From positions 2,232,001 to 2,296,000 of the forward strand of contig NZ_CP109131.1 of NCBI RefSeq assembly GCF_035917995.1: 64,000 nt of DNA. The letters are read 5' to 3'. The translations under genes were made by a program, and so were the position numbers. How positions within the stretch are numbered: position 1 is the first letter of the stretch; the number at the start of each line of letters is the position of its first letter. This document shows positions 1-64,000 of the stretch, piece after piece. The stretch comes from Streptosporangium sp. NBC_01755 (GTDB lineage: Bacteria; Actinomycetota; Actinomycetes; Streptosporangiales; Streptosporangiaceae). The notes below the pieces were generated by a model, which saw nothing but the letters and a program-made list of their open reading frames with translations, did not search any database and was not told the origin of the DNA.

Positions 1-227
1 CCCTGCCACGGTGCGATCATCCAGGTCAGCGTGGCCATGATGATGTCGGCGCGCCCAGGACCGGAGGCATCGACAGACCTCACCCGCCGCCCCCGCGGGC
101 CACCCCGCGCGTGAGCCGGGTCGTCAGAGCATGAGGGGTGAACGCTTCACGCCGCTGTGGACCGCCTCGCGGGGGTTGCGCAGCCGGCCTCCCGGTACCC
201 GGTTCAACGGAACCGGGGGAAACACAG
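1..227. other. Left edge, no gene recognised
   Basis: I see no credible gene here. The short open frame on the minus strand that reaches this area is an antisense-type reading of the neighbouring tRNA. The stretch is very GC-rich and is the distal flank of the tRNA terminator. Confidence 0.5.
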
Positions 228-263
228 AAGGCCCCGGTCGCCGTTTCCGGCGACCGGGGCCTT
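228..263 (-). terminator. Intrinsic terminator of the initiator tRNA
   Basis: A perfect 15-bp inverted repeat (AAGGCCCCGGTCGCC and its complement) closes a 6-base loop. It starts 8 bases past the tRNA 3' end on the minus strand and is followed there by a T-rich run (TTCTGTGTTT). The position and tail fit a Rho-independent terminator for the tRNA transcript. Confidence 0.8.
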
Positions 264-270
264 TCCTTTG

Positions 271-344
271 TAGCGGGGACAGGATTTGAACCTGCGACCT
301 CTGGGTTATGAGCCCAGCGAGCTACCGAGCTGCTCCACCCCGCG
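271..344 (-). tRNA. Initiator tRNA-fMet (CAT)
   Basis: The minus strand folds as a 74-nt tRNA without an encoded CCA. It has anticodon CAT, the T-loop GTTCAAATC and the D-arm GCTCGGTAGC. Two initiator hallmarks are visible: an unpaired first acceptor position (C1 opposite U72) and three consecutive G:C pairs (GGG/CCC) next to the anticodon loop. It is therefore the initiator and not an elongator Met tRNA. Confidence 0.95.
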
Positions 345-419
345 TCGGTGTATGTAAGAACCATACCCGGCTTTGGAGGCGGACGCGAATCGAGTAGCGC
401 TGGGCCCCTGTGTCGTCTC

Positions 420-3380
420 CTAGGAACTTGGTGAGGGCGACGGTGTCGCCGACGGAACCGGTGTGCCGGACGGTGTCGCCGAGGGTGCCGGGCTGGGGGT
501 GACGCCCGTTGTCTCGGCGGTGGCCTTCAGCTTGCCCAGCGCCGTCTCAAGCTCCTTCTGGGCGGTGCCGTACTCGGTCCAGTTCGGCGGGGTCGCCTGG
601 AGCGCCTTCTGCGCCTTGTCGTACGCCTTCTGCACCTCGTCGATCGACTTGGCCAGCTCGGTGGCGGGCTTGGCCTCCTCAGGCTTTGCCGCACCGGACG
701 TGTTCTCGCCCTGCGGAGCGCTCTGGGTGCCGCCGAAGACCTGCTCCAGCGCGCCCTTGAGCGTGTCGGCCGAACCGACCTTGCTGCCGTAGGCCACCAG
801 GACCCGGCGGAGGATCGGGTACGGCTCCTGGCCGGAGGCGGCCGCGATCTCCACGTAGACCGGTTCAACGTAGACCAGGCCGTCGGCGAACGGCAGGGTC
901 AGCAGATTGCCGTAACGGACCTTCGCCTGGCCGAGTCCGAGCAGGTTGAGCTCGCCGGAGAACTTGTTCTGGAAGTTGTTCTGCACCTGGCCGGGCCCGG
1001 GAATCGTGGTATTGGACGGCATGCGCAGGATGCGCAGCTTCCCGTAGTCCGGTCCGGGGTTGGCGTCCACGGCCATGAACGCCGCCAGGTTGGGCCCCTG
1101 GCGCGGCACAAACGTGGTCGTCAGCGAGAACGAGGGCGCCGAGGTCTTCGGCATCTTGACCGACAGGTAGTACGGCGGCTGCTTGGTGTCGCGGTCGCCG
1201 GACGACGGGTCGTTCGGGACGTTCCAGAAGTCCTGGCCGCTGTAGAAGGCGTTCGGGTCGGAGATGTGGTACTGGGAGAGCACATCACGCTGGACCTTGA
1301 ACAGCGCCTCCGGGTAGCGCAGGTGCTGCTTGAGCTCGGGCGCCATCTCCGTTTGCGGCTTGATGATGCCGGGGAAGGCCTTGCGCCAGGTCTGCAGGAT
1401 GGGGTCCTTCTCGTCCCACGCGTACAGGCTGACGGTGCCGTCGTAGGCGTCGACCACGGCCTTCACCGAGTTGCGCATGTAGTTGATCTGGTCACGCGGC
1501 TGCGGCACCACCAGGCGCGGGTCGGTGACGGTGTCCCGCGTCATCGCCTCCAGGCTCTTGCTCTGGGAGTACGGGTAGGCGTTGGACGTGGTGTAGGCGT
1601 CGGCGATCCAGACCACCCTGCCGTTGACGATAGCGGGGTAGGGGTTGTCGTCCAGGCTCAGGAACGGCGCCACCTTGGCGATGCGCTCCTGCGGGTTGCG
1701 CGCGTAAAGAATCTTGGAGTTCGCGTTGATGTCACCGGAGAGCAGCAGGTTGATCTCGCCGTACTTGGCGGCGTAGAGCATCCTGTTGATGAACGAGCCG
1801 ACAGGGACCCCGCCCTTGCCGTCGTAGGTGGTGTTCTTCTGGCCGGTGCCGCCGCTCTCGGGGTAGTCGAGCTCCTGCTGCTTCTCCCCGCTGCCGCCGA
1901 CGACGACGTACTGGGTCGAAGCGGGCGCCTCACCGAAGTAGATCCGCGATTCCTTGAGCTTCGTCCGCTCCGCCAGGGAGCCGGTGACCGGCATGTCCTT
2001 GGCGTCGAAGTTGGGCAGGCCCTCGGAGTCGACCTCGTTACCGGGCGCGGCCACGAAACCGTTGCCGTGGGTGTAGACGAGGTGCCGGTTGATCCAGTTG
2101 TTCTGCTCCGTCGGCGGCCCGGTGAGCTCTCGCACGGCGACGATGGTGTCACGGATCGTGCCGTCCGCGTCGGGGTAGCGGTCGACGTCGAGCGGCTCAT
2201 GGAAGTCGTAGTAGCCGCGGATCCGCTGCTTCTGCTGGTAGGTCTTGGCGACCAGGCTCGGGTCGAGCAGGCGCACGCCGGAGATGGAGCTGTCCGCGGT
2301 GACGTTGACCTTGCTCGGGTCACCCTGAGCCGTGTAGTCGATCACCTCGGCTTTGTCTACGCCGTAGGCTTTTCGTGTCGCGTCGATGTTGCGCTTGATG
2401 TACTCCTGCTCCTTGCCCTGCTGGTTCGGCTTGACCTGGAACTGCTCGACCAGGGCCGGGTAGACCCCGCCGATCAGGATGGCCGAGAGCACCAGAAGAC
2501 CGAAGCCGACGCCGGGCAGCATGCCGCCGGACCGCACGATCCCCGCGAAGAACAGGACGGCGCAGATCAGGGCGATGATCGCCAGGATGGTCTTGGCGGG
2601 AAGCACCGCGTTGACATCGGTGTAGGAGGCACCGTGCCGGAAGCCCCGGTCGGAGAAGACCAGCCCGTACCTGTCGACCCAGTAGGCGATCGCCTTCAGC
2701 AGCACGAAGATGCCGAGCAGCAGTGACAGATGCACCCTGGCGCCGCGAGAGGCGTGCACGCCGGGCGACTGGAGCCGGAACCCGCCGTACAGGTAGTGCA
2801 CGATCACCGACAGCAGTGCGGACAGCACCACCGCGATGAACAGGAAGTTCAGCATCATCCGGATGAACGGATAGGAGAACATGAAGAACGAGAGATCCAT
2901 CTTGAACAGCGCGTCGGTCTCGCCGAACGGCGTCGCGTTGACGAACTCCAGCCAGGTCTTCCACTGACCGGAGAGGGATGATCCCGCGAACAGACCGAGC
3001 ACCGCCGCGCCGATCAGGAAGATCAGCTTGCGGTGCGGGTCGAGGGCCATCCGATACCGGTCGGCGCCGCTGGCACCACCGAACATCCCGGGGCCGAACA
3101 TCGGCCGCATGCGGTACGCCATCAGCATGTTGCCGCCGACGATGCCGACCATCAGCAACGCACCGACGATGAACAGGAGGATCTGCGTAACGATCACACC
3201 GGAGAAGACGGCGGTGTAGTCGACCGAGTCGTACCAGAGGTAATCGGTAAAAATACCGGCAAATAGGAAGAATAACGCGACTATCACGACCAAAGTGATC
3301 GCGACGGGAAGTAGCAGTCGTGGCCGGCGGGGCAAGCGCATTGCCCTACCGGCTCCGGGGGTCCGGAAGCTCAAGGCCAA
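420..3380 (-). CDS. UPF0182 family large membrane protein
   Basis: A 986-residue protein of the UPF0182/COG1615 family, found across actinobacteria and some cyanobacteria with no established function. The N-terminal third carries about seven hydrophobic segments (first at residues 22-45, then roughly 60-85, 110-135, 170-195, 215-235, 260-285 and 290-310). A large soluble, probably extracytoplasmic, domain follows. The C-terminus is a low-complexity Ala/Glu/Lys coiled-coil-like stretch and a Pro/Ser/Thr tail, as in relatives. The TTG start is chosen for the GACAAGGGG upstream; an ATG 39 bases downstream is an alternative. It is the last of three co-oriented genes (moaE, PDZ protease, this gene). 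Confidence 0.9.
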   Translation of the reverse strand: MALSFRTPGAGRAMRLPRRPRLLLPVAITLVVIVALFFLFAGIFTDYLWYDSVDYTAVFSGVIVTQILLFIVGALLMVGIVGGNMLMAYRMRPMFGPGMFGGASGADRYRMALDPHRKLIFLIGAAVLGLFAGSSLSGQWKTWLEFVNATPFGETDALFKMDLSFFMFSYPFIRMMLNFLFIAVVLSALLSVIVHYLYGGFRLQSPGVHASRGARVHLSLLLGIFVLLKAIAYWVDRYGLVFSDRGFRHGASYTDVNAVLPAKTILAIIALICAVLFFAGIVRSGGMLPGVGFGLLVLSAILIGGVYPALVEQFQVKPNQQGKEQEYIKRNIDATRKAYGVDKAEVIDYTAQGDPSKVNVTADSSISGVRLLDPSLVAKTYQQKQRIRGYYDFHEPLDVDRYPDADGTIRDTIVAVRELTGPPTEQNNWINRHLVYTHGNGFVAAPGNEVDSEGLPNFDAKDMPVTGSLAERTKLKESRIYFGEAPASTQYVVVGGSGEKQQELDYPESGGTGQKNTTYDGKGGVPVGSFINRMLYAAKYGEINLLLSGDINANSKILYARNPQERIAKVAPFLSLDDNPYPAIVNGRVVWIADAYTTSNAYPYSQSKSLEAMTRDTVTDPRLVVPQPRDQINYMRNSVKAVVDAYDGTVSLYAWDEKDPILQTWRKAFPGIIKPQTEMAPELKQHLRYPEALFKVQRDVLSQYHISDPNAFYSGQDFWNVPNDPSSGDRDTKQPPYYLSVKMPKTSAPSFSLTTTFVPRQGPNLAAFMAVDANPGPDYGKLRILRMPSNTTIPGPGQVQNNFQNKFSGELNLLGLGQAKVRYGNLLTLPFADGLVYVEPVYVEIAAASGQEPYPILRRVLVAYGSKVGSADTLKGALEQVFGGTQSAPQGENTSGAAKPEEAKPATELAKSIDEVQKAYDKAQKALQATPPNWTEYGTAQKELETALGKLKATAETTGVTPSPAPSATPSGTPVPSATPSPSPSS

Positions 3381-3678
3381 CCCCTTGTCGTAAGAGCACG
3401 GTCCGTGTCTGGAAACCTACACCGGCGGGAGTTGGGGCGTGCTTAGCCTTTCGGGCACGGTCCGGCCACAACGTCCACTGGTATCGGGTCCACCGGTAGC
3501 AACGCATGAGGGTCCTGATGAGTGCCCCGTGACGAGATCCAGGGCCGAAAATCCAACTTTCTTTGCAAATCGGACATCACGCCCCACCTTGCCATCGAGC
3601 TCGCGGAGCCACTCCTCCGGCACGGGCGTGTCCACCGTGCGCCCTGGCGCAGCGCCTACCTCCGGCCCGGTTCCGGCG
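3381..3678. other. Gap between the PDZ protease and UPF0182 genes
   Basis: About 300 bases with only a 72-codon minus-strand open frame (3417-3635). That frame has no recognisable domain and no good ribosome binding site. In relatives a PPA1309-type gene often sits here (recalled from family context); I see no resemblance to it. Confidence 0.4.
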
Positions 3679-4725
3679 TCAGCCGGTCGAGCAGCTCGGC
3701 ACGGAACCCGAGCCGGTACGGATCGCGTCGATCGCCTGAACGGCCTCGCGCAGTGTCGCGACCTTGACCAGCCGGAGTCCGTCCGGGATTGCCCTGGCCG
3801 CCTCGGCGCAGTTGTCGGCCGGGGTCAGGAAGACCGTCGCACCTGACCTCCTGGCGCCGACCATCTTCTGCTGGATGCCGCCGATCGGGCCGACATCACC
3901 CTCCGCGGTGATCGTCCCGGTCCCCGCGACGGACCTGCCGCCGGTCAACGCCCCCGGGGTGAGCTTGTCGACGATGCCCAGGGAGAACATCATCCCCGCG
4001 CTCGGCCCGCCGACGTCACCAACATTGATCTTGACCTCGAAGGGGAACTTGTACCCGACCCGCATGGTGATGCCCACAATGGGCGTTCCATCCTTACCGG
4101 CGACGGTCGGGACGGCGACGGTCAGGCTCTGGGCGCCCCTGTTGATGACGAAACTGACCTCTTCTCCCAGTTTGTGCTTGCGGACAGCGGAGGCGACGGT
4201 CTCACGATCGGCCACGGGCGTGCCGTCCACCGACACGATCTCGTCCCCGACCTTGAACTTCCCATCGGCCGGCAGGCCCTTCTCCGTGGAGCCCACGGTC
4301 ACGATCGAGTTGTAGGGAATCTTCAACTCGGTCAGCGCCGCCGCGGTCGCGTCGTCCTGGGAGTTCGTCATCTCCTGGGTGTTCTGTTCCTCGACCTCCT
4401 TCGCGGTGGTCGCCGGAGGGAAGATCGTCTCCTCGGGCACGACCGCGATGGTGGGATCGATCCATCCCCTGAGCGCGCTGAACAGATCGATCCTGGTGCC
4501 GGGGCCGCCCTGGTACGCGACGGTGACGAGACTGAGCTTGCCGTCGGTCGGATACGTCTGGTGTCCCTCGACGCTGATCACCGGTTTGCCGTCGACGTCA
4601 CCGATGGTGTTCTCGGTCGGCCCAGGGCTCAGCACGACGTACGGCACCGGCAGCACGGCGCCGACCAGCGCGAGCATGAGCGTGAGGAAGCCCGCCACCA
4701 TCAAGGTCAGGGCTCGTCGGGACAT
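3679..4725 (-). CDS. PDZ and Lon-like serine protease (YlbL family)
   Basis: A membrane-anchored protease of 348 residues. An N-terminal transmembrane segment (about 7-30) is followed by a PDZ domain (about 135-215) and a Lon-type proteolytic domain. The catalytic Ser/Lys dyad is visible: Ser242 in GGPSAGMMFSLG and Lys287 in GGIQQKM. The family (B. subtilis YlbL type) acts at the outer face of the membrane; its substrate is unknown here. The ATG at 4725 was preferred to a TTG two codons earlier. It lies 83 bases downstream of moaE on the same strand. Confidence 0.9.
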   Translation of the reverse strand: MSRRALTLMVAGFLTLMLALVGAVLPVPYVVLSPGPTENTIGDVDGKPVISVEGHQTYPTDGKLSLVTVAYQGGPGTRIDLFSALRGWIDPTIAVVPEETIFPPATTAKEVEEQNTQEMTNSQDDATAAALTELKIPYNSIVTVGSTEKGLPADGKFKVGDEIVSVDGTPVADRETVASAVRKHKLGEEVSFVINRGAQSLTVAVPTVAGKDGTPIVGITMRVGYKFPFEVKINVGDVGGPSAGMMFSLGIVDKLTPGALTGGRSVAGTGTITAEGDVGPIGGIQQKMVGARRSGATVFLTPADNCAEAARAIPDGLRLVKVATLREAVQAIDAIRTGSGSVPSCSTG

Positions 4726-4808
4726 GGACAAAGCCTATGCCGTACGACAGGTCATGAAACCGCACCCGGACGCCGCCGCGCCGACGGGCGCACACCACTC
4801 GCCCGGGA

Positions 4809-5234
4809 TCAATCGCAGGCTCCCACCCACTCGGAGGAACCGTCGGTGAAAAACTGGTTCTTCCAGATGGGGACCTGGCTCTTGAGGTCGTCGATCAGCC
4901 TTCTGGATGCCTCGAACGCCTCACCGCGGTGGGGGGCGGCGACCGCCACGACGACCGCGACGTCGCCGAGCCTCAGGTCGCCGACCCGGTGGACGGCTGC
5001 CAGGGCGGTCACCGGGAAGTCCGCGGCGACCTTCTCGGCCACCCGGCGCAACTCGCCCTCGGCACTCGGGTGCGCCGAGTAGGACAGGCTCGTGACCGGC
5101 CTGCCGTGATCCTGTTCGCGCACCGTGCCGACGAAGACCGTCGTACCGCCCGCGGCATGATCGCCGATGGCGGCGAGCACCTCATCGACGGAGAGCGCAC
5201 TGTCGCGAATATCGAGCAACCGGATGACATCCAC
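4809..5234 (-). CDS. moaE: Molybdopterin synthase catalytic subunit MoaE
   Basis: A 141-residue cytoplasmic enzyme, the usual size for MoaE. With thiocarboxylated MoaD it converts precursor Z to molybdopterin. Family motifs are clear: VFVGTVREQDHGRPV near the N-terminus, the HRVGDLRLGDVAV strand, AAPHRGEAFEA, and the C-terminal KSQVPIWKNQ with the active-site lysines. No moaD or other moa gene is in the window, so the partner must be encoded elsewhere. The start is GTG. Confidence 0.95.
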   Translation of the reverse strand: MDVIRLLDIRDSALSVDEVLAAIGDHAAGGTTVFVGTVREQDHGRPVTSLSYSAHPSAEGELRRVAEKVAADFPVTALAAVHRVGDLRLGDVAVVVAVAAPHRGEAFEASRRLIDDLKSQVPIWKNQFFTDGSSEWVGACD

Positions 5235-5247
5235 GTCCAGAGTCTAT

Positions 5248-5489
5248 GGCGACGCCAACGCGTCGCGGCTCGGCCGCTGAGACCCGGCTCCTTCCCTCGT
5301 CGATCAAGGTCGCTCGTACCTCACGAGTCGCTGGCGACGCTGCGCGTCGCGGTTCGGCCGCTCAAACCCGGCTCCTTCCCTCGTCGACCGGGGCCGCTCG
5401 TTCCTCGCAACCCCGCTCTCCTCAGTCCAGTCGCCGGCGCGGCCTCACGACCCCGCTCTCCTCAGTCCAGTCCCCGGCGCGACCTCACG
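5248..5489. repeat. Two families of intergenic tandem repeats
   Basis: The 320-base gap between moaE and the epimerase gene holds two repeat sets. An imperfect repeat of about 74 bases occurs at 5248-5322 and 5333-5406 (both contain CCCGGCTCCTTCCCTCGTCG). A 40-base unit follows in direct tandem at 5410-5449 and 5450-5489 (starting ACCCCGCTCTCCTCAGTCCA). No gene or clear hairpin is present. Confidence 0.8.
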
Positions 5490-5554
5490 GGTCGTCCCTC
5501 ACGCATGGGCACAGGCACGTCCCCTCGGAAGCTCGCTCGGCCCCCAGGTGGCCG

Positions 5555-6625
5555 TCAGGGACGGCGCTTCTTGCGGGCGGCGCGGACGATCGCCGCGGTG
5601 CCGAGGACGGCGACGGTGGCGCCGGCCGCGGTGAGCGTGGCCTCCTTGCCGGACAGGCGGCGGCCCACGACGGCGTGCCTGCCGCCACGCAGCTCCAGAA
5701 GCTGCTCGAACGCGGCCTCGTTGGTCCACATCGGCTTCCAGCCGATCTTGCGCAGCGCCGCGCAGTCGACCACCCAGGGGTAGACGACGTAGTGCAGGTC
5801 GGTGGCCGGGGCCGGAGTGATGCCGAGGCGATGCAGGCGCTGGGCGGTTCCGAAGGTCAGCCCGGCGGGCAGTTCCAGCCGGCGCAGTCCGGAGATCTCC
5901 TCCACCTGCTCCTGCTCCAGCCAGCCCTCGCCGCCGACGGCCACCACCCCGGAGACCGTGCCGAGCGCCGCCATCTCCAGGGCCGAGACCAGATCGTCCA
6001 CGTGGCAGAACTGCCAGCGAGGGTTACAACCCTTGACGCTCAGCAGCCGGGGCGCCTCGAAGTGCCGGGTCACCACGCTGTCGACACCGGGGCCGACCAC
6101 GGCGGCTGGCCTGACCACGGTCACACCGAGACCGGGATGGCTGCGCAGGGAGCGCCGGGCCAGCGCCTCGATCTCCAGATGATCTCCGACCATGCCCGTA
6201 TCGGGCTCTGCGGCGACCTCGGAATCCTCAGGCAGCGGGACGGGATTGTCGGGTACGGCTCCGTACACCATGGCGCTGGTGACCAGCACGACCCGTCGCA
6301 CCCGGGCAGCGGCACTGGCGGTGAGCACGGTCTGGGCGGCACGCAGGTTGTAGGCGCGTCGCTCCGCGGGGTCGGCGTCGAGCGCGTAGTCACCTGCCAG
6401 GTGCACGAGTACGTCAATATCGGATATACGGTTCGCCAAGAGCGGATCTCGAACATCGAGCACCCGCCATGTGACATCGGGCACATCGCCGCGCTGCTCG
6501 TCGATGGCCACAACCCTGCGGAAATCCGCAGACGAGGCGACCTTCGCGAGGAAAGCACGGCCTAGGCCCGAGGCGGCGCCGGTGACGGCGACGACAGGGG
6601 GCCGGGAGCGTTTCGAGGTAGGCAC
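5555..6625 (-). CDS. NAD-dependent epimerase/dehydratase (extended SDR)
   Basis: A 356-residue Rossmann-fold enzyme. The N-terminal VAVTGAASGLGRAF is a glycine-rich nucleotide-binding loop. LVHLAGDYA, VLVTSAMVYGA and VVRPAAVVGPG are typical extended-SDR strands. The catalytic Tyr of YxxxK is in VYGA, but the usual lysine is not obvious, so the chemistry is uncertain. The C-terminus carries a short Ala-rich hydrophobic segment (AAGATVAVLGTAAIV) and a basic tail, suggesting membrane attachment. The GTG start at 6625 has GAGG upstream; the reading frame stays open further upstream. It is divergent from the zincin gene, sharing a promoter region of about 80 bases. Confidence 0.85.
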   Translation of the reverse strand: MPTSKRSRPPVVAVTGAASGLGRAFLAKVASSADFRRVVAIDEQRGDVPDVTWRVLDVRDPLLANRISDIDVLVHLAGDYALDADPAERRAYNLRAAQTVLTASAAARVRRVVLVTSAMVYGAVPDNPVPLPEDSEVAAEPDTGMVGDHLEIEALARRSLRSHPGLGVTVVRPAAVVGPGVDSVVTRHFEAPRLLSVKGCNPRWQFCHVDDLVSALEMAALGTVSGVVAVGGEGWLEQEQVEEISGLRRLELPAGLTFGTAQRLHRLGITPAPATDLHYVVYPWVVDCAALRKIGWKPMWTNEAAFEQLLELRGGRHAVVGRRLSGKEATLTAAGATVAVLGTAAIVRAARKKRRP

Positions 6626-6707
6626 CAGGTCCTCACTTTGCACTGACCCGCCATGCGACGGATAACGTGGCGGATGTGGACTCCTCCATCCTGCACGAGG
6701 TAGAGCG

Positions 6708-8006
6708 GTGACTGACTTGCCAGGTCGGGAAAACGACCCCAACGACAATCCGTTCGCCATGTTCGGCGACCCGGAGCAGATCGCAGCGGCAATGCGCCAG
6801 TTCGCCGACATGCTCTCCGCTCCGCCGACCTCAGGTCCCGTCAACTGGGACATGGCGAAGAACATCGCCCGGCACGCTGTGGTCGCCGAGGGCGATCCCA
6901 GTGTCATGGAAGGCGAGCGACGCCAGGTCGTCGACGCCCTGAACCTGGCCGACCTTTGGCTCAATGAGGCCACCTCCCTACCGAGCGGGGTGAGCAACCC
7001 TCAGGCGTGGAGCCGTTCGGAATGGATCGAGAAGACCGTCCCCGTCTGGCAGAAGCTCTGTGACCCGATCGCCGCCCGCATGGTCGAGACCATGAGCGGC
7101 ACGATCAGCGCCTCAGGTCTGCCCCCGGAGGCACAGGCCATGGCCGGGCCGCTGATGGGGATGATGAAGCAGATGGGCGGCATGATGGTCGGCCAGCAGA
7201 TCGGCCAGGCCATCGGCTCGCTCGCCCTGGAGGTGGTCGGCGCCACCGACATCGGCCTGCCGCTGTCGGACAACGCCGCCCTGCTGCCCGGCGGTATCTC
7301 GGCGTTCAGCCAGGGTCTGGAGACCCCCGCCGAGGAGATCCGCCTCTATCTCGCCCTGCGCGAGGCGGCCCACCACCGGCTGTTCCAGCACGTGCCGTGG
7401 TTGCGCGGGCACCTGCTCGGAGCCGTGGAGGAGTACGCCAGGGGCATCACGGTGGACGCCTCCGCGCTGGAGGAGCAGCTCCGCGGGCTCGATCTCAACA
7501 ATCCCGAGCAGCTCCAGCAGGCGCTGAGCGGCGGCAACCTGCTCAAGCCCGAGGAGACCGAGCGGCAGAAGGCCGCCCTGTCCCGGCTGGAGACCATGCT
7601 CGCTCTCGTCGAGGGCTGGGTCGGCACCGTCGTGGACGGCGCCGCGGACGGCAAGCTCCCCTCGGCGGCGGCACTGGCGGAGACCGTGAGGCGCCGCAGG
7701 GCGACCGGCGGCCCTGCGGAACAGACCTTCGCCACGCTCGTCGGCCTCGAACTCCGGCCCCGCCGCCTGCGCGAGGCCGCCGCCCTGTGGCAGGCGCTGG
7801 AAGCCGACCGTGGCATCGACGGCCGCGACGCGGTCTGGAGCCACCCCGATCTCATGCCCACCGCCGATGACCTCGACAACCCCGAGGGGTTCGTACGGGG
7901 CGAGCCCGAACTCGACCTGTCATCCCTGGAGGGGACCCTGCGTGAGCCTCCCGCCACTCCTGGCGAGGACGATGACAAGGGCGATGCCGGTGGGAGCGGC
8001 GCGTGA
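6708..8006 (+). CDS. Zinc-dependent metalloprotease-like protein (DUF2342/zincin_2)
   Basis: A 432-residue protein of the DUF2342 family (known in actinobacteria as putative zinc hydrolases, sometimes called F420-biosynthesis associated, without biochemical proof). Recognisable blocks are PVNWDMAKNIARH, a Met/Gly-rich helix MAGPLMGMMKQMGGMMVGQQIGQ (written here in parts of one segment around residues 145-165), and the metal-site segment LREAAHHRLFQHVPWL. The C-terminal 30 residues are acidic and probably disordered. The start is GTG. Its stop overlaps the Nudix gene start by 4 bases (GTGA), so the two are probably translationally coupled. Confidence 0.88.
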   Translation: MTDLPGRENDPNDNPFAMFGDPEQIAAAMRQFADMLSAPPTSGPVNWDMAKNIARHAVVAEGDPSVMEGERRQVVDALNLADLWLNEATSLPSGVSNPQAWSRSEWIEKTVPVWQKLCDPIAARMVETMSGTISASGLPPEAQAMAGPLMGMMKQMGGMMVGQQIGQAIGSLALEVVGATDIGLPLSDNAALLPGGISAFSQGLETPAEEIRLYLALREAAHHRLFQHVPWLRGHLLGAVEEYARGITVDASALEEQLRGLDLNNPEQLQQALSGGNLLKPEETERQKAALSRLETMLALVEGWVGTVVDGAADGKLPSAAALAETVRRRRATGGPAEQTFATLVGLELRPRRLREAAALWQALEADRGIDGRDAVWSHPDLMPTADDLDNPEGFVRGEPELDLSSLEGTLREPPATPGEDDDKGDAGGSGA

Positions 8007-8548
8007 GCCTGCGCGCCGACGCGCGGGACGTGCTCACGGGGTGGACCGCGCCCACGGCGGAGGAGGAGATCCTCCGCAAGGAGTTCCTGGAGCACCTGCA
8101 CGCCCATGCTGACGCGATGTGGCGCGAGTGCGTCCCAGGTCACCTGACGGCCACGACCGCGGTGCTCTCCCACGACGGCCGGCGGGTTCTGTTGACGCTG
8201 CACCCCAAGGCCGGGATGTGGCTGCCCATGGGCGGCCACTGCGAGCGCGGCGACGTCTCCCTCGCGGCGGTGGCGATGCGTGAGGCCACCGAGGAGTCCG
8301 GCATTCCGGGCCTGCGGCTGCTGCCCGGCCCGCTGGCACTCGACCGGCACCGGGTCTGGTGCCACCCGCCGCACAGCAGTCATCTGGACGTGGAGTACGG
8401 CGCGGTCGCCCCCGCGGACGTCGAGGCGGTGATCAGCGCCGAGTCGCTCGACCTGCGCTGGTTCCCCGTGGACGAGATCCCCGAACTCTCCGACGAGGCG
8501 ACCCGTCGCCTGGCCCGCCGCGCCCGCGAGGTCCTGCGCTCCGGCTGA
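8003..8548 (+). CDS. Nudix hydrolase
   Basis: A 181-residue Nudix protein that would hydrolyse a nucleoside diphosphate linked to another moiety; the substrate cannot be read from the sequence. The Nudix box runs from the GGHCERGD segment to REATEESGI, with the usual first Glu replaced by Asp or shifted. The GTG start overlaps the upstream stop codon by 4 bases, which fixes the start. The C-terminal Arg-rich helix (DEATRRLARRAREVLR) is common in actinobacterial members. Confidence 0.9.
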   Translation: MSLRADARDVLTGWTAPTAEEEILRKEFLEHLHAHADAMWRECVPGHLTATTAVLSHDGRRVLLTLHPKAGMWLPMGGHCERGDVSLAAVAMREATEESGIPGLRLLPGPLALDRHRVWCHPPHSSHLDVEYGAVAPADVEAVISAESLDLRWFPVDEIPELSDEATRRLARRAREVLRSG

Positions 8549-8869
8549 CCGGGAGCTCGGCCCCGTACGGATCGGCCCCGTACGGATCGGCTCGTTGCGG
8601 CTCGGTGGCCGCCGCGGCTCCGCGGCTCCGGGGCTCCGGACGCTCGCCCGGTGCGGCTCGGCGGTGACCGCCGCCGGGCTCCGGGTGACCGGGTGACGTG
8701 GTAGCCACCGAGAGCTTCCCTGTCTCGGTGGCTCCCGGAACGCATGAGTCCTGGCGAATCAGTCGATTTCCGGCCGTCTTCCGAGGGCGTTGGACCGTTT
8801 TATGCTTGTCTCACCTCTGCCTGGATATCTTCGTTCCCAGTCAGGCCGTACGGAACGGATCGGGGCACT
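8549..8869. other. Intergenic region with a 15-base tandem duplication
   Basis: No gene is seen. CGGCCCCGTACGGAT is repeated directly at about 8558-8588, followed by low-complexity CGGCTC-rich sequence. The distal part before 8870 is less GC-rich (TTTTATGCTTGTCTC) and probably carries the promoter of the next gene, but I cannot place a convincing -35/-10 pair. Confidence 0.45.
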
Positions 8870-9871
8870 GTGAGCGTGGACATCGTGGCTGACAGGAGCG
8901 CCAGGGGCGCGATCGTGACACCGCCGCGGCGCTGGAGGATCCCCAAGTCCCTTGCCTGGGCCGCGGTGACGCCGTTCGCCGCCTGGGCGGTGGCCCGGGT
9001 GGCCGGACTCGAACGCGACTCGCTGACCACCCAGCTCATGACCGGCACCCCGTACGTGGCGGCCGCCTCGCTCGTACCGGTGCTGCTGTCCGTGCTGACC
9101 CGCAACCGGGCTGCGACGGCCGTCGCGCTGATCACCACTGCGGCACTCGGCCTCAGCGTGCTCCCCAGGGCCTTTCGCTCCGGGGACCCCGTGACGGGAA
9201 CGCCCCTGCGGGTGCTGACGCTCAACACGCTGTTCGGGCATGCCGAGCCCGGCGCCGTGATGGATCTGGTCCGGCGGCTGAACCCGGATGTGCTGAGCAC
9301 TCAGGAACTGACCCCGGGAATGGTCGAGAAGCTGGAGACGGCCGGTCTTGGCGAGATCATGCCGTACCGGGTGCTGGAGCCGGAGTGGAGCGCCGGCGGC
9401 AGCGGCCTGTACTCACGGTATCCGCTGACCCCCAGGGAGAACCTGTTCGAGGCGATCGGGCACAACATGCCCGCCGCGCTGATGACCATACCCGGCGCCA
9501 AGCCCGTCGAGATCGTCGATGTGCACCCCTTCCCCCCACTGGGCAGGCAGGTGTACGACTGGACGGCGGCGCTGGACGCCCTGCCCTCCGCCGCGCCCGA
9601 CACGATCCGCATCCTCGCGGGCGATTTCAACGCCAGTCTCGACCACGCGGCCATGCGCCGTTTTCTGGACCGTGGCTATCTGGACGCGGCCGACAGCGCC
9701 GGAGAGGGGCTGACTCCGACCTGGCCGGTCAACAGACGCATCCCAGCGCTGATCACGATCGACCATGTCGTGGTGGACCGGCGGGTGGGCGTGAACGCGG
9801 TCAGCGTGCACAGCGTTCCCGGCACCGACCACCGGGCCGTCTTCGCCGACCTACGCCTGCCCCCGCTCTGA
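8870..9871 (+). CDS. Membrane-anchored endonuclease/exonuclease/phosphatase family protein
   Basis: A 333-residue EEP-fold protein. Two or three hydrophobic segments occupy about residues 25-110, and the catalytic domain follows. Metal-site motifs are visible: LTLNTLFGHAEPG (Asn), DVLSTQEL (Glu), HPFPP, AGDFNAS (Asp/Asn) and GTDHRAVFADL (Asp/His). This architecture is common in actinobacteria, where substrates (phosphodiesters, phospholipids or DNA) are usually unassigned. The GTG at 8870 was chosen because it has a GGATCGGGG upstream and begins near the conserved region; the frame is open for 42 more codons upstream. Confidence 0.88.
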   Translation: MSVDIVADRSARGAIVTPPRRWRIPKSLAWAAVTPFAAWAVARVAGLERDSLTTQLMTGTPYVAAASLVPVLLSVLTRNRAATAVALITTAALGLSVLPRAFRSGDPVTGTPLRVLTLNTLFGHAEPGAVMDLVRRLNPDVLSTQELTPGMVEKLETAGLGEIMPYRVLEPEWSAGGSGLYSRYPLTPRENLFEAIGHNMPAALMTIPGAKPVEIVDVHPFPPLGRQVYDWTAALDALPSAAPDTIRILAGDFNASLDHAAMRRFLDRGYLDAADSAGEGLTPTWPVNRRIPALITIDHVVVDRRVGVNAVSVHSVPGTDHRAVFADLRLPPL

Positions 9872-9920
9872 CGACCCGGGTATTTGAGGCGACCCGGGCA
9901 CCTGGGGCGGCTCGGGCGGC

Positions 9921-10523
9921 TCAGGCCGAGAGCAGCGCCCGGGTGTTGTCCCAGCCTTCGAGGCCCGGGTCGAGGAGGCGGACGTCGCCGGGAGTGCGCA
10001 GGCGATGCCAGCCGGGACCTCTGGCGACCATACGGCTACCGGGCGCCGAGGAGCGGAGCACCTTGACCGGGTCGAGGTCGTCGAAGCCCGCCGAGGCCCA
10101 GCCCGGGTAGGGCAGGTGGGCGGCCAGTGCCACCGCGCCGCCGCCCGCGGCAGGGCAGACGGCGATCCGAGCCCGGCCGAGTTCGCGAAAGAGCTTGCCG
10201 ATGAGCAGCGGAGGCAGGTCGGGCGCGTCGGCGCTCAGCAGGACCGCCTGCTCGCCATAGGGCAGGGCGGCGAAGGCGGCCTCGACCAGGGCGCTCCCCG
10301 AGAGGTCGGGGATCTCAACGACAGGGGTGCCCGGCCAGACGATCTCCTCCATGCCCGGGACGCTCGTCACCACGACAGGTGAGACGAAGTCGAGCCCGGC
10401 GACGAGTTCGTAGGCGTCCTCGGCGACGGCCTTGAGGAAATCGGCGGCGTCGATCCCCGGCGGGGCCGCGTCCGCCGCGGAGGGTGTGACGAGAACGGCC
10501 ACCACTCGATCTTCTGTCAACAT
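9921..10523 (-). CDS. GT-A/nucleotidyltransferase-like protein
   Basis: About 200 residues. The segment AVLLSADAPDLPPLLIGKLF resembles the sugar-nucleotide or NTP-binding strand and Asp of DUF2064/CofC-like transferases, and IAVCPAAGGGAVALAA could be the following strand. The usual N-terminal glycine-rich NTP loop is weak (VVAVLVTPSAADAAPPG), so activity is doubtful. The start overlaps the upstream metallopeptidase gene: either the ATG at 10523 or the TTG at 10520, which would give a TTGA stop-start overlap. The two genes are probably co-translated. Confidence 0.6.
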   Translation of the reverse strand: MLTEDRVVAVLVTPSAADAAPPGIDAADFLKAVAEDAYELVAGLDFVSPVVVTSVPGMEEIVWPGTPVVEIPDLSGSALVEAAFAALPYGEQAVLLSADAPDLPPLLIGKLFRELGRARIAVCPAAGGGAVALAAHLPYPGWASAGFDDLDPVKVLRSSAPGSRMVARGPGWHRLRTPGDVRLLDPGLEGWDNTRALLSA

Positions 10524-11032
10524 TCCTCCGCCGAGCCGTGGGCCGCCGTGGAGAATCCCTCCAGGAAGCCCCGTGCCCGCTCGGCCTTGGGATATCGTTC
10601 CACGAGCACCCAGAAGCGCGAGCCGTGACTCGGCACCAGCAGGTGAACGAGTTCGTGCATGATCACATAGTCCACCACCCACGAGGGCATGCCCCGAAGT
10701 CGCGTGGAGATCCTGATGGTTCCGTGATCCGGGGTGCACGAGCCCCAGCGGTGCTTCTGGTTCTCCACCCAGCGCACGCTCGACGGCTTGGCCTCCCCGC
10801 CCAGGTAGCGAGCCGACAGCTCGACGGCTCGATCGAGGAGATCGTCGTCCGAGGGACGCCTGCGCTGCTCCTTGGCCGCGAGTCGGTCGAGCATACGGCG
10901 CACCCACTGTTCCTCGTCGGTGCTACTCAGACCGGCGGGGAGGAGCACGATCGTTTTCTCGCCGTCGCGGTACGCAGAAACCGTCCGCCGGCGGCGAGAA
11001 CTTCGGCGGACCTCGACTGTCTCGGGGGGCAC
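10517..11032 (-). CDS. YgjP/SprT-like M48-type metallopeptidase (DUF45)
   Basis: A 171-residue zinc peptidase-like protein. The HELVH motif (residues 126-130) and His136 in PSHGSRFW give the three zinc ligands and the catalytic Glu. Upstream NQKHRWGSCT followed by GTIRIS is the diagnostic YgjP/DUF45 block. The N-terminal strand EVRRSSRRRRTVSAYRDG is also typical. The cellular role of the family is not settled. Its stop codon overlaps the start of the downstream gene. Confidence 0.9.
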   Translation of the reverse strand: MPPETVEVRRSSRRRRTVSAYRDGEKTIVLLPAGLSSTDEEQWVRRMLDRLAAKEQRRRPSDDDLLDRAVELSARYLGGEAKPSSVRWVENQKHRWGSCTPDHGTIRISTRLRGMPSWVVDYVIMHELVHLLVPSHGSRFWVLVERYPKAERARGFLEGFSTAAHGSAEEC

Positions 11033-11173
11033 ATATGAACGGTAGCCGAGAATGGCGAATTCACACCAGGGGGTAGAACACGTTCCCGCTGGTCAATCCC
11101 CGTTCACCGATTGTTCGGCGAGAGTGATCAAGTGTGGTCACAACTTATCTAATTAACCTGGATATCAGCTGTC

Positions 11174-11661
11174 TCATGCGTTGCCGAATCGCGGGACCCG
11201 CTGTTCTCTCTGGGCTGCCAACCCTTCGAGCATGTCGTCGGAGGCCATGGTGACCGGCTGGGCGAGGGACTCCCAGCGCAGTGCGGCGTCGAGATCGGCG
11301 TGCCCGCCACCCGCGAGGGCGACCTTGGTGAGCCGGGTGGCGGCCGGCGCGTTGGCGGCGATCCGCGACGCGATGCCCAATACCTCGGCCAGGTCCGGTA
11401 GAAGCCGAGCATCCGGTCGCGTAGGGCGGGGATGCCCTCGGCATGCCGCTCCTCAAGCCAGGACAGGTCTCCCCCGGAACAGAACGCCTTCCCCTCTCCG
11501 GTGACGACCACGCACCGGAGGTCGCGGTCCGTCGCGAGGTCGGCGACGGCCTGCCGCCACCGGGCGGTCATCGCGTCGGTCATCGCATTGCGCAGGTCAG
11601 GGCGGTTCAGGGTGAGCACCGCGACGCCGTTCTCACGCCGGTCGATCAAGATCTCATTCAT
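11174..11661 (-). pseudogene. Enoyl-CoA hydratase/isomerase, internal deletion and frameshift
   Basis: The N-terminal part of a crotonase is intact from the ATG at 11661: the substrate-pocket strand VAVLTLNRPDLRNAMTDAM, VVTGEGKAFCSGGDLSWL, up to MLGFYRTW. The last third then appears in another frame, from DLAEVLGIASRIAANAPAAT through SDDMLEGLAAQREQ to the stop at 11174. By comparison with the usual length of about 260 residues, about 100 residues are missing, including the second oxyanion-hole and catalytic region. The join falls at an ACCTGG present in both contexts, so a deletion between short repeats is likely. No active enzyme can be made. Confidence 0.85.
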
Positions 11662-11735
11662 GCCGGGGAGCGTAGTCCACGGCATCTTCTGCCCGACCGT
11701 CGAGGGATCTGCCGGGGAAGCCCGCCCGGTGGGAG

Positions 11736-11762
11736 TTGTCCACAGGGCAAGAGTTATCCACA
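11736..11762 (+). promoter_or_regulatory. Pair of DnaA-box sequences
   Basis: TTGTCCACA (11736-11744) and TTATCCACA (11754-11762) lie in the same orientation, 18 bases apart start to start. The first is the actinobacterial consensus DnaA box and the second the E. coli consensus. No origin-type genes (dnaA, dnaN, rpmH) are nearby, so this is not oriC. A DnaA titration or transcriptional site is possible. Confidence 0.5.
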
Positions 11763-11863
11763 GGCGGCGGGAAAGAGGTCCGGGAGCCCTCGGGAGCGTG
11801 GCACGCTGACACGCCCGGCCAGTCTCTCTCACAGGCTGCCCCCCTTCGAGGAAAGGCCCCCTG

Positions 11864-12964
11864 ATGCGACCACGTCTGAAGCCCGCGCTGCGCCGCGTCG
11901 CCCGTGACCGACGCACTCTGCAGTTCGGCCTGCATCCCCGGCACGCGGTGGTGCTGAGCGATCTCGAGCCCGAGGTTCGCCGCTGGGTGGAGGGTCTCGA
12001 CGGCGTAAGAGATCTCGCGGGCGTGCTGGCCGGCGCCACCGACGCGGGTCTCGGCGAGGAGCGCGGCCGGACCCTGCTCGATCTGCTGATCAGCCGGGGT
12101 GTGGTGGACGACGCGGGGGCGGGTCCCGGCCCGCTGCGCGCGCTCGTGATGGCCGAGCGCGACCGACTCCAACCTGATCTGGACGCGCTCTCCCTCTCTC
12201 CCGGCACGATCGACGGAGGGCTGGCCGCACTGGAACGCAGGCAGGAGGCCCGGGTGCGGGTCTACGGCGCGGGCCGGGTGGGCGCGCAGGTCGTCGCCCT
12301 GCTCGCCGCCTCAGGGATCGGCCACATCTGCGTCGTCGATCCCGGTACGGCCCGGCGACGGGATGTCGTTCCCGGCGGGCTCGGCTGGACGGAGGTGGGG
12401 ATGAGCAGACAGGACGGCGCGGTCGCGGTGGCCAGGAGGCTGGCGCCCGGCCTCACGGCGTCGACCGGCGACGGCGCTGCCCGGTTGGCCGACGGTTCCA
12501 GGCCGCCCGACCTGGCGGTGCTCGCTCCAGTGGCGCCTCTGGACGGCCTCCTGGTCAGGGAACTCGTCGAGTGGGGAATCCCACACCTACTGACGACCGC
12601 CTTCGAGGCCTTCGGTTCGGTCGGCCCGCTGGTGTTGCCTGGACGGAGCACGTGCCTGCACTGCCTAGATTTGACGCGACGCGATCGCGACCCCGGCTGG
12701 CCCATTGTCAGCGCGCGCCTGGGAGGCTTCCCCGCGGGAGAGATCGCGTGCGGGACGGCGCTGTCTGCGCTGGTGGCGGCATCGGCAACCGGGCATGCGC
12801 TTGCTTGGATCGACGGCCGTGAACCTGTTGTGACAAACAGCACAATGGAAGTATTGCCAGATTGGACGTGGAAAAGGCGATCCTGGAGTGTTCATCCTCA
12901 ATGTCGTTGCTTCCGAAACGAGTTGGGTTCGCTAACAATGGTCGCGTCGGCTACCTGCCACTGA
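11864..12964 (+). CDS. ThiF/E1-like adenylyltransferase family protein
   Basis: A 366-residue protein with an N-terminal winged-helix-like part and a ThiF-type Rossmann domain from about residue 120: VRVYGAGRVGAQVVALLAASGIGHICVVDPG is the nucleotide-binding region. Paired cysteines at CLHCLDL and at HPQCRC form a probable zinc site, as in MoeB/ThiF proteins. The DNQ-type Arg loop is poorly conserved (RRRDVVPGGLGW), so the adenylation target is unknown. Such proteins are widespread in actinobacteria next to the AarF-type kinase found here. The ATG has GAGGAAAGG upstream. The last 30 codons overlap the open frame of the next gene. Confidence 0.75.
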   Translation: MRPRLKPALRRVARDRRTLQFGLHPRHAVVLSDLEPEVRRWVEGLDGVRDLAGVLAGATDAGLGEERGRTLLDLLISRGVVDDAGAGPGPLRALVMAERDRLQPDLDALSLSPGTIDGGLAALERRQEARVRVYGAGRVGAQVVALLAASGIGHICVVDPGTARRRDVVPGGLGWTEVGMSRQDGAVAVARRLAPGLTASTGDGAARLADGSRPPDLAVLAPVAPLDGLLVRELVEWGIPHLLTTAFEAFGSVGPLVLPGRSTCLHCLDLTRRDRDPGWPIVSARLGGFPAGEIACGTALSALVAASATGHALAWIDGREPVVTNSTMEVLPDWTWKRRSWSVHPQCRCFRNELGSLTMVASATCH

Positions 12965-13029
12965 CGGACAAGCACAGCGAAGGGAGGGAGCGGCGTCTCG
13001 CTGTAACGGGGGACACGCCGCTAACCAAG

Positions 13030-14367
13030 GTGAGTGACCTTCCGCGTCGCGCCGTTGCGCGCTCTGCCAAGCTGGCGGCCCTTCCCATCGGGTTCGCCGG
13101 CCGTACCGCTCTCGGCCTCGGGAAACGGATCGGCGGCAAGTCCGCCGAGATCGTCGCCCAGGAAATCCAGGAACGCACCGCCGAGCAGATCTTCAAGGTT
13201 CTCGGAGAGCTCAAGGGCGGGGCGATGAAGCTCGGCCAGGCGCTGTCCATCTTCGAGGCGGCACTGCCCACCGAGATCGCCGGCCCCTACCGCGCGACCC
13301 TGACCAAACTCCAGGACGCGGCTCCGCCACTTCCCAGCGCGACAGTACACAAGGTCCTCGTCGAGCAGTTGGGCGACGACTGGAGGGAGAACTTCCAGTC
13401 ATTCGACGACAAACCCACCGCGGCCGCTTCGATCGGGCAGGTGCACAAGGCGGTCTGGCACGACGGCCGGGCAGTCGCGGTCAAGATCCAGTACCCGGGA
13501 GCGGGAAAGGCCCTGCTCTCCGACTTCACCCAGCTGTCCAGGCTCGGCAAGCTCTTCGGGGTGTTGCTGCCCGGTCTCGACATCAAGGCGGTCCTGAGCG
13601 AGCTGCGCGAGCGGGTGGTCGAGGAGCTCGACTACCTTCGCGAGGCCGAGGCCCAGCACGCCTTCGCCATGGAGTTCAAGGACGACCCCGACTTCCTGAT
13701 CCCGGATGTCATCGCCGCCAACGAGCAGGTGCTCGTCTCCGAATGGGTCGACGGCACCCCGCTGTCACGGATCATCACCGACGGCACCCAGGAGGAGCGC
13801 GATCGGGCAGGGCTCCAGCTCGTCCGGTTCCTGTTCTCCTCACCGGCCCGGGTGGGCATGCTCCACGCCGACCCCCATCCGGGCAACTTCCGGATCGTCG
13901 AGGACGGCCGGATGTGCGTACTCGACTTCGGCGCGGTCAGCCGGCTGCCTGACGGATACCCGCCGCTCTTCGGGAAGCTGACCCGCATCTTCAACAACGG
14001 CGACATGACGACCGTGGTGCAGGGGCTGCGCGACGAGGGGTTCATCCGCCCGCACATCGAGATCGACACCGAAGCCCTGCGGGCGTTCCTCGCCCCCTAT
14101 GTCGAGCCGACCGCCGTGGAGGAGTTCTCCTTCAGCAGGGAGTGGCTCCAGCAGCAGGCCGCGACGGCCACCGACCTGCGTCCGGGCAACGTGGTGCGCC
14201 AGCTGAACCTGCCCGCGTCGTACGTCCTCATCCACCGCGTGCACACGGCGGGGATCGGCGTCCTCTGCCAGCTCGGCGCCACCGCCCGCTTCCGCCAGGA
14301 GGTCATCCGCTGGGTCCCCGGGTTCGCCGACGAGGGTTCGGGAGAGCCCACCCTCGCCAGCGCCTGA
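13030..14367 (+). CDS. AarF/UbiB (ABC1) family atypical kinase
   Basis: An atypical kinase-like protein of about 445 residues. It shows the family's KxGQ motif (GGAMKLGQALS), the Ala-rich nucleotide loop AAASIGQVHKA, the VAVKIQYPG lysine strand, the EELDYLREA block, the catalytic HADPHPGNF and the metal-binding LDFGAVSRLP. UbiB-type proteins support quinone or lipid metabolism through ATPase activity; the actinobacterial role is unclear. I placed the start at GTG 13030, where homologues begin (SDLPRRAVARSAKLAALP), although no strong ribosome binding site precedes it. The frame is open back to 12862 inside the ThiF gene. Confidence 0.85.
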   Translation: MSDLPRRAVARSAKLAALPIGFAGRTALGLGKRIGGKSAEIVAQEIQERTAEQIFKVLGELKGGAMKLGQALSIFEAALPTEIAGPYRATLTKLQDAAPPLPSATVHKVLVEQLGDDWRENFQSFDDKPTAAASIGQVHKAVWHDGRAVAVKIQYPGAGKALLSDFTQLSRLGKLFGVLLPGLDIKAVLSELRERVVEELDYLREAEAQHAFAMEFKDDPDFLIPDVIAANEQVLVSEWVDGTPLSRIITDGTQEERDRAGLQLVRFLFSSPARVGMLHADPHPGNFRIVEDGRMCVLDFGAVSRLPDGYPPLFGKLTRIFNNGDMTTVVQGLRDEGFIRPHIEIDTEALRAFLAPYVEPTAVEEFSFSREWLQQQAATATDLRPGNVVRQLNLPASYVLIHRVHTAGIGVLCQLGATARFRQEVIRWVPGFADEGSGEPTLASA

Positions 14368-14373
14368 CCGAAG

Positions 14374-14493
14374 GTGGCCCGGGGAGACAGTTGAAGGGTG
14401 GCCCGGGAACACACCTGAGGGGTGATTCGAGAAGACCCCTGAAAGGTGGCCCGGAAACACACCTGAAAGGTGGCCCGGCAAGACAGCTGAGGG
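14374..14493. repeat. Five tandem 24-base repeats
   Basis: Immediately after the kinase stop codon are five imperfect 24-base copies at 14374, 14398, 14422, 14446 and 14470, each beginning GTGGCCCGG or a variant and carrying an ACACACCTGA-like core. On the plus strand each copy contains stop codons, so it is not a protein extension. The array leads directly into the terminator hairpin. Confidence 0.9.
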
Positions 14494-14518
14494 GTGGCCC
14501 GCCGGAGCGGGTCACCCC
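14491..14518 (+). terminator. Hairpin terminator after the AarF-type kinase
   Basis: GGGGTGGCCCG pairs with CGGGTCACCCC around a 6-base loop (one G:U-type mismatch). The tail is not a long T run. It sits between convergent genes, so it may serve both directions. Confidence 0.65.
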
Positions 14519-14577
14519 TCATTCATCTGTAGCGTTCTGCTGTACGCCCTCTATGCGTCGCCGTCGATCCTCACGGA

Positions 14578-14772
14578 TCAGACGAGGCGCAGGAGCGCGA
14601 TGCGCAGGCGCGCCGAGGCGCGTTCCGCTCCGCGCTGGGCGCGCCGAAGGCGCTGGAGCCCGGCGGCTCTGCGATGCTCCTCCGCCTCGCGGTGGAGGGT
14701 CCGTATTCGGTCACGGACCAGTGCTTCTTGCATAGACGGCAGGTCGAGCCCTGTGGTGTTGAAGTAGCTCAT
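14578..14772 (-). CDS. Small basic helical protein downstream of whiB7
   Basis: A 64-residue protein, unrecognised. After MSYFNTTGLDLPSMQEALV it is a continuous Arg/Ala/Glu-rich amphipathic helix (RIRTLHREAEEHRRAAGLQR and onward), probably coiled-coil or nucleic-acid binding. The ATG at 14772 is preceded by GAAAGGACC at good spacing, which favours a real gene. It starts 75 bases after the whiB7 stop on the same strand with no terminator seen between, so it is probably expressed with whiB7. Confidence 0.7.
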   Translation of the reverse strand: MSYFNTTGLDLPSMQEALVRDRIRTLHREAEEHRRAAGLQRLRRAQRGAERASARLRIALLRLV

Positions 14773-14846
14773 CGGGGTGGTCCTTTCGGGAACGGGTGGT
14801 TCCTGGTTGATCAGGTTCTCGGTGGTCTGGGCGATGACCGGAGTGT

Positions 14847-15125
14847 TCAGGCAGCGACCGGGTTCTTGCGCGGACGTCCGCGCGGACGCTTCCGGGGGAC
14901 GATCGCCCCCCGCAGGACGAGCTCGCCGCCCCAGACTCCCCACGGCTCCTCGCGCTCCAGCGCGCGGGCCAGGCAGGCCTGGCGGATCGGGCAGCCTCCG
15001 CAGAGCGCCTTGGCGAACTCCACGTCCTCCGGAGACTCGGCGAACCACAGGTCGGGGTCGGTACGACAGGGGATTGTGGCTTCGTCGATCAGGTCCATGA
15101 CCGTCTGGGCCCCCATCTGTTTCAC
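14847..15125 (-). CDS. whiB7: WhiB7-type iron-sulfur transcriptional activator
   Basis: A 92-residue Wbl protein. Cys20, Cys42, Cys45 and Cys51 bind a 4Fe-4S cluster. GVWGG (63-67) is the sigma-A-contacting turn, and the C-terminal RPRGRPRK is the AT-hook that distinguishes WhiB7/WblC from other Wbl proteins. The family activates intrinsic resistance genes (ribosome-targeting drugs and others) together with the primary sigma factor. The leader supports this identity: an AT-rich element and promoter at 15601-15638, an upstream ORF, and an intrinsic terminator between that ORF and this gene, the known attenuation layout of the family. Confidence 0.95.
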   Translation of the reverse strand: MKQMGAQTVMDLIDEATIPCRTDPDLWFAESPEDVEFAKALCGGCPIRQACLARALEREEPWGVWGGELVLRGAIVPRKRPRGRPRKNPVAA

Positions 15126-15179
15126 CTCTCAGCTAGGTGTTGATCTTCGGCTACCTCTTGGGTGGGGGCAGGAATGACG

Positions 15180-15224
15180 CGGACAAACAAGAAGGCCGCG
15201 GATCCTGGTGCGGATCCGCGGCCT
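15180..15224 (-). terminator. whiB7 leader attenuator
   Basis: On the minus strand GGCCGCGGATCC pairs perfectly with GGATCCGCGGCC around a 6-base loop (15194-15223, plus one A:T pair), followed by the T-rich TTCTTGTTTGT. It stands 18 bases after the upstream ORF stop and about 55 bases before whiB7. A premature terminator in this position is the known control point of whiB7/wblC genes: translation stress on the upstream ORF permits readthrough. Confidence 0.85.
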
Positions 15225-15241
15225 GAAGGCTCTTTCCTCGG

Positions 15242-15541
15242 TCAGATTATGACCGGAGGATGCCTCCAGGGTTGCGGACCGCGCAGTCCACCGTTTCCGA
15301 TGTGCTTGGTCGTTGCTGCGTAGCTGTCGCCCGCGAGGGTCGGGACAGCCGGGGCCTCTGTAACCGCGAAGGCGATCAGAGCGGACCGGCGGTCGGCCTC
15401 GACCCAGAAGCGGGCAGGGTTGTCCCGCAGAGCCGGAGCTGCCGCGCTACGGGTGAGGGAGACCTGGCTGCCGCAGGGCAGACCGGTGTTACGGCGCACG
15501 GAAGCGAGCCCCATCTGGGACGACATCAGGATGTTCTTCAC
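15242..15541 (-). CDS. 99-residue upstream ORF of the whiB7 leader
   Basis: A 99-codon frame starting at GTG (15541) with a strong GGAGGTGA ribosome binding site 9-10 bases upstream, which supports real translation. The product is not a recognised domain; it begins MKNILMSSQMGLASVRR and ends PWRHPPVII. It lies entirely between the whiB7 promoter and the attenuator, so its main role is probably cis-acting: ribosome stalling here would alter folding of the terminator. Upstream ORFs of whiB7 genes are known; the length here is notable. Confidence 0.7.
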   Translation of the reverse strand: MKNILMSSQMGLASVRRNTGLPCGSQVSLTRSAAAPALRDNPARFWVEADRRSALIAFAVTEAPAVPTLAGDSYAATTKHIGNGGLRGPQPWRHPPVII

Positions 15542-15600
15542 AGCGGACTCACCTCCATTCGTGGATCGTCGGACAGGAGCGTCCGACTTGCTTGAGCATG

Positions 15601-15638
15601 ACCCTAAACCCGAGCCCCGGGAGTGGGCAACATATTTT
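15601..15638 (-). promoter_or_regulatory. WhiB7-type autoregulated promoter
   Basis: On the minus strand the order is AAAATA (15633-15638), a 2-base gap, -35 TTGCCC (15625-15630), an 18-base spacer and -10 TAGGGT (15601-15606). An AT-rich block just upstream of the -35 hexamer is the known WhiB7 AT-hook target. The predicted start would give a leader of about 470 bases to whiB7. The element begins right after the tesB stop codon. Confidence 0.75.
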
Positions 15639-15656
15639 CTACCTGCGACTTTGCGA

Positions 15657-16523
15657 CTATCTCACGCGGATCATCGCCTCCTGCACTACCGACACGGCCA
15701 GTTCTCCGGATCGGGTGAACATCTCGCCCTTGGCGAGCCCGCGAGCCGCCCCCGACCACGGCGACTCCTGGGCATAGAGCACCCACTCGTCCACCCGGAT
15801 GGGGCGGTGAAACCACATCGCGTGGTCCAGCGAGGCACCGGAGACATTGGAGGCGCCCCAGGCCAGGCCGTGCGCCAGCAGCACGGTGTCGACCAGGGTG
15901 AAGTCGGAGGCGTAGGCGGCGAGCACCACGTGCAGCAGCGGGTCGTCGGGCAGCTCCGCCTCGTAGCGGAACCACACGTTGGTGTTCGAACTCCGAAGCT
16001 CCGGGTCGCGCTGGGCCTCCCAGGTGAGAGGGGTCACATAGCGGGCCTCCACCGGCCTGGGCTTGGACACCCACTCGCGCATCGATGGATCCTCCCCCAC
16101 GATCTGGAGCATCCGGTCCATGAGCGACGGTAGTTCCTCCGGCCCGACCACCTGGGGCATCGTGGCCGCCTGGTGCTCGACACCGGGCTCCGACACGTGG
16201 AAGGAGGCCGACATGGTGAATATCGCCTTGCCGTGCTGGACGGCCACCACCCGCCGGGTGGTGAAGGAGCGGCCGTCACGGACCCGCTCCACGTTGTAGA
16301 CGATCGGGATGGCCGGGTCACCCGGGCGGATGAAGTAGGCGTGCAGCGAGTGGACATTACGGTCGTCGGGCACCGTCCGCCCTGCGGCGACCAGGGCCTG
16401 GGCGGCCACCTGACCGCCGAAGACCCGCTGGATACGCTCCTCGGGACTACGGCCCCTGAAGATGTCGAGCTCGATCTGCTCCAGGTCCAGCAGGTCCAAG
16501 AGCTCCTTTAACGCCCCGTTCAC
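15657..16523 (-). CDS. tesB: Acyl-CoA thioesterase II (TesB)
   Basis: A 288-residue double-hotdog thioesterase that hydrolyses acyl-CoA to fatty acid and CoA in the cytoplasm. Family signatures are RVFGGQVAAQALVAA, HSLHAYFIRPGD, and in the second hotdog ASDFTLVDTVLLAHG and SLDHAMWFHRP, with the catalytic Asp of the DHAMWFH block. The GTG start overlaps the uvrD2 stop by 4 bases (GTGA), which decides the start and implies cotranscription with uvrD2. Confidence 0.93.
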   Translation of the reverse strand: MNGALKELLDLLDLEQIELDIFRGRSPEERIQRVFGGQVAAQALVAAGRTVPDDRNVHSLHAYFIRPGDPAIPIVYNVERVRDGRSFTTRRVVAVQHGKAIFTMSASFHVSEPGVEHQAATMPQVVGPEELPSLMDRMLQIVGEDPSMREWVSKPRPVEARYVTPLTWEAQRDPELRSSNTNVWFRYEAELPDDPLLHVVLAAYASDFTLVDTVLLAHGLAWGASNVSGASLDHAMWFHRPIRVDEWVLYAQESPWSGAARGLAKGEMFTRSGELAVSVVQEAMIRVR

Positions 16524-18586
16524 GCGCCCTCCGTATGGTTCGCGGCGGCACGGCACAGTCCGAGCACCGCTTCACCGTAACGATCCAGTTTGACGCGTCC
16601 GATTCCCGTGATGGCCAACAGGTCCTGTTCGGAAACCGGCGCCCGCTCGGCGATGGCCTGGAGGGTGACGTCAGTGAAGACCGCCCACTGCGGGAGCTTC
16701 TCCTTCTTGGCGACTCCGGTACGCCATGCCTTCAGCGCTTCGAGCAGTGCCTCGTCGTAGTCCGCCGGACAGGCGGCACACCTGCCGAGCTTCTGCTCGG
16801 CGGCGGTGGTCAGGGTCTTGCCGCAGATCCGGCAGCTGATCGGCGCGGCGACCGCGCGGCGATCAGCCGCCGCGGGTGTGCGGCTGCTCTTCTGCGTGGA
16901 GCGACCGGTCAGCCCGTCCAGGAAGCGGGAGGGTTTGCGGGAGCGCCGGCCTCCCGGCGAGCGCGCCAGCGCCCACGACAGCCCCAGGTGGGCACGGGCG
17001 CGGGTGACGCCGACGTACAGGAGGCGACGCTCCTCCTCGATCTGCTCAGGCGTCTCCGCGTAGATGATCGGCAGCATGCCCTCGGTGACGCCGACGAGGA
17101 AGACGGCATCCCACTCCAGGCCCTTGGCCGCGTGCAGTGAGGCGAGGGTGACCCCCTCGACCGGCGGTGCGTGCTGCTCACTGGCCCGGCGCTCCAACTC
17201 CGCGACGAAGACGGACAGGTCCGCGCCCGTGGCGGCGAGGTCCTCGGCGAGGTCGGCCAGGGCCTTCAGCGACTCCCACTTCTCGCGGGCCTTGCCTCCG
17301 CCGGGCGCCTCGGGGGTGAGCCCGATGCCGGACAGGATGTGGTGCACGGTCGAGGTGAGCATGTCGCCGGGTTCCGCGGAGCGCGCGGCGCCGCGCAGCA
17401 GCACGACCGCCTGGCGGACCTCGGGGCGCTCGAAGAACCGGTCGGCGCCGCGCAGCACGTACGGCAGGCCGGCCTTGCTGAAGGCCTGCTCGTACGCCTC
17501 GGACTGGGCGTTGACCCGGAACAGCACGGCGATCTCGCGAGTCGGCACGCCGCCACCGACGAGCTTCCGCACCACCCGCGCCACGCCCTCCGCCTCGGCG
17601 GTCTCGTCGTCGTACTCGGCGAAGACCGGCTCGGGGCCGTCTGGACGCTGGGCGATCAGGGCGAGCTTGTGCGGGGTCCTCGCCCTGTCGAGCACCCGGT
17701 TGGCCAGGGAGACGACCTGGGGTGTGGAGCGGTAGTCACGGACCAGCTTGATCACGGTGGCGTTGGGGTGCTCGACCGAGAAACCCGTCAGGTAGCGGGG
17801 GGTGGCTCCGGTGAAGGAATAGATCGTCTGGTTGGGGTCGCCGACCACGCACAGGTCGTCGCGTCCGCCGAGCCAGGTGTCGAGCAGCAGCTTCTGCAGC
17901 GGGTTGACGTCCTGGTACTCGTCGACCACGAAGTAGCGGTACTGCCTGCGAATCTCGCCTGCCACCTCGCGGTGCTCGGTCATCACGGCCGCGGTGAGTT
18001 CCAGGATGGTCTCGAAGTCGACCAGGTGCCGGTCGCGGCGGAGGGTCTCGTACGCCTCGTAGAGCCGGGAGACCTCCTCGGCCGGTACGGGCGAGGTCCG
18101 GCCGGCCTTCCTCGTGGCCTCCGCGTAGTCTTCGGGGCCGATCTGGGTGACCTTGGCCCACTCGATCTCGGAGGCGATGTCGCGCAACTCCGAGCGGTCC
18201 TGACTCTTACGCAGGGAGCGGCAGGCGTCGATCAGCAGCGGCAGCTTCGACTCGATCACCCTGGGCGGGTCACCGCCGATGACGCGCGGCCAGAAGTAGG
18301 TGAGCTGGCGCAGCGCGGCGGCGTGGAAGGTGCGCGCCTGCACGCCCGGCGCGCCGAGTTGCCTGAGCCGCTGCCTGAGCTCACCGGCCGCTCGTGTGGT
18401 GAACGTCACCGCCAGCACACTCTGGGCGTCGACCACCCCGTTGTGGACGGCGTGCGCGATGCGGTGTGTGATGGCCCGGGTCTTGCCCGTCCCCGCCCCG
18501 GCAAGAACACAGACCGGTCCCCGGACGGCTTCGGCCACCTCACGCTGCTCGGGATCCAGTCCCGCCAGAATGTTGTCGGGCCCCAC
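16520..18586 (-). CDS. uvrD2: ATP-dependent DNA helicase UvrD2
   Basis: A 688-residue SF1A helicase. Walker A is GAGTGKT (residues 30-36). VVDEYQDVNPLQ (motif II), GDPNQTIYSFTGA (III), VKLVRDYRSTPQV (IV), TLASLHAAKGLEWDAV (V) and LLYVGVTRARAHL (VI) follow. A tetracysteine segment (CRICG... and CAAC) and a C-terminal HRDC domain (about 610-680) match mycobacterial UvrD2. In that family the tetracysteine module and not HRDC is reported as important for helicase action. The GTG start has AAGGAGG upstream. Confidence 0.95.
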   Translation of the reverse strand: MGPDNILAGLDPEQREVAEAVRGPVCVLAGAGTGKTRAITHRIAHAVHNGVVDAQSVLAVTFTTRAAGELRQRLRQLGAPGVQARTFHAAALRQLTYFWPRVIGGDPPRVIESKLPLLIDACRSLRKSQDRSELRDIASEIEWAKVTQIGPEDYAEATRKAGRTSPVPAEEVSRLYEAYETLRRDRHLVDFETILELTAAVMTEHREVAGEIRRQYRYFVVDEYQDVNPLQKLLLDTWLGGRDDLCVVGDPNQTIYSFTGATPRYLTGFSVEHPNATVIKLVRDYRSTPQVVSLANRVLDRARTPHKLALIAQRPDGPEPVFAEYDDETAEAEGVARVVRKLVGGGVPTREIAVLFRVNAQSEAYEQAFSKAGLPYVLRGADRFFERPEVRQAVVLLRGAARSAEPGDMLTSTVHHILSGIGLTPEAPGGGKAREKWESLKALADLAEDLAATGADLSVFVAELERRASEQHAPPVEGVTLASLHAAKGLEWDAVFLVGVTEGMLPIIYAETPEQIEEERRLLYVGVTRARAHLGLSWALARSPGGRRSRKPSRFLDGLTGRSTQKSSRTPAAADRRAVAAPISCRICGKTLTTAAEQKLGRCAACPADYDEALLEALKAWRTGVAKKEKLPQWAVFTDVTLQAIAERAPVSEQDLLAITGIGRVKLDRYGEAVLGLCRAAANHTEGA

Positions 18587-18762
18587 AGAGCCTCCTTACA
18601 AGCAGTCGAACGGACCGGGCGGCAACATTCTCCCAGGCTCTGGCCGAACCTCGCTCATCCTGGCAACATGCCGCCTTCGACCTGTATCGATCACCGAGAT
18701 GCATAAAGTGGGCCTTTTGCCCCACAATAGGGTTCGACTAGTTCCGGGGAAGGAAGAGGCCC

Positions 18763-19731
18763 GTGCGAAGTTGGGTAACCGTGGGTGCGCTCGCTCTGGC
18801 GGCGGCGATGATCGGCCCCGCGGTGGTGCACACGACCGCGTCCGCGCACGCGATCTCAACTCCAACCCAGGCCGGCGGCGGGAAGGCGGGCAAGGCCACC
18901 CCGGCTCCATCTCCGTCTCCGAGCACGGGCTCCTCCCTGCTGGCCCAGGGCACCCTTGTCGAAACCGTGGCGTACGGCCCGCATGTGCGTCAGCGCATGG
19001 ACGTCTGGTACCAGCCCGACGAGCTGAAACGGCCCGGCGTCTTCCTGGTCCACGGCGGCTGGTGGTCCTCGGGTGACAAGAAGTACATGACCGAGATAAG
19101 CCGTAGCTACGCCGAACAGGGCTACGTGGTCTTCAACATCAACTACCGCCTCTCGGGCGACGCCTCCTGGCCGGCCCAGCGCACCGACACCTTCGGCTCC
19201 ATCGCCACCGCGCGGCGGCACGCGGCGCGCTGGTCCTTCGACCCGAACAACTATGTGATCGTCGGCTTCTCCGCCGGAGGGCATCTGGCAGCCTCCGTCG
19301 GCACCTACAAGAACGGCCTGTCCGGCCTGCGCGGCGTGGTCGGCATCTCCCCGGTGATCTCCCCGCTCACGGCGTACACCGAGGGCATCGGCGCCCTCGA
19401 CCCGAACAGGCGCAAGCTGCGCGAGGCGGCCATCAAGCTCGCCGGGGGCTGCGAGCCCACCGACAAGTGCGCCAGGGTGTGGACCAGCATGGAGGTGCCG
19501 TGGCACGCGAGCCGCGGCGACGCCCCCATGCTGATCGTGCACTCGTCGGACGAGTTCGTGTCCGCGGAGCACGGCAGGCAACTCAAGGAGCACCTGCAGC
19601 AGGTCCGCGTGCCGGTGACGGTGCTGACCGAGCAGGGCATCGAGCACAGCGCACCTCTTTACCGGCTGCCCGGCGTGGCGGAGCAGGTTCAGCAGTGGGT
19701 CGCGGAGAAGCTTCTCCAGTTGGGAAGATGA
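18763..19731 (+). CDS. Secreted alpha/beta hydrolase (esterase/lipase-like)
   Basis: A 322-residue exported hydrolase. A signal peptide (VRSWVTVGALALAAAMIGPA, cleavage near ASAHA) is followed by a Pro/Ser-rich linker. HGGWW is the oxyanion motif, GFSAGGHLAA contains the nucleophile Ser, SSDEFV probably supplies Asp, and IEHSAPLY supplies His. The closest family type is BD-FAE/carboxylesterase. It is divergent from uvrD2 and followed 58 bases later by mycoredoxin. The natural substrate is unknown. Confidence 0.88.
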   Translation: MRSWVTVGALALAAAMIGPAVVHTTASAHAISTPTQAGGGKAGKATPAPSPSPSTGSSLLAQGTLVETVAYGPHVRQRMDVWYQPDELKRPGVFLVHGGWWSSGDKKYMTEISRSYAEQGYVVFNINYRLSGDASWPAQRTDTFGSIATARRHAARWSFDPNNYVIVGFSAGGHLAASVGTYKNGLSGLRGVVGISPVISPLTAYTEGIGALDPNRRKLREAAIKLAGGCEPTDKCARVWTSMEVPWHASRGDAPMLIVHSSDEFVSAEHGRQLKEHLQQVRVPVTVLTEQGIEHSAPLYRLPGVAEQVQQWVAEKLLQLGR

Positions 19732-19789
19732 ACGGCTCTCACTTTGTTGCCAATGGCGCCGGACATCACATGAGGGGATTTTTCACGAC

Positions 19790-20044
19790 ATGGCACTGAC
19801 TGTGTACACCACCACCTGGTGCGGCCCCTGTAAGCGGTTGAAGAGCCAGCTCAGCCGCGAGGGCATCTCCTACAACGAGATCGACATCGAGAGCGACCCG
19901 GACGCCGCCACGTTCGTCATGAGCGTCAACAACGGTAACCAGGTCGTGCCCACCGTCGTGGTCGACTCCCCCACCGGTCAGGTCGTCAGGACCAACCCCT
20001 CGGTGATCGAGCTCAAGCGCATCCTGGCGGGCGCGGGCGTGTAG
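19790..20044 (+). CDS. Mycoredoxin (glutaredoxin-like)
   Basis: An 84-residue thioredoxin-fold oxidoreductase with the active site CGPC (Cys11, Cys14), the cis-Pro motif VVPTV and NPS near the C-terminus, closely matching mycobacterial Mrx1. Mycoredoxins reduce mycothiol mixed disulfides in actinobacteria, which implies mycothiol in this organism. The terminator hairpin follows 11 bases after the stop. Confidence 0.93.
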   Translation: MALTVYTTTWCGPCKRLKSQLSREGISYNEIDIESDPDAATFVMSVNNGNQVVPTVVVDSPTGQVVRTNPSVIELKRILAGAGV

Positions 20045-20054
20045 CCTCCCACCC

Positions 20055-20083
20055 GAGCCCCGGTTCCGCGGAAGCCGGGGCTC
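20055..20083. terminator. Terminator between mycoredoxin and nudC
   Basis: GAGCCCCGG and CCGGGGCTC form a perfect 9-bp stem, and the loop itself (TTCCGCGGAA) is palindromic. It lies between convergent genes and can act in both directions; there is no long T run. Confidence 0.65.
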
Positions 20084-20175
20084 CTCCATGCGGTCGACGG
20101 TCGGCGGCGAGGTCTCCCAGCCGCCGGCAGCGGACTTGGACGACATCCGCGTGCGGCCCCGCGTAGCGGTCCGGG

Positions 20176-21162
20176 TCACCAGTCGCCGGTCAGCGGTGTG
20201 CCGTACCAGGTCTCGATGAGCCTGCGGGCGATCGACACCTCGGGCGGCAGGCGCACCTCGCCGCTCTCCAGCGCGGCCAGCAGTTCGGCACGGCTGAACC
20301 AGTGGGCCTCGGCGATCTCCTCGGAGTCCAGCGTGAACTCCGTAGACGTGGCCCGCGCAAAGAAGCCGAGCATCAGGCTGCGTGGGAACGGCCAGGGCTG
20401 GCTGCCCATGTAGCGCGGATCGGCGACACGCACGCCGACCTCCTCGGCAACCTCGCGCGCCACGGCCTGTTCCAGCGACTCACCCGGCTCGACAAACCCG
20501 GCCAGCACCGACAACCGCCCCTCGGGCCACTGCGGTCCTCTGGCCAGCAGACACCTGTCGTCGTCATCGTGGATCAGCATGATCACCGCGGGGTCGACCC
20601 GGGGGAAGTGCTGGCTGTCGTCCTTGGGGCAGACGCGCACATGCCCACCCGCCCGCACCTCGGTGCGGCTCCCGCAGCGGGGACAGAACTCGTGGGTGGA
20701 GTGCCATGCCTCCAGGGCGACCGCGTACACCAGCAGGCCGGCGTCCAGATCCCCCAGCAACGAGCCCACCTGGCGTAGCCCGGCGGTGATGCTCTGCCCC
20801 TCGCCCAGTTCCGAGGGGGCGAGCGGGGAGACGATCCGGTTGAAGGAGCCGGCATGAGCGGCGGTGGCCGGCGGCGCCGCAACGGCGAAGTAGGCGATGC
20901 CCTCCACGTCGACACCAAGCAGGTAACGCTCTCCCTCTGGCGCGTCGGCGGTGGACAGCAGGACCAGCTGCGCCTCTTCCCCGCTACGCCGGATCAGCGC
21001 CTGCCCGTCGTCGACGACCACGACCCTGGTCGCGGCGTCCGCCCAGGCTCTTTCGAGCCACTCGGCGTCGCCGCGGAGCACCGCCGACCGGTCGATGGCA
21101 CTGCGCGCAAGCAGCAGCGGCCCCAGAAGTCCTTCTTGTGTCTCTTGTGCCGTGATCTCCAC
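20176..21162 (-). CDS. nudC: NAD(+) diphosphatase NudC
   Basis: A 328-residue Nudix enzyme that hydrolyses NADH/NAD+ to NMNH/NMN and AMP (the family can also decap NAD-RNA). The zinc-ribbon segment is FCPRCGSRTEV then VRVCPKDD, with Asp where E. coli NudC has its fourth Cys; I recall actinobacterial members sharing this. The Nudix box is GFVEPGESLEQAVAREVAEE, and the NudC-specific SQPWPFP follows it. The GTG at 21162 is chosen for GGGGAGG ten bases upstream; the frame is open 25 codons further. Confidence 0.93.
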   Translation of the reverse strand: MEITAQETQEGLLGPLLLARSAIDRSAVLRGDAEWLERAWADAATRVVVVDDGQALIRRSGEEAQLVLLSTADAPEGERYLLGVDVEGIAYFAVAAPPATAAHAGSFNRIVSPLAPSELGEGQSITAGLRQVGSLLGDLDAGLLVYAVALEAWHSTHEFCPRCGSRTEVRAGGHVRVCPKDDSQHFPRVDPAVIMLIHDDDDRCLLARGPQWPEGRLSVLAGFVEPGESLEQAVAREVAEEVGVRVADPRYMGSQPWPFPRSLMLGFFARATSTEFTLDSEEIAEAHWFSRAELLAALESGEVRLPPEVSIARRLIETWYGTPLTGDW

Positions 21163-21351
21163 GCCGTTCCGCCTCCCCAGACGAGTGCACATATTACGCC
21201 GCCGCAACGCGGAGCCGCACAGGGCCGACGGCGTCATCCCTGGCCGGAGGCCCTACCGAAAAGACTTCCGTCTTTAGACGACACGGCCATGTACGGTCAA
21301 TAGACCGATCATCCCGGCGCGATGATCTCCATCCCGCTAGGATGCACCGAG

Positions 21352-21370
21352 TTAGGTTAGCCTTACCTGA
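21352..21370 (+). promoter_or_regulatory. Iron box (IdeR/DmdR-type operator)
   Basis: TTAGGTTAGCCTTACCTGA matches the actinobacterial iron-box consensus TTAGGTTAGGCTAACCTAA at 16 of 19 positions. It sits 17 bases before the TTG start of the ATP-grasp gene, where a bound iron-dependent repressor would block the promoter or initiation. This supports iron-starvation induction of the siderophore operon. Confidence 0.88.
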
Positions 21371-21387
21371 TATCGGGGGTCCCTACA

Positions 21388-22605
21388 TTGCGGCTGTACC
21401 TCACCGCGCTGAAACCGACGGACTCGGTCACCGACGGCTTCCTCCCGGCGGCACGCGCACTCGGCTGTGAGGTCACAATCCTCACCGACCGGCCGGAACA
21501 GTACCGCGACCATGGGGCGGAGGTGCTCCGTTGCGACGTGCGCGACGCGCGGGCGGTGGTCGACACCGTCGCGCACCACCACACCCCGGACGCGATCTTC
21601 TCGAACTCCGACCACATCCAGGCGGAGACCGCACTCGCCGCCGCGTACTTCGGACTTCCCGGCAAGGACTGGCGGGCCTGCGTCGACACCAAGAACAAGG
21701 CGCTCACCCGACGGCGGCTGGCCGCCGCCGGGGTCGAGACCGTCCGTTCCGCACGGCTGGCACCGGCCGACCCGCCGTTCACGGACGTGCCCTTCCCCGC
21801 GGTCGTGAAGCCGCGCGAGGGCGTGGCCAGCGAGGACGTCGTGCTGGTCCACGACGCGGACGAGCTCGCGGCGGCCGTCCTGTCCATCAGAGACAGGCGG
21901 CCTGCAGAGACGCTGGTCGTGGAGGAGTATCTCGATGGACCCCTGCACACGATGGAGACGCTCGGCGACGGTGAGCGGATCAGCGTGCTCGGCGGCTTCC
22001 GCACCACCCTCGGGCCACTGCCGCACTTCGTGGAGGAACGTCTCGACTGGGAGCCGCCTCCCGGCCGCGATCACGTGCTGCGCGCGCTGGAGGCGCTCCG
22101 GGTGGGGCTCGGGGCCTGCCACACCGAGTACGTGATGACCCCGGCCGGGCCGCGGATCATCGAGGTCAACTACCGGGTGATCGGCGACCACTGCGACTTC
22201 CTGCTGGCGAGCCTGCTGGAGGTGCCCCTGTTCGAGCTCGTCCTCGGGGCGCACCTCGGGGCGCACCTCGGGGCGCGTCTCGGGGCGCATCTCGGGGCGC
22301 ATCTCGGGGCGCATCTCGGGGCGGAGCTGGAGGCCCCCGCCCCGGCACGGGTGCACGGGACCGTGCTGAGCCTGGTCGCCGACCGCTCGGGGACCGTGGT
22401 GAAGGCTCCCGGAACCGTCGTTCCCGCCCGCGGCGACCCGGTCCGGATCTGGCACCGGCCGTTGCGCGCCGTGGGCGACCGGATCGACCGGAGCAACACC
22501 AACCGCGACTACCTGGGCATCGTCCGGGCGACCGGGCCCGACCGGGCGAGCGTGGACACCGCCGTCGCGGCCTTCAGGGCGGAGAACCCGTGGATGATCG
22601 CGTGA
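21388..22605 (+). CDS. ATP-grasp ligase of the NIS siderophore operon
   Basis: A 405-residue ATP-grasp enzyme, first gene behind the iron box. Visible parts are the preATP-grasp domain (RLYLTALKPTDSVTDGF), the ATP-grasp lysine strand FPAVVKPREGVASEDV, ETLVVEEYLDG and the metal/catalytic block PRIIEVNYRVIGDHCDF. It probably activates a carboxylate and condenses it with an amine, as PvsA does in vibrioferrin assembly (inference from gene order). Oddity: (GAHL) repeated about six times near residues 286-312, encoded by a 12-base tandem repeat at 22243-22323. TTG start with GGGGGT upstream. It overlaps the open frame of the next gene. Confidence 0.82.
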   Translation: MRLYLTALKPTDSVTDGFLPAARALGCEVTILTDRPEQYRDHGAEVLRCDVRDARAVVDTVAHHHTPDAIFSNSDHIQAETALAAAYFGLPGKDWRACVDTKNKALTRRRLAAAGVETVRSARLAPADPPFTDVPFPAVVKPREGVASEDVVLVHDADELAAAVLSIRDRRPAETLVVEEYLDGPLHTMETLGDGERISVLGGFRTTLGPLPHFVEERLDWEPPPGRDHVLRALEALRVGLGACHTEYVMTPAGPRIIEVNYRVIGDHCDFLLASLLEVPLFELVLGAHLGAHLGARLGAHLGAHLGAHLGAELEAPAPARVHGTVLSLVADRSGTVVKAPGTVVPARGDPVRIWHRPLRAVGDRIDRSNTNRDYLGIVRATGPDRASVDTAVAAFRAENPWMIA

Positions 22606-22676
22606 GCCGGGTGCCCGCGAGCCGACCTGTGGTCGGCCGGGGAGCCACGGACGGCTCCGGGATCGGCGGAGGTTCT

Positions 22677-24557
22677 GTGAGCGGGCGGGAGTCGTACCTC
22701 GCCGTCCGGGTGCTGAACGCGCTCCTGCGCGAGGACTACGGCGGCCTGGCCGGGCGGATGACCCACGGCAAGGACGGCATCGCGCTGGTCCTTCCGGGGG
22801 GCAGGCGGGTGCGGCTGGTCCCCGGCTCGCTGTTCCAGGACTTCGTCGCGGCCCCGCAGGAGGCGCTCCGCCTGAAGGAGGTCCTGCACACACTGCGGGA
22901 GATCTCCGCCCCCGCCGACGCGGCCGGGGTCGAGTCGTTCGTCCGGGAGTGCCACGAGGCGCTGCGCGCGCTCGACCTTCACGACGTCCACCGCGAACAG
23001 GTGCTCACCAGACTGGCCGCCGGCACCACACACACCGGCACCACACGCCCCTGCACCACACGCCCCTGCACCACACGCCCCTGCACCACGCACACCGGCA
23101 CCACTCCTGCGGCGCGACCAGGCACCATATCCGGCACCGCGCCCGGCACCGGGCGTCCGGCGGGAGCGGGAGACGGCACCGCGGGCATCACGGGAACCGG
23201 CGGCGGGCGCGACAACGTGCGGTACGAGACGCTGGCCGCGTTCGTCGACCACCCCGTCTACCCGACGGCCCGGTGCCGGATCGGCCTGTCCGACGAGGAA
23301 CTGACCGCGTACGCGCCGGAGTTCGCGCCCACCTTCGAGCTGCGCTGGGCCGCGGTTCCCCGGGCACGGCTCACCGGCGGCGAGGTGCCGGGGGCTCCCG
23401 GATTCCGCGCCGTCGGGCTGACGGGGAGTCTCGCGGAGACGCACGTGCTGTTCCCCGTGCACCCGCTGACCGTCCCCGCCCTCGAGGAGATCCCGTGGGC
23501 GACCGTGGCCCCTCGGCCGTACCTGGAGGTCAGGCCCACACTGTCGATGCGCACCGTCGAGATCGCCCCGGGCGCGCACCTGAAGCTGCCGCTGACCACC
23601 AGCACCCTCGGGCTGCGTAACCGGAGGTCGATCAAGCCCGACACGCTGGCCGACGGGGCGCGGGCCGAGCTGCTGCTGCGGGCCATGCCCGACCCGGAGG
23701 TGCTCCTGGCCGACGAGCAGACGTACGGGCACGCCGGACACGAGTACCTGGGCTGGCTCCTGCGCCGCCACCCCGCGGGGGAGGTCGTCCCCGTCGCGGC
23801 GCTGGCGGCGCCGCTGCCCGGGGGCGGGCTGGTCGTGGAGGAACTCGCCGGACGGTGGTTCGGCGGGGACGTCGCCGGTCTGCTCGGCCGGTACCTGCGG
23901 GTGCTGTTCCGCTTCCACGTGCGGCTCTTCGTCAGGTACGGCACGGCGCTGGAGGCCCACCAGCAGAACCTCTCCCTGGTGTTCGACGCCGACACCGGAG
24001 GCGAAGGCGCCACTGGTGACGGCGCTGCGGGTGACAGCACCGCGGGTGACAGCACCACAGGTGACGGCGCTGCGGGTGACAGCACCGCGGACAGAGGTGT
24101 CGTGCGGTTGCTCGTCAAGGACAACGACGGGCTGCTGACCTCACCCGAACTGCTGAGAGAGGCCGGCCTCCCGGTGCCGGACTTCACGGACGCGCGAATG
24201 CTCACCGACGACCCGCACGCGCTCGCCGACATGTTCGTGACCATCACCCTGCACCTGGCGGCCGCCGCCGTGGCGTTCGGCGCGCTGCCGTCGCCGAGGG
24301 CCGCCGAGCTGGTCCGCGACGCGCTCGCCGGAGCACTCGACGAGTACGGCGAGGACCCGATGGCCAGGCTGCTGCGGGCCAGGACCCTGGACGCCGCCAG
24401 GCTCGTCGGCAAGTCGATGGTCACCGCCGGAACCCTGGTGGACAAGGCGCGCACCGGCGCGCGGGATGTGAACAAGTTCTACGGCACGAGCGGGCCGAAC
24501 TACCTTCGCCAGCAGCCCCAGGCCACGCAGGCCGCGATCATTCGAAGGACGCCATGA
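22677..24557 (+). CDS. IucA/IucC family NIS synthetase (first copy)
   Basis: A 626-residue NRPS-independent siderophore synthetase that adenylates a citrate- or 2-oxoglutarate-like carboxylate and condenses it with an amine or alcohol. Family blocks are LLREDYGG at the start, HPVYPTARCRIG, VHPLTVPA, MRTVEIAPGAHLKLPLTTSTLG, ALEAHQQNLSLVFD and LLVKDNDGLL. Two low-complexity insertions interrupt it: Thr/Pro/Cys repeats encoded at 23025-23110 and Gly-Asp-Ser-Thr repeats at 24002-24090. The GTG at 22677 has GGAGGT just upstream and fits homologue N-termini; an ATG at 22590 and a GTG at 22602 overlapping the previous gene are alternatives. Confidence 0.88.
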   Translation: MSGRESYLAVRVLNALLREDYGGLAGRMTHGKDGIALVLPGGRRVRLVPGSLFQDFVAAPQEALRLKEVLHTLREISAPADAAGVESFVRECHEALRALDLHDVHREQVLTRLAAGTTHTGTTRPCTTRPCTTRPCTTHTGTTPAARPGTISGTAPGTGRPAGAGDGTAGITGTGGGRDNVRYETLAAFVDHPVYPTARCRIGLSDEELTAYAPEFAPTFELRWAAVPRARLTGGEVPGAPGFRAVGLTGSLAETHVLFPVHPLTVPALEEIPWATVAPRPYLEVRPTLSMRTVEIAPGAHLKLPLTTSTLGLRNRRSIKPDTLADGARAELLLRAMPDPEVLLADEQTYGHAGHEYLGWLLRRHPAGEVVPVAALAAPLPGGGLVVEELAGRWFGGDVAGLLGRYLRVLFRFHVRLFVRYGTALEAHQQNLSLVFDADTGGEGATGDGAAGDSTAGDSTTGDGAAGDSTADRGVVRLLVKDNDGLLTSPELLREAGLPVPDFTDARMLTDDPHALADMFVTITLHLAAAAVAFGALPSPRAAELVRDALAGALDEYGEDPMARLLRARTLDAARLVGKSMVTAGTLVDKARTGARDVNKFYGTSGPNYLRQQPQATQAAIIRRTP

Positions 24558-26110
24558 CCAGCCTCGCCCTCGACTCCCCCGCAGCCGTCGCCGAGAAGGC
24601 CTCACTGGCGGCGCTGCTGCGCTGCTGCGTACGGGAGATCTCTGGGCCTCGTGGGCAGGTCAGGCACGACGAGCCGTACGTGCTGCTGCGCGTCGCGGGC
24701 ACCCTACTGCGGGCCCGCGCGCACGGCGGGCTCGCGCTGCGCTTCGACGGACGGGCCGAGTGGCTGGAGAACGACTCCTGGCAACCGCTCTCGGCGGACC
24801 TGCTCGTCCGGCTGGTGGAGACCGAGCTCGGCGAGGGCAACGACGAGTTCGCCGTCCAGGTGGGCGCCAGCAGGGACGCCATGGCGGCGCTGCTCACGGC
24901 CCGGCGAGACGTATCGCCCCCCGCCGACCCGTGGCTGGCCTCGGAGCAGGCGCTGGTCTTCGGGCACCCGTTCCACCCCAGCCCGAAGGCGCACGGCGGC
25001 GCGGGCTGGCTGCGCTACGCGCCCGAGGCGCACGCGAGCTTCCCGCTGAGACTGCTCGGGGTCAGGAACGACGTGCTGGCGGAGGCGGGCGAGGTCGGCA
25101 CGCTCGACGCGCTCGGAGCGGCGCCGCCCGGCTACTCGCTGCTGCCCGCGCATCCGTGGCAGCTGGAGCTGCTCTCGGCCGACCTGGCCGCACCGCTGGC
25201 CGACGGCCGGCTGGTCGACCTGGGGAACGGCACCCGGATGGCCGTTCCCACCTCGTCGGTCCGTACCGTCTACGAGCCGCTGATCGACCGGTGCCTGAAG
25301 TTCAGCCTGGATGTGCGGATCACCAACTGCCTGCGGAAGAACTCCTGGTACGAGCTGGCCGGCGCGGTCGAGCTGAGCCGCCGCCTCGGACCGGTGTTCG
25401 GGGAACTGTCGGCGGCCTTCCCCGGCACCCGCTGGCTGCCCGAGCCGGGCTACCGCTCCGCCGAGCTGGGCACCCGGCTGCTTGAGGGGCTCGGCGTCAT
25501 CGTCCGGGTCAGCCCGTGGTCGGTCTGCAGACCCGGGGTGACCCCCCTGCTGAGCGGCGCGCTGGCCGCCGGACGGCAGGTGACGGTCGCCGATCCGGTG
25601 CGCTGGTGGCGGGCGTACGTGGAGCGCGTGGCGCTGCCGGTGCTCGACGCCTACCTCGGCCACGGCGTGGTGCTCGAACCCCACCTGCAGAACGTGCTGA
25701 TCGGTGTGGACGCGGAGGGGCTGCCCGTGGAGGCGGTCTTCCGCGACATGGAGGGCACGAAGCTCGTCGCCGGGCGGCACGACCTGTCCGGCCTGCCGGT
25801 CCGGGTCGCCGAGGCGCTCAGCTACGACGCGGACGCCGGCTGGAGCCGGGTGGTCTACTGCCTGATGGTCAACCATCTCGCCGAGATCGCCGCCTCCCTC
25901 TCCGAGGCCGGGCCCGCGCGGGAGCTGTGGGCGGTGGCCGGGAAGGTCCTGGCGGGGTACGCGGAGTCGCGGGGGTGGCCCCGGCCGCTGTCGGACCTGC
26001 TGGCGGGGGCTCCGCTGCCGGCCAAGGCCAACCTGTCGGTCAGGTGGGCGCGGTCGGCGGACCGCGCCGCCGGGTACGTGCCGGTCGCCAACCCGCTGGC
26101 CGTGATCTGA
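24554..26110 (+). CDS. IucA/IucC family NIS synthetase (second copy)
   Basis: A 518-residue NIS synthetase overlapping the previous gene by 4 bases (ATGA). Recognisable blocks are GHPFHPSPKAHGG (the phosphate-binding region), LLPAHPWQLE, MAVPTSSVRTVYEP, LKFSLDVRITNCLRKNSWY, VLEPHLQNVLIG and FRDMEGTKLV. It has no low-complexity insertions, unlike its partner. Two synthetases plus an ATP-grasp ligase would allow three bond-forming steps, as in vibrioferrin (PvsA, PvsB, PvsD). No decarboxylase or exporter gene is next to it. The product is not predictable from sequence alone. Confidence 0.9.
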   Translation: MTSLALDSPAAVAEKASLAALLRCCVREISGPRGQVRHDEPYVLLRVAGTLLRARAHGGLALRFDGRAEWLENDSWQPLSADLLVRLVETELGEGNDEFAVQVGASRDAMAALLTARRDVSPPADPWLASEQALVFGHPFHPSPKAHGGAGWLRYAPEAHASFPLRLLGVRNDVLAEAGEVGTLDALGAAPPGYSLLPAHPWQLELLSADLAAPLADGRLVDLGNGTRMAVPTSSVRTVYEPLIDRCLKFSLDVRITNCLRKNSWYELAGAVELSRRLGPVFGELSAAFPGTRWLPEPGYRSAELGTRLLEGLGVIVRVSPWSVCRPGVTPLLSGALAAGRQVTVADPVRWWRAYVERVALPVLDAYLGHGVVLEPHLQNVLIGVDAEGLPVEAVFRDMEGTKLVAGRHDLSGLPVRVAEALSYDADAGWSRVVYCLMVNHLAEIAASLSEAGPARELWAVAGKVLAGYAESRGWPRPLSDLLAGAPLPAKANLSVRWARSADRAAGYVPVANPLAVI

Positions 26111-26145
26111 CCGCCGCGGATCCGGGGGTGCGGGATCCGCGGCGG
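26111..26145. terminator. Terminator of the siderophore operon
   Basis: CCGCCGCGGATCC and GGATCCGCGGCGG form a perfect 13-bp stem with a 9-base loop directly after the stop codon. It lies between convergent genes and probably ends both transcripts. Confidence 0.75.
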
Positions 26146-26203
26146 TGTCCATCTGCTCAACCCCGGGAAGGGCCGGGAGGGTGACCTCGTCACGCGCGTG
26201 GGC

Positions 26204-27172
26204 TCACGCCTCGGCGGACTCGCTCGAAAGATATCTGCGTTGCGCTCTCACGACCTCTCCCAGGGCGTGGGCGGTGTCGGAGAACAGATGAGGGACATTG
26301 ACGAAACCATGCACCATCCGGGGGTAGTCGAACAGCTCGACCGGAACTCCGGCCTGCTGTAGTCGCTCGGCATACCAGACGCCGTCGTCGTGGAGTGGAT
26401 CGTGTCCGGCTACGACGATCGTCGCCGGCGGAAGGTCTGCGTGTTCGGTCGCGTGGAGTGGCGACACTCCCGGGTCCAGGCGGTCGACATCGGCCGGCAC
26501 GTAGTGCTTGTAGGCGTTCCGCATATCGGCTGCCGTGAGCCAGGGGGCGTTCTCGTTCATGCGGTAAGACGGTGCCGACATCGAAGCGTCCGTCGCAGGA
26601 TAAAGCAGCGTCTGATGACGGATCGCCGGACCACCGCGATCCCGCGCGAGCAGGGAGACGCCCGCGACCAGGTTGCCTCCCGCGCTCTCACCGACCAGTC
26701 CGAGGCGTGAGGCGTCCCCGCCGAACTCCGCGGCGTGCGTACTCACCCAGACGAGCGCGGCATAGCAGTCATCGAGTCCTGCGGGGTACGGGTGTCCGGG
26801 TGCGAGACGATAGTCGACCGATACGACGATCGCACCCGCACCTTCGGCAACCGTCGAACAGATGAAATCGGCTTCGCGCGGGCTTCCGAACACCCAGCCG
26901 CCGCCGTGGAAGTGGACCACGACAGCGCGTTCCCCTATGGCGGGAGTGCCAGGGGTGTGGATGCGGAGAGTGATCGCACCGCCCGGCCCTTCGATCACGC
27001 GCTGGTGGGTCGTCGCGTTCATGCGCCCGCTCTTTGCGCGGGCTTCCTCCTGTATCTTCTCCAACTGCGCGGCGGTGACCGTGGCCAGCCGCGGCCTGGA
27101 GAGGAACGGAATCCCCCAGATGATCCGTGCGATGAGCGGCGGCTTGGGTCGGGATGGTGTTGCGCCTGGCAT
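26204..27172 (-). CDS. Alpha/beta hydrolase, HSL/GDXG family
   Basis: A 322-residue esterase of the hormone-sensitive-lipase type. HFHGGGWVFGSP is the oxyanion motif, GLVGESAGGNL holds the nucleophile, AGHDPLHDDG the Asp, and PRMVHGFVNVP the His. No signal peptide is visible, so it is cytoplasmic. The ATG at 27172 is preferred (AAGGGG upstream) over a longer open frame. It lies downstream of the 94-residue gene on the same strand. A link to siderophore ester hydrolysis is only a possibility suggested by position. Confidence 0.88.
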   Translation of the reverse strand: MPGATPSRPKPPLIARIIWGIPFLSRPRLATVTAAQLEKIQEEARAKSGRMNATTHQRVIEGPGGAITLRIHTPGTPAIGERAVVVHFHGGGWVFGSPREADFICSTVAEGAGAIVVSVDYRLAPGHPYPAGLDDCYAALVWVSTHAAEFGGDASRLGLVGESAGGNLVAGVSLLARDRGGPAIRHQTLLYPATDASMSAPSYRMNENAPWLTAADMRNAYKHYVPADVDRLDPGVSPLHATEHADLPPATIVVAGHDPLHDDGVWYAERLQQAGVPVELFDYPRMVHGFVNVPHLFSDTAHALGEVVRAQRRYLSSESAEA

Positions 27173-27267
27173 CCTGTGTCCCCTTACACGGAACGGAGAT
27201 CGAACGTTACCTGGACCGGCCCGGCCGGGCCGACCGGGCCCGAACCTGATTGACACGACCACCCGGA

Positions 27268-27552
27268 TCATCCCTGGCCGGTAAGCCGTCGGTCCATATC
27301 CGCCCGATCTTCGGCGAACACTGCGGTGACCTCAGCGGGCGCTGCCCCGGACGGGAAGCTCTGGCCGTTGTGCAGGGTGAGCGTCGTCTCCGTGTCGTTC
27401 TGCGCCCGGAACGCCGACCAGACCTGGTCGGCGACCGCCGTGCCGTGCTTGGCGCGGGCCGCGACCCGGACCAGCGCGGACTGCATCTCCGCGCCGCCGC
27501 CACCACCGAACAGACCGCCGACGACGCCGGAGATCGCCACCAGGTCGGTCAT
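27268..27552 (-). CDS. Small protein of unknown function
   Basis: A 94-residue protein, not recognised. It starts MTDLVAISGVVGGLFGGGGG, a glycine-rich segment, followed by an Ala-rich helix and a more polar C-terminus (NDTETTLTLHNGQSFPSG). The ATG has AGGAAG upstream. It lies 95 bases before the esterase gene on the same strand. Confidence 0.5.
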   Translation of the reverse strand: MTDLVAISGVVGGLFGGGGGAEMQSALVRVAARAKHGTAVADQVWSAFRAQNDTETTLTLHNGQSFPSGAAPAEVTAVFAEDRADMDRRLTGQG

Positions 27553-27775
27553 GGTGGACTTCCTATGGAGTCGACCGGCGGCCGTACCGGATCACGAGTG
27601 CCGGCGGCGTTCGGCGGGAGGCAGCAGGAGCACCTCCAGAACGCGGGCGCAGGCGCGGGCCTGCGTGACGAACCAGGGAACCTGCGCGGCCGCGGCTTCC
27701 TGGAGTCGGCGGTGGACGTCGCCGCCTGGGCCGACCACACCCCGCTCGCCAATGCCCGATCCCACGGAGAATCCC

Positions 27776-27864
27776 ATGCGTAGACTCGCCCTGGCCGCCG
27801 CGCTCCCCCTCGCCCTGCTGGTCGCGTGCGGCTCCACTCCCTCGGCGGACACCTCCGCCGCCGT
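27776..27864 (+). pseudogene. 5' fragment of a lipoprotein substrate-binding protein gene
   Basis: Starts at an ATG with GGAG six bases upstream and encodes a lipoprotein signal: MRRLALAAALPLALLVACGS with lipobox LVAC, then STPSADTSAA. After about 29 codons the sequence becomes, in another frame, the C-terminal part of an ABC permease. This is the expected start of the periplasmic (lipid-anchored) component of the adjacent sulfonate-type transporter; the remainder is deleted. Confidence 0.75.
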
Positions 27865-28185
27865 ACCGTGGAGGCCGCCCGCTCGTTCGGGCTCGGCCGC
27901 CTCGCTCTCGCCAGGGAGGTGGTGCTGCCGGGCGCGCTGCCCTCGATCTTCGCCGGGCTGCGGCTGTCGACCACGCTCAGCGTGGTCGCGCTGATCGCCG
28001 CCGAGGAGATCAACGTCACCGCCGGGCTGGGCTATCTGATGGCCAGGGCCACCGACTACCTGCGCACCGACATTCTCGCCCTCTGCGTCATCCTCTACGC
28101 GCTGATCGGGCTGACCGCCGACGTGGTCCTCCGGCTGGCCGAGCGGTTCACCATGCCGTGGCGAAAGGCGGTGGCGGCCCGATGA
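27865..28185 (+). pseudogene. 3' fragment of an ABC transporter permease gene (SsuC/TauC type)
   Basis: The last 107 codons of a BPD-type permease: the EAA loop TVEAARSFGLGRLALAREVV LPGALPSIF (one continuous region), two to three transmembrane helices (LSTTLSVVALIAAEEI, ILALCVILYALIGL) and the basic tail. The N-terminal half with the first transmembrane helices is missing. The stop overlaps the ATPase start by 4 bases (ATGA), the normal arrangement of an intact operon. The transporter encoded here cannot be complete. Confidence 0.8.
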
Positions 28186-28910
28186 GCCTGGCCGTACAGA
28201 CCACGGGCCTGCGCAGGGCCTTCGGTGGCCGCGCCGTACTGGACGGGATCGACCTGCGGGTACGGCGCGGCGAGTTCCTCGCGCTGCTCGGTGCCAGCGG
28301 CACCGGCAAGACGACGCTGCTGCGGATCCTCGCCGGGCTGGACGCCGCCACGAGCGGGACCGTGCTGGTCCCGCCGGTGCGGACCGTCGTCTTCCAGGAG
28401 CCTCGGCTGATCCCCTCCAAGCGCGCGCCGGCCAACGTGATCCTCGGGCAGGGCCGCAGCGCCCGCGCCAAGGGCCTGGCGGCACTCGCCGAGGTGGGCT
28501 TGAGCGGCCACGCCGACGCCTGGCCCGCGACGCTGTCCGGCGGCGAGGCGCAGCGGGTCGCGCTGGCCCGCGCCCTGGTCCGCGAGCCCGAGCTGCTGCT
28601 GCTTGACGAGCCGTTCGCCGCGCTCGACGCGCTGACCAGGCTGCACATGCAGGACCTGATCGCCGAGCTGTGCGCCAGGCACCGCCCCGCCGTGGTACTG
28701 GTCACCCACGACGTCGAAGAGGCCATCCTGCTCGCCGACCGGATCGTCGTGCTCCGCGACGGCGCGTTCGTCACCGACCTGACCGTCGAGCTGGACCGCC
28801 CCCGCGACCGGGTGGACGGCGACTTCGTGGCGCTGCGCCGCCGCCTGCTCGCCGACCTCGGGGTCCTGACCGGCGAACCCTTCTCCGAGCACGCGGGAGT
28901 GGCGCGGTGA
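28182..28910 (+). CDS. ssuB: ABC transporter ATP-binding protein, sulfonate type
   Basis: A 242-residue ATPase of the SsuB/TauB/NrtD group. Walker A is LLGASGTGKTTLL, the Q-loop VVFQEPRLIP is the group-typical form, the signature is LSGGEAQRVALARAL, Walker B is LLLLDEPFAALD and the switch His is in VTHDVEEA. It appears intact although its permease partner is truncated and the lipoprotein gene is lost, so it may be without function or serve another permease. An 18-codon frame (28907-28963) bridges it to the next gene by overlapping stop and start codons. Confidence 0.92.
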   Translation: MSLAVQTTGLRRAFGGRAVLDGIDLRVRRGEFLALLGASGTGKTTLLRILAGLDAATSGTVLVPPVRTVVFQEPRLIPSKRAPANVILGQGRSARAKGLAALAEVGLSGHADAWPATLSGGEAQRVALARALVREPELLLLDEPFAALDALTRLHMQDLIAELCARHRPAVVLVTHDVEEAILLADRIVVLRDGAFVTDLTVELDRPRDRVDGDFVALRRRLLADLGVLTGEPFSEHAGVAR

Positions 28911-28962
28911 GCCCACCGGCACATTCCCGTACGGCACGCCTTCCCCTCGGCGCGGTGGCGTG

Positions 28963-29838
28963 ATGGCCAGGTTCAACGTCACGCTTCCGGTCAGGACCGC
29001 CGCCCGCCGCACGCTGCCCACCTTCGTCACCGACGTACGGCCTGCCCGGTCCGATCCGGCCGGCCGGGCCGGTCGGGCCGCCGAACTGGCGGGGCTGTCC
29101 GGCGCCCTGGTGCCCTTCGATCCCGAGGGGCAGGAGTCGCTGGTCGTGGCCGCAGGGCTGCTGCGCGACTCACGCCACCTGCGGGTGATCGCGGAGTTCC
29201 ATCCGGGGATCGCCACCCCGGTCTACCTGGCCAAGCTGTCGGCCTCGCTGCAGCGCTTCTCCGCCGACCGGCTCGGCTGGTGGCTCACGGTGGACCTCAA
29301 CCCGGCGGTGGCCAGGACCGAGGGGGACTTCCTCATCGGAGACAGCCGGTACGCGCGAGCCGAGGAGTTCCTCACCGTCGCCAAGGGCGTCTGGCAGGGC
29401 GACTTCGAGTACCGAGGCCGCTTCTACCAGGTGGCCGGGGGCGGCTTCGCGCCCCCGCTCTCCGGGCGGGCCTTCCCGACCGTCTACCTCGGCGGCGCCT
29501 CGCCGCGGGCACTGAAACTGTCCGCGCGCCATGCCGACGTGCACGTGTTCTCCCCCGGGGACGACCTGGAGGCGCTGACCGCGCGGCTGCCCGGCGTGGC
29601 GTACGGCCTGCGGCTGCCGGTGCTGGCGCGCGAGGACGACGAGGCGCTGGCCACGGCTCGCCGTACCGGCTTCACCGGGTTGACCGGCTCGTACGCCGCC
29701 GTCGCCGCTGCGATCGGGGAGTACGTGGAGCGGGGCGTGTCGGAGTTCTTCCTGGAGGCCGGGCCGCGACCGGAGGAGAACTACCGGCTGGGCGAGTATC
29801 TGCTGCCGCTGTTGAAGGAGAGCACCCGTGTCGGTTGA
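28963..29838 (+). CDS. LLM-class flavin-dependent monooxygenase
   Basis: A 291-residue luciferase-like (bacterial luciferase/SsuD fold) protein, shorter than typical SsuD (about 380). Recognisable are HPGIATPVYLAKLSASLQRF, LGWWLTVDLN, the YARAEEFLTVAKGVWQGDF block, FEYRGRFYQVAGGGF and VYLGGASPRALKLSARHADV. It would use FMNH2 from a reductase to cleave a C-S or similar bond; none is encoded nearby. It overlaps ssuD-like gene by 11 bases, so the two may form paired subunits or act on different sulfonates. Confidence 0.85.
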   Translation: MARFNVTLPVRTAARRTLPTFVTDVRPARSDPAGRAGRAAELAGLSGALVPFDPEGQESLVVAAGLLRDSRHLRVIAEFHPGIATPVYLAKLSASLQRFSADRLGWWLTVDLNPAVARTEGDFLIGDSRYARAEEFLTVAKGVWQGDFEYRGRFYQVAGGGFAPPLSGRAFPTVYLGGASPRALKLSARHADVHVFSPGDDLEALTARLPGVAYGLRLPVLAREDDEALATARRTGFTGLTGSYAAVAAAIGEYVERGVSEFFLEAGPRPEENYRLGEYLLPLLKESTRVG

Positions 29839-30982
29839 CATCTACTGGCGTATCCACATGGAGGGCGACCAGCCCTCGCTGCGCCGCAGGGAGAGCAGCC
29901 GGGGCGGCTTCGCCGACCTGCCCGGCGCCCTCGCACCGGGAGTCAGGGACGGCGGCCCGGACGGCTACAGCCATGCCGACTACATGGCCGAGGTGGTCAG
30001 GGCCACCGAGGACTCCGGCTTCGTCGGCGGGCTGCTGCCGTCCTTCCCGAGCACCGACGACCCGTGGGCCGCGGCGGCCACCCTGGCCGGGGAGACCCGC
30101 TCCTACCGGTTCATGATCGCCTTCCAGCCGGGGTTCCTGCACCCGGTGCAGGCGGCCCGGATGACCGCCACCCTGCAGCGGGCCACCGGCGGGCGGGTGG
30201 TCTACAACATCATCTCCGGCGGCGGCGGACCCGCGCAGCTCTGGTGGGGCGACCGGATCGACCACGACGACCGCTACGCGCGCACCTCGGAGTTCCTCGA
30301 CGTGCTCAAGGGCGTGTGGCACGGCTCCCACACCCACCACGGCCGTTTCTACCGGGTGGAGAACGCGGGCCTGCCGGAGGAGTTGGCCGGGCAGCCGTTC
30401 CCGGAGATCTTCTTCTCCGGCTCGTCCCCCGCCGCGATCGCCGCCGCCGGGCGGCACGCCGACCACTACCTGTCGTGGCTGGAGCCGTACCCCGCGCTGG
30501 CGGAGAAGTTCGACCTGGTCCGCGCGCACAGCGACACCCCGCCGAAGTTCGCGGTCCGGGTGGACGTGCTCGCCCGCGAGACCGAGGAGGAGGCGTGGGA
30601 CGAGCTCCGCCGGGGCTGGGCGGCCAGGGCGCCCCGCGACTCCGATGGGGAATCCGGCTCCGACACCGGCTCCGGCTCCGACACCGGCTCCGGCTCCGGC
30701 TCCGGCGACTCGGTCGGCGTGCGGCGGAGCCGGTCCTTCCTCGCCTCGGCCGGCGGAGACCTCCGCGACCTGGAGGTCTCGCCAGGCGTCTGGGGCGGGT
30801 TCCACGAGTTGCGCAGCGGCCCCGCCTTCGGCCTGGTCGGCGACTACCACCAGGTCGCCGAACGGCTCGACGAACTGATCGGGCTCGGCGTGGACGCTCT
30901 CATCCTCGCCGGAGTCCCGCACCTGGAAGAAGCCCATCGGGTGGGCACACACGTGCTCCCCCTGCTGAAAGGACGTTCCTGA
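29828..30982 (+). CDS. ssuD: Alkanesulfonate monooxygenase-like protein (SsuD)
   Basis: A 384-residue LLM-class monooxygenase with SsuD features: FMIAFQPGFLHPVQAARMTA, GGRVVYNIISGGG, DDRYARTSEFLDVLKGVW, GRFYRVENAGL and FFSGSSPAAIAAAGRHADHY. The predicted reaction is FMNH2-dependent desulfonation of alkanesulfonates to aldehyde and sulfite. Residues about 275-295 are a Ser/Gly/Asp repeat (SGSDTGSGSDTGSGSGSG) encoded by a short tandem repeat at about 30651-30710, inserted where homologues have a flexible loop. Its stop overlaps the next start by one base. Confidence 0.88.
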   Translation: MSVDIYWRIHMEGDQPSLRRRESSRGGFADLPGALAPGVRDGGPDGYSHADYMAEVVRATEDSGFVGGLLPSFPSTDDPWAAAATLAGETRSYRFMIAFQPGFLHPVQAARMTATLQRATGGRVVYNIISGGGGPAQLWWGDRIDHDDRYARTSEFLDVLKGVWHGSHTHHGRFYRVENAGLPEELAGQPFPEIFFSGSSPAAIAAAGRHADHYLSWLEPYPALAEKFDLVRAHSDTPPKFAVRVDVLARETEEEAWDELRRGWAARAPRDSDGESGSDTGSGSDTGSGSGSGDSVGVRRSRSFLASAGGDLRDLEVSPGVWGGFHELRSGPAFGLVGDYHQVAERLDELIGLGVDALILAGVPHLEEAHRVGTHVLPLLKGRS

Positions 30983-31872
30983 TGACCACCCGAGTCGGAT
31001 ATTTCCCCCAGAACAGCTCGCTCTGGGTGCTGCGGCACCGAGGACTCCCCGAGGTGGACTGGGTAGACCTGCGTTCCCTCCCGACCGGCGAGCGGCCCGA
31101 CCCCACCCGGGGGTTGCCCTCGCTGCACAGCGACCATCTGTTCGACGGCGGCTACGACTTCATCGGCACCGGCTCCACCCCTCCGGTGACCGCCCAGGCC
31201 AACGGGCGCGACATCGTCTACGTCGCGATCTCCGAACCTCGGGTCGAGAACGGCCGCCTGGTCGTCCTCGACGACTCGCCGATCCGGAGCCTGGCGGACC
31301 TGAAGGGCAAGAAGGTCGCCCTCGGGCACGGCTCCTGGCAGACCACCCTGCTGCTGCTCGCCCTTGCGCGGGTCGGACTTGGCTGGAGCGACATCGTCCC
31401 GGTCGACGCCTACGGCAACGCCGCCGAACTGTTCCTGTCCGGTGAGGTCGACGCGTGGGTGGGCTCCTACCCCTACCTCACCGGGGTCGAGCAGCGGGCG
31501 TCCGTCCGGGAACTGGTCGCCACCGACGGCCTGTTCAGCCACCGCTCCCTCTGGTTCACCCGCCGCGACTTCGCCCTCGAACAGCCCGAGGAGCTGGCCA
31601 GGATCGTCTCCGCGCTCCAGGAGTCCGACGACTGGATCCGGCGAAACCCCCGCGCGGCGGCGGAGCTGTTCGCCAAGGACGACGGCGGCGACCTGGACGC
31701 CTGGGAGCACGCGCTGCGCACCCGCCCGTGGGGCCTGCACCCGATCAGCGAGGAGTTCGTCGCCGAGCAGCAGCACATCGCCGACCTCTTCCACACCAAC
31801 GGGCTGATCGAGAAGAGGATCACCGTCGCCGACGCGGTACTCCCCGAACTCGGCAAACTGGTCACGAGCTGA
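30982..31872 (+). CDS. SsuA/NMT1-like substrate-binding-fold protein without signal peptide
   Basis: A 296-residue protein with the periplasmic-binding fold of SsuA/TauA: RVGYFPQNSSLWVLRHRG, IRSLADLKGKKVALGHGSWQ, LSGEVDAWVGSYPYL. It starts directly at the first strand; neither a signal peptide nor a lipobox is visible, and the start is fixed by overlap with the upstream stop. So it is probably cytoplasmic, unless exported with help. I see no cysteine, so it is not a DszB-type desulfinase using the known Cys. It may be a sulfonate-binding sensor or a decayed component. Confidence 0.8.
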   Translation: MTTRVGYFPQNSSLWVLRHRGLPEVDWVDLRSLPTGERPDPTRGLPSLHSDHLFDGGYDFIGTGSTPPVTAQANGRDIVYVAISEPRVENGRLVVLDDSPIRSLADLKGKKVALGHGSWQTTLLLLALARVGLGWSDIVPVDAYGNAAELFLSGEVDAWVGSYPYLTGVEQRASVRELVATDGLFSHRSLWFTRRDFALEQPEELARIVSALQESDDWIRRNPRAAAELFAKDDGGDLDAWEHALRTRPWGLHPISEEFVAEQQHIADLFHTNGLIEKRITVADAVLPELGKLVTS

Positions 31873-31887
31873 CCGTCCGGCTTCCGT

Positions 31888-31927
31888 GCGGCCTTCCTGA
31901 TCCGGCTCTGAGCATCGGGAAGGCCGC
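31888..31927. terminator. Terminator of the sulfonate-type operon
   Basis: GCGGCCTTCC and GGAAGGCCGC form a perfect 10-bp stem around a 20-base loop, 15 bases after the operon's last stop codon. It is located between convergent genes. Confidence 0.6.
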
Positions 31928-31998
31928 CCTGACGGCCTCAGCGCCGCCGCTCGCGACCTCCGCTGACCAGCCGCGGGATCACAAGTCCGCACCTGCCG

Positions 31999-32979
31999 TC
32001 AGGAGAGCAGGTCTCCGGTACGGAACTGGGCGGATGCCATGAACGCCGCCTCGATGACGGAGGAGGACCGCACGAACGCTCCTTCTGGGGCGTAGGAGGA
32101 TGACATGAACCCTTTTTCGGGGACATATGGGGATGTAATTGACGCCCCTTCGTGGCCCCGAGAGGACGGAACCGGGTCCATGCAGTCGATGGCGCGGGAC
32201 GCGTCGGACTGCGAGCGGGAGATCCCCCAGGCGGCCCACACCGTCTTGCCGATCCCGCCCGGCACCGGAACGACACCCCACCGGTCGGCCAGCGCCTCCA
32301 CGATCGCGAGCCCCCGGCCGTGCGAGGCGTCCTCACCCAGGCTGAGCTTGCGGGGCCGTTCGGAGCCGTGATCGGTGACCCGCACGCAGACTCCCTGGGG
32401 CATGCCCCAGAGCGAGAGCCGGATCGGCTCCTCGCCGTACAGCGTGGCGTTCGCCACCAGCTCGCCGACCACCAGCACCGCGTCGTCGGCGAACTCGGGC
32501 GCCAGGCCCCAACCGGTGAGGGTCTCCCGCGTCATCCGGCGGGCCTCACCGACGGTCGCCGGGTCACGGGGAATGTCCCAGCAGACGGTCCGGAGCCCGT
32601 CGGGAGTGCCTGCGATCATCAAATCTCCTTGCCCGTGCCGGTGAAATTCCGCCTGCCCGTGGGTTTCCGTCCGCCTGTGGGATTCCTTCTGCCGGTGGAA
32701 TTCCGGCACCGGCCGCACGCCGGACGGCGTCGCCGGTTTCGCCTCTTCGGTCTCGCGCATCAGCGCGCATAGCTCCTCGGCCGTACCCGCCTGCACGACC
32801 AGCGGCTCGGGGACCCATCCGGCGGCGATGGCGTAGAACCGACGCCCGCCCACCCCGTACATGACCAGCCAGCCCGCCTCGGCCCGATCCAGCCGGGCCG
32901 CGACCTCCCGCTGCTCGCGGTCCCACTGCCGTGGGCCTCGCTGATCGACGGGCTCTCCCCGCCGATGCCGCCCGCTCAC
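31999..32979 (-). CDS. Regulatory HATPase protein with fused N-terminal domain
   Basis: The C-terminal 206 residues are an anti-sigma-factor/RsbW-type HATPase: DDAVLVVGELVANATLYG (N box), VRVTDHGSERP (G1) and DASHGRGLAIVEALADRWG (G2). Such proteins in actinobacteria are ATP-binding regulators, often beside XRE/DUF397 genes. The frame continues upstream without a stop to a GTG at 32979, adding an N-terminal part with WLVMYGVGGRRFYAIAAGW and a His/Glu-rich repetitive linker. An internal ATG at 32619 has AAGGAGA at good spacing, so the HATPase may also be made alone. The two parts are normally separate genes. Confidence 0.75.
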   Translation of the reverse strand: MSGRHRRGEPVDQRGPRQWDREQREVAARLDRAEAGWLVMYGVGGRRFYAIAAGWVPEPLVVQAGTAEELCALMRETEEAKPATPSGVRPVPEFHRQKESHRRTETHGQAEFHRHGQGDLMIAGTPDGLRTVCWDIPRDPATVGEARRMTRETLTGWGLAPEFADDAVLVVGELVANATLYGEEPIRLSLWGMPQGVCVRVTDHGSERPRKLSLGEDASHGRGLAIVEALADRWGVVPVPGGIGKTVWAAWGISRSQSDASRAIDCMDPVPSSRGHEGASITSPYVPEKGFMSSSYAPEGAFVRSSSVIEAAFMASAQFRTGDLLS

Positions 32980-33365
32980 GCCGCCCTCCCGGAGCTCAGC
33001 ACGCCCGGGTACGACCTCCGCCTGCCGTCCGGCGGCCTGCCTCGCCCGTACGACGAGAGCGATCCGGACTCTGCGGGCCTGACGTGCCGCCCCTGACCGG
33101 GTGCCGCCTGCGTCTCTCCCGGCGGGCGCACCGAGGCCGAGGCGGACAACCGTCCCGCGAATCCCAGCCGCCACCACTCCGCCAGCCTCGCCCGGAACTG
33201 CGCGGGCGTCGGCCGCTCGTAGGCGTGCGCCTGCCGATGGGGCAGGCACCGGTCATCGTGCGCGTACGGCGAGTGCCCACACCACCGACACCCCAACGGG
33301 GCCGGCGGCCGGTCACCGCTGAAACGCATCCGGATTACCTTGATCGCTCTTGTAAAGTTGACCAT
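32976..33365 (-). CDS. Conserved small zinc-binding-like protein
   Basis: A 129-residue protein, function unknown. Near the N-terminus are GCRWCGHSPYAHDDRCLPHR, a Cys/His cluster that could bind zinc, and PTPAQFRARLAEWWRLGF. The second half is Pro/Gly/Arg-rich and probably disordered. The start has GGAGGT eight bases upstream. The stop overlaps the GTG of the HATPase gene by 4 bases, so both are one transcript. Confidence 0.7.
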   Translation of the reverse strand: MVNFTRAIKVIRMRFSGDRPPAPLGCRWCGHSPYAHDDRCLPHRQAHAYERPTPAQFRARLAEWWRLGFAGRLSASASVRPPGETQAAPGQGRHVRPAESGSLSSYGRGRPPDGRRRSYPGVLSSGRAA

Positions 33366-33734
33366 GGGATCGGACCTCCAGAGTCCGGTTCAAGAGGCCG
33401 TCACGGTGTTTGCCGCACCGTGGCGGCCTCGACTCGTTTTTCGGGTCTGCCAGGGGAAGAGGGAGAACGCGTTTTGACGACTACCTGGAGCAGGCGGAGG
33501 GGCCATGGCCGACAGCAGGTAGTGCCAATTACTAAATAAAGTGCAATCTGGACATATTTGCGCAGAAATTTAGGATAATAACCCTCATTGTCACACTGGG
33601 GTCGCCGTTCAGCCCCGAACCCATTAGCATGCTGGCACAGTGACACGAGGATCACAATGCGTAGATAAAATCAAGATGAATTGTCTGATTTGTTCCACAG
33701 AACCGTCACCGGCAGTTCACAGAGGAGGCCCAAA
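33366..33734. other. AT-rich divergent promoter region
   Basis: About 370 bases between divergent genes, clearly less GC-rich than the surroundings, especially 33520-33720 (ATTACTAAATAAAGTGCAAT, ATAAAATCAAGATGAATTGT). Promoters for the minus-strand operon and for the XRE gene are expected here. AGAGGAGG just before 33735 is the XRE ribosome binding site. No gene is recognised. Confidence 0.5.
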
Positions 33735-34580
33735 ATGACAAGCAACAGCCCCACGGTCAAACGCCGGAAACTCTCTCAAACGCTCCGACAACTCCGGAAG
33801 GAAGCCGGATTCTCGGTGACCGAGGCTGGCAGGCGGCTGGAGTGGGACGCGTCAAAGGTGTCCAGGATGGAGCGCAACGAGTGGCGACTCCCGAGCGTCC
33901 ACGACATTCGCCTACTGCTCGACCTGTACGGCATCACCGACGAGGACCAGCGCGAGGCAATGATCACCCTCGCCAGGGAGTCACGTCAGCGCGGTTGGTG
34001 GGAGAAGTACCAGGACGTCTTCCGTGGCAGCCTTCCCGATTTCGAATCGGGTGCCAGTTCCATCCGCACCTGGCAGATCGTGCTGATCCCAGGACTGCTC
34101 CAGACGGAGGGATACGTAAGAGCACTATGGCGAGCCGCTCGGGTTCTCGACGAGACGCTCGTCGAGCGCCACGTCCAGGCGAGACTCACGCGTCAGGAGA
34201 TCCTTTTCCGGGAGAACCCGCCAACCCTGCTGGCGCTCATCGACGAGGCCGCACTGCGCAAGTCGATCGGTGGTGCTGAGGTGATGCGTGAGCAGATCAG
34301 CCACCTCATCGAGATGGCCGCCAGGCCAAACATCATCATCCGGATCGTTCCCGACTCCGCTGGCGCGCATCCAGCCCTGGAGGGTTCGTTCGTCATTCTG
34401 GATTTCCCCAGCGACCCGAGCCTCATCTACACCGTGACCGCGACGGAAAGCCTCTGGCTTGAACAGCCATTGGAATATCAGCGATACACCATTATTTTGG
34501 ACTATGTGATGGGACTGGCTCTGTCGCCAGACGAATCGGTCCAACACATGGCGAAGCTCGTGGAGCAACTCAAGGGATAG
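33735..34580 (+). CDS. XRE-family regulator with DUF5753 domain
   Basis: A 281-residue protein. An N-terminal helix-turn-helix (LSQTLRQLRKEAGFSVTEAGRRL, with ASKVSRMERNE as recognition helix and following) is joined to a DUF5753 domain (WEKYQDVFRGSLPDFESGA, LIPGLLQTEGYVRAL, LTRQEILFR, LLALIDEAALR, ILDFPSD). Such genes are abundant in Streptomyces and Streptosporangiales and pair with DUF397 genes in a regulator/partner relationship resembling toxin-antitoxin pairs (Scr1/Scr2 type). The DUF397 gene starts 8 bases downstream. Confidence 0.9.
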   Translation: MTSNSPTVKRRKLSQTLRQLRKEAGFSVTEAGRRLEWDASKVSRMERNEWRLPSVHDIRLLLDLYGITDEDQREAMITLARESRQRGWWEKYQDVFRGSLPDFESGASSIRTWQIVLIPGLLQTEGYVRALWRAARVLDETLVERHVQARLTRQEILFRENPPTLLALIDEAALRKSIGGAEVMREQISHLIEMAARPNIIIRIVPDSAGAHPALEGSFVILDFPSDPSLIYTVTATESLWLEQPLEYQRYTIILDYVMGLALSPDESVQHMAKLVEQLKG

Positions 34581-34588
34581 GCGAAAAA

Positions 34589-34798
34589 GTGGACAAGAGC
34601 CCCTCGAATCTCATCTGGCGCAAGAGCACCCTCAGCGGAACCAACAACGATGACTGCGTCGAGGTGGCCAACCTGCCCAGCGGCGGCCAGGCCGTACGAG
34701 ACAGCAAGAACCCCAACGGGCCGATGCTGAACTTCACCCACACCGAGTGGCGAACGTTCATCATCAATGTGAAAAACGGCGAGTTCGACCGAAAGTGA
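34589..34798 (+). CDS. DUF397 domain protein
   Basis: A 69-residue protein with the family pattern IWRKSTLSGTNNDDCVEVA, then GGQAVRDSKNPNGPML and a final strand ending NGEFDRK. DUF397 proteins act with the XRE/DUF5753 partner encoded immediately upstream. The start is GTG. A second, disrupted copy lies 56 bases downstream. Confidence 0.9.
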   Translation: MDKSPSNLIWRKSTLSGTNNDDCVEVANLPSGGQAVRDSKNPNGPMLNFTHTEWRTFIINVKNGEFDRK

Positions 34799-34901
34799 CC
34801 GGCCAGAACAGCTAGCTTCAGTAAGCGGAGACCCTCGAAGGGCGGCGAAACACAGTGGCCCAAAACACTCAGGATCTCACCTGGTACAAGAGCACTCTCA
34901 G

Positions 34902-36645
34902 CCTGGATCCACGGCGTGAATTCTGGTGATCATTCTTCGGTTCGATTCCTTCACCAGGACCGTTTTGCCTGACGGGGGTCTGATTTGGGGTGTGGAGAAC
35001 CCGCCGTGCGCGGGTCACGGATTGTCCAGGCGTTCACGGGCTCGGGGGCGGGGTTCGTGCGCGAGGGCGCGGGTGACCGTGGAGGTCGAGGGAAGAGTGG
35101 TGGCAGGGCGGGGACGGGTCAAGCCGCGCGGATCGGTGGCAGCCGGTGGACGGCTTGGAAGAGGTTCATCCATGCGTGCCGCCAGTGCCAATACCGGGGA
35201 AGATGCAGGGTGAGGTGGCCCCGGCCGTGCCGGGCGATGCGGGCGGGCACGCCGATGAGATGGCGGCGCAGGGTGGCGCCGCGCGCCTTGGCGTGAAAGG
35301 TTCCGGCCAGGCAGCCGGCCGCGCGCAGCAGGTTGTGGCAGATCGCCGCCAAGGTCAGCCAGGCGGCGTTGGCGGTGAACACGCCCGAGGGCAGGTGCGC
35401 TAATGGCCCGTCGATCAAGTCCGCGTTGACCTGCTCGATGACCGCGTGATCACGGTGTTGTTCCTCGGCCTGCCCGAGGGCGTACGGACTGTCGGTGAAG
35501 ATCGCGTGATAGCGGTAGAGCGGGAACGGTTCCTCTGGCCGGAGCCCGGTCTGCGAGTTGAGCCGTTTGACCCGGCGCACGATCAGCCGGGCGGTGATGG
35601 CCTGGCCCTTCTTCGCGGCGAACGCCGTGTAGGCGACCTCCGCGATCTCGGCGTCGGAGATCCAGCCCCCTGCTTGTTCGTCGAAGATGGCGTTGGGGTA
35701 TTTGATCGCTGTCCAGGCGGTTTCGTCGATCGCCGCGATCGCGGCTTTGATCTTGGGGTCCATTTTGGCGGTGACGGAGAAGCGCACGTCGTTCGTGTGG
35801 CAGGCGTTGATCACGCCTGCGGTGTAGAACGCCGAGTCCCCGCGCATCATCAGGGTGGCGCTCGCGCCCGCTGATCGTGCCGCGCCGATCGACTCACGCA
35901 CGAACCAGGCCGCGCCGCGGGCGGAGTTCGCGCTTCCGCCGCGCAGCCGGGTGCCGGTCACCACCGGGGCGGCCAGCGGTGTGGACAGTGTGGAGGCCAG
36001 CACGTTCAGTCCGCGCACCAGCACGCCCTTGCCGCCGATCTTGGTGTGGCCGAACCCCGATCCTTGCTTCTTGTAGCCGTAGGTACGTCGCTGCATCGAG
36101 TCCACATCGAGGAAGGCGAGCACGTCCGCGCCGGGCAGCAACGGCGTATGGGCGGCCAGCCGGGCCAGCAGCAGGCGGGCCACTTTCTCGATCTGCCGGA
36201 CGTTGCCCCAGGCCAGGCACCGCAGGAACGATCCCAGCGTGGACGGTGCGCGGATACCGGTAAACAACGTGTCCATGCCGCCGTGGCGCAGTGCGTCCAG
36301 ATCATCGATGCTGTCGGCCCCGCAGGCCATCCCGGCTACGATCGAGCCGATCTTCGCCGCCGGGTTCACGCCGTCCCGGCCGGTGGGAGTGACGTGCTCG
36401 CCCGCCAGGTCGCTCAGGCCGCACCGCTCGGCCAACCGCATCACCGGCCCCAGCCCGCCGTACGCGACTACACGCTCCTCATCGAAGATCGCATGGGTCT
36501 TGGCAGAGTCGTGGAACAATTGCACTTGAGAGGTGTCCTCTCGATCAAGGTGGCGGAAGCCTGAAGAACTCCCATCATCCCAGGTCGGAGGGCACCTCCT
36601 CTCATTTCAGGATCTTCAGTTCAGAATCGGCTCGGTGGATCCAGG
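34902..36645 (-). mobile_element. IS1380-type insertion sequence, 1744 bp
   Basis: Ends are imperfect inverted repeats: CCTGGATCCAC at the left and its complement GTGGATCCAGG at the right, with further matches inside (ATTCTG). A direct CTCAG flanks both ends (34897-34901 and 36646-36650). One intact transposase gene lies inside on the minus strand. The size and termini fit the IS1380 family. The first 200 bases on the left are non-coding. Confidence 0.9.
35119..36525 (-). CDS. IS1380 family DDE transposase
   Basis: A 468-residue, apparently intact transposase. The catalytic acidic residues fit D142 (FLDVDSMQ), D230 (MMRGDSAFY) and E364 (RDHAVIEQVNADL). The C-terminal block FTANAAWLTLAAICHNLLRA is typical of the family. 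Start GTG at 36525. It is the only gene of the element and has no frameshift, so the element may still be active. Confidence 0.93.
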   Translation of the reverse strand: MQLFHDSAKTHAIFDEERVVAYGGLGPVMRLAERCGLSDLAGEHVTPTGRDGVNPAAKIGSIVAGMACGADSIDDLDALRHGGMDTLFTGIRAPSTLGSFLRCLAWGNVRQIEKVARLLLARLAAHTPLLPGADVLAFLDVDSMQRRTYGYKKQGSGFGHTKIGGKGVLVRGLNVLASTLSTPLAAPVVTGTRLRGGSANSARGAAWFVRESIGAARSAGASATLMMRGDSAFYTAGVINACHTNDVRFSVTAKMDPKIKAAIAAIDETAWTAIKYPNAIFDEQAGGWISDAEIAEVAYTAFAAKKGQAITARLIVRRVKRLNSQTGLRPEEPFPLYRYHAIFTDSPYALGQAEEQHRDHAVIEQVNADLIDGPLAHLPSGVFTANAAWLTLAAICHNLLRAAGCLAGTFHAKARGATLRRHLIGVPARIARHGRGHLTLHLPRYWHWRHAWMNLFQAVHRLPPIRAA

Positions 36646-36926
36646 CTCAGCGGGGCCAACAACGACAACTGCGTCGAGGTCGCCAACCTACCCAGCGGCG
36701 GCCGAGCCGTACGAGACAGCAAAAACCCCAACGGGCCCACGCTGAGCTTCAGTCCTGATAGATGGCGAGCGTTCATCGGCGGCGTGAAGAACGGCGAGTT
36801 CGGCCAGAGGTAGTCGGTCAGACCCTGGCGGATCTGCTGCGTGTGTCGAGACCTGTAGTCCGATCACAAGGAACGAGAAGATCGTCAGGATTCCCGCGCG
36901 GATGAAGGGCCTGCTAGTGGAGGCAT

Positions 36927-37442
36927 GTGGTGACGGCGGAACCGACATTCGGTGACCTGTTCGGCGAGTGTCACCGTTCCGCGCTCCATCTGGAGACGCG
37001 CGATGACTACGGCACCTCCAGCCCGGGATTCGTCGCCTGGCGTGACGGTGTCCCCTTCGACCGCACCAACTTCGACGCTCCGTGGGTGGCCCTGGTCAGC
37101 GGCGCGGTCGCCCGGGGCGTGGTCGTACGACGGGCCCGGATCGTGTCGGAACCGGTGAGCGACTACATCCGCTACGAGCACTCGGCCACTCCGTACTCCA
37201 ACCTCGCCGGGGGCGAACAGGTGCGCTGGCTTCCCCGGCGACTGGCCTCTGACCTGGCACTCCCCGGCAACGACTTCTGGTTGTTCGACGAACGGCTGAT
37301 CCGGTTCGGCTACTTCTCCGGAAATGGCGAGCCCGCCGGTCACACGTTCTGCGATGACCCCGCCGTGATCAGGCTCTGCCTGGCGGCCTTCGGGGCCGTC
37401 TGGGGACGGGGCATCGATCACGCGGACTATCGGCCCACCTGA
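36927..37442 (+). CDS. DUF6879 family protein
   Basis: A 171-residue protein matching the DUF6879 pattern: FGDLFGECHRSALHLETRD, RGVVVRRARIVSEPVSDYIR, VRWLPRRLASDLALPGNDFW, FDERLIRFGYFSGNG, and a C-terminal helix. The family has unknown function and accompanies XRE/DUF5753 regulators, as at 39626-40132 in this window. GGAGG lies about 5 bases before the GTG. Confidence 0.85.
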   Translation: MVTAEPTFGDLFGECHRSALHLETRDDYGTSSPGFVAWRDGVPFDRTNFDAPWVALVSGAVARGVVVRRARIVSEPVSDYIRYEHSATPYSNLAGGEQVRWLPRRLASDLALPGNDFWLFDERLIRFGYFSGNGEPAGHTFCDDPAVIRLCLAAFGAVWGRGIDHADYRPT

Positions 37443-37747
37443 CATACCGTCGCACGCGTCCACCTCTCCCTCGTCCAGCGCCCAGCAGGCGCGCCAGGTC
37501 ATCGCCAACCGTCTCAGTGCGTGTTTGAGGTGGGTGATTGGGTTCAGTCGATAGTGTGGCGCGGCTGTCGGCGTGCGGGTCCGCCTCGGGTTATGTAGCG
37601 GGGCCTCTCCGAATCGGTGAGCGCATCGCCGAGGGGGCGACACCGCCGCTCCGGGCCGAGGACCCTTCGCGGGGGTGATCCTGAAAATGTCGGTCGGGTA
37701 CGCCATGCTCGGCCGCACGTGTCCCCTACCTCTCGCCGAGGAGTCTC
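37443..37747. other. Intergenic region holding one copy of a diverged dispersed repeat
   Basis: No gene. The segment 37518-37597 (TGTTTGAGGTGGGTGATTGG and onward) resembles 44581-44654 in the same orientation. The last 30 bases contain CGAGGAG, the ribosome binding site of the ankyrin gene. Confidence 0.45.
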
Positions 37748-38689
37748 GTGGTTGCCACTGAAGAGGCCGGATGGTTCGGTGTCGGCTGGAAGGACTGGAC
37801 GGACCTCGCGCTGGTCCGAGCCCGGCTCGACGCTGGTGCCGACCCTGACAGCGTCGTTTACTATCACGAGCGACCATTACCTGTTGCGGCCCAGTGCGGT
37901 TCACCCGAGGTGGTCGCGGAACTCGCCAGACGTGTCCGCGAGGTCGACGCGGAGAACAACGGTTGCACCGCGCTGTGGGATGCCGTCTTCGCCAACCGCC
38001 CCGACAACGCCCGCGCCCTGGTCGCGGCGGGAGCGGACCCGTGGCGGCCGATGATGGCCGGCTGGTCCCCCGGACGGCTGAGCCTGGCCACTCCCACCCC
38101 CGACCTGTTCACCCCTCGTCCCGCCGACGTCGGCCTGTCCGCCGCCGAGGCCGCCGCCGAGGCGGAAGCCCGGCGTCTGCTCGCGGCCGTGGGCAGATTC
38201 TCCCCCCACATGGGCCTGGGCCTGGCATGTGTGTCCGGTATCGACGCGGCCGAGGCGGTGCGGCGTCTGCAAGCCACACCGGTGGAATGGTCACGCAGGG
38301 CCGACGATGACAAGGAGAGCCTGCATACCGTCGGCGTGACCGACGTGCCCGGCGGATGCGTCGTCAGCCAGCCGTGGAACTACATGCCACACACCCCCGG
38401 AGTCACCAAACGCCTGTCCATGGGCACCGTCTGCTACGCCATGTACGCCAATGCGGCGAGCGGGAACCAGGGGAGCGTCACCCGCGACGGCGTCATCGAG
38501 GAGCGGGACACCCGCGACGGCGTGTCTTCCGGGGACTCGGCGGAGACGGTTCTCGCCCTCTACCTTTATAAGCGTCAAGCCGTGGCGCGCTGCTGTGCGC
38601 GCGCGGGACTGCGACTGACCGACGCCCGGGCCATCACCGGCCCACCCGACATATGGGTCAGACTTCCGGAGCGGGATTACTGGAGCTGA
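37748..38689 (+). CDS. Ankyrin-repeat protein
   Basis: A 313-residue protein. The N-terminal half contains three ankyrin-like units (VRARLDAGADPDSV, LPVAAQCGSPEVVAELARRV, CTALWDAVFANRPDNARALVAAGADPW). The C-terminal half (from about 150) has no domain I recognise: it includes VGVTDVPGGCVVSQPWNYMPH and VCYAMYANAASGNQG. No signal or membrane segment is seen. A role in protein-protein interaction is likely, the partner unknown. GTG start with CGAGGAG upstream. Confidence 0.8.
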   Translation: MVATEEAGWFGVGWKDWTDLALVRARLDAGADPDSVVYYHERPLPVAAQCGSPEVVAELARRVREVDAENNGCTALWDAVFANRPDNARALVAAGADPWRPMMAGWSPGRLSLATPTPDLFTPRPADVGLSAAEAAAEAEARRLLAAVGRFSPHMGLGLACVSGIDAAEAVRRLQATPVEWSRRADDDKESLHTVGVTDVPGGCVVSQPWNYMPHTPGVTKRLSMGTVCYAMYANAASGNQGSVTRDGVIEERDTRDGVSSGDSAETVLALYLYKRQAVARCCARAGLRLTDARAITGPPDIWVRLPERDYWS

Positions 38690-38738
38690 CCGAAACACCC
38701 GTTAAGGAACGCAGCACAGGTACTGACTCGAAGATCGG

Positions 38739-39611
38739 TCAGGGCAGATCCGCGCTTTCTCGGCCGAGCGCGTCGATCGCTGCCGTGATCAGGCTCCGAG
38801 CCTGCCCGCCGTACACGGCCAGTCCTGCGAGTTCGGCGAACACCTGTGCGTACATCTCGATCTCCCTTGGCTGGGTGACGGTCAGCCACGCTGAGACGAG
38901 TTCCACGTTCACCTGCGACCGGTCGAAGATCCAGAAGTCTTCGACCGGTCGTATGGCGCTGCGGTCACTGGACACCGGGATGATCCCGAGGCTGACCCTG
39001 GGCAGGGAGGAGACGGTCAGCAGGTGGCCGAGCTGCCCAACCATCACCTCGGTATCACCGATCAGCGTGCGAAGTGTCGGCTCTTCTATCAAGATCGCGA
39101 AAGTGTGGTCACCCTCATGGAGGACACGCTGACGCTCCATACGGACCGCCACAGCACCCTCCACATCGTCCGGGAGACCTCGCCGGGCGGCGGTGGCCTG
39201 CAGAATGGCGCGAGTGTAGGCGCTCGTCTGGAAGATGCCGGGGATCAGCCAGGTGGAATAAGCGTGGAATCTCCGCGTCCGCTCGAACAGGGAGCGCACC
39301 GACTCCTGCGCCTGTCGCAGTCCCGCACGTTCCAGCCGCCGCCACTCCACGTACATGGAATCCACGGTCCGCGAAGCGGCGATGACTTCGGCGGCCTGGT
39401 CGCCGGCGTCGCACACTTCGCACCATGCCCTGATATCGGCGTCGGACGGCGCGGTACGCCCGTTCTCGATCCGGGAACACTTCGACTCGTGCCAACCCGC
39501 CGCCACAGCGACCGCGCGAGCGGTCAAACCCGCGTCGAGGCGAATCTCACGGAGGCGGTCGGCGAGAGCCTGCCGGGCCTGCTGGACATTGGATGACGGC
39601 GGGGTGCGCAT
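38739..39611 (-). CDS. XRE-family regulator with DUF5753 domain (second)
   Basis: A 290-residue paralogue-type regulator. The HTH spans LADRLREIRLDAGLTARAVAVAAGWHESKCSRIENG. DUF5753 follows (HAYSTWLIPGIFQTSAYTRA, RMERQRVLHEGDHTFAILIEE, GQLGHLL, RPVEDFWIFDRSQVNVELVS). It is divergent from the graspetide genes further right and lies 14 bases downstream of the DUF6879 gene on the same strand; no DUF397 gene is next to it. The ATG at 39611 fits homologues; the frame is open further upstream. Confidence 0.9.
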   Translation of the reverse strand: MRTPPSSNVQQARQALADRLREIRLDAGLTARAVAVAAGWHESKCSRIENGRTAPSDADIRAWCEVCDAGDQAAEVIAASRTVDSMYVEWRRLERAGLRQAQESVRSLFERTRRFHAYSTWLIPGIFQTSAYTRAILQATAARRGLPDDVEGAVAVRMERQRVLHEGDHTFAILIEEPTLRTLIGDTEVMVGQLGHLLTVSSLPRVSLGIIPVSSDRSAIRPVEDFWIFDRSQVNVELVSAWLTVTQPREIEMYAQVFAELAGLAVYGGQARSLITAAIDALGRESADLP

Positions 39612-39625
39612 AAGCCAGGCTACGG

Positions 39626-40132
39626 TCAGACGGCCCGGTATTCCGCATGCGGAATCGCCCTCTCCCAGACGGCCAGGAACGCCGACGCGCACAGTTTCAC
39701 TGCCGCCGGATCGTCGCTTGTTTCCTTTCCTGCCGATTCACCGCCTCCGGTGAAGTGATTCCACATGACCGTGGTGTCGTCGAAGACCCAGAAATCATTG
39801 CCGGGCAAGGCCAGGTCCGAGGCCCGGCGTCGGGGGAGCCACCGCACGTCCTCACCCGCCGCGAGGTTCAACCCCTCGGTGATGTCGTACTCGAAACGGA
39901 CATAGTCAGTGATCGGTTCGGACACGATGCGTGCCCTCCGGACCTGGACGCCCCGAGCACGAGCAGCGCCGACGAGTGCGAACCATGCCGGCCATCGGGT
40001 GGCCGGGACGATCTCCTCTCCTCTTTTCCAGGCGATGAATGCCGGATCACTGCGCATGTAGCCATCGCGCATTTCCAGGTGTACAGCCGACCTCCGCGCC
40101 GAGGCGAGCAGATCGTCAAACGTTGGTTCCAT
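39626..40132 (-). CDS. DUF6879 family protein (second)
   Basis: A 168-residue protein closely similar to the one at 36927-37442: DDLLASARRSAVHLEMRD, VRRARIVSEPITDYVRFEYD, EDVRWLPRRRASDLALPGND, FWVFDDTTVMWNHF. It sits between a small conserved gene and an XRE/DUF5753 gene in one probable operon, overlapping the small gene by 17 bases. Confidence 0.88.
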   Translation of the reverse strand: MEPTFDDLLASARRSAVHLEMRDGYMRSDPAFIAWKRGEEIVPATRWPAWFALVGAARARGVQVRRARIVSEPITDYVRFEYDITEGLNLAAGEDVRWLPRRRASDLALPGNDFWVFDDTTVMWNHFTGGGESAGKETSDDPAAVKLCASAFLAVWERAIPHAEYRAV

Positions 40133-40340
40133 TCCTGCCGTTCACCTCCGGAAAGAACTGCATCATGCGCTTGGGTAACCGTAGAACCGTCTCGTGCCCG
40201 GGGACATCACCGACTTCCACCAGCGTGGCGGCATCGGTGATACGCCACCCCTGGATGACATAGCAGTCACCGTCATCCCAAATCGTCGGCGAATCGTTGA
40301 TGGGAGACTCCGGATCTTTCCCGAGGAACCGTAGTGCCAT
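40116..40340 (-). CDS. Small conserved protein of the XRE/DUF6879 operon
   Basis: A 74-residue protein of unknown function: LRFLGKDPESPINDSPTIWD, then DGDCYVIQGWRITD and PGHETVLRLPKRMMQFFPE. Homologues of this pattern precede DUF6879 genes in related organisms (recalled from family context). The ATG at 40340 has GGGAGGT four bases upstream. It is the first gene of the minus-strand operon running to 38739. Confidence 0.75.
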   Translation of the reverse strand: MALRFLGKDPESPINDSPTIWDDGDCYVIQGWRITDAATLVEVGDVPGHETVLRLPKRMMQFFPEVNGRNGTNV

Positions 40341-40666
40341 GGCGACCTCCCAGCTTGAGGTGTGCGCGGACCTGCGCAATCGCGAGCATGACCGGAGGTT
40401 GCGGAGCGGTCAATAGCGTTCCGTGATCCAAGAAGATTTTCACCTGAACACGAAAACCTTGTTTCAGGATGAAAATATCACAGTCGGACGAAACCGGCCG
40501 CCGACTAACCGATCGCGGGAGCGATCGACGATATAACCGAAAAGCCTTCCCGCAAATTCGTGCAAGTTCATTGTTCATCCGACAGGCGGCTACCTAGCGT
40601 CGCACATGCGTGTTTCCAGCGACCCGGATCCGGGCCCAGACGCCGGATCCTATCGAAAGGGACATC
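40341..40666. other. AT-richer divergent region upstream of the graspetide operon
   Basis: About 325 bases between divergent operons, locally AT-richer (AAGATTTTCACCTGAACACG; GGATGAAAATATCACAG at 40469-40485). Promoters for both directions are expected here; I cannot assign exact boxes. AAAGGGAC before 40667 is the ribosome binding site of the precursor gene. Confidence 0.45.
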
Positions 40667-40939
40667 ATGGATAACCTCCGCAGAAAGCCATGGGGCCTGA
40701 CCCGGGCGACTCCCTTCTCCGCAGCGGCGCACACCTCGGCCAGGACACACCGGGTTGAGCTTGACCCGGTCACCCAGACCGGTGTCTACAGCGACGCGGT
40801 GACCGGTCAGCCCATCGAAGCCGGTAAGCACGGCACCAACAGGGAGCAGGCCACCGCGACCGCGCCACCGACCACGGATGGTTCCGGTGGCGGTGGTGGC
40901 GGCACGGCGGACTCGCACACCGACTGGGTGTCGGATTAG
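40667..40939 (+). CDS. Graspetide precursor peptide (ATP-grasp-modified RiPP)
   Basis: A 90-residue precursor of the actinobacterial GRASP-target type. The leader carries KPWGLTRATPF (residues 7-17) and VELDPVTQTGVYSDAVTGQP with IEAGKHGT (50-57), conserved motifs of the family. The C-terminus is the likely core: TATAPPTTDG, six glycines, then TADSHTDWVSD. It offers Thr/Ser hydroxyls and Asp carboxylates for omega-ester links. Asp71-Gly72 would be a good aspartimide site for the PIMT-like enzyme encoded third in the operon. The ATP-grasp gene begins directly after the stop. Confidence 0.85.
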   Translation: MDNLRRKPWGLTRATPFSAAAHTSARTHRVELDPVTQTGVYSDAVTGQPIEAGKHGTNREQATATAPPTTDGSGGGGGGTADSHTDWVSD

Positions 40940-41911
40940 GTGATGCCTCCACCCGTACTGGCGATCACCGCCTTGGATGACTTCACCGCCGACCTTGTGC
41001 TGGCCGAGTTGCACGACCGGGGCACCCCGGTCGTGCGGTTCGATCCGGGAGCCGACTTCCCCTCCGCCTGCGCGTTGGACGTGCGACTCGGGGGGCACGG
41101 AATGGGCGGCCTGCTCCGCACAGGAACGCGCCGTCTGGAGCTGACACGTGTCCGCTCGGTGTACTGGCGGAAGCCCACTCCCTACCAGCACCAGAAATAT
41201 TCACACCTCGACGAGCAGGCCGGGAAGTGGGCCGCCGAACAGTCCCGGTACGGCCTGGGCGGAGTCCTGGCCGCGATCCCCGGCGCCTTCTACCTGAACC
41301 ACCCCTGGCGCAACCGCGATGCCGAGTACAAACCCGAGCAACTCGTCACGGCCGCCGCCTGCGGGCTGGCTGTTCCCCCCACGGTGATCACCAACAGTCT
41401 CAGCACCGCGAGACGGTTCGCGGCCGAGGTCGGCACGATCGTATACAAGCCGTTGTGGTCCACGCCGTACCGCGACACGAACGGGACGGCCGTGGCCGTG
41501 TGGACCCGCGCCGTGGATCCCGCGGACCTGGACGACGGCATCGGCGTCACCGCTCACCTTTTCCAGCAACTCATCGACAAGGTCGCCGACATCCGCGTAA
41601 CGATGGTGGGAGAGCGTGCCTTCGCCGTCCACATCGACGGTGCTCCCAGCCTGGACTGGCGGTACGACTACGCCGCCCTGGCTTACGAGTTGATCGAGGC
41701 ACCGGCCCACCTGATCGAGAGGATGCGCGCCTATCTTGCTCACTTCGGGCTGGTCTTCGGAGCATTCGACTTCGCGTTGACCTCCGGCGGTGAGTGGGTG
41801 TTCCTGGAGTGCAATCCCAATGGCCAGTGGGCCTGGTTCACCGACCCGATCCCGCATCTGATCGCCGCCGCCATCGCCGACCGCCTGGAGAACCCGAGAG
41901 GCTGTTCATGA
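40940..41911 (+). CDS. ATP-grasp graspetide macrocyclase
   Basis: A 323-residue ATP-grasp ligase of the MvdD/PsnB-like RiPP maturase type. Diagnostic blocks are VRSVYWRKPTPY, FYLNHPWRNRDAEYKPEQL, TIVYKPLWS (ATP lysine), RVTMVGERAFAVHID and the metal-binding FLECNPNGQWAW. It should activate Asp or Glu side chains of the precursor and join them to Ser/Thr (ester) or Lys (amide) side chains. The start is GTG 40940 or ATG 40943. It overlaps the methyltransferase by 4 bases (ATGA). Confidence 0.9.
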   Translation: MMPPPVLAITALDDFTADLVLAELHDRGTPVVRFDPGADFPSACALDVRLGGHGMGGLLRTGTRRLELTRVRSVYWRKPTPYQHQKYSHLDEQAGKWAAEQSRYGLGGVLAAIPGAFYLNHPWRNRDAEYKPEQLVTAAACGLAVPPTVITNSLSTARRFAAEVGTIVYKPLWSTPYRDTNGTAVAVWTRAVDPADLDDGIGVTAHLFQQLIDKVADIRVTMVGERAFAVHIDGAPSLDWRYDYAALAYELIEAPAHLIERMRAYLAHFGLVFGAFDFALTSGGEWVFLECNPNGQWAWFTDPIPHLIAAAIADRLENPRGCS

Positions 41912-43053
41912 TCAATTCCACCGCCGATGATCTCGCCACGAAGCTTGCCGCGACCGGAGCGCTCACTCACCCCCGATGGCGTGAGGCCGTCAAAGCCGTA
42001 CCGCGCGAAGCATTTCTCGGTGACGCGGTCTATCGTCCGGTCGACGGAGAGCGGGAAACGATGTGGCAACCTGTTCACCGTACGGACTCCGGCGAGGGCG
42101 AATGGTCGCGCCTGGCATACGCCGACGAGACATGGGTCACCCAGGTGAACGGTGTCCTGGCGGAAGACGCACCCGGCCCGATGACAGGTGATCCCACCTC
42201 GTCCGCCACGCTTCCGAGCCTGGTGGTGCGCATGCTGGAGGCGGCGCAGATCGCCGAAGGGGACAAGGTGCTGGAGATCGGCACCGGAACCGGTTACTCC
42301 ACCGCCCTGCTCTCGTACCGTCTCGGCGACCACGCGGTCACTTCAATCGAATACGACAGGAGCGCCGCGGCTCGCGCCGCTGTGGCGATCACCGCTGTCG
42401 GATACACACCCGCCCTGGTAGTTGGTGATGGCTTAGGAGGATATGAGAAGAACGCCGAATACGATCGACTGATCGCCACCTGCTCGGTCCGTTACATCCC
42501 GGCCCCGTGGATGTGGCAGGTACGAGACGGCGGAACGATCACTACCCCGCTGTCGGGCTGGATGACCGGGTCGGCTCTCGCCCACCTCACCCTCTCCGAC
42601 GACGGCACCGCGAGCGGGCGCTTCCACGAGCAGAACGTCTCTTTCATGCCCGCACGGCAACACAGCCGTCCGCCCCGGCCGTCATATCTACGGACAGGGC
42701 TGGGTGACGCCGGAGAGAGCCGGATCGATCCCGGCGTGCTCGACGACTGGACCGGGTTGTTCGTGGCCCAGCTCGGCGCCCCGTCAGCGGAGAAGCTCGG
42801 CGGGGGTGACGACGTCTTTCTCCTGGACGTGGCCACCGGCTCGCAGGCCACCACCGAACGATCGGCCTCCGGTGGCTGGACCGTACGCCAGCATGGACCT
42901 CTGCGTCTCTGGGACGCGGTCGAGAACGCCATCCTGACCTGGCAGCAAGCCGGTTCCCCCCATCAGTCGGCCTTCGGGCTCACGGTCACTCGAAGCCGCC
43001 AGTACATCTGGCTGGAGAGACCAGAGGGACCAAGCTGGAACCTTCCCATCTGA
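41908..43053 (+). CDS. PIMT-like O-methyltransferase of the graspetide cluster
   Basis: A 381-residue protein. The N-terminal two thirds are a protein-L-isoaspartate-O-methyltransferase homologue: PREAFLGD, TGDPTSSATLPSLVVRMLEA, GDKVLEIGTGTGYSTALL (SAM motif I), SIEYDRSAAARA, GDGLGGYEKNAEYDRLIATC. About 130 C-terminal residues form an additional domain (VFLLDVATGSQATTERSA, LWDAVENAILTWQQAG) that general PIMT repair enzymes lack. Homologues in fuscimiditide-type clusters methylate a precursor Asp, which then closes to an aspartimide. The start overlaps the ATP-grasp stop. Confidence 0.88.
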   Translation: MINSTADDLATKLAATGALTHPRWREAVKAVPREAFLGDAVYRPVDGERETMWQPVHRTDSGEGEWSRLAYADETWVTQVNGVLAEDAPGPMTGDPTSSATLPSLVVRMLEAAQIAEGDKVLEIGTGTGYSTALLSYRLGDHAVTSIEYDRSAAARAAVAITAVGYTPALVVGDGLGGYEKNAEYDRLIATCSVRYIPAPWMWQVRDGGTITTPLSGWMTGSALAHLTLSDDGTASGRFHEQNVSFMPARQHSRPPRPSYLRTGLGDAGESRIDPGVLDDWTGLFVAQLGAPSAEKLGGGDDVFLLDVATGSQATTERSASGGWTVRQHGPLRLWDAVENAILTWQQAGSPHQSAFGLTVTRSRQYIWLERPEGPSWNLPI

Positions 43054-43516
43054 CCACCCGGTCAGCACATCCCTCCGCGCCAACCGAACAGGGTCGGCTG
43101 GACATGAAACGTCAACGAGTGTTAACGAGGTGATCGCGGCACATCACCGGGGGGATCGAACCCGACCGGGAGGGCAGGCCGTTACCGCACCTGCGAGGGT
43201 GACCGGCCCGGCCGGTGTCGAGTGTTGGTGGCACTCGGCGGACTCCGCCTCTTTTACCGATGCCGGCTCTGTCTAAGTTCGCGATCACAGCAAGATGCCT
43301 ATAACACCATATATGTACTGTTTTAAATCAAGTCAGCATTCTTCGCCCTGCTATCTGGCTCAGAATCCTGCTGCGATGCTCGTCATCTTGGGCTGTTCAC
43401 CGGCCCCGGCGGCGTCCGCCGCCAAAGCCCCACATCGATGACCTCATCCTGCTGCCAACGTGCAAAAGACTCTCTAAGATCAACCCCAGACGGATGCTGA
43501 AGAGTCTGGAGAAAGT
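43054..43516. other. Long intergenic region, no gene seen
   Basis: About 460 bases. The first half is GC-rich; 43290-43345 is AT-richer (CACCATATATGTACTGTTTT) and may be the promoter region of the downstream methyltransferase gene. No transporter, protease or second precursor for the graspetide cluster is encoded here. Confidence 0.5.
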
Positions 43517-44320
43517 GTGGAAGATCAGGCTACGCCAGCCGGGGTCGACCCGAACGTGCCTAACATCGCCCGGATGTACGACTACTACCTGGACGGCAAG
43601 GACAATTTCGCCGCCGACCGGGCCGCAGCCGAGCAGATTCTGAAGATCTTCCCCGAGACCCGCGACTCCGCGAGGGAGAACCGGGCGTTCCTCGCACGTG
43701 CCGTACGCCATCTGGTCGAGTCGGGCGTCCAGCAGATCGTGGATCTGGGCTCCGGGCTACCCACGCGGGGCAACACACACGAGATCGCGCACGCGGTCGC
43801 GCCCGACACCCGCGTGGTCTACGTGGACTACGACCCCGTCGTGTGCGCGCACAGCCGGGCGATCCTGGAGAACGGCGACAACGTCACCATCGTGCACGCC
43901 GACGCGCGGGCCCCGGAGACGCTGCTGGCCGAGCTGCGCGAGCACGTCGACTTCAGTCGGCCCGTGGCGTTCCTGCTGCTGGCCATTCTGCACTTCATCC
44001 CGGACGAGAACCCCGACGGCGCGGGCGCCTACCAGATCACCCAGCGGCTGTACGAGGCGAGCGCGCCGGGCAGCCACCTCGTTCTCAGTCACGCGATCAA
44101 CGCCAAGCCTGACACCACGCCGGAGGCCCTGGAGATCTACAAGCGGGCCACCGAGTCGCTGAGCCTGCGCACGCACGCGGAGATCTCCCGCTTCTTCGAC
44201 GGCTATGAGTTGCTCGAACCCGGCCTGGTGTTCCCCAAGGACTGGCGCCCTGTCGATCCGCCCCTGTTCGGCGAGCGAAACACTTCGATCGGCTACGTCG
44301 GAGTAGGCCGCAAACCCTGA
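43517..44320 (+). CDS. SAM-dependent methyltransferase, PF04672 type
   Basis: A 267-residue protein of the S-adenosyl methyltransferase family common and multi-copy in actinomycetes. The family start VPNIARMYDYYLDGKDNFAA is complete. QQIVDLGSGLPTRGNTHEIA is the SAM-binding motif, followed by VVYVDYDPVV and VAFLLLAILHFIP. Substrates are unknown for the family. It stands alone 460 bases after the graspetide methyltransferase and has its own ribosome binding site (GGAG before GTG), so membership in that cluster is doubtful. Confidence 0.88.
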   Translation: MEDQATPAGVDPNVPNIARMYDYYLDGKDNFAADRAAAEQILKIFPETRDSARENRAFLARAVRHLVESGVQQIVDLGSGLPTRGNTHEIAHAVAPDTRVVYVDYDPVVCAHSRAILENGDNVTIVHADARAPETLLAELREHVDFSRPVAFLLLAILHFIPDENPDGAGAYQITQRLYEASAPGSHLVLSHAINAKPDTTPEALEIYKRATESLSLRTHAEISRFFDGYELLEPGLVFPKDWRPVDPPLFGERNTSIGYVGVGRKP

Positions 44321-44411
44321 TGCGCCACACCGTCTCAGGGGCGGCCAGAGGTGATGTGCCCGTTGGTTCAAGAGCGGCGGGGCCGTTCATCAGCGCGGCC
44401 AGGAGTCCTTT

Positions 44412-44464
44412 CTTGATCTGGGCGATTAGGCACGCCGGGGACGTGCCTAATCGCCCAGATCAAG
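44412..44464. repeat. 23-bp perfect inverted repeat
   Basis: CTTGATCTGGGCGATTAGGC plus ACG (44412-44434) is exactly complementary to 44442-44464 around the 7-base loop CCGGGGA. It lies in a 408-base gap (44321-44728) between convergent genes that otherwise holds only a diverged repeat. A bidirectional terminator is the simplest reading, but the arm is unusually long and no T run follows. Confidence 0.85.
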
Positions 44465-44580
44465 GAAAACCTCTGGCCAGTCAGCCACCTGAGGGTGCCC
44501 ACCGTCGTTCGTTCACCTGATTTATCACCATTTTCCGGGCACTATGCGTACACCCATCACGGCCGATCGCGGCGCCTTGG

Positions 44581-44654
44581 TGGGTGTTTGAGATGTGGCC
44601 GGTCTTAGTCGACGGTGTAGCGGCGCTGTCGAGCGGACAGGTTCGCCTCGGGTG
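44581..44654. repeat. Second copy of a diverged dispersed repeat
   Basis: TGGGTGTTTGAGATGTGG, then TTAGTCGACGGTGTAGCG and GCCTCGGGT, resembles 37518-37597 in order and orientation. Roughly three quarters of positions agree by eye. It could be the relic of an insertion-sequence end. Confidence 0.4.
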
Positions 44655-44728
44655 ACCATCTACGCCAACCCTGGACACCGCACTGACATCCGTCGGCTCC
44701 TGAGGCGATCGCCGATGACAAGATCAGG

Positions 44729-45673
44729 TCAAGGGGAGGGGGCGGCCCGCCGCCACTCGCGGCGTACTTTCAGGCCCGCGTCGACCAGGGCACCCAGGAT
44801 GACCAGCACAACCAGGAACTCCGCCCACCGGTTGAGCGGCCCCGCCTGGAAGATGGCGCCCGCGAGCACGACCCAGGCAAGGGCGCCGCACATCGCGAAC
44901 GTCAGGCCGATGTCGAGTCGCAGCGTCAGCGACCGCCACCGCCCCTGCACGACCAGGACCAGGTAGAGGGCCCAGTGCACGACCTGTAGCCCCAGAAGCC
45001 ACGGACCGTAATAACGGAGGAAGTTCTCGTCAATGGCGAAGAGTTGGTGGATCTTCTTGACCGCCGCCTGCCTTTCGAAGAGGAAGTCGAGCAGCGCTCC
45101 GGCGTTGATCAGTACGGATATCAGGCAGGCGTCCATAATGATCAGGACAATGTAGCCGGCCCGGCTGATCCGATCGCCATCCTTCCGCCGAGGCTCCCAT
45201 GCGGCCGCCGCCGACCGGCGCCGCCGCAGCCAGGCCGTCACGGCGAAGCACACCACGAGCAGTCCTGGCCACCACAGGAGGTACAGCCCGAAGAACCTCC
45301 ACCACTCCGCCAGCAAGCCGACTACCTCCGCCCTCGAGCTCACCGGAAACCTCATCAGGGCGGGCATCGACATGAATAGCCCGAAGAAGCCCATACCGGC
45401 CACGGTCAGCCAGAGGAACCTGCGGGAATCGGCCGGGTCGATGATCGTGAAAACCGGCCCGTACCGCGCGGCGACCTCGGCGGGCCGACCAAAACCGATG
45501 ACCAGCTCCCGCGCCATCGCCTCGTCGGTGGCCCGTCCCGCGTCCTCGGCCTTGGCCGCGAGTGCGTCCACCAGCAGTGCGCGCAACTCCAATGCCACAT
45601 CGCGCCGCCCCCGGCGTGGCAGTAACCGGACCACGTCGTCCACGTAGCCGTTGATGAACTCGTCAGGGAGCAC
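44729..45673 (-). CDS. Membrane protein with N-terminal HAAS-like domain
   Basis: A 314-residue protein. The first 75 residues (FINGYVDDVVRLLPRRGRRD, LVIGFGRPAEVAARYGP) form a HAAS/DUF1700-type helical domain that usually connects to PadR-type regulation or sensor membrane proteins. Five or six transmembrane helices follow (about 88-105, 125-150, 175-195, 225-245, 255-280, 283-300). No PadR gene is nearby. Role unknown; a membrane sensor or permease-like function is inferred only. GTG start. Confidence 0.75.
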   Translation of the reverse strand: MLPDEFINGYVDDVVRLLPRRGRRDVALELRALLVDALAAKAEDAGRATDEAMARELVIGFGRPAEVAARYGPVFTIIDPADSRRFLWLTVAGMGFFGLFMSMPALMRFPVSSRAEVVGLLAEWWRFFGLYLLWWPGLLVVCFAVTAWLRRRRSAAAAWEPRRKDGDRISRAGYIVLIIMDACLISVLINAGALLDFLFERQAAVKKIHQLFAIDENFLRYYGPWLLGLQVVHWALYLVLVVQGRWRSLTLRLDIGLTFAMCGALAWVVLAGAIFQAGPLNRWAEFLVVLVILGALVDAGLKVRREWRRAAPSP

Positions 45674-45699
45674 GGCGCCATCCGCCCTTCAGGGAAGAT

Positions 45700-45829
45700 C
45701 CATGGTGTCGTTTCAGGCCGCGCCAAACGAGCGCCAGCCGCCAATAACAAGATTGCGGCCCTCTGCGGTCAGCTTCTCGGCCGTAAACGACCGAGCTTGC
45801 AGCTCCTCGCCGTCGATGGGTTCGACGGT
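45700..45829 (-). ncRNA. Candidate omegaRNA/right end of the TnpB element
   Basis: In TnpB elements the guide RNA derives from the 3' end of tnpB and the following non-coding segment. Downstream of the stop (minus strand) is a short hairpin, CTCGGTCG-TTTA-CGGCCGAG, and the decamer GCGGCCTGAA occurs both at the stop codon and again about 115 bases later. The exact element end and guide start cannot be set from this sequence alone. Confidence 0.35.
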
Positions 45830-46954
45830 TCAGGCCGCGTCGTCGGCAGCGTGACTCACTGCCCAGCACGCCACACCGCGCGAGGCGATGTTGCGGGCCG
45901 CGTTGACGTCGGCGTGCTCAGCGAAACCGCACGACGTACAGGCGAAGGTTTCCTGGTTGGGCCGGTTGCGTTTGTCGACGTGCCCGCACGCCGAGCACTC
46001 CTGCGAGGTGTAAGCCGGGTCGACGTAGACGACGGCGACACCCGCGCGGGCGGCTTTGTAGGCGACGAACCGGCCGAGCCGGTGAAACGACCACGAATGC
46101 AGCGTGACCCGCTGGGGCCTGCGGAGCCGTACCCGCTCACGGATGCCCTGGAGGTCTTCCAGGGCGATGCCGCGTCCGGTGCGTGCAGCCTCGGTCACGA
46201 TGTTTTTGGAGATGCGGTGGTTAACGTCCCGGGCGAACCGGGACTCCTTACGGCGGCGCCTCTTCAGGAGCCGCTTGGCGGACTTGGTCTGCCTGGCCTG
46301 CAGGCGGCGGCGGAGTTCCCGGTTGCGGTGCCGGACCGCGTTCAGGTGCCTGCCGGAGTGTCGTTCGCCGTCGCCGGTGGTGGCGATGTTGGCGATGCCG
46401 AGGTCAACGCCGAGGAAGGCGTCGGGTTCGGTGACGTCGGCATCGGGGACGTCGCAGGTGGCGATGAGCAGCCACATGCCGTCTCGGTGGATCAGGTCGG
46501 ATTCGCCCTTGCGGTAGGCGGCCAGTGCGCGGGCCTGCTCGTCGGAGCAGGCGAACCGGATGCCTTTCATCCGGCCGCCGGTGGTCCAGATGGACACGGT
46601 GCGGGCCTCGACCTGCCAGGACAGGCACCGATCGTCGAACGGCTGCGCCGCGTCCGGGCGGAAGGCGATCGGCTTGGCCAGAGGCGTGCGCAGCTCCGCA
46701 CTCACCTGGGCTTTCACCGTCGTGTACGCGTCGGAGACCTTCTTGATGACGTGCTGGGCGGGCTGGGCCGACAGGCCCATGGCCTTCAGGTCGCCGTAGG
46801 AGTGCAGCCGCAGGTCGTAGTTGCGGAACACCTTCGTCTCCCACGCGACACCGGAGACGAGGTTGGCGGCGTCGTTGCACAGGCGCAGCGTGTCTGCCAG
46901 CGCCGCCTCCTGGGCGGGCGTGGGGAACAGCCGGACCTGCACAACGAATTTCAC
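45830..46954 (-). CDS. tnpB: TnpB family RNA-guided nuclease
   Basis: A 374-residue TnpB (OrfB_IS605) protein. The RuvC-type residues are D184 (FLGVDLGIANIA), E266 (IALEDLQGI) and D349 (HADVNAARNI). A zinc ribbon is formed by C320, C323, C339 and C342 (CSACG, CTSCG). The N-terminal OrfB_HTH begins KFVVQVRLFPTPAQEAAL, which sets the GTG start at 46954. All key residues are present, so it is probably catalytically competent. No tnpA is adjacent: it is a solo TnpB depending on a TnpA elsewhere, or immobile. Confidence 0.93.
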   Translation of the reverse strand: MKFVVQVRLFPTPAQEAALADTLRLCNDAANLVSGVAWETKVFRNYDLRLHSYGDLKAMGLSAQPAQHVIKKVSDAYTTVKAQVSAELRTPLAKPIAFRPDAAQPFDDRCLSWQVEARTVSIWTTGGRMKGIRFACSDEQARALAAYRKGESDLIHRDGMWLLIATCDVPDADVTEPDAFLGVDLGIANIATTGDGERHSGRHLNAVRHRNRELRRRLQARQTKSAKRLLKRRRRKESRFARDVNHRISKNIVTEAARTGRGIALEDLQGIRERVRLRRPQRVTLHSWSFHRLGRFVAYKAARAGVAVVYVDPAYTSQECSACGHVDKRNRPNQETFACTSCGFAEHADVNAARNIASRGVACWAVSHAADDAA

Positions 46955-47007
46955 GCTGTGAAGTATAGCGTTGATTCGCCAAACGCGCGGCACCGTATGC
47001 GATTCCT

Positions 47008-47027
47008 CCCGGGCATGAACGCCCGGG
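47008..47027. repeat. Orphan TnpB-type end hairpin upstream of tnpB
   Basis: CCCGGGC-ATGAAC-GCCCGGG, flanked by ATTCCT and GGTTCCT, lies 54 bases upstream of tnpB. On the minus strand it reads AACCCCGGGCGTTCATGCCC, similar to the hairpin that normally closes the 3' (guide RNA) end of related elements. Its position 5' of the gene is unexpected. The rest of 46955-47233 holds no gene. Confidence 0.55.
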
Positions 47028-47233
47028 GTTCCTCGCTAGGCAGGTATCGCTGAACAAATCGTAGTGTCGTGGCGAGCCCGTCGGTTACACCGTTCACTTG
47101 ACTTCTCCTGGTAAGGGGGGCGTGACCTTGATCACGTGCAGAGAAGCGGAACGGACGATGAACCGGACCGGAACTTTCGCTCAAATCGGGGTGCCGTTCG
47201 TACCTCCCCTTTTCTCCTGGCGGAGCAGCCCGC

Positions 47234-48427
47234 TCAGTCGGCGGAGGTGAGCAGCGGCAGCTTCCGTACGCCGGTCATGTTGGGGCTCGGCAGGAAGAGC
47301 GGCGGCTCGTCCGGGTCGGTGCGCAGGTTCGGGAAGCGGTCGAGCAGGATGTCGAGCGCGACCCGGCCCTCCAGGCGGGCCAGCGGCGCGCCGAGGCAGA
47401 AGTGGATGCCCCGGCCGAGACCGAGGTGGGGGTTGGGGTCACGGGTCGGGTCGAAGACATCCGGGTCGGCGAACTGCCGGGGGTCGCGGTTGGCCGCCGC
47501 GATCCACACCATGAGCAGCTGGTCGGCGGGCACGTGCCGGCCGCCGAACTCGACGTCGACGTTGGTGACCCGGGCCAGGACCGCGAACGGGCTGAAGAAG
47601 CGCAGGGACTCCTCGATCACGGCGGGGATCGTCGAGCGGTCCGCACGGGCGCGGGCGAACCGCTCGGGCTGGGCGTCCAGGCAGAGCACCGTGTTGCCCA
47701 GCAGCATGGTGGTGGTGATGTGCCCGGCTATCAGCAGGACGTTGGCGAAGTTCACCACCTCGGCCTGGCTGAGCCGCTCACCGTCCACCTCCGCCTCGAC
47801 GAGCTGGGTGAGCAGGTCGGCGCGCGGCCTGAGTCGTCGCTCCGCGGCGTGTTCGCCGAGGTAGTCGGCCAGGTGTTTGGCCTGTTCCATGACGAACTCA
47901 AGGTTGCGCTCCTGCTCCTCGCTCCGGTTGACGAGCGAGAACCGCTGGGACCCCTCGAACATCCTGTCCACCCACTGCTTGAACAGGTAGCGGTCGGAGC
48001 CGGGCACCCCGAGCAGCTCCGCGATGACGATGACCGGCAGCGGGTAGGCGAGGTCCGCCACCAGCTCCAGCCGGCCCGTGTCGGCCACCGCGTCGAGCAG
48101 TTCGTTGGTCAGCTCGGCGATCCGCGGTTCGAGGTCGGCGACGACCTTCGGGGTGAAGGCGTGGCTGACGAGCTTGCGAAGCTTGCTGTGCATGGGCGGG
48201 TCCAGCTGCGTCAGGCTGCGCTCGGCGGGCCTGGCGACCTCGGGTACCACGCGGCCGGTATCGGAGGAGAACGTCTTCGGGTCGCCGAGAATCCGCAGTA
48301 CCTCGGGGTAGCCGTAGACGTTCCACGTCCCGGTGCCGGCGTCGAAGCTCACCGGCCGGTCCGGCCGTTTTCCCCGTAGCCAGAAGTGCCCCTCGTGCAG
48401 GCCCCATGAGTCGGCGATGATGGTCAT
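47234..48427 (-). CDS. Cytochrome P450
   Basis: A 397-residue soluble bacterial P450. The I-helix oxygen-activation motif is AGHITTT (234-240), the K-helix ExxR is in EESLR (273-276) and the heme loop is GLGRGIHFCLGAPLARLE with axial Cys344. The acid of the usual AGxD/ET motif is His here (AGHIT), a substitution that can change oxygen activation. It needs a ferredoxin and reductase, not encoded nearby. CYP105/107-like assignment is not certain. ATG with AAAGG upstream. Four 29-bp repeats precede it. Confidence 0.93.
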   Translation of the reverse strand: MTIIADSWGLHEGHFWLRGKRPDRPVSFDAGTGTWNVYGYPEVLRILGDPKTFSSDTGRVVPEVARPAERSLTQLDPPMHSKLRKLVSHAFTPKVVADLEPRIAELTNELLDAVADTGRLELVADLAYPLPVIVIAELLGVPGSDRYLFKQWVDRMFEGSQRFSLVNRSEEQERNLEFVMEQAKHLADYLGEHAAERRLRPRADLLTQLVEAEVDGERLSQAEVVNFANVLLIAGHITTTMLLGNTVLCLDAQPERFARARADRSTIPAVIEESLRFFSPFAVLARVTNVDVEFGGRHVPADQLLMVWIAAANRDPRQFADPDVFDPTRDPNPHLGLGRGIHFCLGAPLARLEGRVALDILLDRFPNLRTDPDEPPLFLPSPNMTGVRKLPLLTSAD

Positions 48428-48482
48428 GGCGTGCCTTTCTGGTCGGGACGGGTCCGGGATCAGCCGGGCTCGTGCGTTCTCT

Positions 48483-48598
48483 CGTACGCGTGGATCCAGG
48501 TGCGGTTCAGACGTACGCGTGGATCCAGGTGCGGTTCAGACGTACGCGTGGATCCAGGTGCGGTTCAGACGTACGCGTGGATCCAGGTGCGGTTCAGA
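48483..48598. repeat. Four perfect 29-bp tandem repeats upstream of the P450 gene
   Basis: Units at 48483, 48512, 48541 and 48570, each CGTACGCGTGGATCCAGGTG followed by CGGTTCAGA, with a partial fifth at 48599. The period is not a multiple of three and the array lies in the 235-base region between the P450 start and the upstream toxin gene stop. It could be operator-like (regulator binding) or simply slippage-derived. Confidence 0.92.
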
Positions 48599-48662
48599 CG
48601 TACCCCCACCAGCGCGCCGGACCCGGCGCCGAGCAGCACGGCAGCATGTTCGTGGAAGGCGC

Positions 48663-49109
48663 TCAGGGCAGGATTTCCAGTCGAACATCGGGGATGCCGT
48701 AGTACAGATGCGGCGCGGAGGTGATGATTCGCCAGCCTCCGCGCGCTTCGGCCAGGATCACGGCATGTGCGGCCGCGAGAACCGCCCCGACCTCTGCCCC
48801 GGCAAGACGGCCCGGTGCGTGCTGCTCCAGGTTCGCCCACATCTTCGGGCCGAGTTGGGCGGCGCTCAGGACATCGGCGACAGGAAGACCTCCGATCGTC
48901 ACCACCGGCACCGAGAAGAGCGCCTCGGCCTGATGGGGCCGGAATCCGGCCACGCACTGCGCGGCCACCGCGGGCAGCAGAAGCGTGGTGTTACGCAGCA
49001 CCGACTGGCGGACGATCTCACGACCGTAGTTGCTCTTGGCGTCGAGCAGGTGGTGAATCGCATCGAGGTCGAGGACGTGACCGGTCAGTCCCCCATCTCC
49101 CGGTGTCAT
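48663..49109 (-). CDS. Probable PIN-type toxin of a toxin-antitoxin pair
   Basis: A 148-residue protein translated from an ATG overlapping the antitoxin stop by 4 bases. GHVLDLDAIHHLLDA near the N-terminus could provide the first PIN acidic residue, and GAEVGAVLAAAHAVILAEAR a later one. GWRIITSAPHLYY resembles the final PIN strand (usually ITADP). The motif match is weak, with the last Asp apparently lost, so VapC identity rests largely on gene order with a ribbon-helix-helix antitoxin. Confidence 0.6.
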   Translation of the reverse strand: MTPGDGGLTGHVLDLDAIHHLLDAKSNYGREIVRQSVLRNTTLLLPAVAAQCVAGFRPHQAEALFSVPVVTIGGLPVADVLSAAQLGPKMWANLEQHAPGRLAGAEVGAVLAAAHAVILAEARGGWRIITSAPHLYYGIPDVRLEILP

Positions 49110-49327
49110 GCCGCACCGAACAGGCGGTTCGCGCGCTCCCGGTCGGCATCGGTGATGTCCCCCTGCCAGTCCGGACCCCACAGGCGCTCCAGAGCCGCCA
49201 TGCCGTCCTTGATGCGGCGCTGTTCCCGCAGAGCCTCGGCGATGTAGCCGGAGGCGTTGCCGGACTGCTGCGCTTCATCCGCGAGGTCGTCCGGCAGGGA
49301 GATCGTGATCCGCTTGGTCATACTCAT
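49106..49327 (-). CDS. Ribbon-helix-helix antitoxin (CopG/VapB-like)
   Basis: A 73-residue protein. MTKRITISLPDDLADEAQ is a typical RHH DNA-binding N-terminus and GYIAEALREQRRIKDG the second helix; the C-terminal tail (LWGPDWQGDITDADRERAN) would bind the toxin. The start is ATG 49327 or 49321; no ribosome binding site is clear and TATGACTCAAT lies just upstream, so the mRNA may be leaderless or nearly so. Such pairs usually repress their own promoter. Confidence 0.8.
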   Translation of the reverse strand: MSMTKRITISLPDDLADEAQQSGNASGYIAEALREQRRIKDGMAALERLWGPDWQGDITDADRERANRLFGAA

Positions 49328-49419
49328 GAGGGTAATTGAGTCATACTCCGGCGTCCACGGCGTGGAATCATGCTAAGTAGTCGACTGTGCCGAGAGCGTT
49401 GCGTTCACTGTGCGGAGTT

Positions 49420-52400
49420 TTAGGGGAGTTTGGGGACCGACTCGATGAGGGCGACGAGGCCGGCCTCGTCAAGGAGGTCGACGGGGCGGACCGTCTTGCC
49501 CAACAGGACGTAGTGGAAGGCCGCACCCACCTGGTCCAGCGGGACGGCGGCCAGGTGGGACCAGGCCAGCCGGTAGGCGGCGAGCTGGACGGAGGCGGCA
49601 GCCTCGGCCTTCTTCCCGCTGGGACGCCGGCCGGTCTTCCAGTCGACGACCTCGTAGCGCCCTTCGGAGATCTGGAAGACCGCGTCCATCCGGCCGCGGA
49701 CCACCCGGTCGGCGATCACGGTCTCGAAGGGGACCTCGACGTCGAGCGGTTCCCTGCCCGCCCACTCGCTCTCCTCGAAGCGGTCACGCAGCTGGTCTAG
49801 GTGGGCGTCGGTCTCCTCGAAGTCGTCGGACGCGCCGGGCAGCTCGAACTCGTCCATCAGCCGTTGCTGGCCCCAGCGCCCCTCCAGCCAGCGGTGGAAG
49901 GAGGTGCCCCGGCGGGCCAGCGGCGCGGGCTTCCTGGGCACCGGGCGCCGGATCTGCCTGGCCAGCGCCTTGGGGTCGGAGGCCAGTGTGACGAGGGAGG
50001 AGACGGTCAGGTGGGTGGGCAGCTCCACCCGGCCGACACCGCGCCGCCGGTTCACCTCCCGCTCCCTGAGCAGGAGCTCGATGTCCCGCTCCCACGCCTT
50101 CGCCCGCTCCCTGTCCCACCCCCGCAGCTCGGAGGAGACGGGAGCGGGCCCTCCGGCGAAGGCAGCGAGGGCGGCCTCGACCATGGTGGCGCCGTCGAGA
50201 ACGGCGGCGTAGCGGGCATCGTCCGGCTCGATCGGCCACCGGGACTCGGCCGGCTCGGCGAGAAGCGGGTTGACGGCGCCCTTCTCCATCTCCGGGGCCC
50301 AGAGGGCCACCCTGCCGCAGGTCTCGCGGATCTCCAGCAGGAAGTCCGACGGCTCCAGCGGCTTGGACGCGGTGCCCCAGCGGTAGCCGGAGGCGAGCAG
50401 CAGGTAGTGGGCGCGGGTGACGGCGACGTACGCCAGGCGGCGCTCCTCAAGCAGGTCGCGGTCGCGGCAGCGCTCGTCGAAGTCGGCCAGCTCCTCCTTG
50501 GCCAGCCCGGCCAGCCCGGGCAGGTCGGAGGCGTCTCCGCGGAGCGGGTAGGGCAGCTTTCGGGGGTTCTCCGTCCACTTCGGGCTGGTCGTGGAGCGGG
50601 CGGGGAACACGGTGCCGACGGTGAGCGTCCCGGCCTTCGACAGCGCTTGGGAGAGGCCGGGCACCACCACGACCGGCCATTCCAGCCCCTTGGAGGCATG
50701 GACCGTCATCAGCTTCACGCTGTTGCTCTCGCCCACCCGCCCGGCGTCCAAGCCGTTCTCCTCCTCGTCCGCCGCCTTCAGGAACGCCAGGAACGCGCCC
50801 AGCGTCGGATCCTCGGAGTCTCCGGCGAACCGGGCGGCGGCGTCCAGGAAGGCGTCGAGGTCGGCGCGGGCGGCGAACGGGCCGACGGCCGTCCCCCTGG
50901 CCGCCACCTCGATGTCCAGGCCGAGCCTGCGCTCGATCTCCAGGATCAGGTCGGGCAGCGGCTGGCCGGTGTGGGCGCGCAGCAGGCGCAACTCCTGGGC
51001 CATGGCGACCAGCCGCACCCTGGCCAGGGGGGAGAACAGGTCCTGCCAGGCGGGACGATCGGGCAGTTCGTCGAGGGCGTCGACCAGGCTGCCACGCTCC
51101 TCGGCCATGTCGGCCACGACCTGGTCCAGCGGGTCGGCCACCGGCGAGGCACCCTCGCGGGTCTCCCGGTTCAGCTCGCGGGCCCGCTCACCCAGCTCCT
51201 TGAGGTCGGCGGGGCCGATCCGCCAGCGGGGGCCTGACAGCAGCCGTACCAGGGCGTCCCCCGCGCTCGGGTCGTAGATCACGCGCAGGGTGGAGACGAT
51301 GTCGGCGATCTCCGGCACGAGGAGCAGGCCGCCCAGGCCGACGACCTCTACCGGGATACCGCGCTCCTCCAGGGCCTTGCGGAGCGCGGGGAACTGCGAG
51401 CGTTTGCGCGCCAGGATCGCCACGTCGTGCGGCTGGAGCGACTGCGGCCCGCCCCACATGCTCTGCTTGGCCTTCTTACGCTCGCCGTCACTCCAGGGCA
51501 TGCCGTCGGGCGCGCTCTCGACGCCCAGCACCCTGGCGATCTCCAGGGCGACCCAGCGCGCCTCGTCGTCCGCGGTCTCGTGGAAGGCGCACATCACCCG
51601 GCCGCGCTCGACCCGGTTCTTACCGGGCACTAGGACCGGCACCTCCCTGGCCTCCATCCGGAGCGGCAGCTGGAGCCGGGCGGCGACGTCCAGCACGGCG
51701 TCGCCGTTGCGGAAGCTGATCGACAGGCGGTTGACGGGCGCGAGCTCCCCCGAGGCGGTCCTGAAGTCACGGGGAAACCGGGTGAGGTTGCCCGCCGAGG
51801 CGCCGCGCCAGCCGTAGATGGACTGGCAGGGGTCGCCCACCGCCGTCACCGGGTGGCCGCCGCCGAACAGGGCACGGAGCAGGACGAGCTGGGCGTGACT
51901 GGTGTCCTGGTACTCGTCGAGCAGGACCACGGCGAACCGCCCGCGCTCGATCTCGCCGACGTCGGCGTGCCTGGCGGCGATCCTGGCGGCCAGCGCCATC
52001 TGGTCTCCGTGGTCGACCACCTCCCGGCCGCGCTTGAGCCGGTCGTACGCCTCGACCAGCGGTAGCAGCTGCTCCCTGACCCGCTGGGTGAGCAGCGGTC
52101 TGCGCTGCTCCTTGGTCGGGGTGCCGGGCAGCTTGGCGTACCGCTGGGCGAGCCGGGCGCCGACGTCGCGCACGTCCTGCGGGGTGCGCAGGTGCTCGGC
52201 CAGCTCACCGGCCAGTTCGAGCACCGCCCGGGTGACGGTCGCCGGGCTCCACTCGACCTGCTCCATCGGCCCGTCGTACGCGCTGACCACCCGGCTGGCG
52301 AGCTGCCAGGAGACGGCCGGGGAGACCAGGCGCATGGTCGGTTCCAGCGCCTCGCGCAGGGCGTGCTCGGTGACCAGGCGGGCCGCGTAGGCGTGGTACG

Positions 52401-52716
52401 TCGAGATGGTCGGCTCGCCCTCCATCAGCTCCGCGGGCACCTGCCCGACCTCGACGAGACCGTTGAGCCGCTCACGCACCCGTGCGGCCAGCTCCGCGGC
52501 GGCCTTCCTGGTGAAGGTCAGGCCGAGCACCTGTTCGGGGCGGAGCAGCCCGTTGGCGACCAGCCAGACGACGCGCCCGGCCATGGTCTCGCTCTTGCCC
52601 GACCCGGCCCCGGCCATCACGACCATGGGTTCGAGGCCGGCCTCGATCACGGCCGCCTGTTCTGGGGTCGGCGGCAGGATGCCCAGCTTGGCGGCCAGCT
52701 GAACCGGGCTCAGCAC
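49420..52716 (-). CDS. adnB: Helicase-nuclease subunit AdnB
   Basis: A 1098-residue SF1A motor plus RecB-family nuclease, the AdnB subunit of the actinobacterial AdnAB complex that resects DNA double-strand breaks. Walker A is GAGSGKS (36-42), motif II LLDEYQDTSHAQ, motif III GDPCQSIYGWRGA, motif VI LAYVAVTRAHYLLL. The nuclease at about 960-1090 shows VRGRMDAVF, YEVVDWKTGRRPSG and VQLAAYRLAW (the QxxxY motif). It lies downstream of adnA, separated by 220 bases that contain a repeat array, whereas the pair is tightly linked in mycobacteria. Confidence 0.95.
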   Translation of the reverse strand: MLSPVQLAAKLGILPPTPEQAAVIEAGLEPMVVMAGAGSGKSETMAGRVVWLVANGLLRPEQVLGLTFTRKAAAELAARVRERLNGLVEVGQVPAELMEGEPTISTYHAYAARLVTEHALREALEPTMRLVSPAVSWQLASRVVSAYDGPMEQVEWSPATVTRAVLELAGELAEHLRTPQDVRDVGARLAQRYAKLPGTPTKEQRRPLLTQRVREQLLPLVEAYDRLKRGREVVDHGDQMALAARIAARHADVGEIERGRFAVVLLDEYQDTSHAQLVLLRALFGGGHPVTAVGDPCQSIYGWRGASAGNLTRFPRDFRTASGELAPVNRLSISFRNGDAVLDVAARLQLPLRMEAREVPVLVPGKNRVERGRVMCAFHETADDEARWVALEIARVLGVESAPDGMPWSDGERKKAKQSMWGGPQSLQPHDVAILARKRSQFPALRKALEERGIPVEVVGLGGLLLVPEIADIVSTLRVIYDPSAGDALVRLLSGPRWRIGPADLKELGERARELNRETREGASPVADPLDQVVADMAEERGSLVDALDELPDRPAWQDLFSPLARVRLVAMAQELRLLRAHTGQPLPDLILEIERRLGLDIEVAARGTAVGPFAARADLDAFLDAAARFAGDSEDPTLGAFLAFLKAADEEENGLDAGRVGESNSVKLMTVHASKGLEWPVVVVPGLSQALSKAGTLTVGTVFPARSTTSPKWTENPRKLPYPLRGDASDLPGLAGLAKEELADFDERCRDRDLLEERRLAYVAVTRAHYLLLASGYRWGTASKPLEPSDFLLEIRETCGRVALWAPEMEKGAVNPLLAEPAESRWPIEPDDARYAAVLDGATMVEAALAAFAGGPAPVSSELRGWDRERAKAWERDIELLLREREVNRRRGVGRVELPTHLTVSSLVTLASDPKALARQIRRPVPRKPAPLARRGTSFHRWLEGRWGQQRLMDEFELPGASDDFEETDAHLDQLRDRFEESEWAGREPLDVEVPFETVIADRVVRGRMDAVFQISEGRYEVVDWKTGRRPSGKKAEAAASVQLAAYRLAWSHLAAVPLDQVGAAFHYVLLGKTVRPVDLLDEAGLVALIESVPKLP

Positions 52717-52790
52717 GCCGCGCCCCCGGCGGGCGCGACACGGCCCCGGTGCCCGAGGCCTCCGTGCCGGGCGCTCTGCCGAAGAGCGCC

Positions 52791-52925
52791 GCGGAGATGC
52801 GCGAGGGCCGGTGCCGGATGCTGGAGACGCTCCACGCGGAGATGCGCGAGGGCCGGTGCCGGATGCTGGAGACGCTCCACGCGGAGATGCGCGAGGGCCG
52901 GTGCCGGATGCTGGAGACGCTCCAC
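52791..52925. repeat. Three perfect 45-bp tandem repeats between adnA and adnB
   Basis: Units at 52791, 52836 and 52881 (each starting GCGGAGATGCGCGAGGGCCG). Each is 15 codons long and open on both strands, but no gene is expected: the array falls between the adnA stop (52937) and the adnB start (52716). Confidence 0.92.
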
Positions 52926-52936
52926 GCCGAGGCGGC

Positions 52937-55900
52937 TCAGCACACCTGGTCTCCGTTCTTGCTGACCGGGCAGCTCGACCGCACCGCGCAGGTACGGCAG
53001 CCGTCGTTGACCTTGGCCTGGAAGAACGGCCCCGACATGCCGACGGCGACGGTGTCGACCATGTCCCTGGCCCAGCCGGGCTCCGGGTCGTCCGACAGGG
53101 GAGGTTGCGCCTGCTCCTTGGCCTGCTTCTTGCCCGCCGCGTCGCCCACCTGGACCAGGGCCGCGCCGCCCGGCTCGGTCAGGCCGTGCCGCTGGAAGGC
53201 GCCCAGCAGCGCGGCGAGCTGGTAGACGCCGAGCTGGGGGTGGCGTTCGAGCTCGGCGTCCTTCGGACCGTTCTTGCCGGTCTTGATATCGATGATCACA
53301 GCTCGGCCCTCGCCGTCGCGCTCGACCCGGTCGACCCGGCCCTTGATCTGCACGCCCTCGGAGACCATGGCCGTGAACGCCTCCTCCAGGCCGACCAGTG
53401 TCCTGGGGTTGTTCTCGTGCCAGGCGACGAATTTGGAGATCATCTCCTCGGCGACCGCGCGCTGCTTGCGGTTGTACCAGACACCGCCGAAATCGAGCTC
53501 GTGCCAGACCTCGTCCAGGCGCTTGCCGAGGGTCTCCTCGGTGGGCATGCCCGTCGCGGCGAGGACCGCCAGCGCGTGGACGACGGTGCCCAGACCGCGG
53601 GCCGCGTCGGTGCCGCCCGCGCCCACCGAGGTTTCGAGCAGCCAGCGCAGGCCGCACTTGCTGAAGCTCTCCACCGCCGAGGGCGAGACGCGCACGATGT
53701 CGTCGGGCCAGCTCAGTGGGCGGTCGTCGGAGATGGGGGTGAGGGCGTACCAGTCGTTGGGGTGGGCGCCGGGCACCCCCTCGGCGGCGAGCCTGGCCAG
53801 GTGCCCGGCCGCTGCCCTGCGCAGCGGTTCCGGCCTGGTGGAGTCGGTGACCGCCGACCGCAGGTCGGCCACCAGCGCGGACATGCTCAGCCAGCGGGAG
53901 CGCTCGTCGACGCCCGCCTCCTCGGTCGAGCCGGGGACCAACTCGGTGAGGAAGCGGGAGGGCCGCTCCTCGGTGTCGTCACCTCCCACGGCGGTGACGA
54001 TGAGCCTGCTCCTGGCCCTGGTGGCGGCCACGTAGAACAGTCGGCGCTCCTCGGCCAGCAGCTGGGAGGCGAGCGCGGCGGAGACGGCCGCCGGGTTCTC
54101 GTGCTCGGAGCCCTCGGCCCTGGCGACCATGTCGTCGGTGCTCAGGATGGACCCGCGCAGCCGCAGGTCCGGCCAGGCGCCCTCCTGGACCCCGGCGACG
54201 ACCACCACGTCCCATTCCAGGCCCTTGGAGCGGTGCGCGGTGAGGATGCGGACCTTGTCCCCGTCGGGGGCCCGATCGGCGAGGGAGTCGCCGGGGATCT
54301 CCTGGGCGACCAGGTCGTCGACGAACACGTCCACCCCGGCGTGCGGGAGCCGGTCGACGAACCTGGCCGTGTGGTCGAACAGCGCCACGACGGCGTCGAG
54401 GTCGCGGTCGGCCATGGTGCCCCTGACACCGCCCCTGAGGCTGACGTCCGTCCACTTCCTGGCCAGCCCGGTGGCCTCCCAGACCGTCCACAGCACGTCT
54501 TCCGCGGTGCCGCCCTTCCGTACGGCCTCGGCGGCGGCGGAGATGAGACCGGCGAGCCGCTCGGCGGGCAGCGCGACCTGCTCATCCACCCGCACCAGCT
54601 CCCGTGCGTCCTGCAGCGCCGCGACCAGCAGTTCTCCCGAGGAGCGAGGGCCCGGGGCCTCGCGCTCCGCCATCTCGGCCATCTCGGCCGCCTCGGGTAT
54701 CTCGGCCGCCTCGTACTCGCCGGGGTGGGCCAGCGCCTCGTGCTCGGCGATCCGCAGGGCGCGACGGAGGCGGCGCACACCGATCATGTCGGTGCCGCCG
54801 AGCGCGCCGGTCAGCAGCTCTTCGGCCACCCCCTCGTCGAGGGTCTCCGGGTGGAGCGCCACCTGGATGAGTCTGATCAACGGCCGGACGCCCGGTTCCT
54901 GGAACAGCGGCACCTCGCCGCCGCCGACCACGACCGGCACCCCGGCGGTGACCAGGGCACGGCGCAGCAGCGGCACCTGACGGGTCGCGGAGCGGACCAG
55001 CACCGCCATCCGTGACCAGGGGACGCCGTCCAGCAGGTGCGCCCGGCGGAGCGTGTCGGCCACGATCGCCGCCTCCTGAGGTGCCCCGTCGGCCACCAGC
55101 ACCCGTACGTCACCGGGGTCGGCGTCCGGCAGCGCGCGCAGGTCGCGGTGGGTGGCGCCGCCGGGGGTGGCGGGCAGCCGGGCGGTGACGCGGCGGGTGG
55201 CCCGCAGCAGGTCCCGGCCGCTGCGACGGCAGACGCGCAGCGCGATGACAGGGGCCTTCGCGCCGTCGGCGTCGCGGAACCGGTCGGGGAAGTTCATGAT
55301 CCCTCGGACGTCGGCGCCGCGGAAACCGTAGATCGACTGGTCGGGATCGCCGACCGCGACCAGGTCGCGCCCCTCCCCCGCCAGCTGCTGGAGCAGGAAC
55401 TCCTGGGCGGGGTCGGTGTCCTGGTACTCGTCGACGAAGACGGCGTCGTACGCCGATCGCTCGCGGGCGCGCACCTCGGGGTCGGAGAGCAGTGCCCCCG
55501 CCGCCCGGATCAGCTCCGCGTAGTCGAGCACCGGTTCGAGGTCGAGGTCGAACCTGGCCTGGTAGCGGTCCGCGAACCCTCCGGCGGCCACCCAGTCGGA
55601 GCGGCCGTGGCGGCGGCCCAGCTCGACCAGCTCCGGCCCGTCGAGGCCGCGTTCGGCGGCGCGGGCCAGGAAGTCGCGGAGCTCGGAGGCGAAGCCACGC
55701 GTCTTGAGCGCCTCGTGCACGTCCTGCGGCCAGTGGACGGCGCCGTCCTCCAGCTCGCCGTGGAGCAGGCGACGGATCTCCAGGAGCTGCTCGGGGCCGG
55801 TCAGCAGGCGTGGCGACACCCCTCCCGCGATCATCGCCTCGCGGCGGAGCAGCGCGTAGGCGTAGCTGTGGAAGGTGAGGGAGAGCGGGGTGCGGGTGGT

Positions 55901-56176
55901 ACGGCGCATCCGGGCCGTGATGCGCTCGCGCAGCTCCTCGGCGGCCTTTCGGCTGAAGGTGAGGACGAGCACCCGCTCGGGGTCGACGCCCCGGCGCTCG
56001 ATCCTGTCGACGACGGTCTCCACGATCGTGGTGGTCTTGCCGGTGCCCGGCCCGGCGAGCACGAGGAGCGGGCCGCTCTCGTGGGCCACCACCGCCCGCT
56101 GGTGCTCGTCCAGCACAGGGGCAACAGCTCTCCCCGCACCCTCACGACGTACCAGCCGCCAGTCCTGACCACTCAC
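52937..56176 (-). CDS. adnA: Helicase-nuclease subunit AdnA
   Basis: A protein of about 1079 residues, partner of AdnB. Walker A is GPGTGKT (42-48), motif II VFVDEYQDTDPAQE, motif III GDPDQSIYGFRGA, motif VI LFYVAATRARSRL. The nuclease near the C-terminus has KGRVDRVERDGEGRAVIIDI followed by KTGKNG and HPQLGVYQLAA. An iron-sulfur cluster is suggested by Cys in FSKCGLRWLLE and the terminal CRTCAVRSSC. The start is GTG 56176 (VSGQDWRLV), with 56191 possible; the frame runs further upstream without homology. Confidence 0.93.
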   Translation of the reverse strand: MSGQDWRLVRREGAGRAVAPVLDEHQRAVVAHESGPLLVLAGPGTGKTTTIVETVVDRIERRGVDPERVLVLTFSRKAAEELRERITARMRRTTRTPLSLTFHSYAYALLRREAMIAGGVSPRLLTGPEQLLEIRRLLHGELEDGAVHWPQDVHEALKTRGFASELRDFLARAAERGLDGPELVELGRRHGRSDWVAAGGFADRYQARFDLDLEPVLDYAELIRAAGALLSDPEVRARERSAYDAVFVDEYQDTDPAQEFLLQQLAGEGRDLVAVGDPDQSIYGFRGADVRGIMNFPDRFRDADGAKAPVIALRVCRRSGRDLLRATRRVTARLPATPGGATHRDLRALPDADPGDVRVLVADGAPQEAAIVADTLRRAHLLDGVPWSRMAVLVRSATRQVPLLRRALVTAGVPVVVGGGEVPLFQEPGVRPLIRLIQVALHPETLDEGVAEELLTGALGGTDMIGVRRLRRALRIAEHEALAHPGEYEAAEIPEAAEMAEMAEREAPGPRSSGELLVAALQDARELVRVDEQVALPAERLAGLISAAAEAVRKGGTAEDVLWTVWEATGLARKWTDVSLRGGVRGTMADRDLDAVVALFDHTARFVDRLPHAGVDVFVDDLVAQEIPGDSLADRAPDGDKVRILTAHRSKGLEWDVVVVAGVQEGAWPDLRLRGSILSTDDMVARAEGSEHENPAAVSAALASQLLAEERRLFYVAATRARSRLIVTAVGGDDTEERPSRFLTELVPGSTEEAGVDERSRWLSMSALVADLRSAVTDSTRPEPLRRAAAGHLARLAAEGVPGAHPNDWYALTPISDDRPLSWPDDIVRVSPSAVESFSKCGLRWLLETSVGAGGTDAARGLGTVVHALAVLAATGMPTEETLGKRLDEVWHELDFGGVWYNRKQRAVAEEMISKFVAWHENNPRTLVGLEEAFTAMVSEGVQIKGRVDRVERDGEGRAVIIDIKTGKNGPKDAELERHPQLGVYQLAALLGAFQRHGLTEPGGAALVQVGDAAGKKQAKEQAQPPLSDDPEPGWARDMVDTVAVGMSGPFFQAKVNDGCRTCAVRSSCPVSKNGDQVC

Positions 56177-56411
56177 AACTCGCCATTCCACCAGATCCCG
56201 GACGATGATCGTGCCGAGTCGGCGGGTACGGCATGGCGGACTCCCGCCCCGGCGGGGCGGGCTACGGGCGGAACCGGGTGGGGTTAATGGCCGGGGCACG
56301 GCGCTGACCTGCGCCGCAGCCCTCTGGAAGGGATTCAGCAGCCGGGCGGCCGTCCCGAGGGCCGCTCACGGCAGCCCCTGGGAACCGCTCACGGTCGCCC
56401 CAGGGAACCGC

Positions 56412-59312
56412 TCAGGAGGGAAAGACGTGGTCGACGAGCCGGGCCGTGGCCTTGCCGTCGTCGCGGGGCGCGTAGGTGCGCTGGAAGAGGTCGTACCGCT
56501 CGGCGTGGGCGACGGCCACCTCGTCGATCGACCGCAGTGCCTTGATGACCTCCGCCCCGCTGGAGAGCAGCGGTCCGGGGGCCTCGGCGGCCAGGTCGAG
56601 GTACATGCCCCGCTTGGACGAGTAGCGCTGCAGGTCGTGCGTGAAGAAGAGCATCGGCCTGCCGGTCGCCGCGAAGTCGAACATGACCGACGAGTAGTCC
56701 GTGATCAGCACGTCCGCGATCAGCAGCAGATCCGTAATATCGGGATATGTCGTGACGTCGCGTCCGAGGCCGACGGGCACGTTGGGCGCCGCCTGCATCG
56801 AGTGCGCCCTGATCAGGAACTCGTGGCCGGGGCCGAGCACCCGGTGCGCCTCGGCCAGGTCCAGGCGGATCGAGGCGTTCTTGCGGTCGTAGTCGCGGTA
56901 GGTCGGCGCGTAGAGCACCACCTTGGCGCCCTCGGCGATGCCGAGCCCGGCGCGCACCCGCGCCGCCATCTCGTCACGGTCGGGGGCCACCAGCACGTCG
57001 TTGCGCGGGTTGCCGCTCTCCAGGACCTCGCCCTGGTAGCCGAACGCCTTGCGCAGTACCCGGGTCGCCCAGGGACTCTGGGAGACCAGCAGGTCCCAGC
57101 CGCGCACCTCGACCGCCTGCCGGTGCCAGGCCGGCGGCCTGGGGTCACGGGACATGTGCGGCAGATCGTTGCCCAGGCGCTTGACCGGGGTGCCGTGCCA
57201 GGTCTGCACGACCGTCTGGTCCTCTCGCGCCCGGAACCACGGCGGCAGGAAGCCGTTGGTCACCACGTACCGCGAGCGGGCCAGCACCGCGTAGTGCTCG
57301 CGGCTGCCCGCGCGCACCACGGTCGGCCCCTCACCCTCGCCGAAGCCGAGCTCCGCGGGGCCCGGAGGCCTGAACGCGCCGTCCTTGACCACCCAGACGT
57401 GCTCTCCGGCGTCGCCGCGCCGCACGCGCTCCTCGTAGATCGCGCGGACGTTGCCCTCGTACTGCCGTCCGTCGTAGGCGACGTAGACGACCGCGTCGTT
57501 CAGCTCGCGGGTCCGCTCCGCGGGGTAGAAGCCGCGGCGCAGCGCGTACAGGCCGCCGGCGCCCTTCTCGTCGTCGGGGCGGTGCTCGGCGACGGACAGC
57601 ACCGGAATGTCGAAGCGGGTGGAGATCAGGCGGTATTCACGGCCGTCGCGGATCTTCGTGTCCTCGTCCAGCCCGTCGAGAATGGCGTGGTCGACGCGGA
57701 ACGGGACGATCTGGCCGGCCGGGTCGCGGACCGCCATGCTCCAGGTGCCGCTGCCCAGCGGGACCGTGTCCCCGAAACGGGGCATCGCGGCGGCCGCGAT
57801 CCGCACCGTGAAACGGGAGCCCTCCCGCTCCAGGGGGACGGCGTGGATCAGCCCGCTGCGGTGCTTGAGGGTCAGCTCGGCCGCGCCGGAGCCCGGGTAG
57901 GAGCCCTCCAGGGTGAGCGCACCCTGCTCGTCCCAGGTCGCGGCGGTGACGACCGGGCGGATCCGGTGCGCGGAGACGCTCACCCGGTCACGCCGGTCAC
58001 GCAGCACGGTGATCTCACGGTCCCCGACGACCGTACGGCTCTCCTCCGCCTTGCCGATCATGACGGAGGCCGCCGGGTCGCCCTTGGGCTCGATCCAGAG
58101 ACGGCCGCCGTCGCGTTCCTCCAGCAGGGAGGCCACGGCGAGCGGCACGACGACCGCGGTGCCGCCGTCTACGGGTGTGAAGTCCGCGGCGATCCGGTGA
58201 CCGTCCAGCCGGGCGTGGCCCCTGCTCGCCTCCTTGCCCGGCAGGAAGACCTGGACCTCCAGCCGCTCGCCGTCCAGCTTCACGCCGGTCAGTTCGGCCC
58301 TGGTGGGCTGCAGCACCACCTGGAGTGCCCGGTCGGAGGTCCAGACGGGGCGGATCCACCAGCCCCCACCGAGGTCGAGCCCCGATGGGCGCTCGGTACG
58401 GCCGGTGGAGGGGCCGCGCAGCAGGCCGCCGGCGCGGGCGCCCCTGCTCCAGATCACGATCTCGGCGCGCCAGGTGGTGGTGTCCTGCACCGTGGCGCGG
58501 TGGCGCAGCAGCCGCTTGCCGCCGCGTACGACGGCCCGCACCGCGGAACGCCAGCGCAGCGACCACGGGCCCAGCTCGGCGGTGAAACCGGACCAGTCGT
58601 AGTTGCAGCCGGCCTCTTCCGCGCCGTGGGTCGCCTCGGGGTGGAAGACCCTCCGGGTGCGCAGCCGCACCGGCGGCAGCCAGCGCGGGCCGCGCAGCAC
58701 CACCGTGGCCCTGTTGAATCGGCGACTACGCACCGACAACCCGGCCAGATAGGCGTGGCCGCTGACGTGCAGCCGCCCGCCGGACCAGGAGACGTCCTCG
58801 ATCTGGGTCATCGGGATGAGGTCCGCCGCCCGCAGCCGGAACAGGGCCTCGGGCAGCTCGTCCTGGAGCGGCAGGTCCGCGTACCAGCGGAGTTTCTTGC
58901 GGACGCGCCTGGACGGCTCCGCGGCGGCGGCCACGAGCTTCTGCAGCGCTTCGCCGTCGGCGAGGTCGTCGATCTCGCGGTGCTCGATCAGATGAAAGGC
59001 GATCCTGCGGGCGACCGGCAGGTCTCGCTTGACCCTCGCGTCGACACCGGTCACATACGGCTTCAGGAGCGTGACGAACTCGCGGCGCCGTGCGGCGCCC
59101 CGCTTGGTCACGATGTCCAGCCGGGAACCCAGCGGCCCGGCCAGCGCGTCGGCGTCGAACCGGCGACGCTCATCCGGTTTCAGCCCGTCGGCCAGCACCT
59201 CAGCCATGATCGATTCGAGGGGTTCTCCCCGGTCGCAGAGATCCTGGACGACCCGAAGGCGATCAACGACAGGGTCGCCGCCGGCTCGCGCGGGAGTGGC
59301 ACCGATGGCCAT
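56412..59312 (-). CDS. CDP-glycerol:glycerophosphate glycerophosphotransferase-like protein
   Basis: A 966-residue TagB/TagF-type protein that would polymerise or prime glycerol-phosphate chains of cell-wall teichoic acids. The C-terminal domain (about 590-966) has TQTWHGTPVKRLGNDLPH (catalytic His), GNPRNDVL, KVVLYAPTYRDY, LIRAHSM and DVLITDYSSVMFDFA. The middle (about 190-560) is beta-rich and repetitive, as in related actinobacterial enzymes. The first 150 residues resemble the linker that follows a GT-A glycosyltransferase domain in bifunctional homologues; that domain is absent here. Confidence 0.85.
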   Translation of the reverse strand: MAIGATPARAGGDPVVDRLRVVQDLCDRGEPLESIMAEVLADGLKPDERRRFDADALAGPLGSRLDIVTKRGAARRREFVTLLKPYVTGVDARVKRDLPVARRIAFHLIEHREIDDLADGEALQKLVAAAAEPSRRVRKKLRWYADLPLQDELPEALFRLRAADLIPMTQIEDVSWSGGRLHVSGHAYLAGLSVRSRRFNRATVVLRGPRWLPPVRLRTRRVFHPEATHGAEEAGCNYDWSGFTAELGPWSLRWRSAVRAVVRGGKRLLRHRATVQDTTTWRAEIVIWSRGARAGGLLRGPSTGRTERPSGLDLGGGWWIRPVWTSDRALQVVLQPTRAELTGVKLDGERLEVQVFLPGKEASRGHARLDGHRIAADFTPVDGGTAVVVPLAVASLLEERDGGRLWIEPKGDPAASVMIGKAEESRTVVGDREITVLRDRRDRVSVSAHRIRPVVTAATWDEQGALTLEGSYPGSGAAELTLKHRSGLIHAVPLEREGSRFTVRIAAAAMPRFGDTVPLGSGTWSMAVRDPAGQIVPFRVDHAILDGLDEDTKIRDGREYRLISTRFDIPVLSVAEHRPDDEKGAGGLYALRRGFYPAERTRELNDAVVYVAYDGRQYEGNVRAIYEERVRRGDAGEHVWVVKDGAFRPPGPAELGFGEGEGPTVVRAGSREHYAVLARSRYVVTNGFLPPWFRAREDQTVVQTWHGTPVKRLGNDLPHMSRDPRPPAWHRQAVEVRGWDLLVSQSPWATRVLRKAFGYQGEVLESGNPRNDVLVAPDRDEMAARVRAGLGIAEGAKVVLYAPTYRDYDRKNASIRLDLAEAHRVLGPGHEFLIRAHSMQAAPNVPVGLGRDVTTYPDITDLLLIADVLITDYSSVMFDFAATGRPMLFFTHDLQRYSSKRGMYLDLAAEAPGPLLSSGAEVIKALRSIDEVAVAHAERYDLFQRTYAPRDDGKATARLVDHVFPS

Positions 59313-59425
59313 GGGGAAAGCACCGCCTTTCGGACAGAGCGCTGTCCTAGGCCATGGTAGTGCGCCACAGCAGGCCCGGTTACGCTGCGATTTACGGGTC
59401 TGTAGGATTTACAGGCTTTTGTGAT

Positions 59426-59734
59426 CTACGGGTTTCCGTCCCATCTGGCCTCCTGTATATCGACTCGGGCGCCCCTGAGCGGAGTCCCCTCCTCGCGCCA
59501 GTTCACCAGGCATCGCTGCTCGTGGCCGGGTGGCGGGGTGCCGTCGGCATGCACGACGCGCCACCAGGGCACGCCCCCGCCCCAGGTGGACATCACCCTG
59601 CCGACCTGGCGTGGGCCCCCCTCGCCGAGGTACTCGGCGATGTCGCCGTAGGACATCACCATGCCGGGCGGAATGCGCTCGACCAGGTCCAGCACCCGCT
59701 CGGCGTACGGGGTGGGATGGCCTACTGGCTCCAT
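59426..59734 (-). CDS. Alkyltransferase-like DNA repair protein (MGMT family)
   Basis: A 102-residue protein of the Atl/MGMT C-terminal domain type. PYAERVLDLVERIPPGMVMS is the start of the DNA-binding domain, GDIAEYLGEGGPRQVGRVMS the helix-turn-helix with the arginine finger region, and GVPWWRVVHADGT occupies the place of the PCHR active site with Trp instead of Cys. It therefore cannot transfer alkyl groups; Atl proteins flag O6-alkylguanine for nucleotide excision repair. It overlaps the upstream gene by 13 bases. Confidence 0.9.
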   Translation of the reverse strand: MEPVGHPTPYAERVLDLVERIPPGMVMSYGDIAEYLGEGGPRQVGRVMSTWGGGVPWWRVVHADGTPPPGHEQRCLVNWREEGTPLRGARVDIQEARWDGNP

Positions 59735-60090
59735 ACGGTCGGCCCGGCCGTGAGGATCTCATCGAGCTTGCCGAACTCGTAGGCCACCGAGCCGTTCAGC
59801 TGCTCGACCAGACCGCCGCGGATCGCGTAGGACTCGCCGTCCTCACCGACCAGCCGCGCTCCCAGCAGAGCGGACACGCGTGCCAGCTGGGCCACCTGCC
59901 AGTCCGATCCGGGGGCGCCGGACAACCGGCCGTTCCATAGCGCTATGGCATGAACCGCGCCGTTGTGGCGGGCCAGGACCTCCCCTGACTCCTGCGATCC
60001 TCTGAACTCGAACCCCGCCTGCCCCAGCACAGTCGCGAGTTCCGCGAAGGCGAGAGGCGCAGGGCGCTCCACGCGCAACTCGTACCCCAT
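59722..60090 (-). CDS. Conserved hypothetical protein upstream of the Atl gene
   Basis: A 122-residue cytoplasmic protein without recognised domain: GYELRVERPAPLAFAELATV, GAVHAIALWNGRLSGAPGSD, and LARVSALLGARLVGEDGESY. The pattern of alternating strands and helices suggests a small alpha/beta fold. Its translation overlaps the alkyltransferase-like gene, suggesting co-expression. Confidence 0.65.
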   Translation of the reverse strand: MGYELRVERPAPLAFAELATVLGQAGFEFRGSQESGEVLARHNGAVHAIALWNGRLSGAPGSDWQVAQLARVSALLGARLVGEDGESYAIRGGLVEQLNGSVAYEFGKLDEILTAGPTVWSQ

Positions 60091-60201
60091 GACGCGGGAG
60101 AATAGCGAACCTTCCAGGTTTCTCGGAGTGTAAATCCAGACATTCGGGCTACCGCATCCGAACGGTGTCCTAAACGCGTTCTAATTGACTTCAAACTGCG
60201 C

Positions 60202-61632
60202 TTATCTCCGGGATCTCCCACGCCTGGTCGTTTCGGCATCGGCCGCTACCGGTCCGCTCCTGTCCGGCTGCCGGCCGAGCATCACCACGGCCGCCACGAA
60301 CGCCAGCAGGCCGCCGACAAGGCCCACTCCGTACAGCCAGAGTTTCAGGGGATCGGGGCCCGGTCTACCGGACTCCACGTGCGGGATGCCGACGCCGAAG
60401 TGCTTGCCCTCCGGGACCGGGATCTCCACCGCACCCGCCACGAGCCGATCCGCTCTGGCGAGCGCCGCGGCGGCGTCGACGACGCCGAACCCGACGTGGT
60501 CGTCGTAGCCGACGTGGTCGTCGTAGCCGGCGTCGGGACCGGCTACAGCTGTGGAGACCAGAGCCTGCGCCACCATCTGCGGCGCCATATTCGGATATTT
60601 CGCTTTTATTAGTGCGGCGACTCCGGCCACCAGCGCGGTCGCCGAACTGGTCCCCTCAGAGGATCCGTACTTTCCGCCGGGGACGACCACCGGCACCCCG
60701 ACACCGGGCGCCGAAACCAGGACCGACAGATTGTCACTGCTGAACCTCGCCGGCCTGCCCAGCCTGTCCACCGCGCCCACGCCGATGACCCCGGAGTATC
60801 CGGCGGGGAAGTTCCAGAAGGAGGTGGAGTTGTCCATGGCGTACTGGGAGTCTCCGTCGTTGCCCACGGCGGCGACGAGCACCACGCCCCTGGACAGCGC
60901 GTAGGAGACCGCCTCCCGCTCGCTCCTGTGCGGCCCGTAGGCACCCAGCGACATGCTGATGACCTTGGCCCCGTTGTCGGCGGCGTAGCGGATCGCACGG
61001 GCCAGCGGGCTGTCGCCGCGCGAGCGCAGATCCTCCTGGGACAGCGCGGAACCGTCCTCGGGCCGCTCTTCGACGATCAGCGGCAGCGAGAGGATCCTGG
61101 CCTCGGGTGCGATCCCGAGAAGGCCTTCCTCGCCGTTGCCCGCCCCGGCGATGAGCGAGGCCATGGCGGTGCCGTGCCGTCCGGCGTCCGGGGAGTTCCG
61201 GTCGAACTTGACAGATCCCATGTCGGGTCCGGAGATCACCCGCCCGCGCAACTCGGCCACCTGGTCGTCCACACCGCTGTCGACCAGGGCCACGGTGACG
61301 CCCGAGCCCCTGGTGACCTTCCATGCCTCCTGCGCGCGCAGCATCTCCAGCACCCAGCGCTGGTCCTCGCGCACGTCGGCGGTGCCCTCCGGCGGCGCGG
61401 CCAGTACGGGAGCGGCGGGCACGGCGGTGGCGGACACGGCGACGGGCACGGCGGCAGACACGGCGACGGGCACGGCGGTGGCGGACACGGCGACGGGCAC
61501 GGCGGCAGACACGGCGACGGGCACGGCGGTGGCGGACACGGCAGCGGCGGACACGGCAGCGGAGACCGGCAGCGGGGCCGCCATCGAGGTCGCGAACAGC
61601 GCTCCTGCCGCCCACAGCCGTAGCCTCAGCAC
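60202..61632 (-). CDS. mycP: Mycosin-like subtilisin (type VII secretion-associated)
   Basis: A 476-residue S8 peptidase. A signal peptide (LWAAGALFATSMAAPLPVSA) is followed by an Ala/Val/Pro repeat stretch (about residues 25-75). The catalytic triad is D118 (VALVDSGVD), H153 (GRHGTAMAS) and S329 (SEGTSSATAL). A C-terminal transmembrane helix (LYGVGLVGGLLAFVAAVV) anchors it, the mycosin architecture. GYDDHV is duplicated exactly near residue 375 (18-bp repeat about 60490-60525). The GTG at 61632 has AGGGGAAC upstream and overlaps the previous stop. Confidence 0.9.
   Translation of the reverse strand: MLRLRLWAAGALFATSMAAPLPVSAAVSAAAVSATAVPVAVSAAVPVAVSATAVPVAVSAAVPVAVSATAVPAAPVLAAPPEGTADVREDQRWVLEMLRAQEAWKVTRGSGVTVALVDSGVDDQVAELRGRVISGPDMGSVKFDRNSPDAGRHGTAMASLIAGAGNGEEGLLGIAPEARILSLPLIVEERPEDGSALSQEDLRSRGDSPLARAIRYAADNGAKVISMSLGAYGPHRSEREAVSYALSRGVVLVAAVGNDGDSQYAMDNSTSFWNFPAGYSGVIGVGAVDRLGRPARFSSDNLSVLVSAPGVGVPVVVPGGKYGSSEGTSSATALVAGVAALIKAKYPNMAPQMVAQALVSTAVAGPDAGYDDHVGYDDHVGFGVVDAAAALARADRLVAGAVEIPVPEGKHFGVGIPHVESGRPGPDPLKLWLYGVGLVGGLLAFVAAVVMLGRQPDRSGPVAADAETTRRGRSRR
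61421..61562. repeat. 51-bp in-frame tandem repeats in the mycosin signal region
   Basis: A 51-base unit repeats a little more than twice, encoding the 17-residue block ATAVPVAVSAAVPVAVS directly after the signal peptide. The expansion extends the propeptide-like linker and may alter its cleavage; it is absent from the neighbouring mycosin. Confidence 0.88.
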
Positions 61633-62585
61633 ACGTTCCCCTGAGTGCACTGGGGCACGGCGCTCGGCTCGTCACCGAGGGCCCTGGCGATGCGCCCGGC
61701 GACCGCCTGGGCCGCGGGCCACAGCTCGCTGTGCAGGATCTCCTCGGGGGCGACCGCCTGGCGGGTGCGGCCGTCGGCGTAGCCGGCGGTGGAGAAGACG
61801 ATGTAGGGGCCGACGCCGCCCCAGGCGTTACGCTGGCGCTGGGCCGCCCCGAACAGCTCGGTCGCCGTGCCGGGGAAGGCCACGGGACGCACCCCCACCC
61901 TGTCGTCCACGGCCAGTTGCGCGGAGGCGGCGAGCCGCCGCTCCTCGTCGTCGAGCACGGCGATGCCCACGGTGAAGACGAACGTGGACGTCTGGTCGAC
62001 GTAGGTGGCCCGCAGCAGCGTGCGGCAGCCGTACCGGGTGAGCACCGACCCCACCTGCGCGTCGGTACCGGCCGCGCAGGCCACCTCGGGGGCGAGGCCG
62101 ACCCTGCGGGCGTACTGCTGGACCCTCCCGAGGCCGATGTACTGCAACTCGATGGGGAAGACCAGGTCCGCGGTCCAGGTGTACCAGCGTCTGGCGATGT
62201 CGTCGGAGATGTAGCGGGCCTGCTCGGCGGCGGTGAGCGGGCGCGAACTCGTCTCGCGCAGCAGCCCGACCGTGCCGGTCAGCACGTTGGTGGCGGAGAT
62301 GGCGAGGATCGTGCCCACCAGGATCAGAAAGATCGTACGGAAGCGGATGCCCTGTTCCAGGGTCGCCAGTTCGGCACGCTGGACCATCGCGCGGTCGCGG
62401 CCCGCCGCCGGCCAGGCGCGCACACGGTATCGCCTGGGCGTGGCGCCCGACGCGGGCGTCCGCCTGGTCCCGCCGCCCCCGGCACCGCTCACCCGGGAGC
62501 CGGATGGTGGCCAGCCGCCGCGAGCGCGGGAGGCCGGGGTTCCCGGACGCCGCTCCGGCTCCCGGGACCGCCCTGACTGCGACAT
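61626..62585 (-). CDS. Single-pass membrane protein between two mycosins
   Basis: A 319-residue protein, not recognised. The first 80 residues are basic, Pro/Gly/Arg-rich and cytoplasmic. One transmembrane helix follows (FLILVGTILAISATNVLTGT, about 85-105), then an extracytoplasmic domain with cysteines (VACAAGTD, YGCRTLL, QCTQGNVC). Its stop overlaps the mycosin start. The position suggests a component of a type VII secretion locus, but it is not an EccB, EccC, EccD or EccE that I can identify. Confidence 0.65.
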   Translation of the reverse strand: MSQSGRSREPERRPGTPASRARGGWPPSGSRVSGAGGGGTRRTPASGATPRRYRVRAWPAAGRDRAMVQRAELATLEQGIRFRTIFLILVGTILAISATNVLTGTVGLLRETSSRPLTAAEQARYISDDIARRWYTWTADLVFPIELQYIGLGRVQQYARRVGLAPEVACAAGTDAQVGSVLTRYGCRTLLRATYVDQTSTFVFTVGIAVLDDEERRLAASAQLAVDDRVGVRPVAFPGTATELFGAAQRQRNAWGGVGPYIVFSTAGYADGRTRQAVAPEEILHSELWPAAQAVAGRIARALGDEPSAVPQCTQGNVC

Positions 62586-62710
62586 ACTCCGATGCTACGT
62601 CGCATGCCCTCTCCGCCTCATCAGCGGCGTGTATTTTCGCGGCACCAAGCCCGGCTCCGGCTCCAAGCCCGACTCCGGGCCCCGACCGCTACCGGGGCCG
62701 CCCCCGGTGC

Positions 62711-63994
62711 TCACGGCCAGGGCGCGGCGACCGGGTCGGGCACGGGTTCCTCGTAGGTCACCGGTGAGCGTGGGCGGCCGACGGACACGGCGATCGTGAC
62801 CAGGCAGGCGACCGCGCCGAGACCCGCGACCACGGCCACCCCGCCGTACAGGTTGATCCTGTGCCGGTCACGGTGGACGACCCGCACCGGCTCGACCGCC
62901 AGGCCCAGCGGACGGGCGGGGTCGTGTCCGCCGGCCCCCTCGGCGGTGAGGGTGTGCCGGGAGATCCTGGCGGCCGCGGCGAGTGCCCGGGTGGCGTTGA
63001 CGACGCCGAAGCCCATACCGGTGTCGTAGCCGCCGTTGGGCCGCCGGGTGGCTCCCGCAGTGATCGCCTGGACAACCAGCACGGGCGATATTTCTGGATA
63101 TTTCGCCTTAATGAGGGCGGCGACGCCCGATACCAGGGCGGTCGCCTGCGAGGTGCCGCGACCGACCCAGTACTCGTCACCGGGGCCTGCCCCGAGGATG
63201 TCCACCCCCGGCGCGGCCACCAGGACCGAGGGGTTCCGGTTGGAGAACGAGGCCCGGCGCAGCCCCTGGTCCGTCGCGGCGACCGAGACCACCCCCGGGA
63301 AGGCCGCCGGGTAGGAGTAGGGGGCGTTGCCGCCGGCGTCGGGCTCCTCGGCACCGGCGTTGCCCGCCGCCGCGACGAGCACGACCCCCTTGGAGATCGC
63401 ATAGCGGATCGCCGACCGCTCCTCCTTGGTCGCCAGCTCCTTGGAGATCGACATGTTGATCACGTCGGCACCGTGGTCCACCGCGTACCGGATGCCCCTG
63501 GCCACCACGTTCTCGTAGCGCTCGGCGGTGTTGAACTCTCGGAAACCGGGCTCCTCGTCCTCCAGGATGACCCGCACCGACAGCACCTTCGCGCGGGGCG
63601 CGACGCCGATCACCCCGTCTGCCCCGCCCGGCCCGTGACCGTGCCCGGCGATCAGCGACGCCATGTACGTTCCGTGCAGCCGGAGGGGTTGCACACCTCG
63701 CGGGTTGGCCCCGGCGGTGAAGTCCTTGCCCTCGATCACCGATCCGGCCAGGTCGCGATGGTCGCCGTCCACCCCTGAGTCGAGCACGGCCACGGTCACG
63801 CCCTCCCCTTCCGAGACCCGCCAGGCGGCGGGCAGGCCGAGGGTCCGCAGCACATCCCGCTGGCTGTCTCTGACGTCGTCGGCCCGCGCGGCCGGGGCCA
63901 GTGCCGTCAGCCCCGTCAGTCCCGCCAACCCCGCCAGTCCCACCAGCGTTGTCGCCGCGAGCGCCCCGCAGGCGGCGGAAAGACGCCTCGGCAT
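62711..63994 (-). CDS. mycP: Mycosin-like subtilisin (second)
   Basis: A 427-residue S8 peptidase, complete at the right edge. The signal peptide contains Gly-Leu repeats (LVGLAGLAGLTGLTALAP). The triad is D72 (VAVLDSGVDGD), H107 (RLHGTYMAS) and S282 (VGRGTSQATALVSG). A C-terminal transmembrane helix (YGGVAVVAGLGAVACLVTIA) is present. It is a paralogue of the protein at 60202-61632 and lies upstream on the same strand, so the three genes probably form one operon. Confidence 0.9.
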   Translation of the reverse strand: MPRRLSAACGALAATTLVGLAGLAGLTGLTALAPAARADDVRDSQRDVLRTLGLPAAWRVSEGEGVTVAVLDSGVDGDHRDLAGSVIEGKDFTAGANPRGVQPLRLHGTYMASLIAGHGHGPGGADGVIGVAPRAKVLSVRVILEDEEPGFREFNTAERYENVVARGIRYAVDHGADVINMSISKELATKEERSAIRYAISKGVVLVAAAGNAGAEEPDAGGNAPYSYPAAFPGVVSVAATDQGLRRASFSNRNPSVLVAAPGVDILGAGPGDEYWVGRGTSQATALVSGVAALIKAKYPEISPVLVVQAITAGATRRPNGGYDTGMGFGVVNATRALAAAARISRHTLTAEGAGGHDPARPLGLAVEPVRVVHRDRHRINLYGGVAVVAGLGAVACLVTIAVSVGRPRSPVTYEEPVPDPVAAPWP

Positions 63995-64000
63995 GGTCAG

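Follow-up and report, generated by a model that had tools for sequence, protein, structure and literature searches.

A Streptosporangium gene cluster for a predicted graspimiditide with a glycine-rich loop

Introduction

What peptide is made by three tightly packed genes of Streptosporangium sp. NBC_01755 that encode a short precursor, an ATP-grasp ligase and a PIMT-like methyltransferase, and does the run of six glycines in the precursor announce an unusual ring topology? The genes lie in a stretch of 64,000 nucleotides (the window, whose numbering is used below for its features) from an 8.15-Mb single-contig genome. The characterised graspimiditides are stem-loops of Thr-Asp esters with a methylated Asp in the loop (PMC13001092; PMC12291112), and 1326, 962 and 1432 clusters of this kind were counted in three surveys (PMC13001092). 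The literature that we searched holds no mention of graspetides together with Streptosporangium.

Results and discussion

The cluster (40667-43053) consists of the three genes arranged head to tail on the forward strand. The precursor ORF (40667..40939, +) runs from ATG 40667, with AAAGGGA just 5' of the start, to TAG 40939, and its 90 residues match TIGR04186 with 56.3 bits (cut-off 25; E 2.5e-15) and PF14408 with 40.9 (cut-off 25). The ATP-grasp graspetide synthetase of 323 residues (40940..41911, +) scores 389.1 bits against TIGR04187 (cut-off 350; E 1.4e-116), and the PIMT-like O-methyltransferase of 381 residues (41908..43053, +) 443.5 bits against TIGR04188 (cut-off 380; E 6.8e-133). The Pfam matches agree (Actino_peptide in the precursor, the MvdD pre-ATP-grasp domain in the ligase and PCMT in the methyltransferase). 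The packing noticed earlier, a 0-base gap followed by a 4-base overlap, is borne out by the coordinates when the ligase starts at GTG 40940; a start at ATG 40943 would leave 3 bases, and the overlap between the ligase and methyltransferase genes is ATGA. Since all three proteins exceed the cut-offs of curated families, we assign the cluster to group 13 of the graspetides (graspimiditides), a class and mechanism that we regard as very probable, the chemistry, step order and product being proposed by analogy with characterised members. In our reading, group 13 ligases are those of the TIGR04187 (SAV_5884 type) model. The original reading, a graspetide cluster in the fuscimiditide gene order, to be checked against TIGR04186-type precursors, agrees with these matches. 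The precursor also carries a leader motif of the form [R/K]P[F/W]G and a DG between putative donors and acceptors, and the methyltransferase, a PIMT homologue extended by a C-terminal domain, has a GTGTG SAM motif and a C-terminal WxxxGxP (WQQAGSP at 345), as reported for graspimiditide methyltransferases (PMC13001092). The MvdC and MvdD equivalog models scored below their cut-offs (145.6 bits against 425, and 146 against 475), so that a microviridin-type assignment does not apply. By description, the fuscimiditide cluster of Thermobifida fusca (ThfA/B/M) has the same set of precursor, ATP-grasp and PIMT-like proteins and the same Thr-Asp stem-loop logic (PMC12291112). The sequence fixes the graspetide class, not the product.

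To place the precursor among its relatives, we used a profile of 12 precursors, which gave 63 matches in 51 of the 297 genomes of the host family. One match was the window itself, and 57 of the other 62 were retrieved, which leaves aside the five with the poorest E values (6e-6 and above). Together with 16 Streptomycetaceae loci and the window, and after one duplicate was dropped, these family loci made a set of 74 precursors. No ligase was found at L084, L095 and L138, and that of L132 was weak; no methyltransferase was found at L096, L097, L116, L132 and L138. Contig ends cut some of these loci. A search of solved structures with the window precursor returned nothing relevant, only one chance-level match (E 0.69).

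The leader carries KPWG (K7-P8-W9-G10) and ELDPVTQT, and the core spans approximately residues 55-90. P8, W9 and G10 were invariant in the 12 aligned precursors, and we equate KPWG with the published RPFG leader motif, the key recognition sequence (PMC13003496). Re-reading the ORF showed that the residues had been numbered correctly: T69/T70, D71-G72, G74-79, T80, D82, D86 and D90. The C-terminal core had been considered unusual, an impression that did not survive comparison, because its tail, D[S/T]xxD[W/Y/H][V/G/T]xD (Asp-x3-Asp-x3-Asp), occurs in eight other precursors (9/74 with the window). The uncharacterised precursors of L086, L088 and L100 have in common with the window a core of the form HG[T/S]..[T/S]-x-T..DG..DSxxDWVxD; the stretch from DG to the first acceptor, DGSGGGGGGTA in the window, reads DGSSASAPTGQP in L086, DGQDENAPRGKP in L088 and DGNGSGSGHGKQ in L100. 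The longest unbroken glycine run was six in the window, four in ten precursors and three or fewer in the other 63, and for the last 42 residues the glycine count is nine in the window and reaches 13 among Streptomycetaceae. A glycine-rich loop is ordinary among the relatives, even if none of the other 73 precursors has a run as long as the window's. Glycine-rich stretches commonly follow DG, and Gly-Ser loops are cyclised by the fuscimiditide ligase (PMC12291112); we therefore rejected the six glycines as a sign of a new topology. On present evidence the cluster is a new member of a kind that is well documented from soil actinobacteria.

Positions likely to be modified were sought in the nine precursors with the same tail, by offsets from HG[T/S] taken by eye. 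A Ser or Thr was present at 57 and 63 in all nine and at 65 in eight, and D82, D86 and D90 were present in all nine. The loop Asp was also found in 9/9, one residue further on in three of them, and L096 and L101 have two candidates for it. A wider view was given by the 45 precursors with HG[T/S], in 29 of which Asp stands at -5 and -1 from the end; the remainder comprised 15 rows from Streptomycetaceae together with L084, in which the tail is offset by one residue. In these 45 rows, which leave aside the 29 of 74 precursors lacking HG[T/S] in the last 46 residues, the number of Thr correlated weakly with that of tail Asp (Spearman 0.29, p 0.057). We considered the same-tail precursors as a subfamily and dropped the idea, because the methyltransferase tree does not group them as one clade (three changes, with eight of the nine present). 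That tree had 71 rows and omitted L036 (which duplicates L087), L127 with its fused ORF, every locus that lacked a methyltransferase match, and matches under 150 bits; L109 and L139 were flagged as long branches.

For D71, the comparison upheld one half of the suggestion that it serves both chemistries. As the aspartimide site, D71-G72 is backed by a DG at the loop in 70/74 precursors, window included (in the other four, R, S, K or A comes after the Asp), and by the invariance of D71 in 12/12 aligned precursors. As an ester acceptor it was rejected, since in the four characterised members the loop that joins the cross-linked arms holds the methylated Asp (PMC13001092); by the same analogy, we place D71 in such a loop here. 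Similarly, SsfA/B/M of Streptomyces sp. F-3 and amycolimiditide have, by description, a Gly after the aspartimide or isoAsp site within the loop of a Thr-Asp ester stem (PMC10787088, PMC13001092). The PIMT-like enzyme would methylate D71 of the cyclised peptide, in keeping with a report that only the cyclised core is a substrate of the methyltransferase (PMC13003496), and loss of methanol would give an aspartimide, which can open to isoAsp. The leader would be removed by a protease encoded elsewhere. It is quite conceivable, at a little under even chances, that D71 ends up in the mature peptide as isoAsp (or a mixture of Asp and isoAsp) and not as a lasting aspartimide. Asp81 of SsfA, which precedes Gly82, becomes such a mixture in SsfA(BM) (PMC10787088), and isoAsp is the main product when the aspartimide of fuscimiditide or amycolimiditide opens (PMC13001092). 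Against this, three of the four characterised members were purified as aspartimides (PMC13001092). The available text of the review leaves open the biological role of the aspartimide (PMC13001092).

For this precursor we predict three nested Thr-Asp omega-esters and, at D71, a single aspartimide or isoAsp. With the KPWG motif of the leader as its guide, the ligase would phosphorylate the side chains of the C-terminal Asp residues and upstream Thr hydroxyls would attack them, giving the nested esters; three are suggested because three kept donors face three kept acceptors. SsfA has five esters (postulated) and amycolimiditide four (PMC10787088, PMC13001092). The predicted modified core, T57-D90 (40835..40936, +), is delimited by the conserved Ser/Thr and Asp positions of the nine same-tail precursors, from which we infer the pairing T65-D82, T63-D86 and T57-D90. 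We give about even odds to this arrangement, the most likely one, in which residues 66-81 would form a loop of 16 residues that includes D71-G72 and the six glycines; of the whole explanation, the exact pairing is what we are least sure of. In fuscimiditide the inner ester is T7-D18 and the outer T3-D22, the ligase phosphorylating Asp and Thr attacking it (PMC12291112). Its acceptors are spaced by four, as are D82, D86 and D90 here, but it has two esters and a 10-residue loop, against three conserved acceptors and a probable loop of 11-16 residues, containing the six glycines, in the precursor of the window. T57-T65 and D82-D90 each span eight residues, yet the donor spacing (6, 2) does not mirror the acceptor spacing (4, 4), unlike in fuscimiditide.

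A different pairing within the same class, with T69 (or T70)-D82 inside, T65-D86 in the middle and T63 or T57-D90 outside, is possible, if less likely. Its loop of 11-12 residues (12 with T69 as inner donor) agrees with the 10-12 published for graspimiditides, a range that the 16-residue loop exceeds, and T65/T69 and D82/D86 reproduce the fuscimiditide spacing of four (T3/T7, D18/D22; PMC12291112). However, among the same-tail precursors a Ser or Thr occurs at 69 in only three of nine and at 70 in one, so that T69/T70, originally singled out as key donors, fare poorly beside 57, 63 and 65. Conservation thus favours T65-D82, T63-D86 and T57-D90, while published loop sizes favour T69-D82 and T65-D86. 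The fuscimiditide ligase cyclised Gly-Ser loops of 4-72 residues, fully at 4-12 and partly when larger (PMC12291112). The window adds a core type with a simple pattern of three donors and three acceptors and a natural poly-Gly loop, a useful test case for the pairing of residues by the ligase.

The surroundings were then considered. Ten flanking ORFs were scanned (approximately 35.1 to 48.4 kb): a transposase, two DUF6879 proteins, an ankyrin protein, an HTH-DUF5753 protein, an 87-aa protein, a Methyltransf_19 protein, a 313-aa ORF without a match, a TnpB-like protein and a P450. None was a protease or exporter, as had been remarked before, and a missing protease is normal here because the native proteases of graspimiditides are described as undetermined in the available text of PMC12291112. 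A 70-aa ORF (36533-36745) had no family match. Upstream of the precursor and divergent from it are three genes: a candidate HTH_31-DUF5753 regulator (38739..39692, -; PF19054, PF13560), with homologues beside many related clusters; a DUF6879 protein (39626..40132, -; PF21806, 191.1 bits); and the 87-aa protein (40116..40379, -), without a family match. The membership of the first two in the cluster is uncertain. A second DUF6879 gene lies in the window at 36927-37442, and in the same genome another adjoins a graspetide locus at 2353093.

Homologues of the DUF6879 protein were found at 14 of the 57 related loci, each with an HTH-DUF5753 homologue and ten with the 87-aa protein. The background density was 214 DUF6879 copies in 428 Mb from 49 of the 51 genomes with a precursor match, from which 0.19 loci would be expected (Poisson 6e-22, a value that is too small, as loci of related genomes were treated as independent, and that combines unequal thresholds, phmmer E 1e-3 for the loci and PF21806 E 1e-10 for the density). 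The p-value notwithstanding, the association with graspetide loci is clear. DUF6879 was not mentioned in the literature searched, and DUF397-DUF5753 pairs have already been reported with graspetide groups 11 and 13 (PMC13097080); the recurrent HTH-DUF5753/DUF6879 pair beside graspimiditide clusters may be a new observation. The likeliest role of these neighbours is regulation, and their recurrence offers a handle on regulation or self-protection. Within the stretch analysed per locus, a DUF6879 gene was absent from the 16 Streptomycetaceae loci and from the eight other same-tail loci, both absences counting against a tie to this core type. We consider unlikely, the more so after the result for the eight same-tail loci, the full combination of a three-ester graspimiditide, with T57 as outermost donor and a 16-residue poly-Gly loop, and the HTH-DUF5753/DUF6879 pair as its dedicated regulator or immunity module; if true, it would extend natural graspimiditide loops beyond the 10-12 residues of characterised natural members (PMC12291112).

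It seems improbable that the cluster, in the manner of three other graspetide loci in this genome, is silent or in decay. Those loci have a fused ligase-methyltransferase ORF, a ligase without a found start and an intron-split ligase, and a sigma-70 pattern scan of 40380-43520 gave no promoter-like site, which is weak evidence in an actinobacterium. Nevertheless, the three ORFs of the window are full length against models or relatives, and near-invariant residues (columns with at least 95% of one residue) are kept at 45 of 48 positions in the ligase (63 relatives) and 54 of 55 in the methyltransferase (62 relatives). These counts omit eleven damaged, short, duplicate or far rows, as well as ligase matches under 180 bits and methyltransferase matches under 200 bits. 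The four exceptions in the two enzymes are A8, I113 and V149 (usually V, L and L) and A100 (usually S). Judged by its reading frames and these residues, the cluster looks intact. A PIMT-only RiPP (imiditide/pamtide) or a lanthipeptide methyltransferase beside an unrelated ATP-grasp gene is scarcely credible: a PIMT domain alone is common to these classes (PMC13001092), but the methyltransferase passes TIGR04188 and reaches 98.5 bits with the FxLD model, far under its cut-off of 320, it adjoins a TIGR04187 ligase and a TIGR04186 precursor, and the overlap of its gene with that of an ATP-grasp maturase means that the PIMT homologue is not the sole modifying enzyme.

The genome contains further graspetide loci. 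At L127 (2350481-2356705) a single ORF joins ligase residues 3-293 to methyltransferase residues 147-380, the part with the SAM motif being missing. At L141 (4840500-4852500) the ligase is split, with matches to residues 2-138 and 290-316 only, and an ORF for a reverse transcriptase/maturase of the group II intron type (PF00078, PF08388) separates the two parts; this locus has a full-length methyltransferase and, upstream, a DUF397 gene. The ligase match of L140 (2771500-2779500) begins at model position 32, or residue 57 of the window ligase, and the precursor profile found no precursor there. L005 and L006 (near 1070151 and 2016653) are of another type, ATP-grasp genes with short upstream precursor-like peptides (MSKI[S/T]IDD..PFEGAEL); that of L006 had no family match and that of L005 matches TIGR04497 with 56.3 bits (cut-off 32). 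Finally, L139 (5836000-5842500) has a ligase-methyltransferase pair with nearly full-length matches and a divergent precursor ending in TNKPTVVDGDPNNPPSLDEGPKD, its scores lying under the cut-offs for TIGR04186 (19.5 bits against 25) and TIGR04188 (371.3 against 380).
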